Assembly: GCA_947184155.2 (NCBI GenBank)
Contig: CAMXCT020001613.1
Location: 471,001 to 535,000 of the forward strand
Direction: 5' to 3'
DNA from: Cladocopium goreaui
Lineage: Eukaryota > Sar > Dinophyceae > Suessiales > Symbiodiniaceae
DNA: 64,000 nucleotides
Of the stretch, positions 1-64,000 are shown one piece after another. Position numbers and translations under genes: made by a program. How positions within the stretch are numbered: the stretch's first letter is position 1; every line of letters starts with the position of its first letter. The notes beneath the pieces are model-generated. The model did no database searches, had not been told where the DNA came from, and saw only the letters and a list, made by a program, of their open reading frames with translations.

Positions 1-297
1 CTCAACAGTGGGGTTCGGCCAATCCCCGTTCAAGAAGAATCACTCAACAGTGGGGTTCAGACCAATCCCGTTCAAGAAGAACCAGTAAACAATGGGGTTC
101 GGCCATCCCCGTTCAAGAAGAATCTTCAATAGTAGGGTTCGGCCAATCGCCGTTCAAGAAGAATCACTCAACAGTGGGGTTCGGCTCAATCCCCGTTCAA
201 GAAGAATCACTCAACAGTGGGGTTCGGGCCAATCCCTGTTCTAGAAGAATCACTCAACAATGGGGTTCGCGCCGTTCCGCCTTCAAGAAGAATTGCG
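1..297. repeat. 42-bp tandem repeat array (left edge)
   Basis: About seven head-to-tail copies of a 42-bp unit. Each copy holds GGGGTTCGG, a C-rich stretch ending CCCCGTTCAAGAAGAA, and a CACTCAACA joint. Copies differ by a few substitutions and 1-2 base indels. The array starts before the window, so its full length is unknown. There are no unique spacers, so it is a minisatellite and not a CRISPR array. No reading frame runs through it. Confidence 0.8.
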
Positions 298-304
298 CAA
301 CAAG

Positions 305-660
305 ACAATAGTTTAGGCTGGTACCAAATGACTTTGAACTTGATATGGTGAATTATGCGCTCCGGAGCGCGTAATTTATTTTAATATGTTTGTTGGATAA
401 AGTAGGTAGGCTTCATGTCCACAATGGTTTAGGCTGGTACTAAGTGGCTTTGAACTTTATTTGAATGAATTGCGCGCTGTGGAGCGCGTGATTTAGTTTA
501 ACTGTTGTTTAACAAATCGAAAGATACAGGAAGTTTCATGGATTCCATGAGGGTTCCATGAGGTATAATATATTTGAGTTGATAGCGTGGCCTGGTATTC
601 AATGGTTTTGACTATTGTTTAAAATAAATTGCGCACTCCGGAGCGCATAAATTATTTGAT
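305..660. repeat. Three AT-rich repeats, each carrying a GCGC...GCGC palindrome
   Basis: Three diverged copies (near 310-375, 425-495 and 585-655) share a GGCTGGTA(C/T) block, a CTTTGAACTT-like block and a palindrome of the form GCGCTCCGGAGCGC (exact at 357-370; variants at 472-488 and 631-646). The spacing is roughly 115-160 bp. No function can be assigned. Confidence 0.55.
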
Positions 661-1009
661 TTCAATAAGGCCCAAAACAAATGAAAACCAGGCTAAACTA
701 TTCTCTCTGATATCAATCCGATGCAAATAAAACATAATTTACTCACTCAACAAAAATACTACAGCAAATAGAGTTTCATCTCGAGGAAATCCAGTTAACT
801 TGTCACTCCAGCCAAGCCTTCATCTTTGTAAAGCACCCTTTGGTGATCGAACTAACAAAAACTCAATAGTTAATAGGGGGAGTCCGATCTGTGTGCGAAA
901 AAGAAATCCAGCTGATTGCCATCATTTGTTTGTTTGATTTTGTTTGTGGGACTCAGAATTTGGTTTCATCATTTGATTTTCAAGAGGGTCATTTGGACAA
1001 CCCTGTTAT
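661..1009. other. No recognisable feature
   Basis: AT-rich sequence between the palindrome repeats and the satellite. I see no coding frame with recognisable protein character, no RNA gene and no clear repeat. Confidence 0.5.
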
Positions 1010-2095
1010 CTACCTCCCTCGGCCCTACAACACAACACGTTCAACATATGAAGCAAGTTGACCTGTCGAGTCATTCTGCTAGTCATTATTAAATTATAGA
1101 TTTAGTCCCTTCTCCACACAAAACACTATGTTCAACATATGACCCAACTTGGCATCTTGAGTCATGTTTGAAATGTCTTTTCCTTCCCCTACAACAAGAC
1201 AATACGTTGAACAGATGAAGAAAGTTGGCATCTTGAATCATGATTGAAATTTGCAACTCGTCGACCCTACAATGCAATACGTTCAACGTATGAAGAAAGT
1301 TGACATGTGGAGTCTTTTTTTGAAATTTATCCCCCCTGGACCCAACCAAGCAATATATATACATTCTGGCCCCTACAAAACACAACGTTCAACATCGTCC
1401 AGCATGAACAAGCCATCTCGAGCCATGTTTAACAGGTCCTTTCCCTACCTTTGCAAACCAATACGTTGAATATATGAACAAAGTAGAAATGTCACGTCAT
1501 CTTTAGATTTTGAACTCCTCTCCTTCCCCTGAAAAACAATACCTCGAACACACCAAAGAATGGGCTTTCGACATTTACAATTCCGTGACCCTACGCTGCA
1601 ATACCTTGAACATGTGATCATAGTTGGCATTTTGGGTCATTGTTATGATTTCTTCCCCTTCCTCCTGCCCTGTACAAACCGCTACATTCAACATATGACC
1701 CAACTTGGCATCTTGAGTCATTTTTGAAATATACCCCCCTCGACCTTTCAATATGTTGAACAAATGAAGTAAATTGACATGTCGAGTCCGCGTCATCAAG
1801 ATTTTTTGCGCTTCCAATGTTACAAAACAATATGTTGAACCAACAAAATTGTCATCTCAAGTCATTTCTAAAATTTACCCGCCCCTCGACCCTACAAGGC
1901 AATACATTCAACATATTAAACCAACTTGGCACCTTGAGTGATGTTTAAAATGTTTTTTCCTCCCCTGCATATAATTGCCTTGAATATTGAACACATTATG
2001 TCATTTTTTTGCACCCCCAAACCTCCACAAAACAATACATTTGAAAGCAGAACAAAACTTCTATCTTGAGTTCTTTTTCCCCACCTGCCAGGTGA
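1010..2095. repeat. Diverged ~75-bp satellite array, left arm
   Basis: Tandem copies of a ~75-bp unit are recognisable by the ordered blocks CCCTACAA, AACAATACGTTCAACATATGAA, TTGGCATCTTGAGTCAT, and TTTGAAATTTACCCCCCTCGA. Copies differ strongly and some are deleted or rearranged. Short ORFs on both strands are a by-product of the repeat. The same array resumes at 12740, on the far side of the retrotransposon. Confidence 0.8.
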
Positions 2096-2126
2096 AGGTT
2101 TCTAGATTTTAACAAAGGTGCGACTC

Positions 2127-2213
2127 CTTCCTCTTCTTCCTCTCCTTCCTCTCCTTCCTCTCCTTCCTCTCCTTCCTCTCCTTCCTCTCCTTCCTCTCCT
2201 TCCTCTCCTTCTC
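2127..2213. repeat. 9-bp polypyrimidine tandem repeat (CTCCTTCCT)n
   Basis: About nine uninterrupted copies of a pyrimidine-only 9-mer. They generate a poly-Leu/Pro ORF on + and a Glu/Gly/Lys ORF on -, both artefacts of composition. It lies in the ~300-bp non-satellite segment directly left of the retrotransposon. Confidence 0.85.
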
Positions 2214-2402
2214 TTCTTCCTCGCCGGCTGTGGATGCAGTGGAGTGCGGCTCGACCTGAGTGCCATGCCGCGAGATCAGGGTGCCTGGACCCGACAGCCA
2301 TATCGCGCGCTCAGGAGGCTGTGGAGCGCGCCTGGACCCGAACAAACAGAATGGCAGAATATACGTCAGATACAATGCCAGAAAGAATGCCAGATAGAAT
2401 AT

Positions 2403-2561
2403 GGTCCCATCTAACGGTTGGTTGGTCAGGAGAGGGGAGTTACTTGTCTGTTCTTGTCTTTGATCATCATGTCATTTTATTTGCTATTGATCAATCAACC
2501 TCTTTTCCGTATGCCATTTTGGTGACTAGCTCAAGAGATCACCAGGCATCCAATTTGTCCC
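2403..2561 (+). repeat. Split direct repeat A1 (left terminus)
   Basis: 159 bp, beginning GGTCCCATCTAACGG and ending CAATTTGTCCC, read as identical to A2 at 12130-12288. It defines the left end of the element. It contains a spliced-leader-like stretch at 2507-2535. AGAATAT lies immediately outside it (2396-2402). Confidence 0.93.
2507..2535 (+). other. Spliced-leader-like sequence inside repeat A1
   Basis: The sequence reads CCGTA, T, GCCATTTTGG, TGACTAG, CTCAAG. Removing the single T and the 7-nt TGACTAG leaves the known dinoflagellate trans-spliced leader core (CCGTA + GCCATTTTGG + CTCAAG). The same 29 bases occur in A2 at 12234-12262. It could be a relic of a trans-spliced RNA captured into the repeat, or chance; the sequence alone does not decide. 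Confidence 0.4.
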
Positions 2562-2613
2562 ATTCGGTTTCTGAGAGGGCCTGGGTGATCACTCAGCTTT
2601 AGTTTCGGTAGGC

Positions 2614-4545
2614 ATGTCCCAGTTTCCTCCAGCCATGCCCCGTGCTCTTTCGAATCAAGCGAAGATGCTGCAAGGGAGATCCCGAGCTGCTCGTGCTTCT
2701 GATGATCAACATTCTGAAGCTGGCACTATGGGGTCGTGGCGTGTGGCGGAGGATCCTGAGCAGGATGTGCCACCTGATCATGCTGAGGCCTGGAGCGGTG
2801 TGTTTGAGCCAGCTCGAGCAGCGCAAGCTGAGCAACCTCAGCCTTCACAGCCTGCTCAGGCAGCTCCTGTGACACAGGCTGCTCGCAGCTTTGTGGATCG
2901 GTCGAATGAGACGCCTGCTGCTCGGCGCTTGAGAGAGCAGCAGGACAAGGCAGCCAAGTCAGGCCGCCGTTCGGTGAAGTTCAACCAGATGGGCGCTCAC
3001 AATGCCATCAACGTTCGTTTGCCTGAGCACTTGCAGCAGGTCGGCTCCGGCGAGAACGAGAGATCAGTGCTGGTCCTGGACAGCCGTGACAATAGGCTGC
3101 AATCCCCTTATCAAGGGTGGCTGCTGGATGAGATCTTGATCAACGCCAATGCCCGGATCAACATCTTGAGCGATCGAGCTCTTGTGAGGTCGCCTTCAAC
3201 TGGATATCACATGAACCTGTTCATGCTCAAGACCCTAGATGGCTTCAAACTGGTGCTGTGCGGATCCATGACGTCATACGGATCTGTGCCATGTGGGAAA
3301 TGGGACTCACACACTGGCAAGGTGCTCTCGCACGAGGCTTTTCAGCCATTCCGCTGGCCTCTCATGCGGGACGACTCTCCCACTTGGGTGGACGTCAAGG
3401 TGAAGATCGAAGGTCAGCTCTTTGTTCATTTGGAACTCAGGGGCTATCGCTCAGACAGCGACATGACCGTTCAGATCAACCACGTGGCAGATCACCTGAT
3501 GTACGTCCTGCAGGAGAATGCTTTCATCCCCACGTTCGTGGTGACAGTGTTCCAAGGATGGCGAGTGGTTGCATGCTCATGGGAAGTGGGTGGCAGGCTC
3601 TACGTCTGCTCAGAAGGAGGTGTTGTGGTAGCGGCGGATTACCCGCTGTGTCATTTCGAATGCCGGATTGTGGCGACGTCGTCTGAGGATGCCTTCGGTC
3701 TTGACGCAGATCGACTGGAGTTTAGATTTCTCAGTGCGGGCGATCGCCTTGATGTGGCGGCTAGCACTTGCTCAGTCCCTCCGTCGTGGCTTGTGGTCAG
3801 CAGAGTGTCAGGGCCAACCCTGATCAGGAATGCAAACTGGTGTCGATCGAAATATGCTCGCGTCGAGTCGCCTGATCAGGCTCTACAGTTGGCTCAGCTT
3901 GCCAGCATCCATGCCCACTGGACGGTGAATGTTGAAGCCGCTCGTGAGGAGGACACGGGACCTATCGTCTCGGCCGTTGCCGTGGAGAGCAATGCAGCCA
4001 ATTTACACTTGATCTGCGAGTCTCCTCTGTTCAAGAAGGATCGAGCTATTGTGCCCATGGAAGCCTTGGCATTACAGGCTCACAATGCGGAGGATGAGAA
4101 GGAGACGGTGGTCCTCCCACCGATCACAGGGGGACCAGCTGTTCAGCCTGCGTGTGCTCAGCCAAGTGGTCTTGCAGCCATTACTGGCTATGTGGGCAAC
4201 GCAGATCTGACAGTGGCGCCCTTGCCCCCGGAGGGAGTTCTCCCTTCCTTGACGGAACCGGGAGTTGCACCTACACCAAGTTCGTGGTTGGGAGGGTCAC
4301 TGGCTCCAGCTCGGAGATCGCTTGATCAGAGACGTGCACAGCGCCTGGATTCCTCAGCGCTCACACCAGCAGGATTCCTAGAGCGTGTGCAAGCCGTTCG
4401 GGGTGAGCCTCAACAGCAGGCGACGGCCTCGTCGGCAAAGATCCAGATCGAAGTGCTTTCTGGGTCGTTGGACGGCTCCGAGAACTTTACGACCCCAACA
4501 GAGCCTAGGTCGTTCGGGCCTCCTGCACAGATAGATGAATGCTAG
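2614..4545 (+). CDS. Retrotransposon ORF1, unknown function (643 aa)
   Basis: I do not recognise a domain. The ORF starts at an ATG 52 bp after repeat A1 and is intact to a TAG. Residues ~1-130 are polar and rich in Ala, Gln, Arg and Ser, hence probably disordered and basic. Residues ~130-430 look globular, with alternating hydrophobic strands and several Trp and Cys residues. The C-terminal ~200 residues are again Pro/Ala/Ser-rich. As the first ORF of the element it occupies the place where DIRS-type elements encode Gag, but it has no zinc knuckle; that motif is in the third ORF. It may be a structural or nucleic-acid-binding protein. Codon use and frequent TGATCA match the rest of the element. 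Confidence 0.8.
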   Translation: MSQFPPAMPRALSNQAKMLQGRSRAARASDDQHSEAGTMGSWRVAEDPEQDVPPDHAEAWSGVFEPARAAQAEQPQPSQPAQAAPVTQAARSFVDRSNETPAARRLREQQDKAAKSGRRSVKFNQMGAHNAINVRLPEHLQQVGSGENERSVLVLDSRDNRLQSPYQGWLLDEILINANARINILSDRALVRSPSTGYHMNLFMLKTLDGFKLVLCGSMTSYGSVPCGKWDSHTGKVLSHEAFQPFRWPLMRDDSPTWVDVKVKIEGQLFVHLELRGYRSDSDMTVQINHVADHLMYVLQENAFIPTFVVTVFQGWRVVACSWEVGGRLYVCSEGGVVVAADYPLCHFECRIVATSSEDAFGLDADRLEFRFLSAGDRLDVAASTCSVPPSWLVVSRVSGPTLIRNANWCRSKYARVESPDQALQLAQLASIHAHWTVNVEAAREEDTGPIVSAVAVESNAANLHLICESPLFKKDRAIVPMEALALQAHNAEDEKETVVLPPITGGPAVQPACAQPSGLAAITGYVGNADLTVAPLPPEGVLPSLTEPGVAPTPSSWLGGSLAPARRSLDQRRAQRLDSSALTPAGFLERVQAVRGEPQQQATASSAKIQIEVLSGSLDGSENFTTPTEPRSFGPPAQIDEC

Positions 4546-5379
4546 ATCAGGTGTTTTTGAAATTTATTTTGTCTGCATGTTCATGTGTCCATACATGCGG
4601 CCAATTCAAATGTTGCTCAATGCACAGTTGATGAATACCGACTGGGTGAGCTCGGCACAATTTACGGCGCCTGACTCGCCGCTCGGCAAAAAGGAAGCAG
4701 AGCCAGCAGCATTGTAGTTGCGGCATGCTTTTCAAAAAAAATTTGATCAACCAATGCACACTGGCATTGAGCATAACGAACTTCAGACGATTGCGAGAAG
4801 GATCCTTTAAAATTTCAAATGCAACCATGCTACAACCTGACAGCGTTTTATATGCCAGATATATTGTGTATATATCCGTTGGTGTGATATATATAACTAT
4901 ACATTTGTGCATATACGGTGGTTGTTTGTGATCGAGTGCTGGAAGTGTTCACCCTCTTCCCCTTGTTTTTATTTGGGAGAAGCCAGCAAGCGATCGCCTG
5001 TCACTGCAGGTTCGAGAGCCCGGTGCAGTTGTGGGAACTCAATTCAATCGATCGGTCGAACACTGTTGATCAAGCAGTAAGAGCTGATGGCTGATCACAG
5101 CATTGCGTGCATGATCACGGTGTCGACCCATGTGAGTGCTTTGAACAGCTTCACATGTTTCTGATCGGATAAATGTACTAAACTGTCAAACTGGAGGGGT
5201 TTCGAGGGTTCATCTGACAGGTGGATGAGCGTTGCATGCCGTGTTGCTCAACTGCTCACGCGTATGTCCTTGACTCTACTTGTTTAGGTGTTCCCCCTCT
5301 TTATTATGTTTGCTTTCGCACCCTCCGTAGTATCGTTTGAACAATTTTCCAATTTGCTGGTTCTTTCCTTTCTTGTTGG
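4546..5379 (+). other. Internal non-coding spacer between ORF1 and the recombinase ORF
   Basis: 834 bp with no long + frame of recognisable protein. It contains several CGATCG and TGATCA palindromes and a TATATATA stretch near 4858-4905. It may hold a promoter or leader for the downstream ORFs, but I see no defined signal. Confidence 0.4.
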
Positions 5380-7275
5380 ATGAGGTCTGCTTTTGTGTGG
5401 TCAACTCTGTGCCTCTTTCACTCTTCAATTAAAGTGATCATGGCTCAAGTTGATAGGTGGACTCTTAAGATCCTGTCCCTTCCATTGTTCAGCGATGCAT
5501 TTGCCCAGGCGATCGCCAAAACGCCGCTGGCCAACCTGGCATTTGTATCAGCCATGGGAGTGAGCTCGGCTGCAGAGTTTTCGGCTAAAGTAGCCGAGTG
5601 GGCGGGGTCTTTTGAACCAGCAGTTGCTCAAGTTTTGTTGAAAGATTCAGGTCAGCTTGAAAATTTTTGGTCGCTCGGAATCAGAGCTGAGAAGATGTTC
5701 TTTGAGTCAACGGCTTTCCAGTTGGGTTTTGGGCTGTGTGATAACAGACCCCCTGAGACAAGGGGATCTGCACTTGACCAGCTCAGACAGGCAGTGGGGG
5801 TCCGGGCGCTGCTCAGCGGCCCAAAAGCGCCAAACAAGAAGCTCAAGGGCCTAGCACAAGCTAGCGATTCTTCGACCCCTCTGCTTGATCAAGAAAACAA
5901 TGAGAAAGCCAAGTGGGCAGCTCGCCTTGAGGCCATTGGGCAACGTGCCGGACCAGCGGCCAAACTGCTTGTTCAGCAGGAGCAGAGCGATGAGTTGTCG
6001 CCCTCCGAGCTGTCGCGGTTGAGGCAGATTGTCCTACTCTCAGGCGCTCCCAGAACTATGTCGGCTCATGTTCGGGCGTACGAAAAGTTTGAGCACTGGG
6101 CAACAGCCTCTTCAGTTGTGCTGTACCCTCTGACAGTGGACAAGATCCTGAAATACTGTCTAGTTTTGGATCAGAGAGAGTGCGGCCCCTCAGTGGTGCC
6201 AGCATTCAAGACCTCTGTCAAGTGGGTGGCCTCTCGGCTGGCGATCGACCTACCAGATGTGGACGATCAACGGCTGAAAGCCATTCAAGACCAGATCGTT
6301 TCTTCTCGGGCCACCACCTTGAAAGAGGCAGTGCCCATTCCGATTGCTGCGGTTTGTAGCATGGAAGCGATCGTAGTCAACCCCAAAGAGTTTGCCCAAG
6401 CCAGGATCTTTGTTTGGTGGCTCCTCTGCATGGTGTTTGCTTCACTTCGTTTTGATGACGCCATCCATGTCAAGCCCTCCGAGTTGGTCATGCAAGATGA
6501 GGGCCTTTTCGGCGTGGCCTGGCAAACCAAAGTTGAGAGAAAGCGATCCGGCACCCGGTTCATGGTCCCCAAAGTCGGCTTCCGCCATAACGACTGGCTC
6601 GAAACTGGGTGGAGCTTGTTCAAGCTGCTGGAAGTCCAAGACCGTGATTTCTGGATTTTTGAGTTGAACTCGAAGTCAGAGTTCGACCAGCGCCCGCCGT
6701 CTCACCAGCGCACAGTAAAATGGTTGCGTTGTTTTGCACATCAAGGGGTAATGCTCGATCGTGAGATCCCTGCGACTGAGCGCAAGGGTCTTATTGAAAC
6801 GGTCGACAAGTTGACTGTTCACTCATGTCGAGTTACCCTACTCGATGCTGCTGTTCATGCTGGGCGCTCCACTGAAGAGATTGGCCTTCAGGCCAATTGG
6901 AAAAATCCCGGGCCCATGGTTTTGAAATATACCCGAAATCGCTCATCTGTCCCAGCTACCATGATCAAACAACTTGTTCGAGAAATGGTTCAAGAAAACC
7001 ATCCCGTGATAGAAGATGCCCAGACCTTTCTCACTGATGCTTCTGATCAAGATTTAGATAATTTGGAATTTTTCATCAAGAATCCCGGGGCTGGCACATA
7101 TTATGATTATAAGTTTCACGCTCCCTCAATCGATGATAGCACTCAGACGGCCTGTCGGCGTTTTGCAATCGATGAGTGCCAGTCCGTGGGAGACATTTTG
7201 CCAGATTTATCAGTGCTCTGTAAAGCCTGCTCCAAAGCCAGGCCAGAGATCGCGTGCTTTTTCAGTAAGTCCTGA
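5380..7275 (+). CDS. Tyrosine recombinase of the retrotransposon (631 aa)
   Basis: A DNA breaking-rejoining enzyme expected to integrate the circular cDNA at a target site without an RNase-H-fold integrase. The C-terminal catalytic domain shows the ordered active-site residues: Arg357 in a SLRFDD context, Lys384 in WQTKVE, the HxxR box His481-Ser-Cys-Arg484, Trp507 in ANWKNP, and the nucleophile Tyr517 in LKYTRNR. An upstream helical segment (~residues 225-310) fits a core-binding (SAM-like) domain. ATG 5380 is the longest start; Met21 (5440, MAQVDRW) is an equally reasonable one. Placement before the RT ORF is as described for VIPER. The next ORF's frame is open from 7269 and overlaps this stop by 7 nt, and this frame stays open to 7372 after the TGA, so read-through or frameshifting is possible. 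Confidence 0.9.
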   Translation: MRSAFVWSTLCLFHSSIKVIMAQVDRWTLKILSLPLFSDAFAQAIAKTPLANLAFVSAMGVSSAAEFSAKVAEWAGSFEPAVAQVLLKDSGQLENFWSLGIRAEKMFFESTAFQLGFGLCDNRPPETRGSALDQLRQAVGVRALLSGPKAPNKKLKGLAQASDSSTPLLDQENNEKAKWAARLEAIGQRAGPAAKLLVQQEQSDELSPSELSRLRQIVLLSGAPRTMSAHVRAYEKFEHWATASSVVLYPLTVDKILKYCLVLDQRECGPSVVPAFKTSVKWVASRLAIDLPDVDDQRLKAIQDQIVSSRATTLKEAVPIPIAAVCSMEAIVVNPKEFAQARIFVWWLLCMVFASLRFDDAIHVKPSELVMQDEGLFGVAWQTKVERKRSGTRFMVPKVGFRHNDWLETGWSLFKLLEVQDRDFWIFELNSKSEFDQRPPSHQRTVKWLRCFAHQGVMLDREIPATERKGLIETVDKLTVHSCRVTLLDAAVHAGRSTEEIGLQANWKNPGPMVLKYTRNRSSVPATMIKQLVREMVQENHPVIEDAQTFLTDASDQDLDNLEFFIKNPGAGTYYDYKFHAPSIDDSTQTACRRFAIDECQSVGDILPDLSVLCKACSKARPEIACFFSKS

Positions 7276-7352
7276 TCAATGAAAAGTGGCATGAAAAAGT
7301 TGTTTGGCCGGAGCAGAGGTTTCAATCAGCCATCAGCTCCTACAAACAATCA

Positions 7353-8717
7353 GTGTTCGCTCGATCGTCGGTGAACTCGCGCAGGGCCGCAGCTAGTGTT
7401 GCTCAGTGCCTTGCGAGCCTTGGGCCTGTCGCCAGCATGGTCGATCGCACTACCTACACGGATGATCAAGTTCCCGAGCTAGCATTGCGGCAGGTCTTCG
7501 GGCGCCAGCGGCTCCCAGAGAATCTGTGCCTGCTCGCAGCCGAGGTAGGCCTTCGTACCATGGACACATTTGCCATGCTCGGCGACAACATCACCGGTGT
7601 CAAGCAGACCCTCAACCGCATCGTCACTGACCCAGCTCGGTTCGGTGCTGACGCGGCTGCTCAGGAGTTGGCACTCACCAATTTGACAGCAGTATGGAAG
7701 ACATGCTCGACTTTACAAGAGCATTTCGCCTCTCGGCGTGCCAAGATGGAAGAAGATCCTTCGAAGGTGCCCGAAATTCCGGGTGAGGATCATGCAGAGT
7801 TCCGCGAGCAGTTCGTGCACAAACACCCAGATGTGTTGTTGCCGCCCCACCGAGAACCTCACAGGAAGTTGGTCGAACGCATCCAACGTGATTACCTTGT
7901 TCATGGTGCTGTGATGTTCTACCAGGTGGGTGAGCTGCGCACGCGGAGCGAAGTGATTGTTCAGAAAGCGGGTATTTCTAAGAATGCAGAAGACTTGCTC
8001 AAGGTCGTCACGGTTGATCAACCTGTTTCGGCCGCCTCGGAGAGCCAGGTGATGGACAAGCTTCATGCCTTCTTCGTGGCTCTTGAGTATCTCAACATCT
8101 GCGAATTCACCGCTGCCCGCGGGCCCCTGAAGTATCTCTCGGAGCTCGAAGAGTGGCGGCATGAGAACAAGGGGTTGGCGCTGTTGCTGACAGTCGACTC
8201 CTTGATCCGTAAGAAGGTCCATCGACTCAACCATGATCAGAGGAAGTCCTTCCCTACGTTCTCCTCCGCCCTGCTCGAGGTCTTGGCCAACCACAAGCAG
8301 CTCTGGAATGACGCGCGTAGCAGCGCAGAACTCGACAAGTTCAAGCAGGCTGGCCAGCAAGCTCCTTCTACTCCACCGCGGGCTCCCAAGCGTGCTCGGG
8401 AAGCGGATGATTCACCTCTCGAAGTTTCACCCAAGGCCAAGAAAAACAAAGCTCGTCGTGAAAGGCAGAAAGCCGTGCTCGCTCGAGCCAAAGCCACCTT
8501 GGCCGATTCCAAGGGGGCGCGCCAGGAGTCCAAAGTCTCCAAAGACGCCCGTGTGCCAGCCAACGAATGGTCAGCCATCACCGCCTTCAAGTACTCAGGT
8601 AAGCGGCGATGCCCATTCTACAATTGCTCATTGGGTTGCCGATTCGGCGATTCTTGCCGCAATTTGCATGCCTGTGTCGAATGTGGGAAGGAGCACCCAT
8701 GGCACGGGAATCACTGA
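7353..8717 (+). CDS. Gag-like protein with C-terminal zinc fingers
   Basis: The frame is open from 7269; the first ATG is at 7437 (MVDRTTYTDDQ), and 7353 is only a GTG. Residues (counted from 7353) ~30-330 are mainly helical with no domain I can name. Residues ~335-410 are Lys/Arg/Ala-rich with RAKATLAD-like helices, typical of nucleic-acid binding. The extreme C-terminus is Cys/His-rich: C425-x3-C429-x5-C435-x3-H439, followed by C441-x2-C444 and His448/451/454. This resembles a CCCH finger plus a second zinc site and suits a nucleocapsid-like role. The frame stops at TGA (8715-8717) directly after the fingers, and the pol domains continue in the SAME frame with no other stop, as in a gag-pol read-through arrangement. 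Confidence 0.82.
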   Translation: MFARSSVNSRRAAASVAQCLASLGPVASMVDRTTYTDDQVPELALRQVFGRQRLPENLCLLAAEVGLRTMDTFAMLGDNITGVKQTLNRIVTDPARFGADAAAQELALTNLTAVWKTCSTLQEHFASRRAKMEEDPSKVPEIPGEDHAEFREQFVHKHPDVLLPPHREPHRKLVERIQRDYLVHGAVMFYQVGELRTRSEVIVQKAGISKNAEDLLKVVTVDQPVSAASESQVMDKLHAFFVALEYLNICEFTAARGPLKYLSELEEWRHENKGLALLLTVDSLIRKKVHRLNHDQRKSFPTFSSALLEVLANHKQLWNDARSSAELDKFKQAGQQAPSTPPRAPKRAREADDSPLEVSPKAKKNKARRERQKAVLARAKATLADSKGARQESKVSKDARVPANEWSAITAFKYSGKRRCPFYNCSLGCRFGDSCRNLHACVECGKEHPWHGNH

Positions 8718-11700
8718 GCCAGCTCAGCTCCCCCACCTGGGAATTGGCTCCCCTCAGGTGGGAGTGATCACTTTTGTGGGGCCCATGCTGGGGCGAATGA
8801 GGAGCCTCAGAGTTTGACTCGCTCTGAAGCTCCGATAGCTCCGGTGGCACAGCCGAAACAACCGTGGCTCCGTTGGGCAGACGTTCCACAGGACGTTCAC
8901 GAAGTGGCAGCTCAGGGCCCTTGGTTTCTGGAAATTTTCGCAGGGACGGCTCGTTTGACAGACGCAGTCCGGCAGATGGGAATTCCTTGCTTACCACCCA
9001 TTGATGTGATGATCATCCAGCATGTTCAAGACCCTTTTGATGTTCTTGATGCAGATCGCTGGACTTTCATCATGCAGCTCGTGCAGATGGGGGCAATTTT
9101 CTTTGTTCATTGTGGTACACCATGCAACACTTTTTCTGCAGCTCGCAAAGCGGACGGGGGGCCGCCGCCCTTACGCAGCCCCGCCTGTCCGGAGGGATTG
9201 CCGGCGCTTTCAGGCTCTAACTGGTTTCTGGCGCAGATCGGCAACCTGTTTGTTGATCGCACTGTCGAAGTTTGTTTAGGGGTCGCTGAAATGGGAGGCG
9301 ATTTTTCTATCGAAAACCCTGAAAAGAGTTTGATCTGGAGCACTCGGGGGATACAACGTCTTCTGCGGTGCGCTCGCGCCTGGCTTATCCATTTTGATCA
9401 ATGTGCGTGGGGGGCTCCCTCGATGAAGCCCACCTCACTGTGTGTGACTCATGCGGCTTTCTCGCCTCTGCACAGGCGCTGCCCGGGTCATCACGCTCAT
9501 GAAGTTCTGCAAGGACAAGTATATAGTGAGTTCTTTGGCAAAGTGGTTTATCGCACCAAGCTTGCTCAAGAATACCCGCACCTGCTTTGTGTGGCCATGG
9601 CTGAGGCCATCTCAGCCATTCGCGTTCGCCCTCTGCATCTCATGGAGGCCTCTTTCGGGCTGCTCAGCACGGGCAAGCGCAAGCGTATGCTGGGCCAGGC
9701 CATGCCTTGGGAAGGCCATCGCCAACATTTGACTGCTCAGCTGGCGGCGGCAGCAGGCTACCAGCTCAAACGTGGTGCAATGAAACCTTTGCTGGAGGTG
9801 GAATCTGAGCCGGGTCAGGCTATCTTGTGGGCGATGAGCATCGATCACCCGTTCTCGACCGAGATTGCCGTGGAACCTGGCTTGCAGGCGGCTCTACAAC
9901 AGTTCGCCTACTCCAGTGAGCACATTCTGCAGCGGCGCTCAGCACTTCTGCATAAGTGGGGAGCGATCGCTCAGTCATCTCTAGAGGCGACTGATCAGAT
10001 TTTGCGGCGCATCCCGGATGCCCCTCTGCGCTATTTGCTGAGGGGGGTCCTGGACCATGAACCTGCGCAGCTGGGCGTCACTTGCCATCTCGTGCTCTAC
10101 AAACTGATGCTGGCGGCCATCAATTCGGTTGATCAAGATCTTCCTCATTGCTTGCTTTCTGGTTTTCCAATCGTGGGGCCGATTCTGCGATCGGGCAGAT
10201 GGCCGCCTTATGAGAAGGCGCAGTCGCCCGTGGCGGTCGCCTTAATGCAAAGCCGGGCCTGGGAGATCCGGAAGAAGATCATTGCGCATGTGCAAGCTGT
10301 GCCAATCACAGAGAACCTCAAGAAGATTTGGGATGCGACTGTAGAAGATGTTCATGAAGGCTCGTGTATTGGTCCTGTTTTTGATCAAAAAGATGTTTCC
10401 TTTTTAGTTGGTAGGGATGATTGGATCCCCACCCAAAGGTTTGAAGTTGTTCAAAAGAATAAAGTTAGGGGTTGCGATAGTGCAACAACTAACCTGATTA
10501 ACCAAGCCACAGTGATCACCGAGAAGCTCCAGTTGCCATCTACAGATTCCAACGTTGCTGCATTGCGTAAGCTCAGAGCAATGTGCCCTGGCTCGGAGTT
10601 GGCAGGTTGGGTTTTGGATGAGAGAAAAGCGTACCGTCAAGTTCCTATACGGCCTGATCACCGCATGTTCAGTGTGATCGCTTTGAAGGAACCAGCTTCT
10701 GGAAAAACTGCTTTCTTCGTGATGATTGGGCATTCTTTTGGTTTGGTCTCTGCCGTTTACAACTACAATCGCCGATCGGCTGCTATCAACGAGATCCTCG
10801 TCTCCTTGTTTGGTCTGATCGCCTTCAGTTTCTATGACGACAAATACGGTTTTGAACCGGTGCAGACTGTGGAATCCGCCCATCAGATAGCTCAACATGT
10901 TCACTAGTGGCTGGGCGCAAAGTTCGATCGTAAGAAGCTCCAACTGAGTCGAGCGCCCACAATCCTAGGTGTTACCTATAACCTGGATGATTTTGTCTTG
11001 GAGATCAAGGACGACCGTAAGTCCGACTTGATTGAAGAGATCGACCACATTTTACACTCAGGTCTTCTGGATCCAGGAACTGCTGGAAAATTGAAAGGCA
11101 AACTGATGTTTGGTGCAAGCCAGCTCTGGGGAAAGGTAGGCCGTGCATTCTTGCGCGTGATTTCTGAACGCCAATACGCTCGTTTCCCATTTGGTGATTC
11201 CGGTTTCGTTTTGGACGAGCCTTTGCGGTTTGCTTTGGAGCACTGGCGACATCTTATCAGAGCTGGTCCTCCCCGACCGATCGAGATGAAGAAGATCAAG
11301 AAACCTGACGTAGTCATTTTTACTGATGGTTTTACACCGGATCCGAGAGACGATGATCCTCGTCCGGATAGGGTAGGTGCAGTTCTGTTTGATAGACGAT
11401 GGGAGGCTCCTCTCCAGTTCTCTGAGGTGATACCTAAAGAGATGCAGAAGAACTGGGCTCCCAGGAAGACCCAAATTGTTCCTGTTGAAATGATTGCTCC
11501 TATTTTAGCTTTACACACCTTTCGCGAGCGTTTGTTTGGCACTGACTTGATTTTGCTGATCGACTCTGAAGCCGTGGAGTCCGCTCTGGTTAAAGGATAC
11601 TCCAGCAAATCAGACTTGTGCACGCTCGTGTCGGTATTTTGGAACTTAATTTTTGAATTGCAAGTTCGAGTTTTTATTGACAGAGTTTCAACTGATTCCA

Positions 11701-11807
11701 ACCCAGCTGATTGGCCTTCTAGAGACGATCTCTCCACGGGAGAGAAGGCAGGTTGGAAAACCGTTCAGGCATGTTGGCCGGGTGAGCTCTTGAGTTTCGA
11801 TAGGTAA
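8718..11807 (+). CDS. Pol: C5-methyltransferase-like domain, reverse transcriptase, RNase H (one internal TAG)
   Basis: This frame follows the Gag TGA directly and is open to 11807 except for TAG at 10905-10907. The first in-frame ATG (8976) lies after methyltransferase motif I, so independent initiation would truncate that domain; fusion to Gag by read-through is likelier. Residues counted from 8814: ~38-45 FLEIFAGTA (SAM-binding motif I type), Cys104 in TPCNTFS (PCxxFS motif IV), Glu167 in IENP (motif V type). RT follows: Asp602 in VLDERKAYRQ (motif A), GHSFGLVSA (motif B), Tyr-Asp-Asp 674-676 (motif C). RNase H shows Asp838, Glu892, Asp917 and Asp961 in FTDG, VEMIA, IDSEAVESAL and STDSNPADW. 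The TAG falls between the YDD box and the ILGVTYNL segment, inside RT, so this copy is inactive unless the stop is suppressed. Confidence 0.9.
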
Positions 11808-11826
11808 GTTCTGACTGCAGGGGCCT

Positions 11827-12129
11827 GGGCTTTTCAGTGATTTATTTCTGTGATTTGTCAGTTGTTTATTTGATGTCCGCTCGTGACACCATGATGATTG
11901 ACGTGTCTCGGCGACTCTCTCTCTTGTGGTGACAGTTCGGATGTTTTACTTGCTTCAGCCTCACAATCAGTCTTGCCATCGATCGCACTTCAAGATTTTA
12001 TTTGTGCTCACCTGTGACCCCATGCCTTTTCAGGTGACAAAAGAACCGACGCTGATCAAGCGACAGCTGTAGAGTGAATTGTGTATGATCAAAGAAACGA
12101 GAAACGAGTGTGCATGAACGCGACGAGTA
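11827..12129 (+). repeat. Split direct repeat B1
   Basis: 303 bp, beginning GGGCTTTTCAGTG and ending GCGACGAGTA. It matches B2 apart from one fewer CT in a short CT run. It ends exactly where A2 begins, so the B1-A2 joint equals the joint expected from fusing the right end (B2) to the left end (A1) in a circle. Confidence 0.93.
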
Positions 12130-12288
12130 GGTCCCATCTAACGGTTGGTTGGTCAGGAGAGGGGAGTTACTTGTCTGTTCTTGTCTTTGATCATCATGTC
12201 ATTTTATTTGCTATTGATCAATCAACCTCTTTTCCGTATGCCATTTTGGTGACTAGCTCAAGAGATCACCAGGCATCCAATTTGTCCC
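12130..12288 (+). repeat. Split direct repeat A2
   Basis: 159 bp, read as identical to A1, carrying the same spliced-leader-like stretch at 12234-12262. A 55-bp segment (12289-12343) separates it from B2. Confidence 0.93.
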
Positions 12289-12343
12289 GACCCAAAGAAA
12301 CCCGCCCTGTGAAAGGGTGAGGTTGATTGCGATTGCAGACTGG

Positions 12344-12648
12344 GGGCTTTTCAGTGATTTATTTCTGTGATTTGTCAGTTGTTTATTTGATGTCCGCTCG
12401 TGACACCATGATGATTGACGTGTCTCGGCGACTCTCTCTCTCTTGTGGTGACAGTTCGGATGTTTTACTTGCTTCAGCCTCACAATCAGTCTTGCCATCG
12501 ATCGCACTTCAAGATTTTATTTGTGCTCACCTGTGACCCCATGCCTTTTCAGGTGACAAAAGAACCGACGCTGATCAAGCGACAGCTGTAGAGTGAATTG
12601 TGTATGATCAAAGAAACGAGAAACGAGTGTGCATGAACGCGACGAGTA
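12344..12648 (+). repeat. Split direct repeat B2 (right terminus)
   Basis: 305 bp, a copy of B1 with one extra CT. It marks the right end of the element. AGAATAT, also present at the left boundary (2396-2402), occurs one base outside it (12650-12656). Confidence 0.93.
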
Positions 12649-12739
12649 CAGAATATATTTGCCATAAATACTTCCAGATGGTATGTCGTAAACTATGTCA
12701 GAACATATAGCGCGTAAGAGAGGGGAATAAACTTACCTT

Positions 12740-15700
12740 CCATCAGCCCTGCAAAGCAATAGGTTCAACATATATTATATGAATAGTTGACACATGTAGT
12801 TAGTGTTATATAGATTTTCAAACACATCCCCTACAAGGCATTCAACATGTAAACGAACTGGGCATCTTGAATCATGTTGAACATGTCTTTTCCTTCCTCA
12901 CAAAACAACACGTTGAATTTATGAACAAAGTCAAAAGTGTTGATTTATTTTCACATATTTCAGCCCCCCTACCCTACCCTACAAAACAATACGCTGAACA
13001 GACGAAGAAAATTGGCATTTTGAGTCAATTTTGTGATTTACCACCCATCGACCCTACCAGATAATATGTTGAACTTATGGAAAAAGTTGACTGGCTGAGT
13101 TCTTCTCATCGGTTTACCTCATCAAAACACTACGTTTAACATAGTTGAACATATGAACCAACGTAGCATCTTGAGTTGCGTTTAAAATATCGTTTCCTCC
13201 CTTGCAAAGCAACACGTTGACTATGAACACAGATGAAGGCTTAAGTCAGTTCATTTTTTTATGCCTCCCCCCGCCACAAAACAATATGAATGTTGAACAC
13301 ATGAAACAAATTGAGATCTTGAGCCAGTTTTGAAATTTATTCCCCCCTGACCTTACCATGAAGTTGACATGTTGAGTCGGGTCATTGCTACAAACTTGCC
13401 CGCCCGTCCCCTACAAAACACTACGTCCGTTCAACATTAGAGCTAACTTGGCATCTCGAGTCATGATTCAAATGTCATTTCCTTCCCCTTCAACAAAACA
13501 ATACGTTGAACAAATTAAGACAATTCATCTTGAGTCATTTTTGAAAGTTACGACCCCCCGACCCTACACAGCAGTACGTTAAACATGTAAAGAAAATTGG
13601 CATATTGAGTCATTTTGTAGATTTCGTCGCTGTCCTCTTGAAAGCACTACGTTCAACATATGAACCAACGTGGCATCCTGAGTCATGTTCAAAAAGTATT
13701 CTTTATTCCTCAAAAATCAATACGTTGAATATACGTATGAACAAAGTTGAAATGTTGATTTGTCTTGAAACATTTCACCCCCGCCCTTTCTAATTCATAC
13801 ATTGAACACATGAAGAAAAATGGCATCTTGAGTCATTTTGCAATTTACAACCCCTCGACTGACCCTACAAAATAAAACCTTTTGCATACCGAGAAAGCTT
13901 ACATGTCGCGTCAGTTTTCAAATTTACCCTTCTCGTCCCTACAAAGAAAATAGTTGAACATTTTGGAATTTTACCAACACCTTGACCCTACAAATCAATA
14001 CATTCAACATATGGATCAAGTTGACATGTTGATTCATTCTATTGGATTTACCTGCCCTGTCCCCTACAAAACATTTTGTTTAACGTATGAATCAGCATGG
14101 CATCTTGACTTATGTTAAAATGTTCATTGCCTTCCCCTACAACAAAACCTTACATTGAACACATGAAAAAAAGGAATCTTGAGTCATTTTTGAAATTTAC
14201 AGCCCATCGACCCTACAAAACAACACGTTGAACATATGGAGAGATTTCGCATGTCGAGTGATGCTTGGGATTTCCGTCCCTTCGACCCTACCGGACAAAT
14301 GGTTTAAGGTATGAAGAAACTTGCCATGCGGAGTCATTTTTAAAATCTACATCTCCTCGACCCTACCTAGCTAGCACCCCCTTCAACAAATGAACAAACT
14401 TGGCATGTTGAGTCATTGTTAAAGATCTACTCCCCTGTGCCCTACAAAAATATACGTTCAAAGTCGTTCAACAAACAAACCTGTTTGGCATCTTGAGACG
14501 TGTTTAACATGTCCTTTTCCATGCAAGTCAGAACCTTGAAGATAGGAACAAAGTTGAAACGTTAAGTCATCTTTTGTCATCCGCCCTCCCCCACAAAAAC
14601 AATATCTTGAACACATGGGGGCAATTCTCAGCTTGAGTCATTTCTCAGTTACCAATATTTATTCCCTTTTTCGGTCCTACAAGAAAGTTGACACGTGGAA
14701 TCGTTGTTGCGAATTTACCCCCCTCGACCCTACAAAACAATACGTTCAGTGTATGCGGAAAGTTACCACGTGGTGTCATTTTGAAAATTTACCACCCCCT
14801 CGAACCTTCAAAACCATACGGTTGATTCAACATATGAAGAAAGTTGACATGTTGAGTCGTTGCTATAGATTTACCTTCCGGCCCCCTACAAAACACTTTG
14901 TTCGACATATGAACCGACTTGGCATCCTGAGTCATGTTTGAAATGTCTTTACCTTCCCCTACAACAAAGCAAGACGTTGAACGAACAAAATTGGAACTTC
15001 GAGTCATGTTTGGAATCTACGCCCACTGGACCATACACAGCAATACATTCAACATATGGATCAAATTGACATGTTGATTCATTCTTTTGGATTTACCTGC
15101 CCTGTCCCCTACGAAACGCTATGTTTAGTGTATGAACCAGCATGGCATCTTTACTTATGTCAAAATGTTCCTTGCCTTCCCCTGCAACAAGACAATACGT
15201 TGAACACATGGAAAGAAAGGCATCTTGCGTCATTTTTGAAATTTACAGTCCCTCGACCCTACAAAGCAATACGTTAAAAAAAAAACGGTGAAAGTTGACA
15301 CGTCGAGTTTTTTTTACGGTGAAAGTTGGCACGTCGAGTTATTCTTAAAATTTAGCCCCCCTCGACCCTACAAAGCAAACGGTTGAACAAGTGCAGAAAA
15401 TTGACATGTGGGGTTATTTTTGCAATTTATAACCTCTCGTCGACTCCACAAAATACAAAGCAGTACCTGTAATATATGAACAAAGTTGACATGTTGAGTC
15501 GTTGTTTTGAAGTTTGAATGTACTCCCTCCATCTCCCCCCATCCCTTTTAAAACGCTACGCTCAACATATCAACCAATTTGGAATCTTGAGTCATTGTTA
15601 TGTTTTTTCCCCGCTGTCCCCTACCAAAACACTACGTTCAACATATAAAACAACTTGGCATCATGAACCATGTTTAAGGTGTCTTTTCCTTCCCCTGGAA

Positions 15701-16015
15701 ATTATTACGTTGAATATATGAACAAAATGAAATGTAATCATTCTTATATTCGTTAATTCCTTCTCCTACAGCAAGCCAATATGTTGAACATGTGAAGAAC
15801 ATTGGCATCTTGAGCCATTTTTGCAACTTATCTCCCTCGACCCTACAAAGCAATAGGTTTAGCATATGAGTCATTGTTATAGATTTAACATGATTTAACC
15901 CCTTCGACCTCACAAAGCAATACGCTCAACAGAATATGTGGGGTAAATTGTTGAAATTTCCCGCCCATCCACCCTACAAACCAATACGTTCAACACACGA
16001 ACAAAGGTCAGAGAC
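12740..16015. repeat. Diverged ~75-bp satellite array, right arm
   Basis: Continuation of the array at 1010-2095, with the same ordered blocks (CCCTACAAAACAATACGTT, GAACATATGAA, TTGGCATCTTGAGTCAT, TTTGAAATTTACC). Roughly forty diverged copies are present, with variants alternating TTGGCATCTTGAG and TTGACATGTTGAG in the central block. Short ORFs in it are repeat artefacts. Confidence 0.82.
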
Positions 16016-16054
16016 AGGGGCGTCAAAACGGACAAAGATCTCCTGTGGCAGTCG

Positions 16055-16408
16055 GTCAGGGGTCGTCAGGAGTCGTCAGGGGTCGTCAGGGGTCGTCAGG
16101 GGTCGTCAGGGGTCGTCAGGAGTCGTCAGGGGTCGTCAGGGGTCGTCAGGGGTCGTCAGGGGTCGTCAGGGGTCGTCAGGAGTCGTCAGGAGTCGTCAGG
16201 GGTCGTCAGGGGTCGTCAGGGGTCGTCAGGGGTCGTCAGGGGTCGTCAGGAGTCGTCAGGAGTCGTCAGGAGTCGTCAGGAGTCGTCAGGAGTCGTCAGG
16301 AGTCGTCAGGAGTCGTCAGCGATCGAGGTCGTCAGAGTCGTCAGGAGTCGTCAGGAGTCGTCAGGAGTCGTCAGCGTCAGAGTCGTCAGGAGTCGTCAGG
16401 AGTCGTCA
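16055..16408. repeat. 10-bp minisatellite (G/A)GTCGTCAGG
   Basis: About 35 copies of a decamer in perfect register over 16061-16310, varying almost only at the first base (G or A), then slightly degraded with insertions (CGATCGAGGTC, CGTCAGAG). Two overlapping frames read as (R)QGSSGVV-type repeats, a consequence of the decamer and not evidence of a protein. Confidence 0.9.
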
Positions 16409-16740
16409 ACTGTTGTTGCCATCTCTGTAAAAAATGGTGATTTTCCGTTAGTTTACCAGAGGGTACCATTGGAATCCATTTGGGTATGGGTCAAAATTAG
16501 GTACCCCAATAATTGGATGGTTAATACTAAACTAGACTAACATCTGTGGTCCCCTAGGTCTTCCATTTTGACCCACATCCATTTGATGGAATGCACTGGC
16601 TGCGCCTGAACACACCATACTTGACCCAGCAGCCAGTCATTTTTGGGATGAAACCATCCAGTTTGGTTGACAAACACGATTGCCATCCTTGTTTTTCCCA
16701 GTGAGACCATTCTGAAGCTAGAGTTTGATAGAGTTTGTAT
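16409..16740. other. Spacer with a fragment of the CTCTGGT inverted-repeat element
   Basis: Contains TTTTCCGTTAGTTTACCAGAGGGTA at about 16441-16466, the right end of the palindromic element family found many times in 29-61 kb, followed by a ~100-bp imperfect inverted segment (TTTGGGTATGGGTCAAAATTAGG ... CATTTTGACCCACATCC). No gene seen. Confidence 0.5.
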
Positions 16741-17085
16741 ATATATATATATATACATATGCAAAATATCTATAATATAGTAGAATATAATATAATATAA
16801 TATAATATAATACAATATAATATAATATTATTATATTATATTATATCATATCATATTATATTATATTATATTATATTAATATAACATAATAGAATATGAT
16901 ATGATATGATACAATACAATATAACATAATATAAAGTAAGATAACATGATATGATATAAGATAACATCATATAATATAATATAAATTAAACAATCGATAT
17001 AACATAACATAGCATAACATAACATGATATGATATATGATTTAATATAATATAAAATATAGCATAATATCACTAATATTACTGAT
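16741..17085. repeat. AT-rich simple repeat (TATAATA/TATAACA type)
   Basis: A ~345-bp stretch dominated by TATAA, TATGATA and CATAACA pentamer/heptamer variants, ending ~10 bp before the first exon of the CCDC130-like gene. Confidence 0.85.
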
Positions 17086-17096
17086 CAGAATTTCAG

Positions 17097-18731
17097 GAGG
17101 TGAAGCTTGATGGTTTCCCAGATTTGGGCTACCCCTCCTGGCTGAAGGACTCCGAAACCCTGGAGCTCAACGATCCCGAGACCCGGCGCCGGATGGACGC
17201 AGATCCCATGTTTCGGGTGGAGAAGACCTTGCGTTTGGGGACCCGGGTGGACTCGGTGGGAGCTCTGCCATGGTTTTCCAAGGAAGAATTAACAGGGAAC
17301 TCATAGGTTTTTTGCAACCTAACAGGGTTTTCCATTGGGACAAACGATTCGATGGAAAGTGTGGTAGGGTGGTCTTTCATGAGCAGTGCACCCTTTTTTT
17401 ATTGGCTGAGAGGGTCAGTGGGGTTCCATCCAGTAAATCTGGAGAAATGGGGATTGAATTCAAGTTTTGGCGGTGAATTTCAGACTTCCGGTCCTTGTCC
17501 CTGCAATTTTGTTGGTTCAATCCCCAAAGTGTTGGCTTCTCAAGTCTTGTTACTCAATAGTTCTACCCCGGGCATTCGTGATGGCGATCCCTGTAACTGC
17601 TCAGGTGACTTGCAGAAGGAGCGGAGCGACAAGGAAAGACTGGCGGATTTGCAGGACAGGCGGCGTGGAAAACACCAATCCCATTGTGTTAGGAACCTCA
17701 ATCTCCCGGCTGAAATGGCACTAAATTGAGGTACACATTATAACTATGGATGGGTACCAGCTATTTGTCATAGGAACATCATCTATTTGGATGAACGAGT
17801 GACGAGCTTGTCGGGAAGCGGATGAAAAACTACGGTATCCCAGTGTGAAAGCCGGTGACAATGGCCATGAACTGGGTATCCCCTGTCCACACCGAAGCAT
17901 CATCCTGTTGGTACACCCCACTATATCTCCATGATATCCCCCCACGAGTATATCCCAGTACAATTCTTGGTCGAATCCCCTCAGTTTCTGATGCGCCCAT
18001 CTGACATCCCCAGAAAACCAGGGACCGCGGCCGACCGCGGCCGACCGCGGCCGTAGGAGTTGCAAGACGACCGTGAAGATGCCTATGGCTGGCGCCTGGC
18101 TCATGGTTTCATCATAGGGGTTTCCATGGAGAATCACAGTTTACAATATGGTTCAACCATGCTTCACTATCCTGAAATTGGGATAGCCAATATAGTACTA
18201 AATGCCACCAAGAAGGGACACAAATATGATAGATCCAATACATTCTGGTTGCGGGGGGTATTTTTTTCAATAGGGAAGGGATTGGTATTGGATCTATCCA
18301 TTTTGGTCTTCGCTCTCGGGTTTTGAGGAATTGTGCCATGCGAAAAGCACATCGAGTCAAAAGAAAAGAGGAAAAGAGAATGGAGGAGGCGGACGAACCC
18401 TTGGCACCCTCAGTTGTCAGAGGTCTTGTTGATGCCAACTGATGATCAACCACGAATCATGATTTCAGGATTCACCAACAATGGATGGACATATCATTTC
18501 TGGCCATAAAGGCGCACCGAAGATCCATCAATAGATGACATTTTCAGCATGTTGGACCTCCCAAACCTCATTCCACCGTCTTCATGATCTTCATGGGGAT
18601 TCACCATCCCCCAAGAATCAGAGTCGATTCAGGGCTTCGTAACCACGAACCATGGGCAGGAAGAGCGGCTGAAGGGGAAACCCAACTTCGCAGTGCCCCT
18701 AGTTCCACAAGATGAGGAGGACGCGCAGAAG
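17097..18731 (+). CDS. CCDC130/YJU2 (CWC16)-like splicing factor, C-terminal part
   Basis: Exons by hand: 17097-17282 (after TTTCAG), ~17616-17650 (KERSDKERLADLQ), ~18067-18091 (DDREDAYGW), 18328-~18405 (NCAMRKAHRVKRKEEKR) and 18633-18731 (GFVTTNHGQ ... VPLVPQDEEDAQK, followed by GT). The order ETRRRMDADPMFRVEK, LADLQ, DAYGWN, basic helix, then a VPLVP-acidic segment resembles, from memory, the region after the zinc-binding N-terminal domain of CCDC130-type proteins, which act in spliceosome activation. That N-terminal domain, with its CxxC pairs, is not found upstream: the preceding 5 kb is satellite DNA and then the retrotransposon. Either the 5' exons lie across a very large intron or the gene is truncated. 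Some junctions are ambiguous by a few bases and the family call is tentative. Confidence 0.5.
18024..18053. repeat. 10-bp GC-rich triplet repeat (ACCGCGGCCG)
   Basis: Three tandem copies of ACCGCGGCCG, containing the CCGCGG palindrome, inside an intron of the CCDC130-like gene. Confidence 0.8.
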
Positions 18732-19542
18732 GTGGGCTGGGAAAACCAGTGCGGCAAGGGTGGCTTAGCTGGGTTGGCCAAGACATGTTGTGTGTTTGGT
18801 GGGTTTGAAACTTCCTGTTCCACCCGAGTTTGAGATGAATGATACGTTTCATGGGGCTTGAAACCCCCAACAATCTGGAAGTTGATTCTAAGATCGAGTG
18901 TCTCTGGTTGAGGATGTCGGAAATCAGCACCAGCAGCTCCCCGACATTTTTTCGTTCCGATCTTGATTCCCTTAGAGCTGTCCATTAAATGGGGGGGTTA
19001 TGGGTCAAACTCGGGGACCCCCTGAAGGGGATGATTGCAGACAAACTAAAGACAACCAATTCATGGGTCCAAATGGGCCTTGGACATTGACCCACCCGCC
19101 ACAAGTGCTCAAGAGAGGTATCGTTGAAACCACACGATGCATGACATCGGGCGGACGAGCATCCATCTGCCATGCTTGGCGATTTCACCATTTGACAGGC
19201 CCGGCAGGTCTCCTTTTCCACAGACCATGAGAAGATCGAAGTGGCCGCGAGGTGACAGGGCGTTTTCTTTGTGGCCATGGAGAAGCCATATCGATGGTGA
19301 TTTGAATGGCTTACAAGAGGGTGGGTATGGGTTAGTTCACCCTGCATGGCTTTCAGTATTTTTCAGTCTGATTTTGGAGGTGGCACTTATTCATCCTCCG
19401 ATTCATATGGAAAAATCATGAAAAATCATGGGAACTTTGACCTGTCCACGGCAAGGGCTGTCATTTTGGGTCACAAGTTCTTGAGACCCACGTGAGTGGT
19501 ACTGGTAGTGGCGGCAGTGATAGCGATGGCGATAACGATGGC

Positions 19543-19613
19543 GATGGCGATGATGATGATTATGATGATGATGACGATGATGATGATGATGATAATGAGG
19601 ATGAGGATGAGGA
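19543..19613. repeat. GAT trinucleotide-rich tract
   Basis: Runs of GATGGCGAT followed by (GATGAT)n and GAGGAT. One frame encodes an Asp/Glu-rich run ending at a TAG near 19656. An acidic exon is possible but a simple repeat is likelier. Confidence 0.7.
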
Positions 19614-19895
19614 CATAGTCAGCTTGATGGAGATACTTGGAAATGATATGGGGTAGGCGGGAGATTCAACGCCCTCTACATGATGGATCCCTTGAATGTT
19701 CTCTTCTCAGCATGCAAGTCCGATTTATGGGCACCTAATTTTGAGGATATTAGATCATACTAGTAGAAAAAGGGTCGGTCAGTCACAATTTAATGAGATG
19801 GACAAATTTGCTACCGTTTCTGACAGAGATTCAAATGGACAAACAACAACTTCACTTCCCGCAGCAATCAGCCGATAGAGCTGCCTGCATAAGTG

Positions 19896-19973
19896 CGCAA
19901 AAAGATAGACAAATAAGTAATTCATCACTATTTTAGTAGGATTTTAGCTTTGCATCCTTTTTGAGGGGTTGCT
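19896..19973. mobile_element. Short inverted-repeat element, family V
   Basis: Shares the ordered blocks AAAAAGATAG, ATTTCATCACTATTTTAGTAGGATTTT-like core and TTTTTGAGGGGTTGC with 26273-26348. The ends are complementary in character (CCCCAAAAA vs TTTTTGGGG in the better-preserved copy). Confidence 0.45.
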
Positions 19974-20454
19974 ATAGGAACAATAGGCTTATACGGTAAT
20001 TAGAAATACATTTCATCTCATTTGTTGGTGCGTATATCATGTAGCCCACGCTGACAGGCGCTCTGCTTTAAAGGCTCAGCCTGTGCCTGTCTCAGCTGGA
20101 GAGGTCCATAGCGAGCTGGGACCATTTGAGAGCTGGGTGTGAAAACCAGGGTAGCAACGTTCTGACCCATACCCAAAAAGTTTTTGATTTCCAGGCCTTG
20201 CTATCTCCTTACATCGGTGATTCTCAACTGGATCACATTTTTTGATGATGAGCGAACTCCGCATAGAGCCCTTCGCGGTCTGGCTGCCTCTTTAGATCTC
20301 TAAAAAGCCCGTAAATATCCCAGTGATCAGTTTTTGGTCCCGGACCCAGGTGCTTGGCGGAGACAAGAAGACCGCTGCAGTAGCCAAATTAGTCGCTAAG
20401 AGGTCGGATGGGGCCGCTGGAAGTATCTTCGTGGTTTCTTGCTGGGGTATTTTC

Positions 20455-20590
20455 TTGGTGATTAATGGTGATTAATGGTGGATAATCAATATTAATCACC
20501 ATTAATCACCAAGATAATATGGATTAATGATCATTAATGATGGATAATGGTGATTAATGGTGACTAATTATTATTAATGGTGATCAACGG
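20455..20590. repeat. TTAATGGTGA-type repeat forming an inverted repeat
   Basis: GTGATTAATGGTGATTAATGG on the left is mirrored by CCATTAATCACC-type copies within 40 bp, followed by further direct copies. The segment can fold on itself. A related block (CCACCATTAAACC / GGTTTAATGGTGG) lies at 20845-20905. Confidence 0.7.
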
Positions 20591-22217
20591 ATTTGCTGAA
20601 GATGTGTTTGTTTTTGAGATATTTGGCCAGTGGAAAATCCACTACTTGGCAAATCCAAAAAGAAAACCTGTTTATTTTGTTGGGGTTTCCGCATCAGCAA
20701 ATCGAATGTCTTTTCCAGATTCGATGTGTAGTTCCACCTGTAAGAATCACCTGAGGCAGCCTTTACCATGTCCCTTTTTAAAAGGGTTGGGTTTCCACTG
20801 ATTTCCCACACAAAGATTTGGTGGTAGGGAAGTGGAACTCCCACCATTAAACCACCATTAACCCACCATTAAACCACCAAATCCATGGTGGTTTAATGGT
20901 GGTAGGGAAGTCATTCTCAGATGGTTGAGATCGTCGGCACCTTTCACACAGGAAGCGTTTACAGCAGCACTCAAGGATGGCCAGGGTCCCGGCGACGAAT
21001 GGGTCGAAGGTCAAAGGTGGGACGTGCCAACATGACTTCTCTAAGATGTCTGGTGTTAATGTCAGAAGAATTATATGATCACTAGTATTGCTATTCTTAT
21101 CCCCAGTTTCTTTTGAACCTTTGCTGATTTTTCACATTTGAAAAGCATTCTTCAAAGCGGGATGTTTTTCGGTCACAGCTCCTGGCCCTTGATTTCCCTT
21201 ACTGGTTCCACCATGGTTGGCAGTTGGCCAATACGCCCAGCATCGACGGCCACTGCCACACTGCCAAACGGGAAAAGGACATGGGAACAGGACCTATTTT
21301 ACAGGGATGTTATGTTTGGCAGTGTGAATAACGTTTGGCAGTGATGTTATTTGCCTGTTATATAGGATGTTATATAGGGAATAACGTCATTTGCCTGCCC
21401 TGTTCATGTTTGTTATTTTTGTGACGTTGTTCCTCCTACCTGCAGCTCTACAACTTGACTTTGCATGGGAACTCACCACCCAGGTTCGAGCTCGTGTAGC
21501 TGGATGACAGGCGGCCAAAAAGGGTGCCCAGCAGTGCCAAAAAGTAGCCCAATTAAAGGCAATTCTGGCGGGGGAAATGATGATAAACCACGGGGTCTTA
21601 GGGTAGTGTACCCATGTAGTCATGTAGTTCGGTGATGCCACACCATTTTGACAGTGGGAATCGTTTTTTGATTGGAATTTTCTGTGGATTGCCACGACTC
21701 GGGGAACCCAACTTTGCCAGGAACGCCCGCCAGATGTGCCATGCGGCACCCGCTATTCTGTGCGCGGCGACAAAATGGACGTGCCAAACACGGTTGCAAC
21801 ACACACTTGCATCCCACAAAAGAAGGGCCGCAGAACCGTTTGTTTGAACCAAAATTAGTGTGTTCACTCCGAAATAATGATAGTTATTGAAAGTCACAAG
21901 CTCTTGGACCTTCTCAAAAAAAATTGGCGCAGGCTGCCGAACTTTGACAAGGATTTGTTTTGATCTAGTCCTGCAATCAGAAAAACAACATGCCCAGCTA
22001 GCGAGGGGGTGTGGGCTGGTTGTAACCGATAGTCCAGGACTTTGCACACACTTATCACTGGTTACAGATTTGCAAAACGAAGGATTGAGCACCCAGAAAA
22101 TGATAACCCAATGATCCTTGTTCCGTATTCCCTAATAATCAATACCCCCCAAACAGAGTCCTTGTTTAATTCTATATATTCATTTGGAGTTTCCAACACG
22201 GGCGGTTTTTAGCAACC

Positions 22218-22391
22218 ATGGACGGGAAAATCAGTGCCCTGCCAAGCTCCAGGGTCTGTCCTTTTTGCCGTTTGCAGCTGGGGAACATTAAACCGCTGGC
22301 TGCGGCCGCCCGTCGCACAAGAAGTGCAGTGGGCTCTTGTGGTGGCTGCTGTGGTCGGCTGAGGCTGAAAATTCTGGTGCTGGGTGAATAG
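22218..22391 (+). CDS. Small ORF, 57 aa, Cys-containing, unsupported
   Basis: ATG in a favourable context (AACCATGG) to TAG, 57 codons. The product has a CPFC pair near residue 15 and a CGGCCG cluster near residue 45 with Arg-rich surroundings. No splice context or homologue is recognised. Its only support is composition, and it may be a chance ORF. Confidence 0.2.
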   Translation: MDGKISALPSSRVCPFCRLQLGNIKPLAAAARRTRSAVGSCGGCCGRLRLKILVLGE

Positions 22392-23043
22392 TAACCCCGC
22401 AGCAAAGATAGAACATTTTGAAAAATCAACTCCTAAAATAGTGGTAACTTGTCACTTTATTATATTGTTGGTTACTATAAAAACACATGGAATTGGACTC
22501 TCAGTCAAGCAGCCCTTGTTGGCTTTGGGGATGACAGATGGTGAACAAATCAGCACCAGGGTCAAGGCTGGCGTGGCGCCCTCTTTTTTTTTTTGTGTTT
22601 CAAGATGTTTCAGTCAGTTCAGTCATGACTTTTTTGGTGGTTCCAACATGTTCCAACAATTCCCATCCTGCCTGTGATGATTAAAATCGACGAGTTCGAT
22701 ATTTTGGGGACACGTTTGACATTTGAAACCAAAGAGAGTTCTCTTCTGCGAGGCTCTCTGAAGTTCTGGACCTTCCATTCCAGGGCTGGACCCCACAGTG
22801 AGTCTCAAATTTGGTGAAAATCCAACACATGGACATGGATGGTTGGATGCATATGGATACATGGGAGTTTAACCAACTGGATAGATGCCTTCAAAATTGA
22901 GAAACACACCCAATCTCATGAACATGGAGGCGGTGATGGCGTTTCAGCAAATAGGTGAGCAGCAGGGAAGCTCAGCGACAGACTACAGTTTGCTGAGTGC
23001 ATTTTTTGGGCGTAGTTATAGCCCATAGGGACATCTGTCCTGC

Positions 23044-23105
23044 AAGCAGTATATATATAATATATATAATATATATATATATTATACATATATATATATA
23101 CTTAT
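23044..23105. repeat. TA-rich microsatellite
   Basis: (TA)n with interruptions, about 60 bp, in the gene-poor stretch. Confidence 0.8.
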
Positions 23106-24533
23106 AGTAGGATATATTATAGGATGGCATATCAGGCATCTTTCTTGGTTCATCAAAATTTCTTAGCTGCAACTGTAGGTTTGTGCTGTCTGGCAAAATT
23201 TGACCCAAGGTTTTGTCAGCATTACTATCAGACCTTCGACTCGAACAGGTGCATCGCGTGCATCGCAGGGCACGTTAAGAGGGTCCCCTCTTAGGGTGAG
23301 CAGCCTTGGTTGTGAGGTGAATGTTGACGAACCTGTTTTGAGACCATTTTTGGAAAGAGATGAGTGAAGATACATGTGGCAAGTGGATGTAAACAGTGGG
23401 TCCAAACCATTTGGAGCTAGCTGGGAGGCAATGATTTTAATCACTGAAAATTGGGGTGGTTCAAAAGCTATGACACAGGAAATAATATGATCATATTGGG
23501 ATGAACATCGAGATAAACCACCAATTCTTGATGTAAAAGCCAGGGCAATGATGAGCCATGATGATCCATGGTTCGATGCAGGATTTCAGGACTCTCCTTA
23601 GGCAGCTTTATGGCTCAGAGGGCCCTCAGCTGGATTGGTACCCAACATGTGCACGGAACCCAACAGCCCATCCGGACTTTGGAGACTGTTGTTGGAATGA
23701 TGAAAAGTGGGAACACCCAAATCTTTGTCTGATTTGAAGAAGGAGATTTGTTGAAAGATTGGCTGTGAGTGAAAATTCCAACAGCATGGCATTTAGAGAT
23801 ACTTCCCCTGGGTAATCGAACCTGGCAATACCTGGCACTGGAAAGCTCTCTATCTGCAGAGGATTTCCCCAACTTTCCCGTGATACATGCGGAAATTTGG
23901 ATTTATCAGGTCAGAGAACCGGACGGTACTGCTGAACCATACCCAAACCTGCCATGACCACCATGCCTGGCGTGGCTGGCGAACGCAGGTCGTTTCGTTG
24001 CATGTTTTAAGGGTCGATTGAGCCGTGCCCAGATGGATCAGCTGATGTGTCCTGTACAATCTCCAGTTGTTTGCTATTTAAGCTGGGCTTCATTCAAGGG
24101 CGGAGTGTTCTTGTGTATCTCTGGAATCTGAGAATAACAGTGATCTAGTGATCTTCTGTCTCCTTACTGCTACCGTTGTTCTGATGAGACCAGCCACCAT
24201 GTTTTGCACTGACAGCCACCTGGGTCACCTGCTTCTCGGCCCAAGTGGCGTGCCAGCTTCACGCGCCATGGCAGTCCTATGAGGTCATGATGATCCCGGG
24301 AAATCCACCGGGATTTCGCTGTGGATCCAGTGACCTGCGCGTGAAAATAGGGAGGGATGCAGCCTGGAACTCTGCCCAGGACGAATTGAGACACTGCTAA
24401 AATGGGGCTTTTATTCCTCCAATTTCTGGTCATTTTATGTCATTTTAAGGGTGAACATATGTGAACCTGATGATGAATCATATGAATCATGGGATGTTGC
24501 AGTACCCAAATTTGCGGAATTTCGGGGAACTGG

Positions 24534-27500
24534 ATGGCAGCGGCATCGGTGAAGGCTGAGGAGATCCAGTCTCCAAAAGGGTAACCATGGGAGAACTACT
24601 CTGAAGTTTGACTCAGTAACTCCGAACCTGACAAATGGAGTCCTAACACAATCTCACTGGATTTCTAGCCAATTTCTGCCCATTCTTGGATTCCAACCCA
24701 TTTTCCTCCATTTTCCTCCATTTTCCTCCATGTTCATTGGTGTCCTGGAAAATCACGGCAAGATCATCCACATGGGGCACTTCAGGAGCCAGGTGCAAGC
24801 GAGGACCTTGGCCGACTCCGCGCAATGGACCAAAGCCCTGCAGCTGTTGACCGCCCTGCAGCGGCAACAGTTGTGTCTCGGAGGTACCAATGAACCAACC
24901 ATTTTCGGATCAAAATTTCAGCCACAGTACACCCAGTTGTTCTCTTGGAATCATCGCCCATGGTCCCCATGGTTGGGATGTCATTTGTGATGACTCATCC
25001 ACTTTCTTGGCAAGCGAAGGGGGCACAGCACCTACACATACCTGGGCATACCTGCAGCATCCTGCACCATTCGGTGTAACTCGGCCATCCCCCGCTGCAA
25101 ATCCCAGGTGTCCAGATGTGGTCCTGGTGACTTCGGTGTTGAACGCCTGTGGCCGTGCTGCATATGTCGACCGTGCCATCCTTCTCTTTGAGGACATGAG
25201 GCGATGGAGCATTGATCCCAGCCCAGTGAGCTATGCGGCTGTGATCAATGCCTGCGCCAAGTGTGGCTGGATGGTGGATAAACCTTGTAGTTTTTTGATA
25301 CTTGATTTGTTGTTGATAACCCAAAACTCACCATTCTGTGTTCTTTTTTTTGTGTATCCTTATGACCACCAAAAATCCATCATTATCATATCTGGTCTGT
25401 TTTAGCAGTCGATTCCTTGGAACTTTGGGGGTGCCCATGCTTCGGAGAGCCCACTTGGTCATCGGCGAAGTCTACAAGCGTTCGTTGGTCAGTTGTTGAT
25501 CGTCCAAAATATCTCCAAATCCCAATTTGTATTGGATAAATCCATTTAAACTCCAGCATTTCTGCTAGTTCAAGCCATTTCAAGCGGGGTTGATTGCCCC
25601 CATTCACCAGGTAGCTACTGGCAGATGGCACTCAGCTACTTTGACTCTTGCTCCACCTTGCTGGGCTCATTGAGACCTGGAGATGAGGCCTTGGCAGACT
25701 TCCTCGGAATGGGTCAAGTTTGGTACCTCAGTTTGTAGATTGGGTATCTCAGATTGGGTGCTTCTAAAATTTGGAAAATAATATGGTGAACATTTTGGTA
25801 AAACATGGGTCAATGGGTACCTCATGGTACCTCTACATTTTATAGTATAAATATGTATAAATACCAATCTTAGTTCATGCATAGTATAAATGAGGTACCC
25901 ATCCAACTTTAGAGGTACCCAGTTTTGACCACCCATATCGCCACCAGAAATCTAACATTGCTTCTCAAGCCAGGGAAGATACAAAGACTCGACAAATTGA
26001 GAAACGGACGGAAGTATTGGTGGTCTAAAATGATGTTTGAAGAGGTATGGTTCAAAGAAACAAAAATCATGTCCGGCCTCTCTTTTTTGGATGGGTCGCC
26101 ATGCTTAAGATGGGTTGCCATCCGCTGCAACTGGGAAGGCCATATCTTTTGTCACCACGGCCACCATCAGTGCCTGCGGCCGGGCGGGGCAATGGCAACT
26201 TTCCCTGGCACTTCTTGAGGATCGCATGGGGAAAATAGTGATGAAGTCCAAACAGGTTGACCTTCGGCGAGTAACCCCCCAAAAAAAGATAGAACAATGA
26301 TTTACCACTATTTTGGTCGGATTTGACTTTTCCATCTTCTTGGGGGTTGCGATATCCAACCTGTTCTTTTTTGGAAATAAGGGCCACTATGCTCTGGGGC
26401 TTTGCTCATTGGATCTGCAGTGATGGGAAGTTCATCCCCAAGGAGTAGGGAGGCAAACCACGGGGAAATCAAATGGGGCACATTGGAACAATGTTTGTCT
26501 TGGCAAGGTCGACTGGTACGAGTCCAACTTGGGTCAAAGATTAAAGTTTCTTCTTTTGGTTCACTGGTCATTTTCTGACCAAAGAATATCGCCGCTTTTC
26601 CGATGAAGAAGATTGCTTCCTCTCCACCCCCTGAATTTCCGCCATGTGTGAGCTGGCAGGAAGCTTCTGACAAGAATCACTCCAAGTCCATCTTTCTGCA
26701 CAATGCAGCCATCAGCGCATGCGATGCTTGGCGGGAATGGCAGGAATAAGGTGGAAGGTACGTTTTGTGGAGCAGTCGTCAATCATGTCATTGAACAAAG
26801 ATACATACACACAGCAGCATGTCCAGCATTCATTGTTCACTCGTTTGTTCCCTACCTCTCTATCGATTCCGGATCTACTTCATCATTTCTCAACACAGAG
26901 ACTTCACAGACCCAACTTTAACATACTTTAACTCGAACTTCACCCGAAAAAATATAAATCAACATAAAATCAGATATCTTTGATGATCTTTGGGTCCTCC
27001 AAAACTTGCCTTCCCTCATCTCCCAAAAAACACCCAGCGTTTCCCGGGGCCCAACGCCATGCCACGTCCACATCGTGGACGTTGGATGTGGCCAAGGGCA
27101 GCGTGGCCTGGCCCTGCGCGCTGCATCTGCACTGCTGCAGCGAGCGGATGGTGCCGGACCTGGTGACCTATGGTGCTGTGATGAGTTGCTGCAGGTTGAC
27201 GTGGCGTTGGGCCTTGCGGCTGTTGGGGGACTTGATGATGGAGAGGATTCAAGCAGTGGCTTGGAATGGGATGATGGTTGATGGAATGGGATGGTTGGTG
27301 GAGATGTTGTCTTTTTGGTCAAGAGGTTTTCGGGTTGAAGACGTGACAGTTTGTGCTTGTGAAACAGATTTCCGATGGCGGAATTTTACAGTTCCTGGGG
27401 AAGTTGGGTTTTGCACCGTGTGATTCTTGGTTGGGCAGATGCCAAGCAGGCCAGGCATTGATTTCACGAGTTGACCATTTTTGCCCCTTGGGGGAGTTTC

Positions 27501-30500
27501 GGTCGGACCATAGCAGCATCTGCACCATGGGCCATCTCGTTCCGTGTCAGGATGCGGTTTGCTTCGGTGCAGCCATCAGTGCATGTGAAACAGCAGCTGA
27601 ATGGCAGCATGCCTTGAACCTCCTGCAGCAGTTGCTGCAAGCGGAGCTGCTTCCAAACACGGTGATTTTCAATGCCTTGGCCAGTGCATGTGAAGCTTGA
27701 TTTGATGTTACCCCCTAATTCTAAAAGTGAACCACAAACTGGGGGTTTCCACTTCAAAGTTGGATCAGGTCTTGTAAAATCCATGTTTGATCAGTAGGCG
27801 GGGTCGAAGAAATAGTGATGACCCTCCGTTGGTCCTCCGTTGTATTTCATCAACCAAGGGGTGGACAGTTGAGCCACTGCTCAATGGCGATCCCCTACAG
27901 TCCGTGGGATTTGGTCCCCCAAGGGGATAGTTGAACCTTGGGGAGAGCTTCTTCTTCGAATCCTTCCATGTTTCTTTCAACAGAAAAATCGAGGTTTTTC
28001 CCCGGTTTTTCCAGGTTTCATTGAGGCTACCCGGTCCCATCCTTTCTCGAGGAGAAGGCAGCGCGCTGGCAACTGGCCCTGCAGATTCTGATGGAGGCGC
28101 AGGCGGTGCAGTTGGCAGATCTGGTGACCTTCAACGCGGTCATCAGCGCCTGTGAAAAGGGGCAGCAGTGGAGCAAGGTGGGGCTGCTGGGGCTGCTGGG
28201 GCTGCTGGGGCTGGGGACCTTAGGACCTAGGGATACAGGGGTTGCTTATGCCTGGCTGAAATCCCTAGGCTGGAGCCTCGAGTTAAAGTCTTCAAACCTT
28301 TTTAGGGATTTCAGCCAGGGAAAATTTGATGTTTGACCCATGGATTTTATCCAGAGCACGGCTTCAAACAATGAGAAGATGTTGGATGCTAGACCAAGGG
28401 ATTTTATTTCTATGATATATCTATGCTTGTTTATCAGACCTTGGATTTTATCTTTGGCATCCTTGGCCTAGTTAATAAAATGCCAAATCTCAGCTCATGG
28501 GATTTCATCTTGGTGACCTTGGGAATTCCAAAACCTCAAACCTTGGATTTTATTTCCGGCAATGGTTTGGAATGTTTGGTGATTCAATATGGATCATATA
28601 TGGATTCTGGGTATAATTTATTGAAAGAAATCATTTTTTAATATTTCAATATGTTTCAAAAGCAGCTTTAAAAAATATATATATATATATATATAAAACT
28701 GACATTTCTCATTTTGAATCATTTCCCCGTTGTGTTTTCCCCCCTTTGGGTCTCCCGTTGTTGTTTTCCCGTTGTGTCTTCCCGTTGTACCTCCCCGTTT
28801 TGGGGTCGAAGTCCTCGGGCCCGTTTTCCGGGTTTTCCGACAACGGCCCAGGGATTCTATCTCTAACATATTCTTTCTGATCGCTCGTTGGGTTATCTCA
28901 AGCCTTTGGATTTTATCTCCAAAACCCTTTGTTATTTTTTTAAATATATTTTGCATTGTTTTTACCGTGGGGTCAAGCCAGGGATTCTATCCAGGGCCCT
29001 TTGGTCTCAGACCAGCTGGATTCTATCCCAAATCTTGGCTTAAATCCTTGGCTCCAGGCTAAGGTGCATAAGCAACCCCTGTTAGGGATGTTTTTTGTTG
29101 GAGAACTGGGGCAACTGCAGTTGCATTATGTTGCATTTGAAAATCACATTGAGCCACCTGTAGAAGGCGTAAGTCACCAAGCCATGGGTTTCAGAGGTTT
29201 CTGTGTTTTTTTACTCTCTGACAAGGCACACCAGGTTTGACAGCATTCCTGTAGATGGAGCGACCCGGCACTTTGGAAGATGGGAAGGATTTAAAGTAAT
29301 GTATCTAGTGATTTTTGAGTAGACTCAAGTAAGCTAAACATGCTAAGAACACTATGTCTTGGTGGATTCATTTCCCACTGAACATGTGGAATTCCCATTG
29401 CCGTTTTTGCTGGAGAGCAATTGATCTGTAGTGTCATTGTCATTGTATGACTTTCTTTAGAATGACGACCAAAAACAAATTGTTTGATACTAACAGAAAC
29501 CTCTGATTCTTCATGGCATTTGAAGAATCCCCAAGACGTTCCGGGAATCCCACACTAGTCACACTATCCCAGGTCTAGCGGGGCCCCTCCAAACCCATGG
29601 ACCACATTTCCGTGTCAAGCCTGCCTGCAGGCCTTGGAGCTGTTGGCGCTTGCGAAAGGCCTGGTGAAGATTGATGTGATCTCCTGCAATGCTGCCCAGA
29701 GTGCCTGTGGTGCCGCTTCCAGGTGCGAAACTCCGAAGGCTGTTCAGATTTCCCAAAAAATTACCCTCTGGTTATGTCAAAATAGCTATTGAAAATGGCC
29801 ATAGAAATAGTGGATTTACCCATTGAAAATGGTGATTTTCCATAGTTATGTTAATTTACCAGAGGGTAAACCTAAGTTTATTGACTGGTGAATCATCATT
29901 TTTTCCTCGAAATCCTGGCGCATTTTGGGGGGTGTCTTTACCATTTTCAGACAAACTCGCCGCAAACCCATTTCGAGAGGTTTCATGTTGGCAGTAGCAC
30001 GGGATTTTCGCATGATTGGTTCAGGAACCAGTGCTCCATTTGCACTGCATCTACAATGGCATTGCATATGGGACACCATATCTATAAATATGTATATAGA
30101 GATACCATTAAGATACCAATATCATATATGCAATCCATGATTCATAGATATCCCATATGTGTATATAAGTTATATACATCTATGGGATATCTATAATGGA
30201 CGACATATATCATCATATATCGTCCCTTTACTAGCTACGATCTCGGCCAGGTGGCCCCATGCCCTGCAGCTCTTCGAGTCTCTGCACCACTTGGTGCTTC
30301 GCGCTGACGCCGTCAGCCGTGGCAGCGCGCTGAGCGGCTGTGCGCTGGGGCGCCAGTGGCGAAAGGCGCTGTGGTTGCTTGCACAGAGAGGCGGGCAATG
30401 GTTGGGGCCAGGGCCAGGGATTATTAATGGGTATAACTATGGTTCAAAACCCCTATAAGTTGGGATATAACACCTAGATTTGAGGCTTTACTTCGAGGGT

Positions 30501-33500
30501 TTTTTGCCGTTTTTTCCCTCCATATTTGGCTGGGATTCATGGGAATTCCATTAGAAAAGCGGTGGTTTTTGATTGTAAACTTCATCAGTGCGTGGAGGAT
30601 GCCTGCCGAAGTGTTTGGAGCAAGCGGGAGGAGGGTGTAGATGAAGAAGCAAATGAGGGGTGAACCAGGACACAAATGATGATGCGAGGAACAAGAATTG
30701 CTGAGGACTAGTTGGAGCTCCACATTTCAAGCTGGGTAGGCTGAACATCTGACAGCTTGGGCTTCTTGGACAACCCCATGTGGATGATGATTTCACTATC
30801 CATGAAGCCTTGTGAATTTACTCTCCTGAGTTTTTTTCCAGTGGATGGTGGTTTTCTAGATTTCGGTGCTGCGCATGTAAATGGGTATGGATCAATACCT
30901 ATTTTTATACCATTTTTAGTGGGTTATTCACATCCATTTACCAGCTATTTTGATGTGAACAGAAGGGGTACCTGGTTTTGACCCATCCCCAAATCTGAGA
31001 TGTTCCAATCTCCCCATCCATCTGCCAATCCTCACATCTTTTGGAGGTTTTCCAGCATCAGTCTGGAGCTCAGGGGCTTGTGAGGATGGACAGATTTGGA
31101 ATGGTTTACCCTCTGGTTATGTCAAAATAGCTATTGAAAATGGCCATAGAAATAGTGGATTTACCCATTGAAAATGGTGATTTTCCATAGTTATGTGACA
31201 GTTTACCAGAGGGTAGCATTTTTGAATTATGTTTGAACCATTTTGAACCTGGACGTATCAAGGGCCATGGATTCCATGGATCAATCCGCCCTGCAATTGA
31301 TCGCATTTTTTCCGATGATATTCACCTTGAACAAGAAGCCAAGGGCATGCAACTGTGACCCATTGTTTCAGACACCAATGGCTGTGGATTCAAATCTTCA
31401 TGGCACAAGTATTTTGTGGCTTCCTGTCATATCTCCTTTAGATGATTGAATGTATGTTGCTTCTGTCCCCACTCTTCAGATTGGTCCTTCAGATTGGGAT
31501 GGAGAAAGTTGGGATGAGTACTTTTCAGAAGGGGTTTGGAAACCACCAGTGGGTGTGGGTCAAAATTATTGAACCCCTGCTTAGCAGTGGGTCCGGACAG
31601 GTACTCCAGTGACTTTACCCATAGCCATCTCCGAATATTATTTGCTGTGTCTGCCATGAGACATGCCCATTTTGCCCTTCAAAATCCCAATGTCTGGGTC
31701 ATTCTCCAAGAAACATCAAGGTGTTTTTCTTGGTTCCACGTTTCCAGTGGCCACTCAACATCTCTATGCTTTATCCAGACATCGTATGATATTCCCGGTA
31801 CAATCCGTTATATTCCCAGTGATCGAGGGTCTGTCTGTTTCCCCATTTTAATCCATGTTTCCCATGAAAACAGGCGACTTACTCATCCATTTGGGGATGG
31901 TCATCAAACCAACCTCCATATCCCCATGATGTCTGGATTTCCAGCTGGGTACACGTAACGGCCATATCCCATTTTGCATGTGTTCGTTGGGATATCCCAA
32001 CGCTGCGCGGCAAACTTAGGACCTGGTCTACAACGCTGCGCTGAGTTCTTTGGAGGGAACGGCTGTGCAGTGGAAGGAAACGCTGGAGCTGTTAGAGGTG
32101 AGGGCGGAAGGAGGTGGATGGTCATGATGATGATGATGATGATGATGAATTATGTTTATGTTTATGATCATGATCATCATTTTTGAACTATTAGTTACTA
32201 TACATATTATATATAACTATAATATATACATCTTATTATTTATCATAAGAGTCAGAGACAGTTCAGATAGATCACGACAACAACGCTCGAACAGCAAATG
32301 ACAATTTATGATACTTGCTTCAGAGTTTGCATTGATCATGCGAAATAAAGATAACAACAATGATGGTAATACTGTTCGTAGCAAATCATGGCCAAACATC
32401 ATGTGTTGCAAATCCATCACTTTCTCCGCTGAGGCGATGATGCAGTTGCAACTCCTTCCGAACATCCTCAACTATGGCATCGCAGTCGATGCCTGTGACA
32501 AGGTACGGTGGCCCGCGGTTTTTCGGCCTGCGGCCACCCTGAAAGAACCTCCACAATCCTTGTCAGTTCATTTTTTGACATTGCCTGTTTAACAGGGTTT
32601 TAGATCAAATCGTCTTTATTATTGGTCTATGAAAGACATTCTTGATGTGGAAACAATTCGAAGCAGTGAATTTAGTGTCCCATTCGTTATTTTTTGCTGT
32701 TTGCTGCTTGGAAAAACGCTCTTGAGAATCACTGATACTGTTGTCACTTCTTCTTGACGACGTCTCTGCTGTTGATAGACAGCTTGTCACTTTAAACCTT
32801 ACAGTAAACATAACTTGACAATATACCCGGTGGAGGTGCTCCCTCTGATCAACTGGAGACATAAGTTTGGTCACGAGAGTACCATTTCCCTCGATGAAAC
32901 TGGGCTGGGAAGTCAGACTGGGCATCCTAGTTATCCAAGCGCCCGGCGCAGCAGAGTTGGGATGGTTTTTGGATCCTGTCCTCTTTGATGATAAACCAAT
33001 TACCATCTGGTTATTTAACAGTTTGCCATGGAAAATAACAATTTTTAATAGGTAAACCATCTATCAATGGGCCATTTATACCATGGCTATGTTAAATAAC
33101 CAGATGGTATATTTGTGAAAGCATTCTTGGAAAAAACGATGATATTCTGAATGCTGATATACCACATATACCAAGTCTTGAAACTTTCATGATATTGAAA
33201 TGTTTCCCAGTAATATTCATCCCCCATTTTCCTATGTGAAACCATGGGCTTTCACCAGGTGCTGGGTGGTCACATAGCCGAGCTGATGGGGCAGATTCGG
33301 CACTGGACGCATCAATGGTTTCAAAAAGGGATGGGCAGCGATGGGGCTGGCCATGGGGCTGGCCATGGGGTGAAGGATTGGGAACGAATTAGGGAACCAC
33401 TTAGTAAATGGGTTATACCACAAGTTCTTTTTTTAAATGGCATATCCCGATTTTACGCCACTTGCTAAGTGGGATGCGCGTAGGTAGACGAGTACCTACT

Positions 33501-33730
33501 ACTCTATATATATATATGTATTACTGTATATATATATACACACATATTTTGTCGTTTAGAGATATGTTAAAACATATGATGAGCTCCTTGCAGGGAATCG
33601 GATTGACCAAGCAGGTCACTGTTCAAAGCTCGCCAGGTGGCTGCTGGCCGCGGCCGGGCTTGGTGCCCTGGGTGGCTTCTGCCTGGCGCGAGCCACGGGG
33701 CCAAGGAGGCGGAGATTTGGAGGCACATAG
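24534..33730 (+). CDS. Pentatricopeptide-repeat (PPR) protein, ~15 exons
   Basis: Phase-consistent exons: 24534-24580 (ATG), 24786-24883, 25116-25265, 25611-25687, 26139-26219, 26660-26743, 27097-27255, 27551-27691, 28052-28177, 29631-29722, 30251-30380, 31056-31079 (24-nt microexon), 32020-32097, 32434-32502, then tentatively 33259-~33330 and 33594-33730 (TAG). Joined exons give repeated helix pairs of the form W-x2-AL-x-LL ... D-x-VT/SYNAAISAC, for example WSK|ALELLALAK and CGAASR|WPHALQLFE spanning splice sites. This is the PPR pattern. Such proteins usually bind organellar RNA for editing, processing or translation. The N-terminus is short, with no obvious transit peptide. Donors are GT, GC and GA. 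The introns hold several inverted-repeat elements. The last two exons encode a hydrophobic/basic tail and are uncertain. Confidence 0.82.
26273..26348. mobile_element. Short inverted-repeat element, family V
   Basis: AACCCCCCAAAAAAAGATAG at the left and CATCTTCTTGGGGGTT at the right form imperfect terminal inverted repeats around a ~45-bp core with TTTACCACTATTTTGGTCGG. It lies inside the PPR intron 26220-26659. Confidence 0.55.
28225..29096. repeat. ~870-bp inverted-repeat unit with degenerate internal GGATTTTATC repeats
   Basis: The left arm (28225-28270, GGATACAGGGGTTGCTTATG ...) is the reverse complement of the right arm (29050-29096, ... CATAAGCAACCCCTGTTAGGG). Between them are about eight degenerate direct repeats of (C/T)TTGGATTTTATC. 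The whole unit lies in one PPR intron (28178-29630). It could be a non-autonomous transposon or a structured intron. Confidence 0.7.
29762..29868. mobile_element. Palindromic MITE-like element, family I
   Basis: Terminal inverted repeats TACCCTCTGGT / ACCAGAGGGTA. The arms continue complementary inward (ATAGCTATTGAAAATGG vs CCATTTTC...ATAGTTAT), so nearly the whole ~107 bp folds back. Located in PPR intron 29723-30250. Confidence 0.8.
30881..30990. mobile_element. Inverted-repeat element, family IV
   Basis: ATGGGTATGGATCAATACC at the left and GGGGTACCTGGTTTTGACCCATCCCC at the right are imperfect inverted repeats around GGGTTATTCACATCCA. Nearly the same sequence occurs at 41468-41591. It lies in a PPR intron. 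Confidence 0.7.
31107..31215. mobile_element. Palindromic MITE-like element, family I
   Basis: Close copy of 29762-29868 with the same TACCCTCTGGTTATGTCAAAA start and ACCAGAGGGTA end. In PPR intron 31080-32019. Confidence 0.8.
33001..33109. mobile_element. Palindromic element, family I variant (TACCATCTGGT ends)
   Basis: Starts TACCATCTGGTTATTTAACA and ends TAAATAACCAGATGGTA. The variant end sequence is shared with 34663-34785 and 48695-48805. Confidence 0.75.
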
Positions 33731-33791
33731 CCTCTGGTAAATGGTGGTTTAATGGTGGTTTAATGGTGGTTTAATGGTGTTTGATGGAGAT

Positions 33792-34013
33792 TTACCCTCT
33801 GGTAAACGTTTACATAGCTATGGAAAATCGGAAAATCACCATCTTTACCCTCTGGTAAATTAACTTGTTGACCCTGAAAATAAGCCATTTTGAGTGGAAA
33901 CCAGTCTTTCAACCCCTATCTGCCAGGGTCTATGTTAATTTACCGGAGGGTAATAGGTAAATCAACTATAAATGGCCCATTTTCAATAGCTATGTTAAAT
34001 TACCAGAGGGTAA
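33792..34013. mobile_element. Nested family I elements
   Basis: Two TACCCTCTGGTAAA starts (33792, 33845) and two ACCAGAGGGTA/ACCGGAGGGTA ends (33950, 34013) suggest one copy inserted in another. Confidence 0.65.
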
Positions 34014-34556
34014 AAAGTGGTGGTATCATGGGGATATTCCCTGTTTATAGCTGACATAGCTATGGATTTTCCCATTGCTATCTGATCAAAATCATGATTT
34101 ACTGATTAATTTGGTCATTTGCCGCAGCTAAATTACAAGAGGGGAATATAAGTATATAAGCAACAAACAATGGAGTTTTTGCCGACTTTTTTGGGATACG
34201 GGATAGAATCAAGATGGAGACTTGGCATTAAATGAGGGATATGATCTTGATAAATAGAACCAACTATTTGATGGGGATATAATGGGATACAATATGATAT
34301 AACTGAAAGGTCTTTATTGGGGATATCCCATAATAACAATTATTTATAACATTTATTATGGGATACAATATGATATCCTTTACAACTATTTATAATATAA
34401 CTTAATGGGATATCGATATCGTCTTGATAAATTATAACGACCATACGCCGCTTCGACGTCACGAATGAGGGTTGGGATTGGGGAACCATCCCCTTAGACG
34501 TGGCCTTGATAGGTCAGTTGGTTTATACCCCGGGTTGATGGAATTGATGGTGGATA

Positions 34557-34662
34557 TACCCTCTGATTATGACTAACATAACTATGGAAAATCACCATTT
34601 TCAATGTGAAAATCCACTATAAATGATCATTTTCAATAGCTATGTTAAATTACCAGAGGGTA
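34557..34662. mobile_element. Palindromic MITE-like element, family I
   Basis: TACCCTCTGATTATGACTAAC to ACCAGAGGGTA; abuts the next copy at 34663 with no spacer. Confidence 0.75.
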
Positions 34663-34785
34663 TACCCTCTGATTATGACTAACATAGCCATGGTATGTAT
34701 AGATGGCCCTCATCGAAATAGATGGTTTACCGTTCTTAATAGCATGGTGGATCTTTCCATGGCTATGTTAAATAACCAGATGGTA
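34663..34785. mobile_element. Palindromic element, family I variant
   Basis: TACCCTCTGATTATGAC at the left, AATAACCAGATGGTA at the right: a hybrid of the two end types, directly adjoining the previous copy. Confidence 0.7.
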
Positions 34786-35209
34786 TCATTACATGTCTAG
34801 TTTATAATTAAGACCCTGGGTGTTGGGTATTGGGACGCATTTTTTTTCTAAAGACGTGATGGGTTGTTATCATCATAACAGTTGTTGCATGGGGGTATGC
34901 CAGATAAGAAGACCGAGCAAAGGCGGGTTGTCGGCATGCAGAAATATGAATCGACCAAAATCATAGGGGTGGAACTCAACAAAAGCTGCTGGTTGTTTTT
35001 GAGGGAAAACCACGGTTTCCTTTCAATCCAACTCTTTGGTGTTTTGCCATAGAGTTTTGCTTCAACCAACGTTGGGAGCTGATGGGTGGCAGCGTCATGT
35101 GGTTTCTACGAAAGTTATCCCCTCAAACACAGTGGATGGTTGCGAAATCCTGCACCAGTTGGCAACTTCTCACTAAACACGGAAAGTCATGGGATTCTAG
35201 CGGGATGTG

Positions 35210-35328
35210 TACCATCTGGTTATGTCAAAATAGCTATTGAAAATGACCCAGTCGAAATAGTGGATTTTCCCATGAAAAATGGTGGATCTTTCCAGTTCGC
35301 TTTTTGTAAACGTTTACCAGGCCGGGTA
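35210..35328. mobile_element. Palindromic element, family I variant
   Basis: TACCATCTGGTTATGTCAAAA start and degraded right end (TTTACCAGGCCGGGTA). Confidence 0.65.
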
Positions 35329-36311
35329 CCATCTACTGGCAGGATTTCGCCTTTATAGTGTCCTCGGGGCCATGGGCTCACCATGGGCAGGTCGCTCTCT
35401 GTCGAAGGCCGGTCTGGAAAGGAGATGTGTCTGCTGGGATTCCTGGGATTTTTCACGTTGTTTTTTTTGGAAGTTCTAATTCTAACTTTTGGTTTCCGTT
35501 TTTTCCCAATTTTTCGTTCATGGTTTTCTGGAACATTTTTTTGGGACGCTATGCATTTCCTGCGCTCACGCTTGTGTAGAATGCTTTTCGGGTCGCCCCA
35601 GGCGCCAGGCTTCATAATCTCTGTTGGCCTGTAGAGGAAGGAATCAACAAGGTCTGTCCGAAAATGGGGGTATCTCCACCATATTTCTCATCCCAATGGA
35701 AACTTTTCCACCCGCCTGGAGGCCAGCTGGATTGCAGACCCCAAAACAACAATCCAAATATCATGCCTCGCTCGTACAATGAATGGCCAGTATCATCTAC
35801 GACCTGATTTACCCTCATCAAACGTGGCAATATTTCCCCATTGCTTCCCCCAACTTTCTGTCCCTCACTGTCGCTCAACGTCGAGCCGAAGGGGAGAAGG
35901 AGCCAAAAGATCGCTCAGGCAGAAGCACCTGGTTTAACCGTCAATGGGGATCAAACATATACTGCACCTCTCCTTTAGTACCTTTAATGGTTTCGACCAT
36001 TTCTTACTCAACATGTCTGAATTTGTGTTTTTTTTTCAACCAGCCAACCGGTGCTGATTGACCGTCGGAATTCGTGGAAGGGTTCGGCCATTTGTCATTC
36101 AAGGAGAAATATATGATAGTGCACCAAAAGCAAAGAATGAACATCGCGGAAAGAAAATCCGACACCGAGTGCCGGCCCTACCCGTTTGTGGCAAGCAAAA
36201 GATAGGAGATGCCCAAAAAGCTGGAAAATTCGTCTACTTCAGTAAAAACAGTGGGATGTTTTTTTGAACGGTTGGATCAACCTTTTTGGGGGAAGTGCCG
36301 CAGACCCAAAG

Positions 36312-39300
36312 ATGAAGGGCAAAAGGAAGGGCAGAAGAGAAATCATCTGCGAAGACGCCCTAAAGCGGCTTGGCTGATCCATGGAGTTGATAGCCTGGGA
36401 TATACCAACAAAGGCCACTGGTCCTGGTCCTTGAATTTTCCGTCCACCTTCTCTGGGAACAGAAGTAGTCTATGTTGCTACCTCCATGAATTTCCAGCCT
36501 GGTTTGCTCCCTCCAATATATATATATATGGATCAACTGTATTTTCATCCAGCAAATCCATTTTTGTTGTCACAAAAACTGGTATTTGCGCAGCAGATTT
36601 TGTGCTTTACAGCTAGTCTTCCTCATGTTGATTCAGCTATCTTGGTGGAATCGTGGGTCTTGGTTTGGGAGCTCAACTATCCTCAACAAATGACTGGAAT
36701 TTTCAGGAGTTGGCGACATTTCCAACAGAAAATACAAACTTCCAAGCGAAGCCTCAGGTGGATAGATGAGATGCAGAGTTTCCCCTTTGGGGCCATGGTC
36801 TTCACCTCACTCCCCGACATGTCGGAAGTGGTGGAGTTCCTCGGACCCCGCTTCGAAGATTGGGAGCAGTTCTTCATGAAGGCGGTACTACTCGTCCGGC
36901 GCCAAAAAGAGAGGAACCAACCATAATGACTGGGGGTTTCCATCAATGGGGGCACCCCAATAGCTAGATGGTTGAAAAAATGGAAAATCCGAGAATAAAA
37001 TGGATGGATTCGGGGGATCCACTATCCACCATTTTTTTTTAGAAGCCTCCACATGATAATGGTTATAGAATGATAATTCCTGATATCAGACTGTATCCTG
37101 ATTTCATTTTAATGGCACTAGTACATACTAGTACTGCAACATTAATGGTAAAGTCAATGCTATGACAACTTGTGAAATGGTAATAATGATGCTAGTAATA
37201 GAAATAATAGCAGAAGTAATGATAGTCGTAATAAGCAATAAGTACCGTAACAAGTAAGTTATAGTCATGTTGTTGTTCTCACAGTTTTCAAGTTCGAGAT
37301 CTTTTCATGGAGTTTTGCTTTTGGGAACCCTTTATTTTGGGAAGTGTAAGTGGCAAAGGGGCTGGCGAGCTGGGGCATGGCTGGATGGCCAGTGGCCATT
37401 TGGCAAATGGCTCGTGGGGGTCAAAATCTGAGACCAAAATACAGAGATTGTGGCGAATTCTTGACATATATCTACCATAAATCTACCCAAGTTTAGCGGT
37501 ATACCAGCCTAACTCTGAACCCGGAACCCCTTGAAGTACTTGAAGTCGTGGCCCTCGTCCTGGCTGTCCTGGCCCAGGCGGTGCGGCAGATTTTGGCCGC
37601 CCTGCCGCTGAATGGCGTGGCGGTCTTCTATCAGACCGACGTAAGGCTGGCGGAGAAGGGCCAGGTGAGCAAGGCGTTTTTGGTGCTGAAGGCGGCGCAG
37701 GAAGTTCCACAGGCGGGCTTGGCTGGAAGATGGCTATGGGATGCATCAATTCTTGGGTGCCCCAAACAATGGCTGAAACGAGATGAAAGGAGCTTTGAAT
37801 TTCCCAGCGCCCTTCGAATTTTGACTCGTAGAGTCAGTGGTCCAGCCCAGGTGCGGCTGAAGTGGCACAAGATCGTCCACTTCGGCACCATCGATCAACC
37901 CACGTGGAACGCCGTGCAGTTCACCCACCTTCTCTGCTTCGCCAAGGGGCCCCCAGAGGTGGCGAGAGTGGGCTGCCAGGGCCCGGACGATGAGGTGGTG
38001 GATTTGGGGAGTACCATTCCTGATGTGCTGGAGAGGGGCCCCAAGCCCAGCCTGAGGAAAGGAGCATGTTGTGGGCCTGGCATGTTCTGGAAGTCTGGAA
38101 GTCTGCTTTTTTTTTTTGGGCAGAGATTCACATTTTTGCCATCAAAGCTGGCTGGGGATGGCTTAAAATTATGTAGCCTTGAAATGGGCATAATGGGTCA
38201 AGTTTAAAGCCCCTTGGATCCACAGATTCTTGTAGTTTTGTCTTGTAGTCTTCTCTTTTTCTGGAGCTTAAGTCCACATTTCGGGTCCACCTCCCCAAAT
38301 TTGCCCACATTTACCGACATTTTCCCAAGCTGAAGTCCGACACTAAACCCATATTTTTGCTGGGTAAAATGGTAAAATCTCAACGGCTCCCTCAGCTCAT
38401 TGGCTCCAAAGCAACGGGCCAGGTATGGGCCTCAACGCCACCATGGCAGTGCTGAAGTGGGCCACACGACGATTGCCAGGAGTCCGGAGTTCCGGGAGTC
38501 CTGACCGAATCGACCAGGGGATGCCACTGCCACAAACATAGCCCAGATAGCCATTGAAAATGGCCCATTCATAGTGGATTTACCCATTGAAAATGGTGAT
38601 TTTCCATAGTTATGTTAGTTTACTCTAGAGGGTAATCCCAATTCTATAAAACACAATAGGTCCTAATCCTAATCACATGGTTATGGAATGGTGATTCAAA
38701 CAACATCAACAACAATGAATCAATGAAGGTTTTATATCCAGCGACATAACAACCATATAGTGGTACTATAGGGGGGTACCCTGACACCTGTTGGTTTCAT
38801 AGAAAGTTTGCCTCGAAAATCGACCCAGTGATACCCAAGTGGGTGGAGGTCATCATTGTTCGTCAGATTCAGTTTGAAACATCCACTCTTGTAGGTTATA
38901 TCCAGTCTTGTAGATCATATATCTACAATGTTTGGTGCAAGCATCGCACGCGTTTGGTGCCAACAATTTTACCCTAGAATGACATGTGGCATCAGTTGAT
39001 CCACTCTAGTTAAACTTCGACGACCCCGAAAGTTCATCAATGATCTGTTCAATGACTTCAATGACCTTATGATCTGTTTATCAATGACCTTCCATGACCT
39101 TACTATCTGTGGATTCCATTTTTGGCCAGGCCAGGACTGCCGTCGTCGCCCGCCAGGACTGCACACGGTGATCGATCCCTTCTGCGGGGCGGGCACGGTA
39201 CTGGCGGTGGCCAATGAGCTCGGCAGACCCAGCGACCGCCGAGCTCCGCCGATCGATGTTCAGTGGCTGCCCACGGAGACTGACAGATTTTGATGGATTT

Positions 39301-40816
39301 TTAAGGTAGGGATACCCTCTGGTAAACATACAAAAAGCTATTGAAAATGGCCCAGTCGAAATAGTGGATTTACCCATTAATAGCATGGTGGATCTTTCTA
39401 TAGCTATGTTAAATTACCAGAGGGTACTCAACTTAAACCATGAAGAATGAACATTGAATGAACCATGTGATTTTTGGCTACCGACATTTGACCCAAACAT
39501 ACCCAAACCATCCGAAGTGGTTTCATGCTCCAACTCCGGTTCCCTTCAGATGTTTTGCTGTTGGATCCAGGTTCCATTTGTTCAGCTGGGAAAAGATTCC
39601 AATCTGCTTCGATTGGGGCAGATGCAAATCGAATTTACAGAAGTAGCCTCTGGTAAACATACAAAAAGGTATGGAAAGATCCACAATTTTTCATGGGAAA
39701 ATCCACTATTTCGACTGGGCCATTTTCAATTGCTATGTTAGTTCACCAGAGGGTAAGTGAGAAATAGCCTGTAAACACGAAGCATTTGAGAAGTCCAGCA
39801 CATGGTGAGCAATGCCTACTCGATGCCAATCGTTACCCTTATCCCCAAAGAACCAGACATACATGTATATTACTTATATTACCAATGTGTATGTCTGGTT
39901 GGTGAAGATACAATATTTAATATATTATGATATATACAATGTTACATATATAATTAAATATGTTTGTTTCATCATGTTTGGGGAAGATTCCTGGAACATC
40001 AACGTGGTGATGGTTTGACGTGTAACTTCACCAAGGTTTGGTCTCGACGCCATCGGCGTCGACATTTCGCCCAAGCGAATCAAGCAGGTCGAAATGGATG
40101 GGGATTTCACTTTTGAGGATCGAATTATCAAAAACATGGACATGTATGGACATTCACCGACAGCAGTGATATCATCAACGTTCGATGGTGTTCGCAATAA
40201 ACCAGGATCAAGTTCAGGTCAGGTGAGTGACATCGGTTTTGGTCACCAGGCGCAGCGTTTGAACGCCAAAGATTTGCGGCCCAAGGCTGGGACATGTGGG
40301 ACATGTGGGGAAATGGCTGTTGTTTTCTGGGGTTTTAGCACTGCAATTCACGGATTTATTTTAATGATGTTTGTATCCGATTTGGATCCGAGGGTCATGT
40401 ACTCCCTAGTTTTTTTTGGATTTAAACCTTTCTTCTCTTGGGTGACTGATGCTTGCACAAGAAGAATCTTGTCAGAATGTCAAACGGGGAGATGATCAGT
40501 CATTCCTGACATCCAAAAGTCACCATGCTGTTTGTGTTTAGACCTGGGGTTGTTCAAAAGTGTACAGCATACACTAAATTCCAGTGGCTAATTGGTCAAT
40601 CACGATTTGTGCTTCGTATTTTTCATAGGAGTGTGCCTAAGTCTTTTCGAGGATGTTATTCTCTGTGAAAGATCATGGACGCCATGGAGGAATCCGCTTT
40701 CCATGTTACTTGATACGGATCAATGTCAATTGATATTCGTCGATCTTCATTTTGTATTTGCCATTTTCAAAGCCACTTTCAGTACCCCCCCCCATCAGGC
40801 TCCAGTGGAGCGCTGA
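36312..40816 (+). CDS. SAM-dependent methyltransferase with permuted motif order (257 aa, 9 exons)
   Basis: Exons: 36312-36373 (ATG), 36758-36881, 37578-37712, 37851-38079, 38423-38479, 39157-39217, 40036-40087, 40250-40285, 40799-40816 (TGA); all phases agree. Motif order: VFTSLPDMSEV in exon 2, FYQTDVR (exon 3), RLKWHKIV and FTHLLCF (exon 4), then DPFCGAGTVLAVAN (SAM-binding motif I, exon 6) followed by AIGVDISPKR (exon 7). A TSxPD/TSPPY-like catalytic box before motif I is the circular permutation seen in beta-class amino-methyltransferases, so an N-methyltransferase acting on nucleic acid is a reasonable inference; the substrate is unknown. Of the eight introns, five have GC donors, one GA, one GT, and the first is ambiguous (G shared at both ends). 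Three family I elements lie in its introns. Confidence 0.8.
38535..38634. mobile_element. Family I element, left end degraded
   Basis: Retains the core (ATAGCCATTGAAAATGGCCCA ... GGTGATTTTCCATAGTTATG) and a right end TTTACTCTAGAGGGTA; the left terminus is lost. In methyltransferase intron 38480-39156. Confidence 0.65.
39313..39426. mobile_element. Palindromic MITE-like element, family I
   Basis: TACCCTCTGGTAAACATACA to AATTACCAGAGGGTA; in methyltransferase intron 39218-40035. Confidence 0.8.
39644..39755. mobile_element. Palindromic MITE-like element, family I
   Basis: TAGCCTCTGGTAAACATACA to TTCACCAGAGGGTA, inverted in its core relative to 39313-39426 (AAATCCACTATTTCGACTGG here, CCAGTCGAAATAGTGGATTT there). 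Same intron. Confidence 0.78.
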
Positions 40817-41107
40817 GGGGCTTCGAGGCCTCCACGCCTGGGCCTGAACTCCTGCGACCAAGCTTCGCTTCCCAACGTCTGTTGGACCCACTTGCTCCAC
40901 ACTTAGAAAAAAGGAATAACCAACAAAAATATGGAACAACATGGAACAACTATGTCAAGTTCATACAATTTCATCATCCAAATTCCCAGGGATTCCTTTT
41001 TTTCTATCTTTCTTGGGAGCCCCGTATTGCTGTGAGCTCCACAACAAAGCTTCGTTCCAGTGAAGCCATACAGTTCAAGCCACTCCTCGAGATATCGTCA
41101 GATCTCG

Positions 41108-44100
41108 ATGCCACGGCCAAAAGAGAATGCGCCCGCACCAGTGCAGTTCCTCTGGCGACCGATTTTCTCATGTCTTTTGTATGTTCCCCAAAACAACCAA
41201 CAAACCTGGCGATACGATTGGTACAGTTTTATAGATTTCAATTTCGACATCCCAAAAACGGGAGGATTTTCTCTCCAGAATTTGCGACTCGAAGTGTTTT
41301 GTGTTTTTCGCCAGGTTCAACCTGCAGGAGCTCCAGCTGGGGCGCCGGAAGTTTCGTTCCGGCACAAGTGGAGCCCCAATCCAGCTCAGGCCGATGGGGC
41401 AGCAGCCTGAGAAGATCCCGCGCTATGAGACCCTGCTGTGTGGAAAGATCATGTTTCTGGTGGTGAAATGGGTATGGATCAATACCTATTAATACCTATT
41501 TTTATACCATTTTTAGTGGGTTATTCACATCCATAAATCCCAGCTATTTTGATGTGAACAGAAGGGGTACTATTGGTTTTGACACATCCCCATTTCTGGG
41601 TTTGTCTGAAAATCCGGCATCAGATCCATTGGATTCCATTGGCCGGTTACCACTTTCCCGATGAAAAAATGGCTGGTTGTTGCCTCATTTTCAGACACTT
41701 TCCCTATAAAATGGTTGTTTTTAGGATGAGTTCGATTTTCATCCAGGATGATTCTGAATGGTTCATCGGCCCTGAAAACATTCGTGGCACCAACTTGCAA
41801 AAGATCAACTCTTAGGTTTGGCAACAAGCGTTTCTCCTTCGAAACTCTGGAACTTGATCGTTCTCATGCCAACATCAACAAGATCCTGAAGAGGAAAAAC
41901 GTGCCCGAGGGGGAGAAAATCCCAACATTGTTTGAGGTGCTGCTGGCCAGAACGCGGGCTCCCTTGTATTCCTTCCAGGTGGGCGCGGCCAAACGAAACG
42001 GGATTTGGCTGATCGAGATACATGATTTGCGATCGACGAGTTTGAGGAATTCGCATCCCCATTTCTTGCAATGTATATAAATCTTTAAAGAAACAGTAGG
42101 GTTTGTCGCATTCTTGTTGGTAAGTAGTAAGATGTAGTAAGTATGTTAAAGTTCATATATTCTTTTCCTGACCAACTCCGCCAAGTCCGGCCTTCAAGGT
42201 GAAGTTCGAGGATGTGCAGTCCTTGGAGTGCCGAGACTGTGGGCATGAAGGGCACGAGTGGGAGCTGGTGTTGAACCTGAAGAAGCCTCCATCCTGCTAC
42301 AGCAAGACCAATGGCAGTTCCTGGGAGACGGTGGAGAGTCCCGTGGCCAGTGCCAAGACTATTCGATGTGTCACAAGGGCGCCCGGTGTCAAAGACGAAG
42401 TGGCCTGGAAGTGCGGCAACGAGGTGGGAAACAGAGCCACGGTTGTGTTTTGTTTTGTGTTTTTTTCCCGACCTTACGCCGTCCGATGTTTCCATGTGGA
42501 AAACTATGACATGCTATTGCTATGCATTGCTATTCTAGTTACTCTATAGTTAAATCCGTGTTTTTGGTGGTGGTATCTCCTTTTTCATGCTGGTCACCCG
42601 CTGGTCATCTACAGTAAATCTGGCACCAGAATTTCCACGAAACCACCTTAGATTCCTAATGATTTGAGCCATATCAATCCCAGAATGGGCGATTTCGACA
42701 AAGCATTGCCTCATTCTTTGTTTTCTGTCGCGATTTCCAGTCATTGTTCCTCAAATCCATCAGAAATCCTCCGAAACGCATCTGCCCGAAACGAAGAAAT
42801 GAATGCCTGAGATTCCCAAAGGTCTACCCCCCTATTGATGCAACATGTGATTTTGCCCCATCCAAATGTGGGTCTTTTGACCTGCGATGCCATTTTGATC
42901 ACCAACGTATTTTCGTGGAGTTTAACCCATGTTTGATGACCAGAGGTCTAGGAATAATCGCTTCCAAAGGCTACCATGAAATGGCAATCGTGTAAATTGA
43001 TCAATTATCATTTTGAATTTAAATATGTTACCAATATGTTACCATATCAGATTCAATAACCATACATTTTGAATTTTATGATGTTACCATATCAGTTACC
43101 AATAAAATCCAATAAACATGAACTGTTATGGTTCCTGTCCCCAAGACACGAAGTGGGCTGATCTGCCAGGTGCCGTTCGCAGAGGCGCGGGACCTTGCCA
43201 TGCAAAGCTCTCCGATGTTAGCGGCGTTGTTCAATGGGATGCCTGTGGAGAAGGAGACCGTGGCACCGAAGCGTAAAGCGAACCAGGACCCGGTCACCGA
43301 AAAAGATCGAAAGGCTATGAAAAGGTGACCATTTTCCCGGTTTTCCCTATGATTTTCAGAGGATTTTTTTACTTTTCGACATTTTTTTGGGGGTTGCTAT
43401 ATTAGGTGGTTTCCTAAAAATAGGGCTACCCCCAAAGCATCCATTTTAGTAGGATTTTCCATGAAATAAACCATCCAGCTATGGGGGTACTCCCATTTCA
43501 GGTTCGAAATGACCAAACTCTGTGTGGCCAGTCATGCTGATTTACCGCTTGCGCCCCTGAAAACAAAAACTATGGTCCTGGTACTGTGTTCCGCAAAAGT
43601 ATTTTTAAAACAAATTTAAAACATATGAAAAAAGTGATGTTCCTTTGGTGGAAGAGCATGAACTCGCAATTCTTGAGTTCCGTATGGCGGATAATTTCCC
43701 CATACCTTTCAGGTAAAATACTAGTGATTGTACAGCCAGCCATGCATTTTCATGTTTTATGCCAGCCATTCTCATGTTTTTTCCTGCTGGTGAACATTTA
43801 TGAGTGGTTCACTCAAGCATTTTTGTGAAACTTCCATGTTTTTGCATGGCTAAACTCCAAGTCGATGAGTAAAAAGTCAAGGTACCAACTGGATGCGCCA
43901 GGATGCGCCAGGCAACGTCTCGAAGCGACTCAGGAAAGAGGCCATGGGAGCAAAGAAACTGTCAGAGAAAGGAGAGGAACTGCTGGCGGTGGAACCCGTG
44001 ACTTGGTGGGGAAGATCACTAAGGATGAGGGATTACACTAAAACAATCTAAAACACATGTAAATGAATATATTATATAATATATATATATATTATATAAT

Positions 44101-44959
44101 ATATATATATTATTTATATATATATATTATAGTATAGTAATTTATAATGTATAAATGCATATAATTTTGCTGTGGTATATATATATTTGGTTGACTGTTT
44201 CAGGGTGTTTCGAGCGTTTCCATCAATACCCACGTGATCCCACGTGTTTTTTCAGCACCCAGGTGAAAGAGTCCTTGAATGAATACGTAAAGAGCCTGGC
44301 CCATACCGTGGACATGGACTGGCATGACTCCTATGAAGAAACCGGTGAAATGCTGGTGGAATGGTTCAGCGAGTGTGGAGATCATGTCCAGAAAGTCATC
44401 AAGGCGGCAACCAGCCTTGGAGCTGGCTTCGGCCATGCGCACGAGATTTTGAAGTGCATCCATGACACGTGGCTGAACATCAACGCCATCCCCTTCCGTG
44501 GATGTCCACGTGAGACCCTGTCAGATGCCGATCATGAGGTGGGTTTGTCTGAAAATTGGGTAAATCAACTGGTTCAACTGGTTCAACCTTCCCATTTTTC
44601 CCCATTAACATGGCCTTTTGAATCATATGGGGATCCCCCAATCCCCCATTGACCCAGGTGGAACTGATCTATGGCGAATCCCTGACCAGCGTCGAAGACA
44701 TGCTGCAGATCGTTTGGCCGCTACTGCTGGCTCGTGCAGCCAGCGACAGCCAGGTCGCAGATGGGAGCTTGAATCAGATGCTGAAAGATGCGCATGACAA
44801 TGGCGTGAGCCATCCAGAAGTGCCTCATGAAAGTGACAACGCTGGGCTTTCAGTGGTGTTTTTTTTCTTTTCCATCCCTAGAATTGGGATGAGCTTCTCG
44901 CCAATGTTTTTGTTGGCAATTTTTCAGAGGTGGTTCAGCCTCACTCGAATCAATGTTGA
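41108..44959 (+). CDS. Orphan protein, 427 aa, 9 exons
   Basis: I do not recognise the family. Exons 41108-41160 (ATG, MPRPKENAPAPVQFLW), 41315-41446, 41816-41978, 42199-42423, 43170-43324, 43934-43988, 44263-44538, 44658-44804, 44882-44959 (TGA) join without a phase error. Visible features: an N-terminal Arg/Lys-rich part; a Cys/His cluster in exon 4 (LECRDCGHEGHEWEL, with more Cys later) that could bind zinc; a Lys-rich helical stretch across exons 5-6 (KRKANQDP ... KEAMGAKKLSEKGEELL); and a C-terminal helical domain (exons 7-9) rich in Asp, Glu and Trp. The first two introns have GA donors; the other six are GT-AG. The last exon could instead splice on at a GT after 44929. Confidence 0.72.
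41468..41591. mobile_element. Inverted-repeat element, family IV
   Basis: Near-copy of 30881-30990, with the duplicated block AATACCTATTAATACCTATTTTT. It lies in intron 41447-41815 of the orphan gene, beginning 21 bp after the donor. Confidence 0.7.
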
Positions 44960-45238
44960 CCCAATTGCTCGTTGATATCTCCATGTGTATCCGTTTGCAT
45001 TGGTTCCATTCGTAATAGATACTTGTGATATCTTGTTACACCCTCCATCTTCTGGGCGTCTCAACCTCAAGTAGCTATTCTTGGCAAAATCAAACTACAC
45101 AAGATGTATACATAATATGTATTACGAGTATATATTATGTATATTATGTATATATTCCTGCAGCGTTTCCCCCCATGACGCCCCTTGATTTTGCTTGTGC
45201 TGCACAATTTCAAGCCTCAGGTGAGCCCCAGCTTTTAG

Positions 45239-46032
45239 CGCAGCTCGCGCAGAAGTCCGCAACATCCATTTCCTCAACGTTGACCCACGGTCGGCGACGT
45301 CTCTCCGCGCTGGAGGCAGCTGGTGCCTGGAAATCCTTCCCCTGCACAGTGAAGAAGCACAGGATGCGGAGGCATGGGGGATTTCATGGGCATTTCACAT
45401 AGGAGAAGATCATCATAGATCATCCCACTTAGTTTTGTAAGTGTTGTAGCTGGTTTTAACAAGTCCTTCAAGTGGCTTACCCTCTGGTAATTTAACATAG
45501 CTATTGAAAATGGCCATTTATAGTGAGTTTTCCCATGAAAAATGGTGGATCTTTCCATAGTTTTTTTGTATGTTTACCAGAGGGTATATAGTTCTGTTTT
45601 TTCTAACTCACCAGCCTCGCTGAGTGGGATGATCCTTCCAAGTAAAGTCAGTTCCCCGGACGCGTATCTGGGGTGTTGGGAGCAAAACCTGAGAGATTTC
45701 ACTGATTTCATCGACGAGGACATAGCCAGTGGCTATGGATTTTATGGATCCAAAGGGCTAGCGCAGAGCACAGATTAGCTGAATGTCTGCTAGCCATCCC
45801 ACTTTTGGTTCCTGCAGTTTGACCTATATACATAGCGTTTTGATGCCTGATTTCAGCCATGAAAACAACACGGCAAATGCCAACAGTTTTGGTCGAACAT
45901 GGATCTTGCAGGTGCATTGATCGCCGTTTTGATGGCCCCAAGCATTTGCGCACACGAGACTACGGCTCTGATTCAGATGACGGATTTGGTTGTGGCTTGG
46001 GCGGCTTGGGTGCTTTTCTGGGCCTGTTTTAG
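45239..46032 (+). CDS. Candidate exons of an unrecognised gene
   Basis: Three stretches have protein-like composition and splice-like edges: from 45239 after CTTTTAG (AARAEVRNIHFLNVDPRS ...), 45651-~45737 after AAAGTCAG (SPDAYLGCWEQNLRDFTDF ...), and 45922-46032 after CTTGCAG (IDRRFDGPKHLRTRDYGSD ... GLF, TAG). Phases between them do not settle on one model. They could belong to the 3' part of the orphan gene or to a separate one. Confidence 0.3.
45478..45586. mobile_element. Palindromic MITE-like element, family I
   Basis: TACCCTCTGGTAATTTAACATAGC to TGTTTACCAGAGGGTA, between two candidate exons. Confidence 0.8.
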
Positions 46033-46375
46033 AACAGCCTCACGTGAATCACGTGACCAGCACGTGACCAGCACGTCAGTTGGGGTGAGTTTGTTCAGAT
46101 TTCTGCAGATGGATTGAACCAACTGTCACTGGTTCGCAGACTTCACCAAGCAGGTAATGGTTGCACGACAATCACCACCATTTTTCAATCCTTCTGCATT
46201 TCATTTGGGTGTGTCGGGTGAACCTGGGGTCCCCGGCACAGGTATTATGTATGTCCAGTCGCGACAGCGTTGCAGAATGGGCGAGTTGTTCAACGTAGTG
46301 AAATGGGTTTGGTGGATTGAACATGAATCATGTTATTAAAAATGTTCAAATCCATTAAGGATCCTAAGGGACATA

Positions 46376-46486
46376 CAGTATCCATACAGTATCCATACAG
46401 TATCCATACAGTATCCATACAGTATCCATACAGTATCCATACAGTATCCATACAGTATCCATACAGTATCCATACAGTATCCATAC
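46376..46486. repeat. 11-bp tandem repeat (CATACAGTATC)n
   Basis: Ten uninterrupted, essentially perfect copies. The reverse frame reads as a repeating MDTVWILYGYC-type peptide, an artefact. Confidence 0.92.
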
Positions 46487-46489
46487 TGG

Positions 46490-47763
46490 TAGCTATGACT
46501 TTTTCTTTCGCAGCGCACGCGGCATGGGATGGTCACGCAGAAAAAGTTCAGTGTGATCTGATCCCCTGGCGCCCTCGAGATTAGGCGGCTGGGACCCTTT
46601 TAGGTTCCAAACGTGAAGTGAGAACCACTTGGGTAAACGGGACATACTGAAAAAAACACCCGCAGATATGGCCATTTTCATAGGCAAGGTCAGGTCCTCA
46701 ATCAAATTGGGGGCGTTTTCCCTAAATTTTCAGACAGATTAACTTGGTTTCAAAAAGGACCTCACAAACGAGAATGCTTGTAATGTTTGGAACCTGGAGG
46801 CTGGGTTTCAGCCAATCCATCTACATCTACAGCGAAAAAAACACGAATGGGACTGCGGAGTTTTGAGCACTGCATTCAGAAATTTCAAAGTCCGTTGCGG
46901 ATTCATTCTCTCTCATTGTGTATAATACATTTGGTATATATATATAATATTATAATTATATTATCTATCAACAATATGCAATATATTATATTATCTACTG
47001 CTTGATTGGAAGCTGAAGACTCAAGCTGCTTGAAGTCTCCTGCCAAGGCTTCGACTCTTTGCCGCCACTAGGAGGCCCTGAGTCACAGAAGGGGGATGAG
47101 ATCAACGATTTTTAGCCACAACGCCGTGTTTTCTAGAAGCTATAGAGTCCACATTTTCATAGTCCTTTACACAGCATGTCGCATTTTCTCATGTGAGCAT
47201 TGGTTGCTAAACCCTGGTTGGTTGATGATTGTAGCTACTGTCCGATACCTTGTAGATGATCATCATCCATGGGAATCGCAAAAACTGGAGGGCATTGAAC
47301 ACTGCTCATTTGGCTTCGTTTCACAATTTCCGGTACAGGCGAATGGTGGGTCTCCCCATTCTTGCACCCATTTGTTGATGATATTCCTTGGAAGGTCACT
47401 CAGTGTATGAACAGTGGATTTAAAGTCATGGAACTTGTGGCTGTCAGGCCTGCAGCAAAGAATCTGAGACAACCGGTGAGAGGGGATGCTTCAGCCAATT
47501 CTGGTTTGTGTCAACTCCAGATTACAAAAGCCCTGGTTCATTTCGGGGATGTTTGGTTTGATAGCAGATTATATACACACATATCGTGCCTGTTTGATCA
47601 GGCATGTCTATCCGGGCTTGACATGACAAGTTGGATGAAAAATGCATCACCACTGGGGATGTGACACCCCAGAACTTGGAAATTGACCTGAGACCCTCGA
47701 GTGATCTAATATGGAATGGACAATCACCCATTTAGTTCAATGATTTATCCCATTTTTTCCCAG
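46490..47763. other. No recognisable feature
   Basis: Mixed-composition spacer with a TA-rich patch (46930-46990). No splice-bounded coding run recognised. Confidence 0.45.
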
Positions 47764-49290
47764 TAAACGTGGAGATTTTCCATGTCGAACATGAGGGGGA
47801 AGCAGGCTACCGGAGCAGCAATCGGGCCAGCGGCCGTGTGCCATTTTTGGTGAAAAGGGCGCAGGAAATCGGCAGGAAACCATTCTCTCCAAACAAAGAG
47901 CCTGTAAAGTCAACCAATTCTGGAAGGTTAGAGAATGGTTAGGATAGTTAGGATACCCTCTGGTAATTTAACATAGCTGTGGAAAATCACAATTTTTAAT
48001 GGGAAAACTCACTATAAATGGCCATTTTCAATAGCTATGTTAGTTTACCAGAGGGTAACTATAGTTAATTCAACCTGACTATAACATCTATAATGGACCA
48101 ATTCTGGAAGGTTTAGAAGTCGTCTTCACTTTTTTTGTAGGTCCGTAGTTATAGTCAGTAGCCTGACCATCTTGTTTTGTACACCTGAAGATGGAGGGAT
48201 TTTTTGTTCAGGATTAGTGTAGACCCCCACTGATTTTCACCCCCAAAAATATGAGGATTCCAAGTACCGTGGTCTGGACATGGATGAGAGGTCTAGCTAA
48301 ATCTGGCTTATGGCCTACTTCTACTTGTATCTACTTCTCCACTGGTCTTGTGAACAAGACACCAGGATTTCTTGGTCAACTCCTGGAATTGGCTTTCTCT
48401 GTGGTCAAACATGGCTGGAAAATCCAGGAAAATCCATCATTTATTGTATGATTTTCCCATCTTCCCAGCTCCATTGAGCGGTTTTCGCAAGCCAGCCACG
48501 GGAGGGAACTCCCCTTTCCCGTTTCCCATCGGGGGCCACCGCGAAAATCGGGGCAGGGCTGGTCTGCATCCGCTTTACTCGCAGCAGTCGATGCTGACCT
48601 TCGAAGGAGATCAATTCCAAGGTCTGGCCGCTCCAGCCGCTGCAGGTGAACTAGGTGAATTCTTCGTTCAGTTGCGAACTTACGATGTTTATATTACCCT
48701 CTGGTTATGACCAACATAGCCATGGAAGCCATGGCCCATAGAAATAGATGGTTTACCTATTAAACATGGTGATTTTCCATGGCTATGTTAAATAGCCAGA
48801 TGGTAATGTAGAATAATGTAATGTATGACGTTTCCAATATAATAAGCCAGTAAAGACTAATATAGTCTAATTAGATCTAATTCGTGTCGAACTTCAGAGA
48901 TCATCAGTCCCATAGGCCAGTGCAGGATCAGTTGAACGAAAGCTGTTGGTCAATAAATTTGAACAGCAGATACTGAGGCATTTTGAGAACCCCTTCCGGA
49001 ACCCTGTTGAACCAGACCGAGTATGACCCTTTCGGGGCCTGCAAGGTGGTGCCCCATAGTTGGCTAAGTTGGTTTATAACTCCCATAACTATGGTTTATG
49101 GCAGATATAACTATAGTTTTCATGGGGTTTATAAACCAACAAACATAACTGGGGGGCACCATCCTGTGGGGTTAGGTGCAGATGCGATAGTGCAGAAGAT
49201 CATGAGCTTGCCTTTTCAGAAGGCTGGGTACTGCAGGGTGCCATCCGTTGCATCGGCTGGCGAGGCGAATCCCAGAGGAAATTCTGTCGA
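47764..49290 (+). CDS. Unrecognised multi-exon gene (partial model)
   Basis: Candidate exons: 47764-47903 (after TTCCCAG; NVEIFHVEHEGEAGYRSSN ..., GTAAAG donor), ~48492-48645 (PATGGNSPFPFPIGGHREN ..., GT donor), 48978-49045 (ILRTPSGTLLNQTEYDPFG ..., GT donor) and 49196-~49290 (KIMSLPFQKAGYCRV ...). Phases fit across the listed junctions. A further stretch near 49590-49680 (VQVEVQHQIVKCDCQPSV) may be the next exon. No domain is recognised. Intron 49046-49195 is almost entirely a family II inverted-repeat element that begins at the donor itself. Confidence 0.4.
47954..48057. mobile_element. Palindromic MITE-like element, family I
   Basis: TACCCTCTGGTAATTTAACATAGC to AGTTTACCAGAGGGTA, in the first intron of the gene model at 47764. 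Confidence 0.8.
48695..48805. mobile_element. Palindromic element, family I variant
   Basis: TACCCTCTGGTTATGACCAAC left end, TTAAATAGCCAGATGGTA right end. Confidence 0.75.
49046..49166. mobile_element. Inverted-repeat, introner-like element, family II
   Basis: GTGGTGCCCCATAGTT at the left and AACTGGGGGGCACCATCCTG at the right are terminal inverted repeats. The left end supplies the GT donor directly after exon ...TGCAAG, so the element makes up most of a 150-bp intron. Related copies: 54731-54873 and 58773-58904. Confidence 0.7.
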
Positions 49291-49334
49291 CCAAAAAGAG
49301 ATTTCCGCGGTTGAATGGAGGTTTCATATTTTTG

Positions 49335-49560
49335 ACACACACACACACGATATAAACATAAATGTAGACATAATATCATAAATGTATATATACATAAATT
49401 CACATATGAACATAAAGAGATGTGTATGAAATACATTTCCACACATGTTGTGTATACTGTATGTGTGTGTAATAATGATAATAGTAATAATAGTAATAAT
49501 AATAATATTAATATGTAATAATATATAATTATATATAGTTATATATACACGTATATGCGT
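49335..49560. repeat. AT-rich microsatellite cluster
   Basis: (AC)n, TAATAA and ATATAT tracts in succession. ORFs in it are artefacts. Confidence 0.8.
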
Positions 49561-50711
49561 ATAATATGTATTGACCCACTTCGGCTTTGCGTCTGCATTT
49601 CTGGGGTGCAAGTCGAGGTGCAGCACCAGATTGTGAAATGTGATTGCCAGCCGTCGGTGAACGAGGGTCCGAAGACCAAAGACGTCTGTAGATGACTGAA
49701 TGATTGGGTTGGTTGAAGGGACAATCGATATGAAACCAGGTTTTTTTTGACCAGTAGAAATATGGCTTTACCATACATATACACATTCTTCCTTTCAATT
49801 CTGGGGATCAGAAAGGAAACCACGTTGGTAGAGTGCTATTGTTTGCTCAAATTCCGCACTCGCTGTCAACTTTAAGCTCGGTGGAATCCAGTAGAATTTC
49901 AGGAAGTTTCTGCTACGAACATATTGGATGGAGCTGAAGCATGAGAAATGCACAGTCCAAATCACTAACAGCAAGTAGAAGATGTTTTCTAGAGAAGATC
50001 AGTGGGGACGGGCCAAAAAAAGTATCCCAAGATGGGTGGGCATACATGCCATGTTGATCCAAATTGATCCAAGTCGATCATCTTTTTAGCGACTTCAGCC
50101 CCTTGATCGGGTCCCCAGAGTTCACATTTTGGTGATGACGACCCGGCTGAGGCATAGTGATTTTCATCACGGGCAACCTCTTGGTAGATGACAATGCCAA
50201 TCCCTTGAAGTTCGGGACTCGGTTTGCTAAAACTAGAGACCTTTGATCGTGAAAAAGGCTTTCGTATCGATTCAAGGAGCAGTTAAGAAGCTGTTCCAGT
50301 TTTGGGATGTTTTGGGGTTGACTCATGACACATTGAAGAGCTTGGCGTAAAAACTTGGAGTTCGGCTAGGTTCGCCCAAGTCTTTCAGCTGCTGAAGGGT
50401 CCCACCGGGCAGGGGCGCCAAGGGAGCTGAGTTGGACAGCTGTGAGTTGGGGATGGGTCAAGTTGCCTGAGGGAATCATCAGCAACAAACCAGCTGTGAC
50501 TTGGTTGGGTACCATCCCGGGTCGGGGCCCTTGACCCATGACCATAACTAGAAGCTTCAAAGGACGAGGACTTACATGGCTTGATGGAGTTGGACCAGTG
50601 GATTTCTCTCCGCCCATTTGATGGTTCTTCATCATTTTTCAAATTGGGTACTACATGGTACAACCATTTGTTTGACAAACCCACATGTTTTTTTTCTCCC
50701 TTTGAATGCAG

Positions 50712-50879
50712 TTTAAGATCCTTTCCCACGCAGGAATTACTACTGCCACAACGACATGTTTCGTCTGAACATTGGCTGAGCGAGCTCCCCTGGCTCGGGC
50801 AGTGCGACGCTGAACATGTGGCACAAGCAGAGGCAAACAGTCCAAAGCTCATGGCTGCCCATGGCATTGCAATTTCATG
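50712..50879 (+). CDS. Candidate exon, unrecognised
   Basis: Bounded by ATGCAG and a strong GGTAAGC donor. Reads LRSFPTQELLLPQRHVSSEHW ... AEANSPKLMAAHGIAIS in one frame. Neighbouring exons were not found. The minus strand is also open here, so strand is not certain. Confidence 0.3.
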
Positions 50880-52281
50880 GTAAGCACAGGAGACTTGTTC
50901 AATGAAAGCCATGCTCCAACCATCAAGCCAGCATGAAACTTCCAGCCATAGAATCCGCCAGCATCGAACTGAGCACCGAACTGCAACATGTCTGATGCGT
51001 GGCGACTGGGAGTCAAAACGACGCAACGCTGGGGGTGTCTTAGTGGCAACCACGCTTTTTTGGGAACAAGGTCTGGCCATGGATGGAGTATAGAGGATAC
51101 TAGAAACAAATTAGGTGAATCTCACCGATCATGACAGGGATCTCGTAAGAATTCTTAGGAATATGATCGAGATTCAGAGATTCCGAAGAATTGATTTCTA
51201 AGAATATCCTCTCAAACAGATCCAGGAATATGATTGGCCAGCAGTTCTGTTTGAGAGCCATCATTCCTTCCCAATGCTTCGATCCACATTTCGATGAACA
51301 TTTTGGTGGGTTAGCACAGCGATAATTTTCTACCAAAAAATGGACCCTAAGTGAACAGCCCAGGGGGTTCTTAATCCAGGGTTGACACTAGAAATCCATT
51401 TGTTTTCCTATGATTCTCCTTTAGTTGTTCGAAAATTTTCCCATGGTTTTCCCACAGAATTGGGATGTTAGCTCTGAATTTGTTGCTCACTTTGTAGCCA
51501 CAGCTTAGATTGTCGGCCCCACGAGTTCTTTCCCCACAAGGACTATGACTGGGGACCAGGGCCCTGCTGCTAGTGGTGAATCAATTTAGCACTTCAACAT
51601 CCTCTACATTTACCATCATTTACTTGGTGGCTCATCCCACTTAGTAAGTGGCTTATAACCCCAGTTATAAATGGGATTTTTGTAGGGTTAATCCACTTAT
51701 AATTGGGGTGAACTAACCCACTTACGATTCGTGGGATGAGCCACCAAGTACCTCGATGATCCGCCATTCCCGCGATGATCTGCTGCCGTTTTTCCAAACA
51801 TCCACGGCGAGATCCCACCGCTCGCCAGGAGGGGACAATGATGACCCCATGTTTCACAGGGAAAAATGGGAAAAAAACAATGAAGTCCAAAAAATCTGAT
51901 CATAAAATTGATCATAAAATTCATCAACGTGCAGTTTTTGAATTTTCATGGCCATGATTGTTGAGTCTGTTGAGTCTGTAGAGTATGTCCAAAACTGCCG
52001 GTGGACCCACTTGGATGTAGGCCCAACTCCGGTGCAGGCCTGCGCAGCTCCCGCGGGGATGCAAGTGGGATGCCCAGAATCGGCTGAAAGATCGCCATGT
52101 ATTCGTCATACATGCAATGGTTGTTTTTGGCATGCGGCTGATACGGCGCCCTTGGAAGGGTTGTCGATTTTGAGATGTGCCATTTACGATCCCGTGGAAG
52201 GGTTGCAAATTTCAAAAATGAGGTTTTCCGAAATGGGGGTATAGGATTTGAAATTTTCGATTTTTTAACGTGTTGCACATG

Positions 52282-52475
52282 GAAGAGGCACAGGTTGCAT
52301 ATGTTGTCGTATGATCGTCAGGGGGGGGTGGGGGGGGATGTTAACGTTCGTGTCGAGCGCTTCCCTCACGGTACGGAAGAGGCACATGTTGCATTTGTTG
52401 TCGTATGATCGTCAGGGGGGGTGGGGGGGGATGTTAACGTTCGTATCGAGCACTTCCTTTACGTTACAGAAGAGG
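52282..52475. repeat. ~94-bp tandem duplication with long G runs
   Basis: Two full copies start at GAAGAGGCACA (52282 and 52376) and a third begins at 52469. Each has GTCGTATGATCGTCA followed by an 8-9 base G run, T, and another G run, then ATGTTAACGTTCGT. The G runs could form a quadruplex; the unit length of 93-94 argues against coding. Confidence 0.75.
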
Positions 52476-52494
52476 TTGTCGTTGCTGACATCTT

Positions 52495-52749
52495 GCATTG
52501 TCTGACGCGTTTTGCGGATTTCGTCCTAGGGGGGTTGGATTCCTCTAGAACCATTATTGCTGGAACTCAACAACTTGATGGAACTTGGAAACACTTAAAA
52601 AAATGGCGACCTCAATCCATGCTCCACAAAAGAAACAACAGGTGTACCAAAAACGGTACAGTTATGCTTACAGCTGGACTTGGCGTCACAACGCTGCCTT
52701 GTTACAGACTGTAGCATCAGCACTGCCACAGGCGCTCTGGCACCGCTAA
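52495..52749 (+). pseudogene. Possible DDE (ISXO2-like) transposase relic
   Basis: One frame reads GTQQLDGTWKHLKK up to a run of seven A at ~52597-52603; from ATGGCG (52603) the +1-shifted frame continues APQKKQQVYQKRYSYAYSW then TWRHNAALLQTVASALPQ to TAA at 52747. A Thr-Gln-x-hydrophobic-Asp-x2-Trp-x2-Leu-Lys motif followed by an aromatic Arg-rich helix is reminiscent of the C-terminal part of ISXO2-like transposases. The A7 slip would be the frameshift. Short and tentative. Confidence 0.3.
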
Positions 52750-54130
52750 CCTCGAACAGTGGAAAAAAAATAGGATTGAATACCGCCTTGATTGATGCGA
52801 TTTGGATGACTTAAAATCATAAAATTCTAATGTTTTTTTTCCACCCGTGAAGAGAAAAATCGAGTCACCGCGCAGGCGAAATTCAAATTTTCACTCTTGA
52901 GTCACACGCCTGCCAATCGAAATGAATGTCCATGTTGTACACATTTTTTGACGACTCCTGCAAATACCAGCATTTTCTCTCTTACCCTCAAAAATGACAA
53001 TTTCAAATTCGTCACCCTTACAAGGGCGCCGAGTCAACCGGTTGCCTTGTTTTTTGAAGGGGCGATCCAAGTTTTCCGCCCGATTTTTTTTTGTGGAATG
53101 ACTCAGTTCAGGACCTAAACTGAATCAAAGATAGCCTCGGGTAATACGGATGGGACATCCTCGAACCTTTTTTTGAGGTTTAGTTCGCTGGGACAATCCA
53201 TGGAACGGGATTTTTGGGAGGGTATCCCGGTGAATTGGCGATTTCCAGGTGACGTGAACCATCACCACCAAACATGGTTTCTGCTACAAAAACGCTGTTT
53301 AAACTGCTCATGATGAAAGAGATACAATCACTGAACAACTCTTCAACATCAGTTGAATTCAACAAATTGGTTCCACATGGTGCCACTCGTTTTTTTTTTC
53401 GAATGCGTTTTTTCCTCAAGAAAACAACAAAAAACATGGAATCTTCCCAGGGGGCGCCGCCGGTGGCACAGGCGCAGGTGTCGTCATGGGCGGTGGATTG
53501 GGATCAGAAACCATGAATTTTCGCGAAGATTTGAATCCAACCCAGTCCAGTTGGTCAGAGTTGGTGGGTGGTCAACTCCTAAAAACCCTCCAGTGTAGTC
53601 ATGGCTGGGAAATCTACGTTTTGTAGTAATTGTAAGTAGGAGGATCATCTACTGAATGGGGGAGTCACCATTGCCATGTTGGAGATTCAGACCTTTCGGA
53701 ATCATCATTGCCTTGATTTTTGCGGTGTACTCTTTATGTGGCAATAACAACTGGGGATTTCCATGGAATTTCCGTTGCCTCTGATGAACTGGTTTCAAGC
53801 TGGTTGCGCAGGTTACAGCCATCATGTTAATGATTAGCAATCACGGCCGCGGCGAAATATGTTCATTGGACTGGCTGGAAAACATCCCAACAAATATCCC
53901 AACAAGATCCCACTAATATCCCAACAATATCCCATTAATATCCCATGAATATCCAGGTCTTTGCCAAGATTTTTCGCTTTTCCGTCACATTTTCAATCCA
54001 ACGACATGAACGGTCAGGCGGGCGGAGCCAATGTCAGGCCGGGGCATCGGCGACGGCTGGGGGGGGGCAACACCAAAAAAGCCAAGCGATGGGAATCTTC
54101 GCATGTTGAACCGATAAGATACAAACCAGG
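52750..54130. other. No recognisable feature
   Basis: Mixed sequence with several poly-T/A runs and repeated ATCCCA(A/C)(C/T)AA(T/G)AT blocks at 53885-53950. No splice-bounded coding run that I can support. Confidence 0.4.
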
Positions 54131-54136
54131 TTATGT

Positions 54137-54234
54137 GATTGGTGGTTTGGAACATTTTTTTTTTCTATATATTGGGAATAATCATCCCAACTGACTTTCA
54201 TATTTTTCAGAGGGATTGAAACCACCAACCAGTT
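54137..54234. mobile_element. Inverted-repeat element, family III
   Basis: GATTGGTGGTTTGGAAC at the left, GAAACCACCAACCAGTT at the right; the core ATATATTGGGAATAATCATCCCAACTG is itself a near palindrome, and TATTTTTCAG lies near the right end. Copy at 58485-58595. Confidence 0.75.
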
Positions 54235-54730
54235 ATGTATATGCATATATTCTATCAGAAATGGGAAATAGTTTTTCACCAGTTTCATTGTCTGGTATCC
54301 AGTTATATATCCCAATGTATTGGTTGGTGTCATCCTTCTTTATGGCTGGCAAACTGCCAACGTCTTCACATCCAAAAACGTCAGTAGTGTGGTGGATTGC
54401 CAATGCCATAAACCATGGCAAAAAAGGCCTATTGGGGATTGTTTATGGCATTGTGTTTACCACATCAATCAATGGATTGGTTGATGGGAAAATCTACAGG
54501 AAACCATGGTTTTTACCATGAAATATAGGACTTTCCTGTAGATTTTCCCTTAAACCAATCCAATGAAGCAATGTTTATCCAGGTTTGAAAAAACAATGCC
54601 TTAGTTGGGGTAGTCCGGGGTTGACATTCAGAATGTAGCTTTCTTAAGGTTTGTAAACCACCCATACTGTAAAATTTGCTGTAGTTTACTGGATCTACCA
54701 CACTGCTCCCCTTGATATAGGAACTATAGG

Positions 54731-54873
54731 TACAGGATGGGGCCCCCAGTCGATAGCGTTCAGTTGCCTTATAAGTGGCTGAAATCTATGGTTTATGGTA
54801 GATATATAGTTAATGGGGGTTATATATATAATGGTTTATAAACCAACAACTGACTGGGGGGCCCCATCCTGTA
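54731..54873. mobile_element. Inverted-repeat element, family II
   Basis: TACAGGATGGGGCCCCCAGT at the left and ACTGGGGGGCCCCATCCTGTA at the right form an almost perfect ~20-bp terminal inverted repeat; the core has GGTTTATGG(T/C)AGATATA as in the other two copies. Confidence 0.82.
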
Positions 54874-55284
54874 TAGATTCTTCTCGTAATCAAACATGGC
54901 ACTGGAAAAATCACCATTGAGTTCGATGAGTTTCCCATCAGTTTTTTGCCATGTATGAAACAATTCCCAGCCATGAAGGGTAATAGAAAAGGCAAGGAAC
55001 CCTTTCAGGTGATGTGAAACGCTGGCCAAGTTGGCCAAGCCTACCGAGTTTCCGAGTTTCCGATCAGTTTCTCCATGTAAAACACATGTCTTTCAAACAG
55101 TCTTTCTGGAGAGGTCTTTCTAGGTCAAGACAAGTCCTTGGTGATCATGAGATTCTAAGGGCGGGGGTAGCCCTGCTGGGTAGCCCTCAGGGAATATAGA
55201 TAAGGGTCTACTAAGGGCTTATCACCTGGTGATATCAGATATCTCATGCTATCTCTATGTCATTTCTATCTCTGTATCCGATAG

Positions 55285-58200
55285 GACAGTTGGTTACTTG
55301 GCCCCTATCGATCCTGAGTTGCGAAACGACCTCGGCGATCCGCGGCGAATCTCCGAAGGCTTAATGCTTTTAAGAAGTCCATTGAAAGCCACAAAGTCAG
55401 GGCGCCCAGAAAGGTTTGGCAACAGGGGAAAACCGTGAACACAAACCGTGAACGCAGACCGTTTGTTAGATCTGATGCTTCCTCGGTTCATCACCATTTT
55501 CGAAAAAACGGCCATAACTGGGGGTATACAGCCACATTTTCAGAGACCATTTTGTTGCCAGAGAAGGAGTTGGATGGATACTGAGGCTAAATGACCACCG
55601 GAGGTGGCAAAGAACCAACCGCCACGAATTGGGAAGTAGTCATCAAAAAGAAGTGGATGTGTATGAAAGAGTAGGAATTTGACCAGCAAAGTACGAGGAC
55701 TATACTGACTATACGAACTACCACAAGAAAAAAAGGTCATAAACCAATCGAAATAGAGACAACTTCAGCGTGTTGCTATTTGACTTTGATTTTTCTTTTC
55801 CTGACACGCATGTTTCGCTCAGGACAAGCGTTTCAACAACTACAGGGAGCGGCGATACGGGCTGTGAGTTCATGGGTCCGGTGAACTCAAAGATTGTCAA
55901 AGACAGATGGAACCTGGAAAAGACTCGTTTTTCAAAGATGCTTTCAGTACCAGATATATGATCAAAGGAAGTTTAGTTCGAACACTTCCGAGTTACGGAC
56001 GAATGTCCAGGGGCAGTCTTTTCATCATGTCAAGTGATCATCATCATGTCATCATGTGATCGTCATGTCAACTACATAGCGAGCAAGAGCAGTTCGCGTG
56101 TGTGAGCAGTAGAGAAGAGTAAGCGTTCGGAAACGTGTGAATTCAGTAAGCGTGTGAATTCCATGGCTCAACAATTCATTACGGTGAGTCCAGCAACGGA
56201 CCATTTTTGAACCATGGCCATCTTCATAGACATCTATCATATTAGACAGTATTATATTGATGATTTATATCTCTATCTCTATCTATATATCATTTATATA
56301 TATATATCATATATCTATATATAATTATATATCTATACTATATATATATACTATATATAATATACTATACTATATATACACTATATATATATATATATCT
56401 ATATCTATATCTATACTATGTATATATATATGTAGATATACGTTTTCATTTGGGTTCCCCAAACTCGCTTCGCCACGGAGGAGAGACGAAGCGAGTCGCA
56501 AAAGTTGAGCGATGAACTTCGATCCCAGGACGACGGGACGACGGCAGGAACCATCCCCCAGTCACCATAAATGGGTAGGGGATGGGATTTCAACCATTCC
56601 CAGTAATGGGTAAATTAATGATTATCATGGGTAATTCATCATTAATTCCCAGTAATGGGTGATTATTATGGTCACATAAATGTTTATCATTAATGGGATT
56701 TACGATTTACCATTATCATTGATGGTATAATCAATGGGTAAATCAATGGTAAATTAATGGGTATAAACCATCATTTATGTAGATGTAATGGTAAATTAAG
56801 AGTAGAATAAATAGCATTTATGGGAAAACATTTACACCCATATCATTGATGTAAATTAATGACGGTAAATTAATGGGTGTAAATCAATGGGATTTCAACC
56901 ATTCCCAGTCATGGCTGGTTTATGACATTGATATACCCACATTAATGTTACAAAAAAATCAAATGAGGCACATATCCAAATTTTGGATGATACTTTACTT
57001 GGATTCACTTCGTCCCATGAAATTGGTTCAACGGGTACTGTGTGGGTGACTTGGGCCGCTGTCAAAATACGTGCCATGCTGGCCTGTGTTGTTGGTCAGC
57101 AAAGCCCAACATCCCTGCTGGTTGATTGTAATGTCGGGTGAGAATTCCTGGGTCCGCCATCGTGTCAAGCCCGGGTTAATAAACCCTGACTGATCAACGG
57201 GGGTTACCCGGGTTACCCCCAAAAAAACGCCACTTTCCAGGACATTCCTGAAGAACAGCAGGAGGTCATCAAGAAGAATTATGCGGCCCAGCAGGACACG
57301 GGAACTGAGCCAGCGGGGGTGTTGAGTCCCTCAGCTAGGTAAAGCTTGGATACTTATATAAGGTATCTTGTTATATGATATATGATATAATATATATATA
57401 TGGTTCAAGTCTTTGCCACAAATGGATACAAATGGTAGAATGTAATGTGTAAATACTTGTTCAATTGTTTGCAGGCTATCTAGGATTCGCAGCGTCCAGG
57501 ATCTTCCCAGAATTGTAGAGTAACTGGCCAGCAACCACAATTGCAACCCATTCAATGTGATACGCCCAAGGGGTCGCAGGGACCAGCGCCAGGCTGGTCC
57601 CTCACGGGTTTTGGTCCCAGGATGCCTACTGGAGAGATAGCCGAAAAGAGATCACCATCAGCGACTTCGAGCTGCTTAAGGCTACCGGGGTGGGATCGGT
57701 GGGAATTTCAGGATAACATGGAGGTGTACGGTACCGTACAAGGCCATATTTTTTTGAGATATTCCCTTACATAGCCCTTACATGTAGGTCCTACATATGG
57801 TAGAACATCCAATTTAGGTCCCTGAAATGACCTTCCTCTGCCCGGTTGGATGCCAGAGGGATCCCTATACGCATTTTCTGGGTCAAGACAATGGTTTTTG
57901 TGATTGTATTCATACTACTTACAGATACTTAATTACTACATCTTACTACATCTTACTACATCTTACTGCATCTTACTGCATCTGACTGCATCTTACGACT
58001 CTCATCAACTTTCTTGGGTAATCTTGGGTCATTTAATTCAAGGCTTTTGACCGTTTCCCGGGTCTTGGGGCTGCCGTTATGTCTTGGTTGCACCCGGGTG
58101 GTTACCTGTGAAACCAGGTGATCGGAACAGGGGCCTTTGGCATCGTGAGACTTTGTCGCCACAAGGCGGGGTAGCTGGTTGATGATGGAAGCGCCTTGGA

Positions 58201-59556
58201 ATTCAAATTTGCCGAGATGATCTAGATGGTTGATGATGGTTGTTGTTGGAATTCATCATTATGATGGTTGATGATGGTTGATGATGGTTGTTGGCTTCAA
58301 CTGGAATTGAGATGATCATAATGGACGGGGGATGCCGCTTTCAACCAATAGCTTTCCTTGGACCTTGGTATGTGACCCCCACATGCACCACCGATTTGAG
58401 GAAACGGGCAATGATCAGAGAATATTAGAGACTATAGGATTCAACGAGGTTCCCAAAGGGGGATTAAGATTTTGATAGATTTTGACTGGTTGGTGGTTTG
58501 GAACATGGCTTTTCTTTTTCCATATATTGGGAATAATGATCCCAACTGACGAACTCATATTTTTCAGAGGGGTTGGTTGAAACCACCAACCAGTTGAATA
58601 TCTTGATCTAGCCAACATGAGACTAGTGTGTTCTACATCATAGAACACAAAAAACCCTTTGGCTGGATGACATGGCGTCCCTCGCGCAGGGGACAGGGCA
58701 GATCCGAGCCATGAAGCAAATGAGCAAAAAGGAAATGGTCTTCAAAAACCAGGTGGGGCAGGGCCGGCACAAGGTGGTGCCCCAGTTCGGAATCGCTAAG
58801 TTGGTGAACATAACTCCCATGAAACCTATGGTTTATGGCAGATATAACGAACTAGTTAATGGGGTTTATAAACCAACTTATAACTGGGGGGCACCATCCT
58901 GCAGGGCTGCGCGCAACTGCGATGGAGAGGGGAAATTTCCCAAGAACCAGGTGTTTGACGGGAGATGGGACTCAAAAACTTGATGGTTGATGGGGATGAG
59001 GAAATTGGGGGATTGAGGATGAACTTGGCATTTCCAGATCTTGGGACAGATTACAAACATCACAAGCATCACAGGTTGACAGTTGCTGGGTAAACCCTTG
59101 GTGAAGGGTTCAGCACACCTTTATCTGTTACCATTTTGATGGGTATATGTATAATATGTATTATGTATGTGTATGTGTATGTGTATATGTCTTTATGTCT
59201 TTATGACTATATGTCTATATGTATATGTATATATATATATATTATATGTCTATATTGTATGTATATCTATATATATGTCTATATGTCTATATGTCTATAT
59301 GTATATATATACATATGTATACATATGTATACATATGTATCTATGTATCTATCTATGCATCTCTGTATCTATGTATCTCTCTATGTGTCTGTGTATCTAT
59401 GTATCTATGTACCTATGTATCTATGTATCTATGTACCTATGTATCTATGTATCTATGTATCTATGTATCTATCTTCCTTCTATCTATCTATCTATCTACC
59501 TATCTACCTATCTAATTAATCTTATCTATCTATCTATCTACCTACCTGCCTAGCTA

Positions 59557-59592
<36 letters not shown>

Positions 59593-59598
59593 TCCATC

Positions 59599-59633
<35 letters not shown>

Positions 59634-59785
59634 ATCTATCTAATCTATCTAATCTATCTAATCTATCTATTCTATCTATCTATCTATCTAATCTATCTAT
59701 CTATCTATCTATCTAATCTTATCTTATCTTATCTAATCTTATCTAATCTTATCTTATCTATCTATCTATCTAATCTATCTATCTA

Positions 59786-59846
<61 letters not shown>

Positions 59847-59910
59847 ATCTATCTATCTATCTATCTAATTAATCTTATCTATCTATCTATCTACCTACCT
59901 ACCTATCTAG

Positions 59911-59965
<55 letters not shown>

Positions 59966-60318
59966 ATCTATCTAATCTATCTATCTATCTATCTAATCTA
60001 TCTAATCTATCTAATCTATCTTATCTATCTTATCTATCTTATCTATCTTATCTATCTTATCTATCTTATCTATCTTATCTATCTTATCTATCTTATCTAT
60101 CTTATCTATCTTATCTATCTTATCTATCTTATCTATCTTATCTATCTTATCTATCTTATCTATCTTATCTATCTTATCTATCTTATCTATCTATCTATCT
60201 TATCTATCTTATCTATCTTATCTATCTTATCTATCTTATATCTATCTTATCTATCTTATCTATCTTATCTATCTTATCTATCTTATCTATCTTATCTATC
60301 TTATCTATCTTATCTATC

Positions 60319-60353
<35 letters not shown>

Positions 60354-60479
60354 ATCTATCTAATCTATCTAATCTATCTAATCTATCTAATCTATCTATC
60401 TATCTATCTATCTAATCTATCTAATCTATCTAATCTATCTAATCTATCTAATCTATCTATCCTATCTATCCTATCTATC

Positions 60480-60514
<35 letters not shown>

Positions 60515-63500
60515 ATCTATCTATCTATCTATCTAATTAATCTTATCTATCTATCTATCTACCTACCTACCTATCTAGCTATCTATCTATCTATCTATGT
60601 ATCTATGTGTCTATGTGTTTATGTGTATCTATGTATCTATGCATCTATCTATGTATCTATCTATGCATCTATGTATCTATCTATGTATCTATGTGTATCT
60701 ATGTACGTACATACATACATATACGTATACCCTAACCAAGTACTCTGACCTGAGAATTGTGCTCAACAGGCAGAGCAGCAGATCCCAGCCCCCCAAAAAT
60801 ACAACCAGCAGTGTATCCTTTGAAAGATGGGGATGGGTCAACACCTATGAACTTACCACATTTGGGGGAATAATCATCCATTCACCAGCTACTGTGCACC
60901 GGGTACCAGGGTTTTGACCAGCAAATTATCCCGTTAGGTGCAGCATGTGAATGCCGAAAAGGATGCTCTCAGTGTGGCCAAGGCCTCATTCTGAAGCGAC
61001 CAACAGGGGGATGTCAACATCTAAAATGGGGATCAAATGGGACATGCTATGGGAAATCCGGCGGATATACATATATATATATATACATATATATATACAT
61101 ATATATATATACTGTATATATATATATACTGTATATATATATAGATAGAATGGGAGATTTATTGGAATATCATGAGCTATTTGTTGGGATAATGACCTAT
61201 GATCTGATTGTTAGCTTTATAAACATGTCTTGTTTTTCACCATCTGGGATGATGATCCCCCAGAGATTTTTCTGGGTGGATACCCTCTGGTAAACATACA
61301 AAAAACTATTGAAAATGGTCATTTATAGTTGATTTAGCCATTAAACATTGTGATTTTCCATAGTTATGTTAGTTTTCAAGGGGGTTGAAAGGGCCCAATT
61401 TTGACCAATACTCATTACCCTGACTGCCAACGACTTCCGTACAATGTGAGACACTGAAATGGTGTGGGTTGTTTGCTGCCTTTGCCTTGGCCTGTTTCTC
61501 TTGACTTCCGGTGTGGGACATCGAAAAAAGGGCGCCAAATCAGCAAAAACAGATCCCTCATCATTTATAGGGCCTGAAACTACTCCATTCTCCCAACGCA
61601 ATGGAATCTTATGTTTGTGATTTGTATCTCACCTTTTGGTGCTCCAACATTCAAATCTGCTAGATTCCGTGGGTGTTCACCCCACCTTTTTGTCGAGCGA
61701 AACTGGTAGGGTGGCTCTCTTTCTGGTGCAAAAAACACGCTTCTGCAGTGCAGGATGACTGGGTCATCGGCTTACACGCGACCTTCCAGGATGACACGTA
61801 CCTCTACATGGTCATGGAGTAGGGATGCTTGGCACCTTCTACGGAACTCAGGAAGCATCCCTGAAATGATGGTCAATTGAGGGTGAGTTGTGGGTGTCTG
61901 GTGCGAAATTTGCCCGGGGATGGGACACCACCGGGATTAAAACAGATTAAAACCTGTTTTTGGATCGGTTTTGTTGAGTCTTCTTCCCTTTTTTTTCTTC
62001 AAAAAGGTTTGACGCCAAAAAGAAGTGGATGGTTCAGCCCCTGCAGTGCTGCAGTTACCTTCCCGGGGGCGACCTGATGACGCATCTCATGCGGAAGGAC
62101 AGGGCTGTTCTCAGCCCCCAAAAAAGGGGAGGTTTGGGCCCTTTGGGCACCCCAAAAGTGGGAGTTTCAGCTGTTGCAGGACACCTTTAACGAGGAGGAA
62201 ACGCGCTTCTACATCGCTGAGCTGGTTGAGGATGGCAAAAACCTCCTGGATTTAAGCATGAACCATGGACAAACAGATGAATTTAGCAATCAACATTTTG
62301 ATTTTAAGGGATTTATAATCAATGAATACTGGGTATTGGTATAAATAGGAGAAAATCAGGGATTTTCACAAAAACCATGATTTCCGGATCATGAGGTTGA
62401 AAGTCTTTGGATGACGTGGTTCTACCCCATCTTGGGACAAAACTATGTTTTTTCTGCTACTTTCGTTGGGGCGAAGCCTCCAGTTCTCAATTTAACTTCT
62501 TCAATCACAAGCATTATCGCCATGTTTTCTGGTGGAAATTCCTAGCTGTGATTTTTTAGTGGGGGCTTGGCACAGGCTTTTAATTGACAGGCCATTGACT
62601 ACATCCACACCAATCTGCACTACATCCATCGGGACATCAAGCCCGACAACATCGTCTTTGACATCGATGGTCAGCCGCCCCAGCCGACCCTGACAGGATG
62701 GTCAAGACTCAAGACGGTCGAGATCAAGGGCAAAACACATTTTTTTACGCATTTCTATCGTCTTTTTTTTTGGAATTGATCATGCCAATCATGCCCAACA
62801 AATTTGTTCATAGTTTAATATCCATGCCCAACAATCATCTTTGGAGATGTTTGGCATGTCTTGTAATTTCACAGCCGCATCGGCACTTTAGTGTGGATGC
62901 TTTTGGAATCACCTCTGGAACCAGGCCATATTCACTTGCTGGCAGGGGCCCCAGGGGTGCTCAGTTGGGAAGCCATTGGGATGTCAACCCCGCGATTTAC
63001 GGCCCCTGGGCTGGGCTGAGGGGTCCCATTTTAGTAATTCCTTCCCCCAAAATCGCAGATTGTCTAGAAAGCAGGGGGAAAATTAGGGGATGAAATGGGA
63101 TGAAACTACAGATTCAACAAACACTTTAGGACAGACTGGGGTAACTGGGGGTGTTTACTATGAGGGATGGGATTTGTGACATCACTGGGTACCCTGGATC
63201 CCCAGGATTTTGGCCTTTGCAAGTATCAGCAGCCGGAGCCCGCTGCTGGAGGCGCCAATGAACATCTGTGGCTCGGGGGTTTGACCCATACGGCATAGCC
63301 ACACTGACTACGTAGTTATATCAGATCGTATCATATCATATCCCCAATTTTTCTCTCACAGTTCCTCAGTTTTTCTTGTGGGTAGTTTATCACTCATTGA
63401 ATTGGTTCATGGGAAAATATCCATTCACCCCCCCTAGTAATCCCCGAAAAGGTGGAAAAAGGCAATTCCCCCTAGTAATCCCCAAAAAAGGTAGAACAAG

Positions 63501-63960
63501 GCAATTCATCAATATTCTAGTGAGATGTTCCTTTTCTATCTTGACTTGCGGCTGCTACAGATTCTATATTTGATGAAATCCTAGGTTCGTCATCCGCTTT
63601 TCCGATGGTAACCGGACGAATCTTTAGGTGACACGGCCGTGACGCCCGATCCTGTCAGCGGTGGGGAAACCGAGTTGGCAAAACTGGCTTTGAAAATACA
63701 GGGAATTGGAATATCATTGGGATTTCAAGGGGCTTATGGGGATAATGGTGATAATATTGATATCCCAATTTGTGTTGCGATTATGGAAAAAATCATTGGC
63801 ACCAATTTACAGGGGTTTATCAAGAATGGGATCGCAAAAAAACATCGCAATAGGGATAAGAATTGGTATAGTGGGATCATCACCCAGGGATTTTTCATGG
63901 GAACATCGCCTCTGGTGATTTTCCCGGCCAGGTTTTTTCAAGATTTGAGAAGAGGTTAAT
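55285..63960 (+). CDS. NDR/LATS-type AGC protein kinase, N-terminal and catalytic exons (C-terminus beyond window)
   Basis: Phase-consistent exons: 55285-55413 and 55823-55901 (less certain N-terminal exons), 57241-57338, 57475-57499, 57621-57680, 58118-58165, 58690-58752, 60938-60982, 61754-61818, 62055-62097, 62180-62230, 62591-62695, 63206-63251, and from 63628. Joined, they spell kinase subdomains in order: ISDFELLKVIGTGAFG (Gly loop), RAMKQMSKK (invariant Lys), HVNAEKDAL (alpha-C Glu), TYLYMVMDYLPGGDLMTHL (hinge), YIHRDIKPDNIVFD (catalytic loop), TDFGLCKYQQPE (DFG). DFGLCK and MDYLPGGD point to the NDR/LATS family, Ser/Thr kinases of growth and cell-division signalling. The PAVSGGE-like stretch after DFG fits the long activation-segment insert of that family. 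APE and the hydrophobic motif are not reached. Start codon not found. Confidence 0.85.
56245..56440. repeat. TA/TATC-rich microsatellite
   Basis: Roughly 200 bp of ATCTAT and ATATAT repeats in the intron before the kinase exon at 57241. Confidence 0.85.
56570..56890. repeat. TTAATGGG/TAATGGTAAAT-type repeats
   Basis: Imperfect direct and inverted copies of ATTAATGGGTAAAT, bracketed by the near-identical flanks GGGATTTCAACCATTCCCAGT at 56583 and 56890. Two identical flanks on either side suggest a duplication that frames the array. Confidence 0.65.
58485..58595. mobile_element. Inverted-repeat element, family III
   Basis: ACTGGTTGGTGGTTTGGAAC to GAAACCACCAACCAGTT, with the same ATATTGGGAATAATGATCCCAACTGA core as 54137-54234. 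In kinase intron 58166-58689. Confidence 0.8.
58773..58904. mobile_element. Inverted-repeat, introner-like element, family II
   Basis: GTGGTGCCCCAGTT to AACTGGGGGGCACCATCCTG followed by CAG. Read alone it would make a GT...CAG intron, but here it sits 20 bp inside kinase intron 58753-60937. Confidence 0.75.
59160..60720. repeat. ~1.5-kb ATCT/ATCTT microsatellite
   Basis: Starts with TATG/TATC variants, then long (ATCT)n with ordered blocks of ATCTATCTAATCT and ATCTATCTT, ending in ATGTATCT variants. Related blocks at the two ends (AATTAATCTTATCTATC ... CCTACCT at ~59510, 59870 and 60535) show higher-order duplication. It lies in one kinase intron; the ORFs are artefacts. Confidence 0.95.
60831..60920. 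mobile_element. Diverged family IV-like element
   Basis: GGATGGGTCAACACCTATG to GGGTACCAGGGTTTTGACC around AATAATCATCCATTCACCAGCTA; ends 17 bp before the kinase exon at 60938. Confidence 0.5.
61070..61145. repeat. TA-rich microsatellite with TACTGTATATA units
   Basis: (TA)n with repeated ATATACTGTATATA blocks, in kinase intron 60983-61753. Confidence 0.85.
61281..61386. mobile_element. Palindromic MITE-like element, family I, right end degraded
   Basis: TACCCTCTGGTAAACATACA start, core GAAAATGGTCATTTATAG, right end TTTTCAAGGGGGT. Same kinase intron (60983-61753). Confidence 0.7.
63480..63560. mobile_element. Family V-like element
   Basis: CCCCAAAAAAGGTAGAACAA, then ATTCATCAATATTCTAGTGAGATG and TTTTCTATCTTGACTTGCGGCTG, matching the block order of 26273-26348. 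The preceding CCCCCTAGTAATCCCC segment is directly duplicated (63427 and 63466). In kinase intron 63252-63627. Confidence 0.45.
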
Positions 63961-64000
63961 CTCCAACACACAGAACATGGTGGTAAACTAAAAAAAAGTA

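Follow-up and report, generated by a model that had tools for sequence, protein, structure and literature searches.

The DNA analysed here (the window, 64,000 nt of Cladocopium goreaui assembly GCA_947184155.2, contig CAMXCT020001613.1, 471,001–535,000) contains, at positions 2403–12648, a tyrosine recombinase (YR) retrotransposon. We confirmed that its repeats are arranged as A1-body-B1-A2-B2 and that its genes, all on the forward strand, follow the order ORF1, YR, Gag, Pol. The repeat layout, with B1 adjoining A2, had been proposed in a sequence-only reading and is borne out: the 159-nt A1 terminal repeat (2403–2561) is 100% identical to A2 (12130–12288), B1 (11827–12129) shares 99.3% identity with its near-copy, the B2 terminal repeat (12344–12648), from which it differs by a 2-nt indel, and A2 starts right after the last position of B1 (12129/12130), forming an internal B-A junction; A2 and B2 are separated by a 55-nt unique stretch. 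The A..B-A-B layout was also found in three diverged copies (C1357, C5661, and C4390, in which the A match is cut off by the end of the retrieved stretch). In their split direct repeats and internal junction, the window element and these three copies agree with the DIRS order. The left boundary of A1 is the same in five other copies of the same subfamily, and the right boundary of B2 in five other copies, with unrelated flanks in each case, so that six left and six right ends (the window copy included) are constant within differing surroundings. No consistent target-site duplication was seen in the five copies with both flanks; in two of them a short word, of 7 nt for the window and 5 nt for C3009, occurs on both sides, displaced from the boundary by one base.

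The first gene, ORF1 (2614–4545, 643 amino acids), is without Pfam match. The sequence-only reading had pointed to it as an additional leading ORF, and it is indeed conserved across copies and under purifying selection (dN/dS 0.06–0.14 in four comparisons); it is a candidate second structural or accessory protein. The YR ORF (5380–7275), whose conserved start is placed near 5440 by homologues, was identified from motif residues and homologue alignment. Among 43 YR sequences, the columns of the candidate catalytic residues R357, K384, H481, and R484 are invariant and those of W507 and Y517 nearly so, an identification at the level of motifs: PF00589 matched none of the 43 family members, an N-terminal phage-integrase SAM-like match was obtained in two of them (best E-value 0.025), comparison of the YR profile with six recombinases of the same assembly gave probabilities of at most 20%, and a PDB sequence search returned nothing useful. 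The Gag-like ORF (7437–8714; the frame is open from 7353 and homologues suggest a start near 7437) has a CCCH finger together with a C-x2-C-x3-H-type knuckle at its end; its Pfam match, to zf-CCCH_4, lies below the cut-off (E-value 0.015).

The Pol frame (8718–11807), delimited by the ORF and by homologue alignment, comprises three approximate regions. The first (8919–9564) carries FxGxA, TPC (Cys104), and ENP motifs suggestive of a C5-methyltransferase-like domain. Such a domain had been noted before; its motifs are indeed present, but profile support comes down to one weak match, and PF00145 gave no hit on the window Pol or, at an E-value of 0.1, on 33 relatives. The reverse transcriptase (RT; 10254–10990; LDERKAYRQ and FYDD) and RNase H (RH; 11310–11740; FTDG, DSE, and NPADWPSR) regions were identified by motif in a 33-row alignment, with RVT_1 matching weakly in 2 of the 33 members (best E-value 0.043, below the Pfam cut-off) and PF17917 (RT_RNaseH) matching at an E-value of 0.18. 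None of 120 of the 152 Pol homologues carries a precomputed Pfam domain, and a PDB sequence search with Pol gave nothing useful. The listed Pol start, TTG at 8814, was rejected as a choice of the ORF caller, since the frame continues upstream without a stop as far as the UGA that ends Gag. The element had been described as complete, which holds for its repeats and ORF order but not for Pol, interrupted in the window by a private in-frame TAG (10905–10907) where other copies are open.

That the recombinase precedes Gag and Pol, as already read from this copy, was seen in all linked places of the genome. Starting from at least 71 YR, at least 68 Pol, at least 71 ORF1, and at least 98 Gag places genome-wide, the closest following gene, looked for within 20 kb, had the same orientation and conformed to this order in 60/60 cases for ORF1 to YR (11 more were without neighbor), 70/70 for YR to Gag (1 without neighbor), and 72/72 for Gag to Pol (26 without neighbor). 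Because it is never violated among these linked neighbors, the gene order is clearly non-random. The search for further copies thus returned the same ORF order in every linked place. Between copies of the window's subfamily, ORF1, YR, Gag, and the methyltransferase-like (MT), RT, and RH regions are all under purifying selection (dN/dS 0.04–0.21), and the 147-codon linker gave values of 0.16 and 0.65. A search of viral contigs confirmed no relatives, and a Pfam search with the C464 unit gave nothing useful.

Two further observations, the Gag-UGA-Pol arrangement and a spliced-leader motif in A, are additional to the sequence-only reading. Gag and Pol are separated by an in-frame UGA (8715–8717), our proposed readthrough site. 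All 17 non-redundant copies (tails within 4 differences counted once) terminate Gag with TGA, placed at the last aligned codon, while TGA serves as stop in 7/12 copies of ORF1, 8/14 of YR, and 4/7 at the Pol end. UGA is present at each of the 20 retrieved Gag-Pol junctions; in one homologue, P0222, its place is taken by a sense codon. Pol is in the same frame as Gag at 40 of 41 junctions, the exception belonging to a decayed copy, whereas the other spacers drift, the YR–Gag relation being spread over the three frames (19, 22, and 13). Neither a common nucleotide context nor a strong stem was found 3′ of the UGA in the junction set, folding downstream of it is mildly stronger than in shuffled sequences (mean z −1.38 in 14 sequences, near-identical junctions and those shorter than 90 nt being left out), and the window gave no Rfam match between 2300 and 12800 up to an E-value of 0.5. 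Rfam includes SECIS families.

These features suggest that Gag-Pol is made by UGA readthrough, with separate initiation of Pol possible at part of the loci. The latter could even be the general rule, if UGA were an ordinary terminator, Pol were produced by reinitiation or from a trans-spliced mRNA of its own, and the shared frame went back to a fusion in an ancestor. Of the 25 loci that reach methyltransferase motif I, 16 have a Met between this motif and the UGA (5, 18, 31, or 42 residues after the UGA), so that Pol could be initiated separately there, and a comparable junction, that of Tca2, gave no readthrough on its own in yeast, according to the part of PMC2194720 available. However, the distance from the UGA to motif I varies (about 38–40 or 60–69 codons) and yet the frame is kept in all 25 loci, the identity of the stop is fixed as UGA, motif I is passed before the first Met is reached (86 or 93 residues in) in C934/C5948 as well as in the window's subfamily, and no Met is seen before motif I in L064, L074, and L076. 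We therefore regard separate production of Pol as a serious but rather unlikely alternative.

The A repeats carry a motif resembling the dinoflagellate spliced leader, at 2507–2535 in A1, here with a 6-nt interruption, and, as deduced from the identity of the two repeats, at 12234–12262 in A2. The leader core, GCCATTTTGG, is exact in the A repeats of all 14 sampled contigs. In C4390 it was read from A2 (L056), as the stretch L055 ends inside A1 without reaching it, and stretches L093 and L094 lie too far upstream to contain the core, which is present in L098 and L099 of the same contigs. Where measured, it lies 55–113 nt upstream of ORF1, whose start was found in 13 of the 14 contigs, and its flanks are unalignable. 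The alignment and folding sets comprised 13 of the 14 contigs, C2288 being left out as near-identical to C5788. In this alignment, anchored on ten positions, these ten are exact in the 13 non-redundant copies and the majority-base frequency of the flanks falls to 42–44%. Around the core, a perfect inverted repeat of at least 9 bp occurs in 5/13 copies versus 1/300 control positions, and folding is stronger (mean z −2.72) than in 40 coding windows (−0.65) and modestly so than in 39 non-coding windows (−1.45, p = 0.018). No hairpin was predicted by folding of the window's own leader copy; with an inverted repeat in 5/13 copies, a hairpin presenting the core in every A repeat is not established.

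The conservation of the core points to a promoter or a strand-transfer site. That the motif is instead a functionless relic, captured once and then inherited, would agree with the frequency of leader relics in dinoflagellate genes (PMC6050394, PMC6616646, and PMC7245778), but is unlikely given ten exact positions in 13 non-redundant copies amid flanks of such low majority-base frequency. Somewhat less probable still is that it acts as a region of homology, similar to the R region, where strand transfer onto the leader copy of A2 would complete a trans-spliced RNA. The 16-nt leader end is exact in 7 of the 13 non-redundant A repeats, A2 sits within the 3′ block, and same-strand leader pairs exist elsewhere in the genome; against this, the leader end is mutated or interrupted in the remaining 6/13, the window's among them, and the window's version is unchanged in both A1 and A2, which indicates that the leader is not overwritten at each cycle. 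In the genome-wide listing of leader ends, 40 of the first 100 form same-strand pairs 4–15 kb apart, so that other retroelements may share the leader core.

Altogether, the element is most likely a YR retrotransposon of the DIRS order that moves by copy-and-paste and has a VIPER-like layout, a single recent copy within an old, many-copy dinoflagellate family, for which the following cycle can be proposed. RNA synthesis, controlled by A through GCCATTTTGG, which contains a TTTT box, proposed by others to act as promoter in dinoflagellate leader relics, would start close to where A1 ends on its 3′ side. Ribosomes would translate Gag and a fraction of them would pass the UGA, producing a Gag-Pol protein that includes methyltransferase-like, RT, and RNase H domains. 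The RNA would then be copied by RT and, because A2 is located inside the 3′ block and adjoins B1, the portion of A absent from the RNA 5′ end could be restored, giving a circle that contains a B-A junction and that YR would join to the genome without consistent target duplication. The promoter role, the circle, and the activity of the enzymes are predicted here from sequence. Where a leader is trans-spliced onto mRNAs, the question arises of how transposons persist; the fixation of a leader core within the terminal repeat of a diverse family, together with same-strand pairs elsewhere, offers a concrete and testable answer. We tentatively suggest, as a possibility more than an expectation, that dinoflagellate retroelements, including this YR family, have adopted the spliced-leader core of their host as a working part of their terminal repeats (as promoter/initiator or R-like homology), sparing their 5′ ends from trans-splicing, and that the YR family combines it with programmed Gag-Pol UGA readthrough. 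For measuring stop-codon readthrough in dinoflagellates, the conserved Gag-UGA-Pol junction could serve as a natural test system. Both this junction and the leader core in A appear to be new, with respect to a literature in which subscription journals were little represented.

Among known systems, Ngaro and PAT elements share the split direct repeats with an internal B-A junction. Their recombinase is placed after RT/RNase H, whereas in C. goreaui YR lies ahead of Gag and Pol wherever the genes are linked. DIRS1-like elements differ by their inverted terminal repeats and internal complementary region, no inverted pair of at least 20 nt being present between window positions 1500 and 14000. The likeness to Tca2 of Candida albicans is limited to the in-frame UGA separating Gag and Pol; as far as the accessible part of PMC2194720 goes, this is an unrelated element with LTRs and no split direct repeats. 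The combination of split repeats with a recombinase-first order had been put forward as new, but this novelty falls, because VIPER has split repeats and Symbiodinium DIRS elements with shuffled order are published (available text of PMC6681497 and PMC5890265). An undescribed clade, suggested in view of the methyltransferase-like domain in addition, is a possibility.

In the accessible text of PMC5890265, SymbioDIRS-Dnmt3 of Symbiodinium has A-coding-B-A-B repeats, a separate YR ORF, a DNA methyltransferase (DNMT) domain in Pol, and two architectures in which recombinase and Pol are reordered. These shared traits could mean that the present element is one of these architectures. This is quite improbable, however, because the DNMT and recombinase domains of SymbioDIRS-Dnmt3 are labelled by PF00145 and PF00589, two profiles that give no match in the C. 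goreaui family. In addition to the missing PF00145 and precomputed Pol domains reported above, none of the 125 PF00145 and 91 PF00589 places listed genome-wide (from the best 123 of 2684 and best 150 of 322 candidates scored) overlaps a family place by contig and coordinate, so that by this Pfam test the family is not the published Dnmt3-bearing one. It could belong to the DNMT-free DIRS elements also mentioned in that text. A term search of the main text of PMC5890265 yielded no mention of Gag or of a spliced leader; stop codons come up there solely as premature ones within LINEs.

By layout and gene order, the element has the split direct repeats and the recombinase before RT/RH that characterize VIPER-like elements. 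As far as described in the part of PMC6681497 available, VIPER of T. cruzi and C. fasciculata displays A1..B1-A2-B2 split repeats, VIPER/TATE elements encode Gag-like, YR, and RT/RH genes with RT in the third ORF, and some VIPER-like Gag proteins have a CH-box, all of these being points of similarity. The C. goreaui element differs by combining ORF1, YR, and a Gag-UGA-Pol unit with a methyltransferase-like domain and a CCCH finger, and by its spliced-leader core in A and its dinoflagellate host. Descent from a VIPER-like ancestor shared with kinetoplastids would account for the same repeat layout and recombinase-before-RT order but is the most doubtful reading, since for VIPER that part of PMC6681497 describes neither a Gag before Pol besides ORF1 nor any methyltransferase-like domain. 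The recombinase-first order with split repeats is, in any case, not limited to kinetoplastids.

The element occupies window positions 2403–12648 on the plus strand, with repeats at both ends. A1 (2403–2561) and A2 (12130–12288) show no difference, and B1 (11827–12129) and B2 (12344–12648) are alike but for one 2-nt indel; A2 starts directly at the end of B1 and is separated from B2 by 55 unique bases. The A1-body-B1-A2-B2 arrangement with B1 abutting A2, proposed in the sequence-only reading, is thus borne out by repeat comparison. Three more diverged copies (contigs C1357, C5661 and C4390) have the same layout, each with its own A and B sequences, and within the window's subfamily the element boundary is the same at six left and six right ends, whose flanks are unrelated. 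The near-identity of its repeats speaks for a recent insertion of the window copy. Because degenerate repeats spaced by ~70–150 nt flank it on either side (1500–2060 and 12840–14000), the element sits inside a pre-existing repeat array. The 7-nt word agaatat is found at 2396–2402 and 12650–12656, the right-hand one lying one base off the element; the copy on C3009 has a 5-nt word at both edges in the same manner, and three other copies have none. A long TATC array is present at 59334–60692.

In the window copy, ORF1 (2614–4545), the tyrosine recombinase (YR; 5380–7275), Gag (ending at 8714) and Pol (8718–11807) all lie on the plus strand. By searching the 1.17-Gb assembly with these four proteins, we found at least 71 YR, 68 Pol, 71 ORF1 and 98 Gag places, the partner of each being the nearest one within 20 kb. 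Among the places listed, the partner was downstream on the same strand in 60/60 cases for ORF1 to YR (11 further ORF1 places had no partner), 70/70 for YR to Gag (one without) and 72/72 for Gag to Pol (26 without), and all four genes occurred together on at least 49 contigs. The recombinase therefore precedes Gag and Pol as had been claimed, and the other copies, checked as the earlier reading had suggested, revealed no different ORF order among the linked places listed. Some relatives of the element proteins are named after Symbiodinium, Cladocopium or Durusdinium, which, with the count of exact leader ends given below, is the ground for taking the genome as dinoflagellate. Comparisons of the window copy with close relatives indicated purifying selection on the coding parts, including ORF1 and the methyltransferase-like domain, the sole relaxed part being a 147-codon linker in one of two comparisons. 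The window copy is structurally complete and probably not autonomous, because an in-frame TAG (10905–10907), absent from the four other copies compared, interrupts its Pol. Between this copy and that on C404, dS was 1.0 for ORF1, 0.7 for YR, 0.26 for Gag and 0.15–0.39 for Pol pieces, and the B-A-B block was 98.6% identical; this drop in divergence along the element suggests that mosaic copies may form through template switching.

The recombinase is too diverged for the Pfam catalytic model PF00589, which matched none of 43 sequences; R357, K384, H481 and R484 are nevertheless invariant in them, and W507 and Y517 nearly so. An N-terminal SAM-like model matched 2/43 (best E 0.025), and when the recombinase profile was compared with six recombinases from the same assembly, the probability never exceeded 20%. 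Reverse transcriptase (RT) and RNase H were recognized by motifs in a 33-row alignment, with weak Pfam support. The domain ahead of RT contains FxGxA, TPC and ENP motifs ordered as in C5 cytosine methyltransferases. For one bacterial enzyme, motifs I and IV aligned with the profile of this domain (hhalign probability 70%; E 4e-5, calculated for a single comparison); the probability was 40% against six C5 enzymes combined in one profile, and 8% or less against each of the other five individually. Given this motif order and these mixed scores, we call the domain methyltransferase-like and do not name it a methyltransferase.

In 17/17 non-redundant copies the last Gag codon, for His, is followed by UGA at one and the same alignment position, and TGA was present in 20/20 separately sampled junctions; stops are mixed elsewhere, TGA accounting for 7/12 in ORF1, 8/14 in YR and 4/7 in Pol at the sampled loci. 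Gag and Pol share one frame in 40/41 junctions reached by both matches, the exception being a decayed copy on C3279, although related copies are not independent in these counts. Spacers were spread over the three frames from YR to Gag (19, 22, 13) and from ORF1 to YR (20, 10, 13). The spacing between the UGA and methyltransferase motif I is variable (~38–40 codons in one group, 60–69 in the others) yet stays in frame in all 25 loci reaching motif I, so the frame has survived several indels. The UGA is best read as a putative readthrough site. Against readthrough counts a Met between the UGA and motif I in 16/25 loci, mostly 5, 18 or 31 residues in; the first Met is located 86 or 93 residues after the UGA, beyond motif I, in C934/C5948 and the subfamily of the window. 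Also on the negative side, the junction sequences compared had no shared nucleotide context, folding downstream of the UGA was unremarkable, and one homologue (P0222) has a Trp at the UGA position. The putative readthrough junction resembles that of Tca2, in which an in-frame UGA likewise separates Gag and Pol, and whose junction alone is described as giving no readthrough in yeast (PMC2194720).

The A repeat contains a stretch resembling the dinoflagellate spliced leader (2507–2535 in window A1, plus strand, split by a 6-nt interruption). Its core, GCCATTTTGG, is exact in the A repeats of 14/14 sampled contigs (13 non-redundant), and the 16-nt leader end, GCCATTTTGGCTCAAG, in 7/13 non-redundant ones. 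With the rows anchored on the ten-base core, where the majority base reaches 100%, its mean frequency falls to 44% on the upstream side of the motif and 42% on the downstream side. When aligned with gaps to the leader, 13/14 contigs scored above all 300 shuffles and the remaining one above 299 of them. Perfect inverted repeats of at least 9 bp surround the core in 5/13 copies (1/300 control positions), and folding there is modestly stronger than in non-coding controls (mean z −2.72 versus −1.45, p 0.018); the window copy has no stem at this place. An RNA beginning close to the end of A1 would lack part of A, which, on the logic of split repeats, could be recovered from A2 within the 3' block. 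The motif might alternatively be a homology region for strand transfer; mutated leader ends in 6/13 A repeats disfavor leader regeneration in each cycle. Its position fits a promoter role: ORF1 starts, placeable in 13/14 contigs (C1357, C5661 and the window among them), lie ~55 to 113 nt downstream, and the TTT(G) motif through which leader relics are proposed to act as retrogene promoters is described as showing its strongest conservation between −50 and −100 relative to the start codon (PMC6050394). A TTTT box is the alternative element proposed in such relics (PMC12014239), and the leader present on an RNA virus of dinoflagellates was read as possible mimicry (PMC10235124).

The 16-nt leader end has 746 exact occurrences genome-wide (none for the reversed control). 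Among the first 100 listed, 40 form 22 same-strand pairs in the 4–15 kb range, with spacings of 6.4–13.6 kb, for example C464:13415 and 19841 or C25:787654 and 794076, and none form opposite-strand pairs, which suggests that several retroelement families may carry it in their terminal repeats. Two same-strand pairs (C140, C465) bracket copies of the window's family, and that on C464 falls within a direct repeat of 116 nt present at both ends of a 6.4-kb unit.

None of the matches listed for PF00145 (best 123 of 2684 candidates scored) or PF00589 (best 150 of 322) fell on the family's places; PF00145 at E 0.1 matched 0/33 Pol relatives, and none of the 120 Pol homologues listed, of 152, carried a precomputed Pfam domain. 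Both models matched on opposite strands, ~0.7–0.8 kb apart, on C6064 (~191.6–193.2 kb), C4691 (~124.5–126.1 kb) and C2064 (~23.7–25.3 kb), perhaps a different mobile element. Their strongest matches lie on C1, a contig of bacterial-chromosome size (7.38 Mb), probably an associated bacterium within the assembly.

The sequence-only reading was right in its observation; the novelty it saw in combining split repeats with this gene order is rejected, because the layout is already published for SymbioDIRS-Dnmt3 and VIPER (PMC5890265; PMC6681497). This leaves a dinoflagellate family of well-conserved YR retrotransposons; in the literature searched, mostly outside subscription journals, we found no earlier description of two features of its expression and terminal repeats, the Gag-UGA-Pol junction and the leader core. 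Tentatively, we file the family within the DIRS order, as a variant whose layout is VIPER-like, and probably in neither VIPER nor SymbioDIRS-Dnmt3. De Mendoza et al. (2018), who also mention DIRS elements without DNMT, among which this family might fall, describe in SymbioDIRS-Dnmt3 a DNMT inside Pol and two architectures differing in Pol domain order and integrase/Pol order; its A-coding region-B-A-B repeats and separate YR ORF are common to the window family (PMC5890265), as are the A1..B1-A2-B2 split repeats of VIPER (Ribeiro et al. 2019; PMC6681497).
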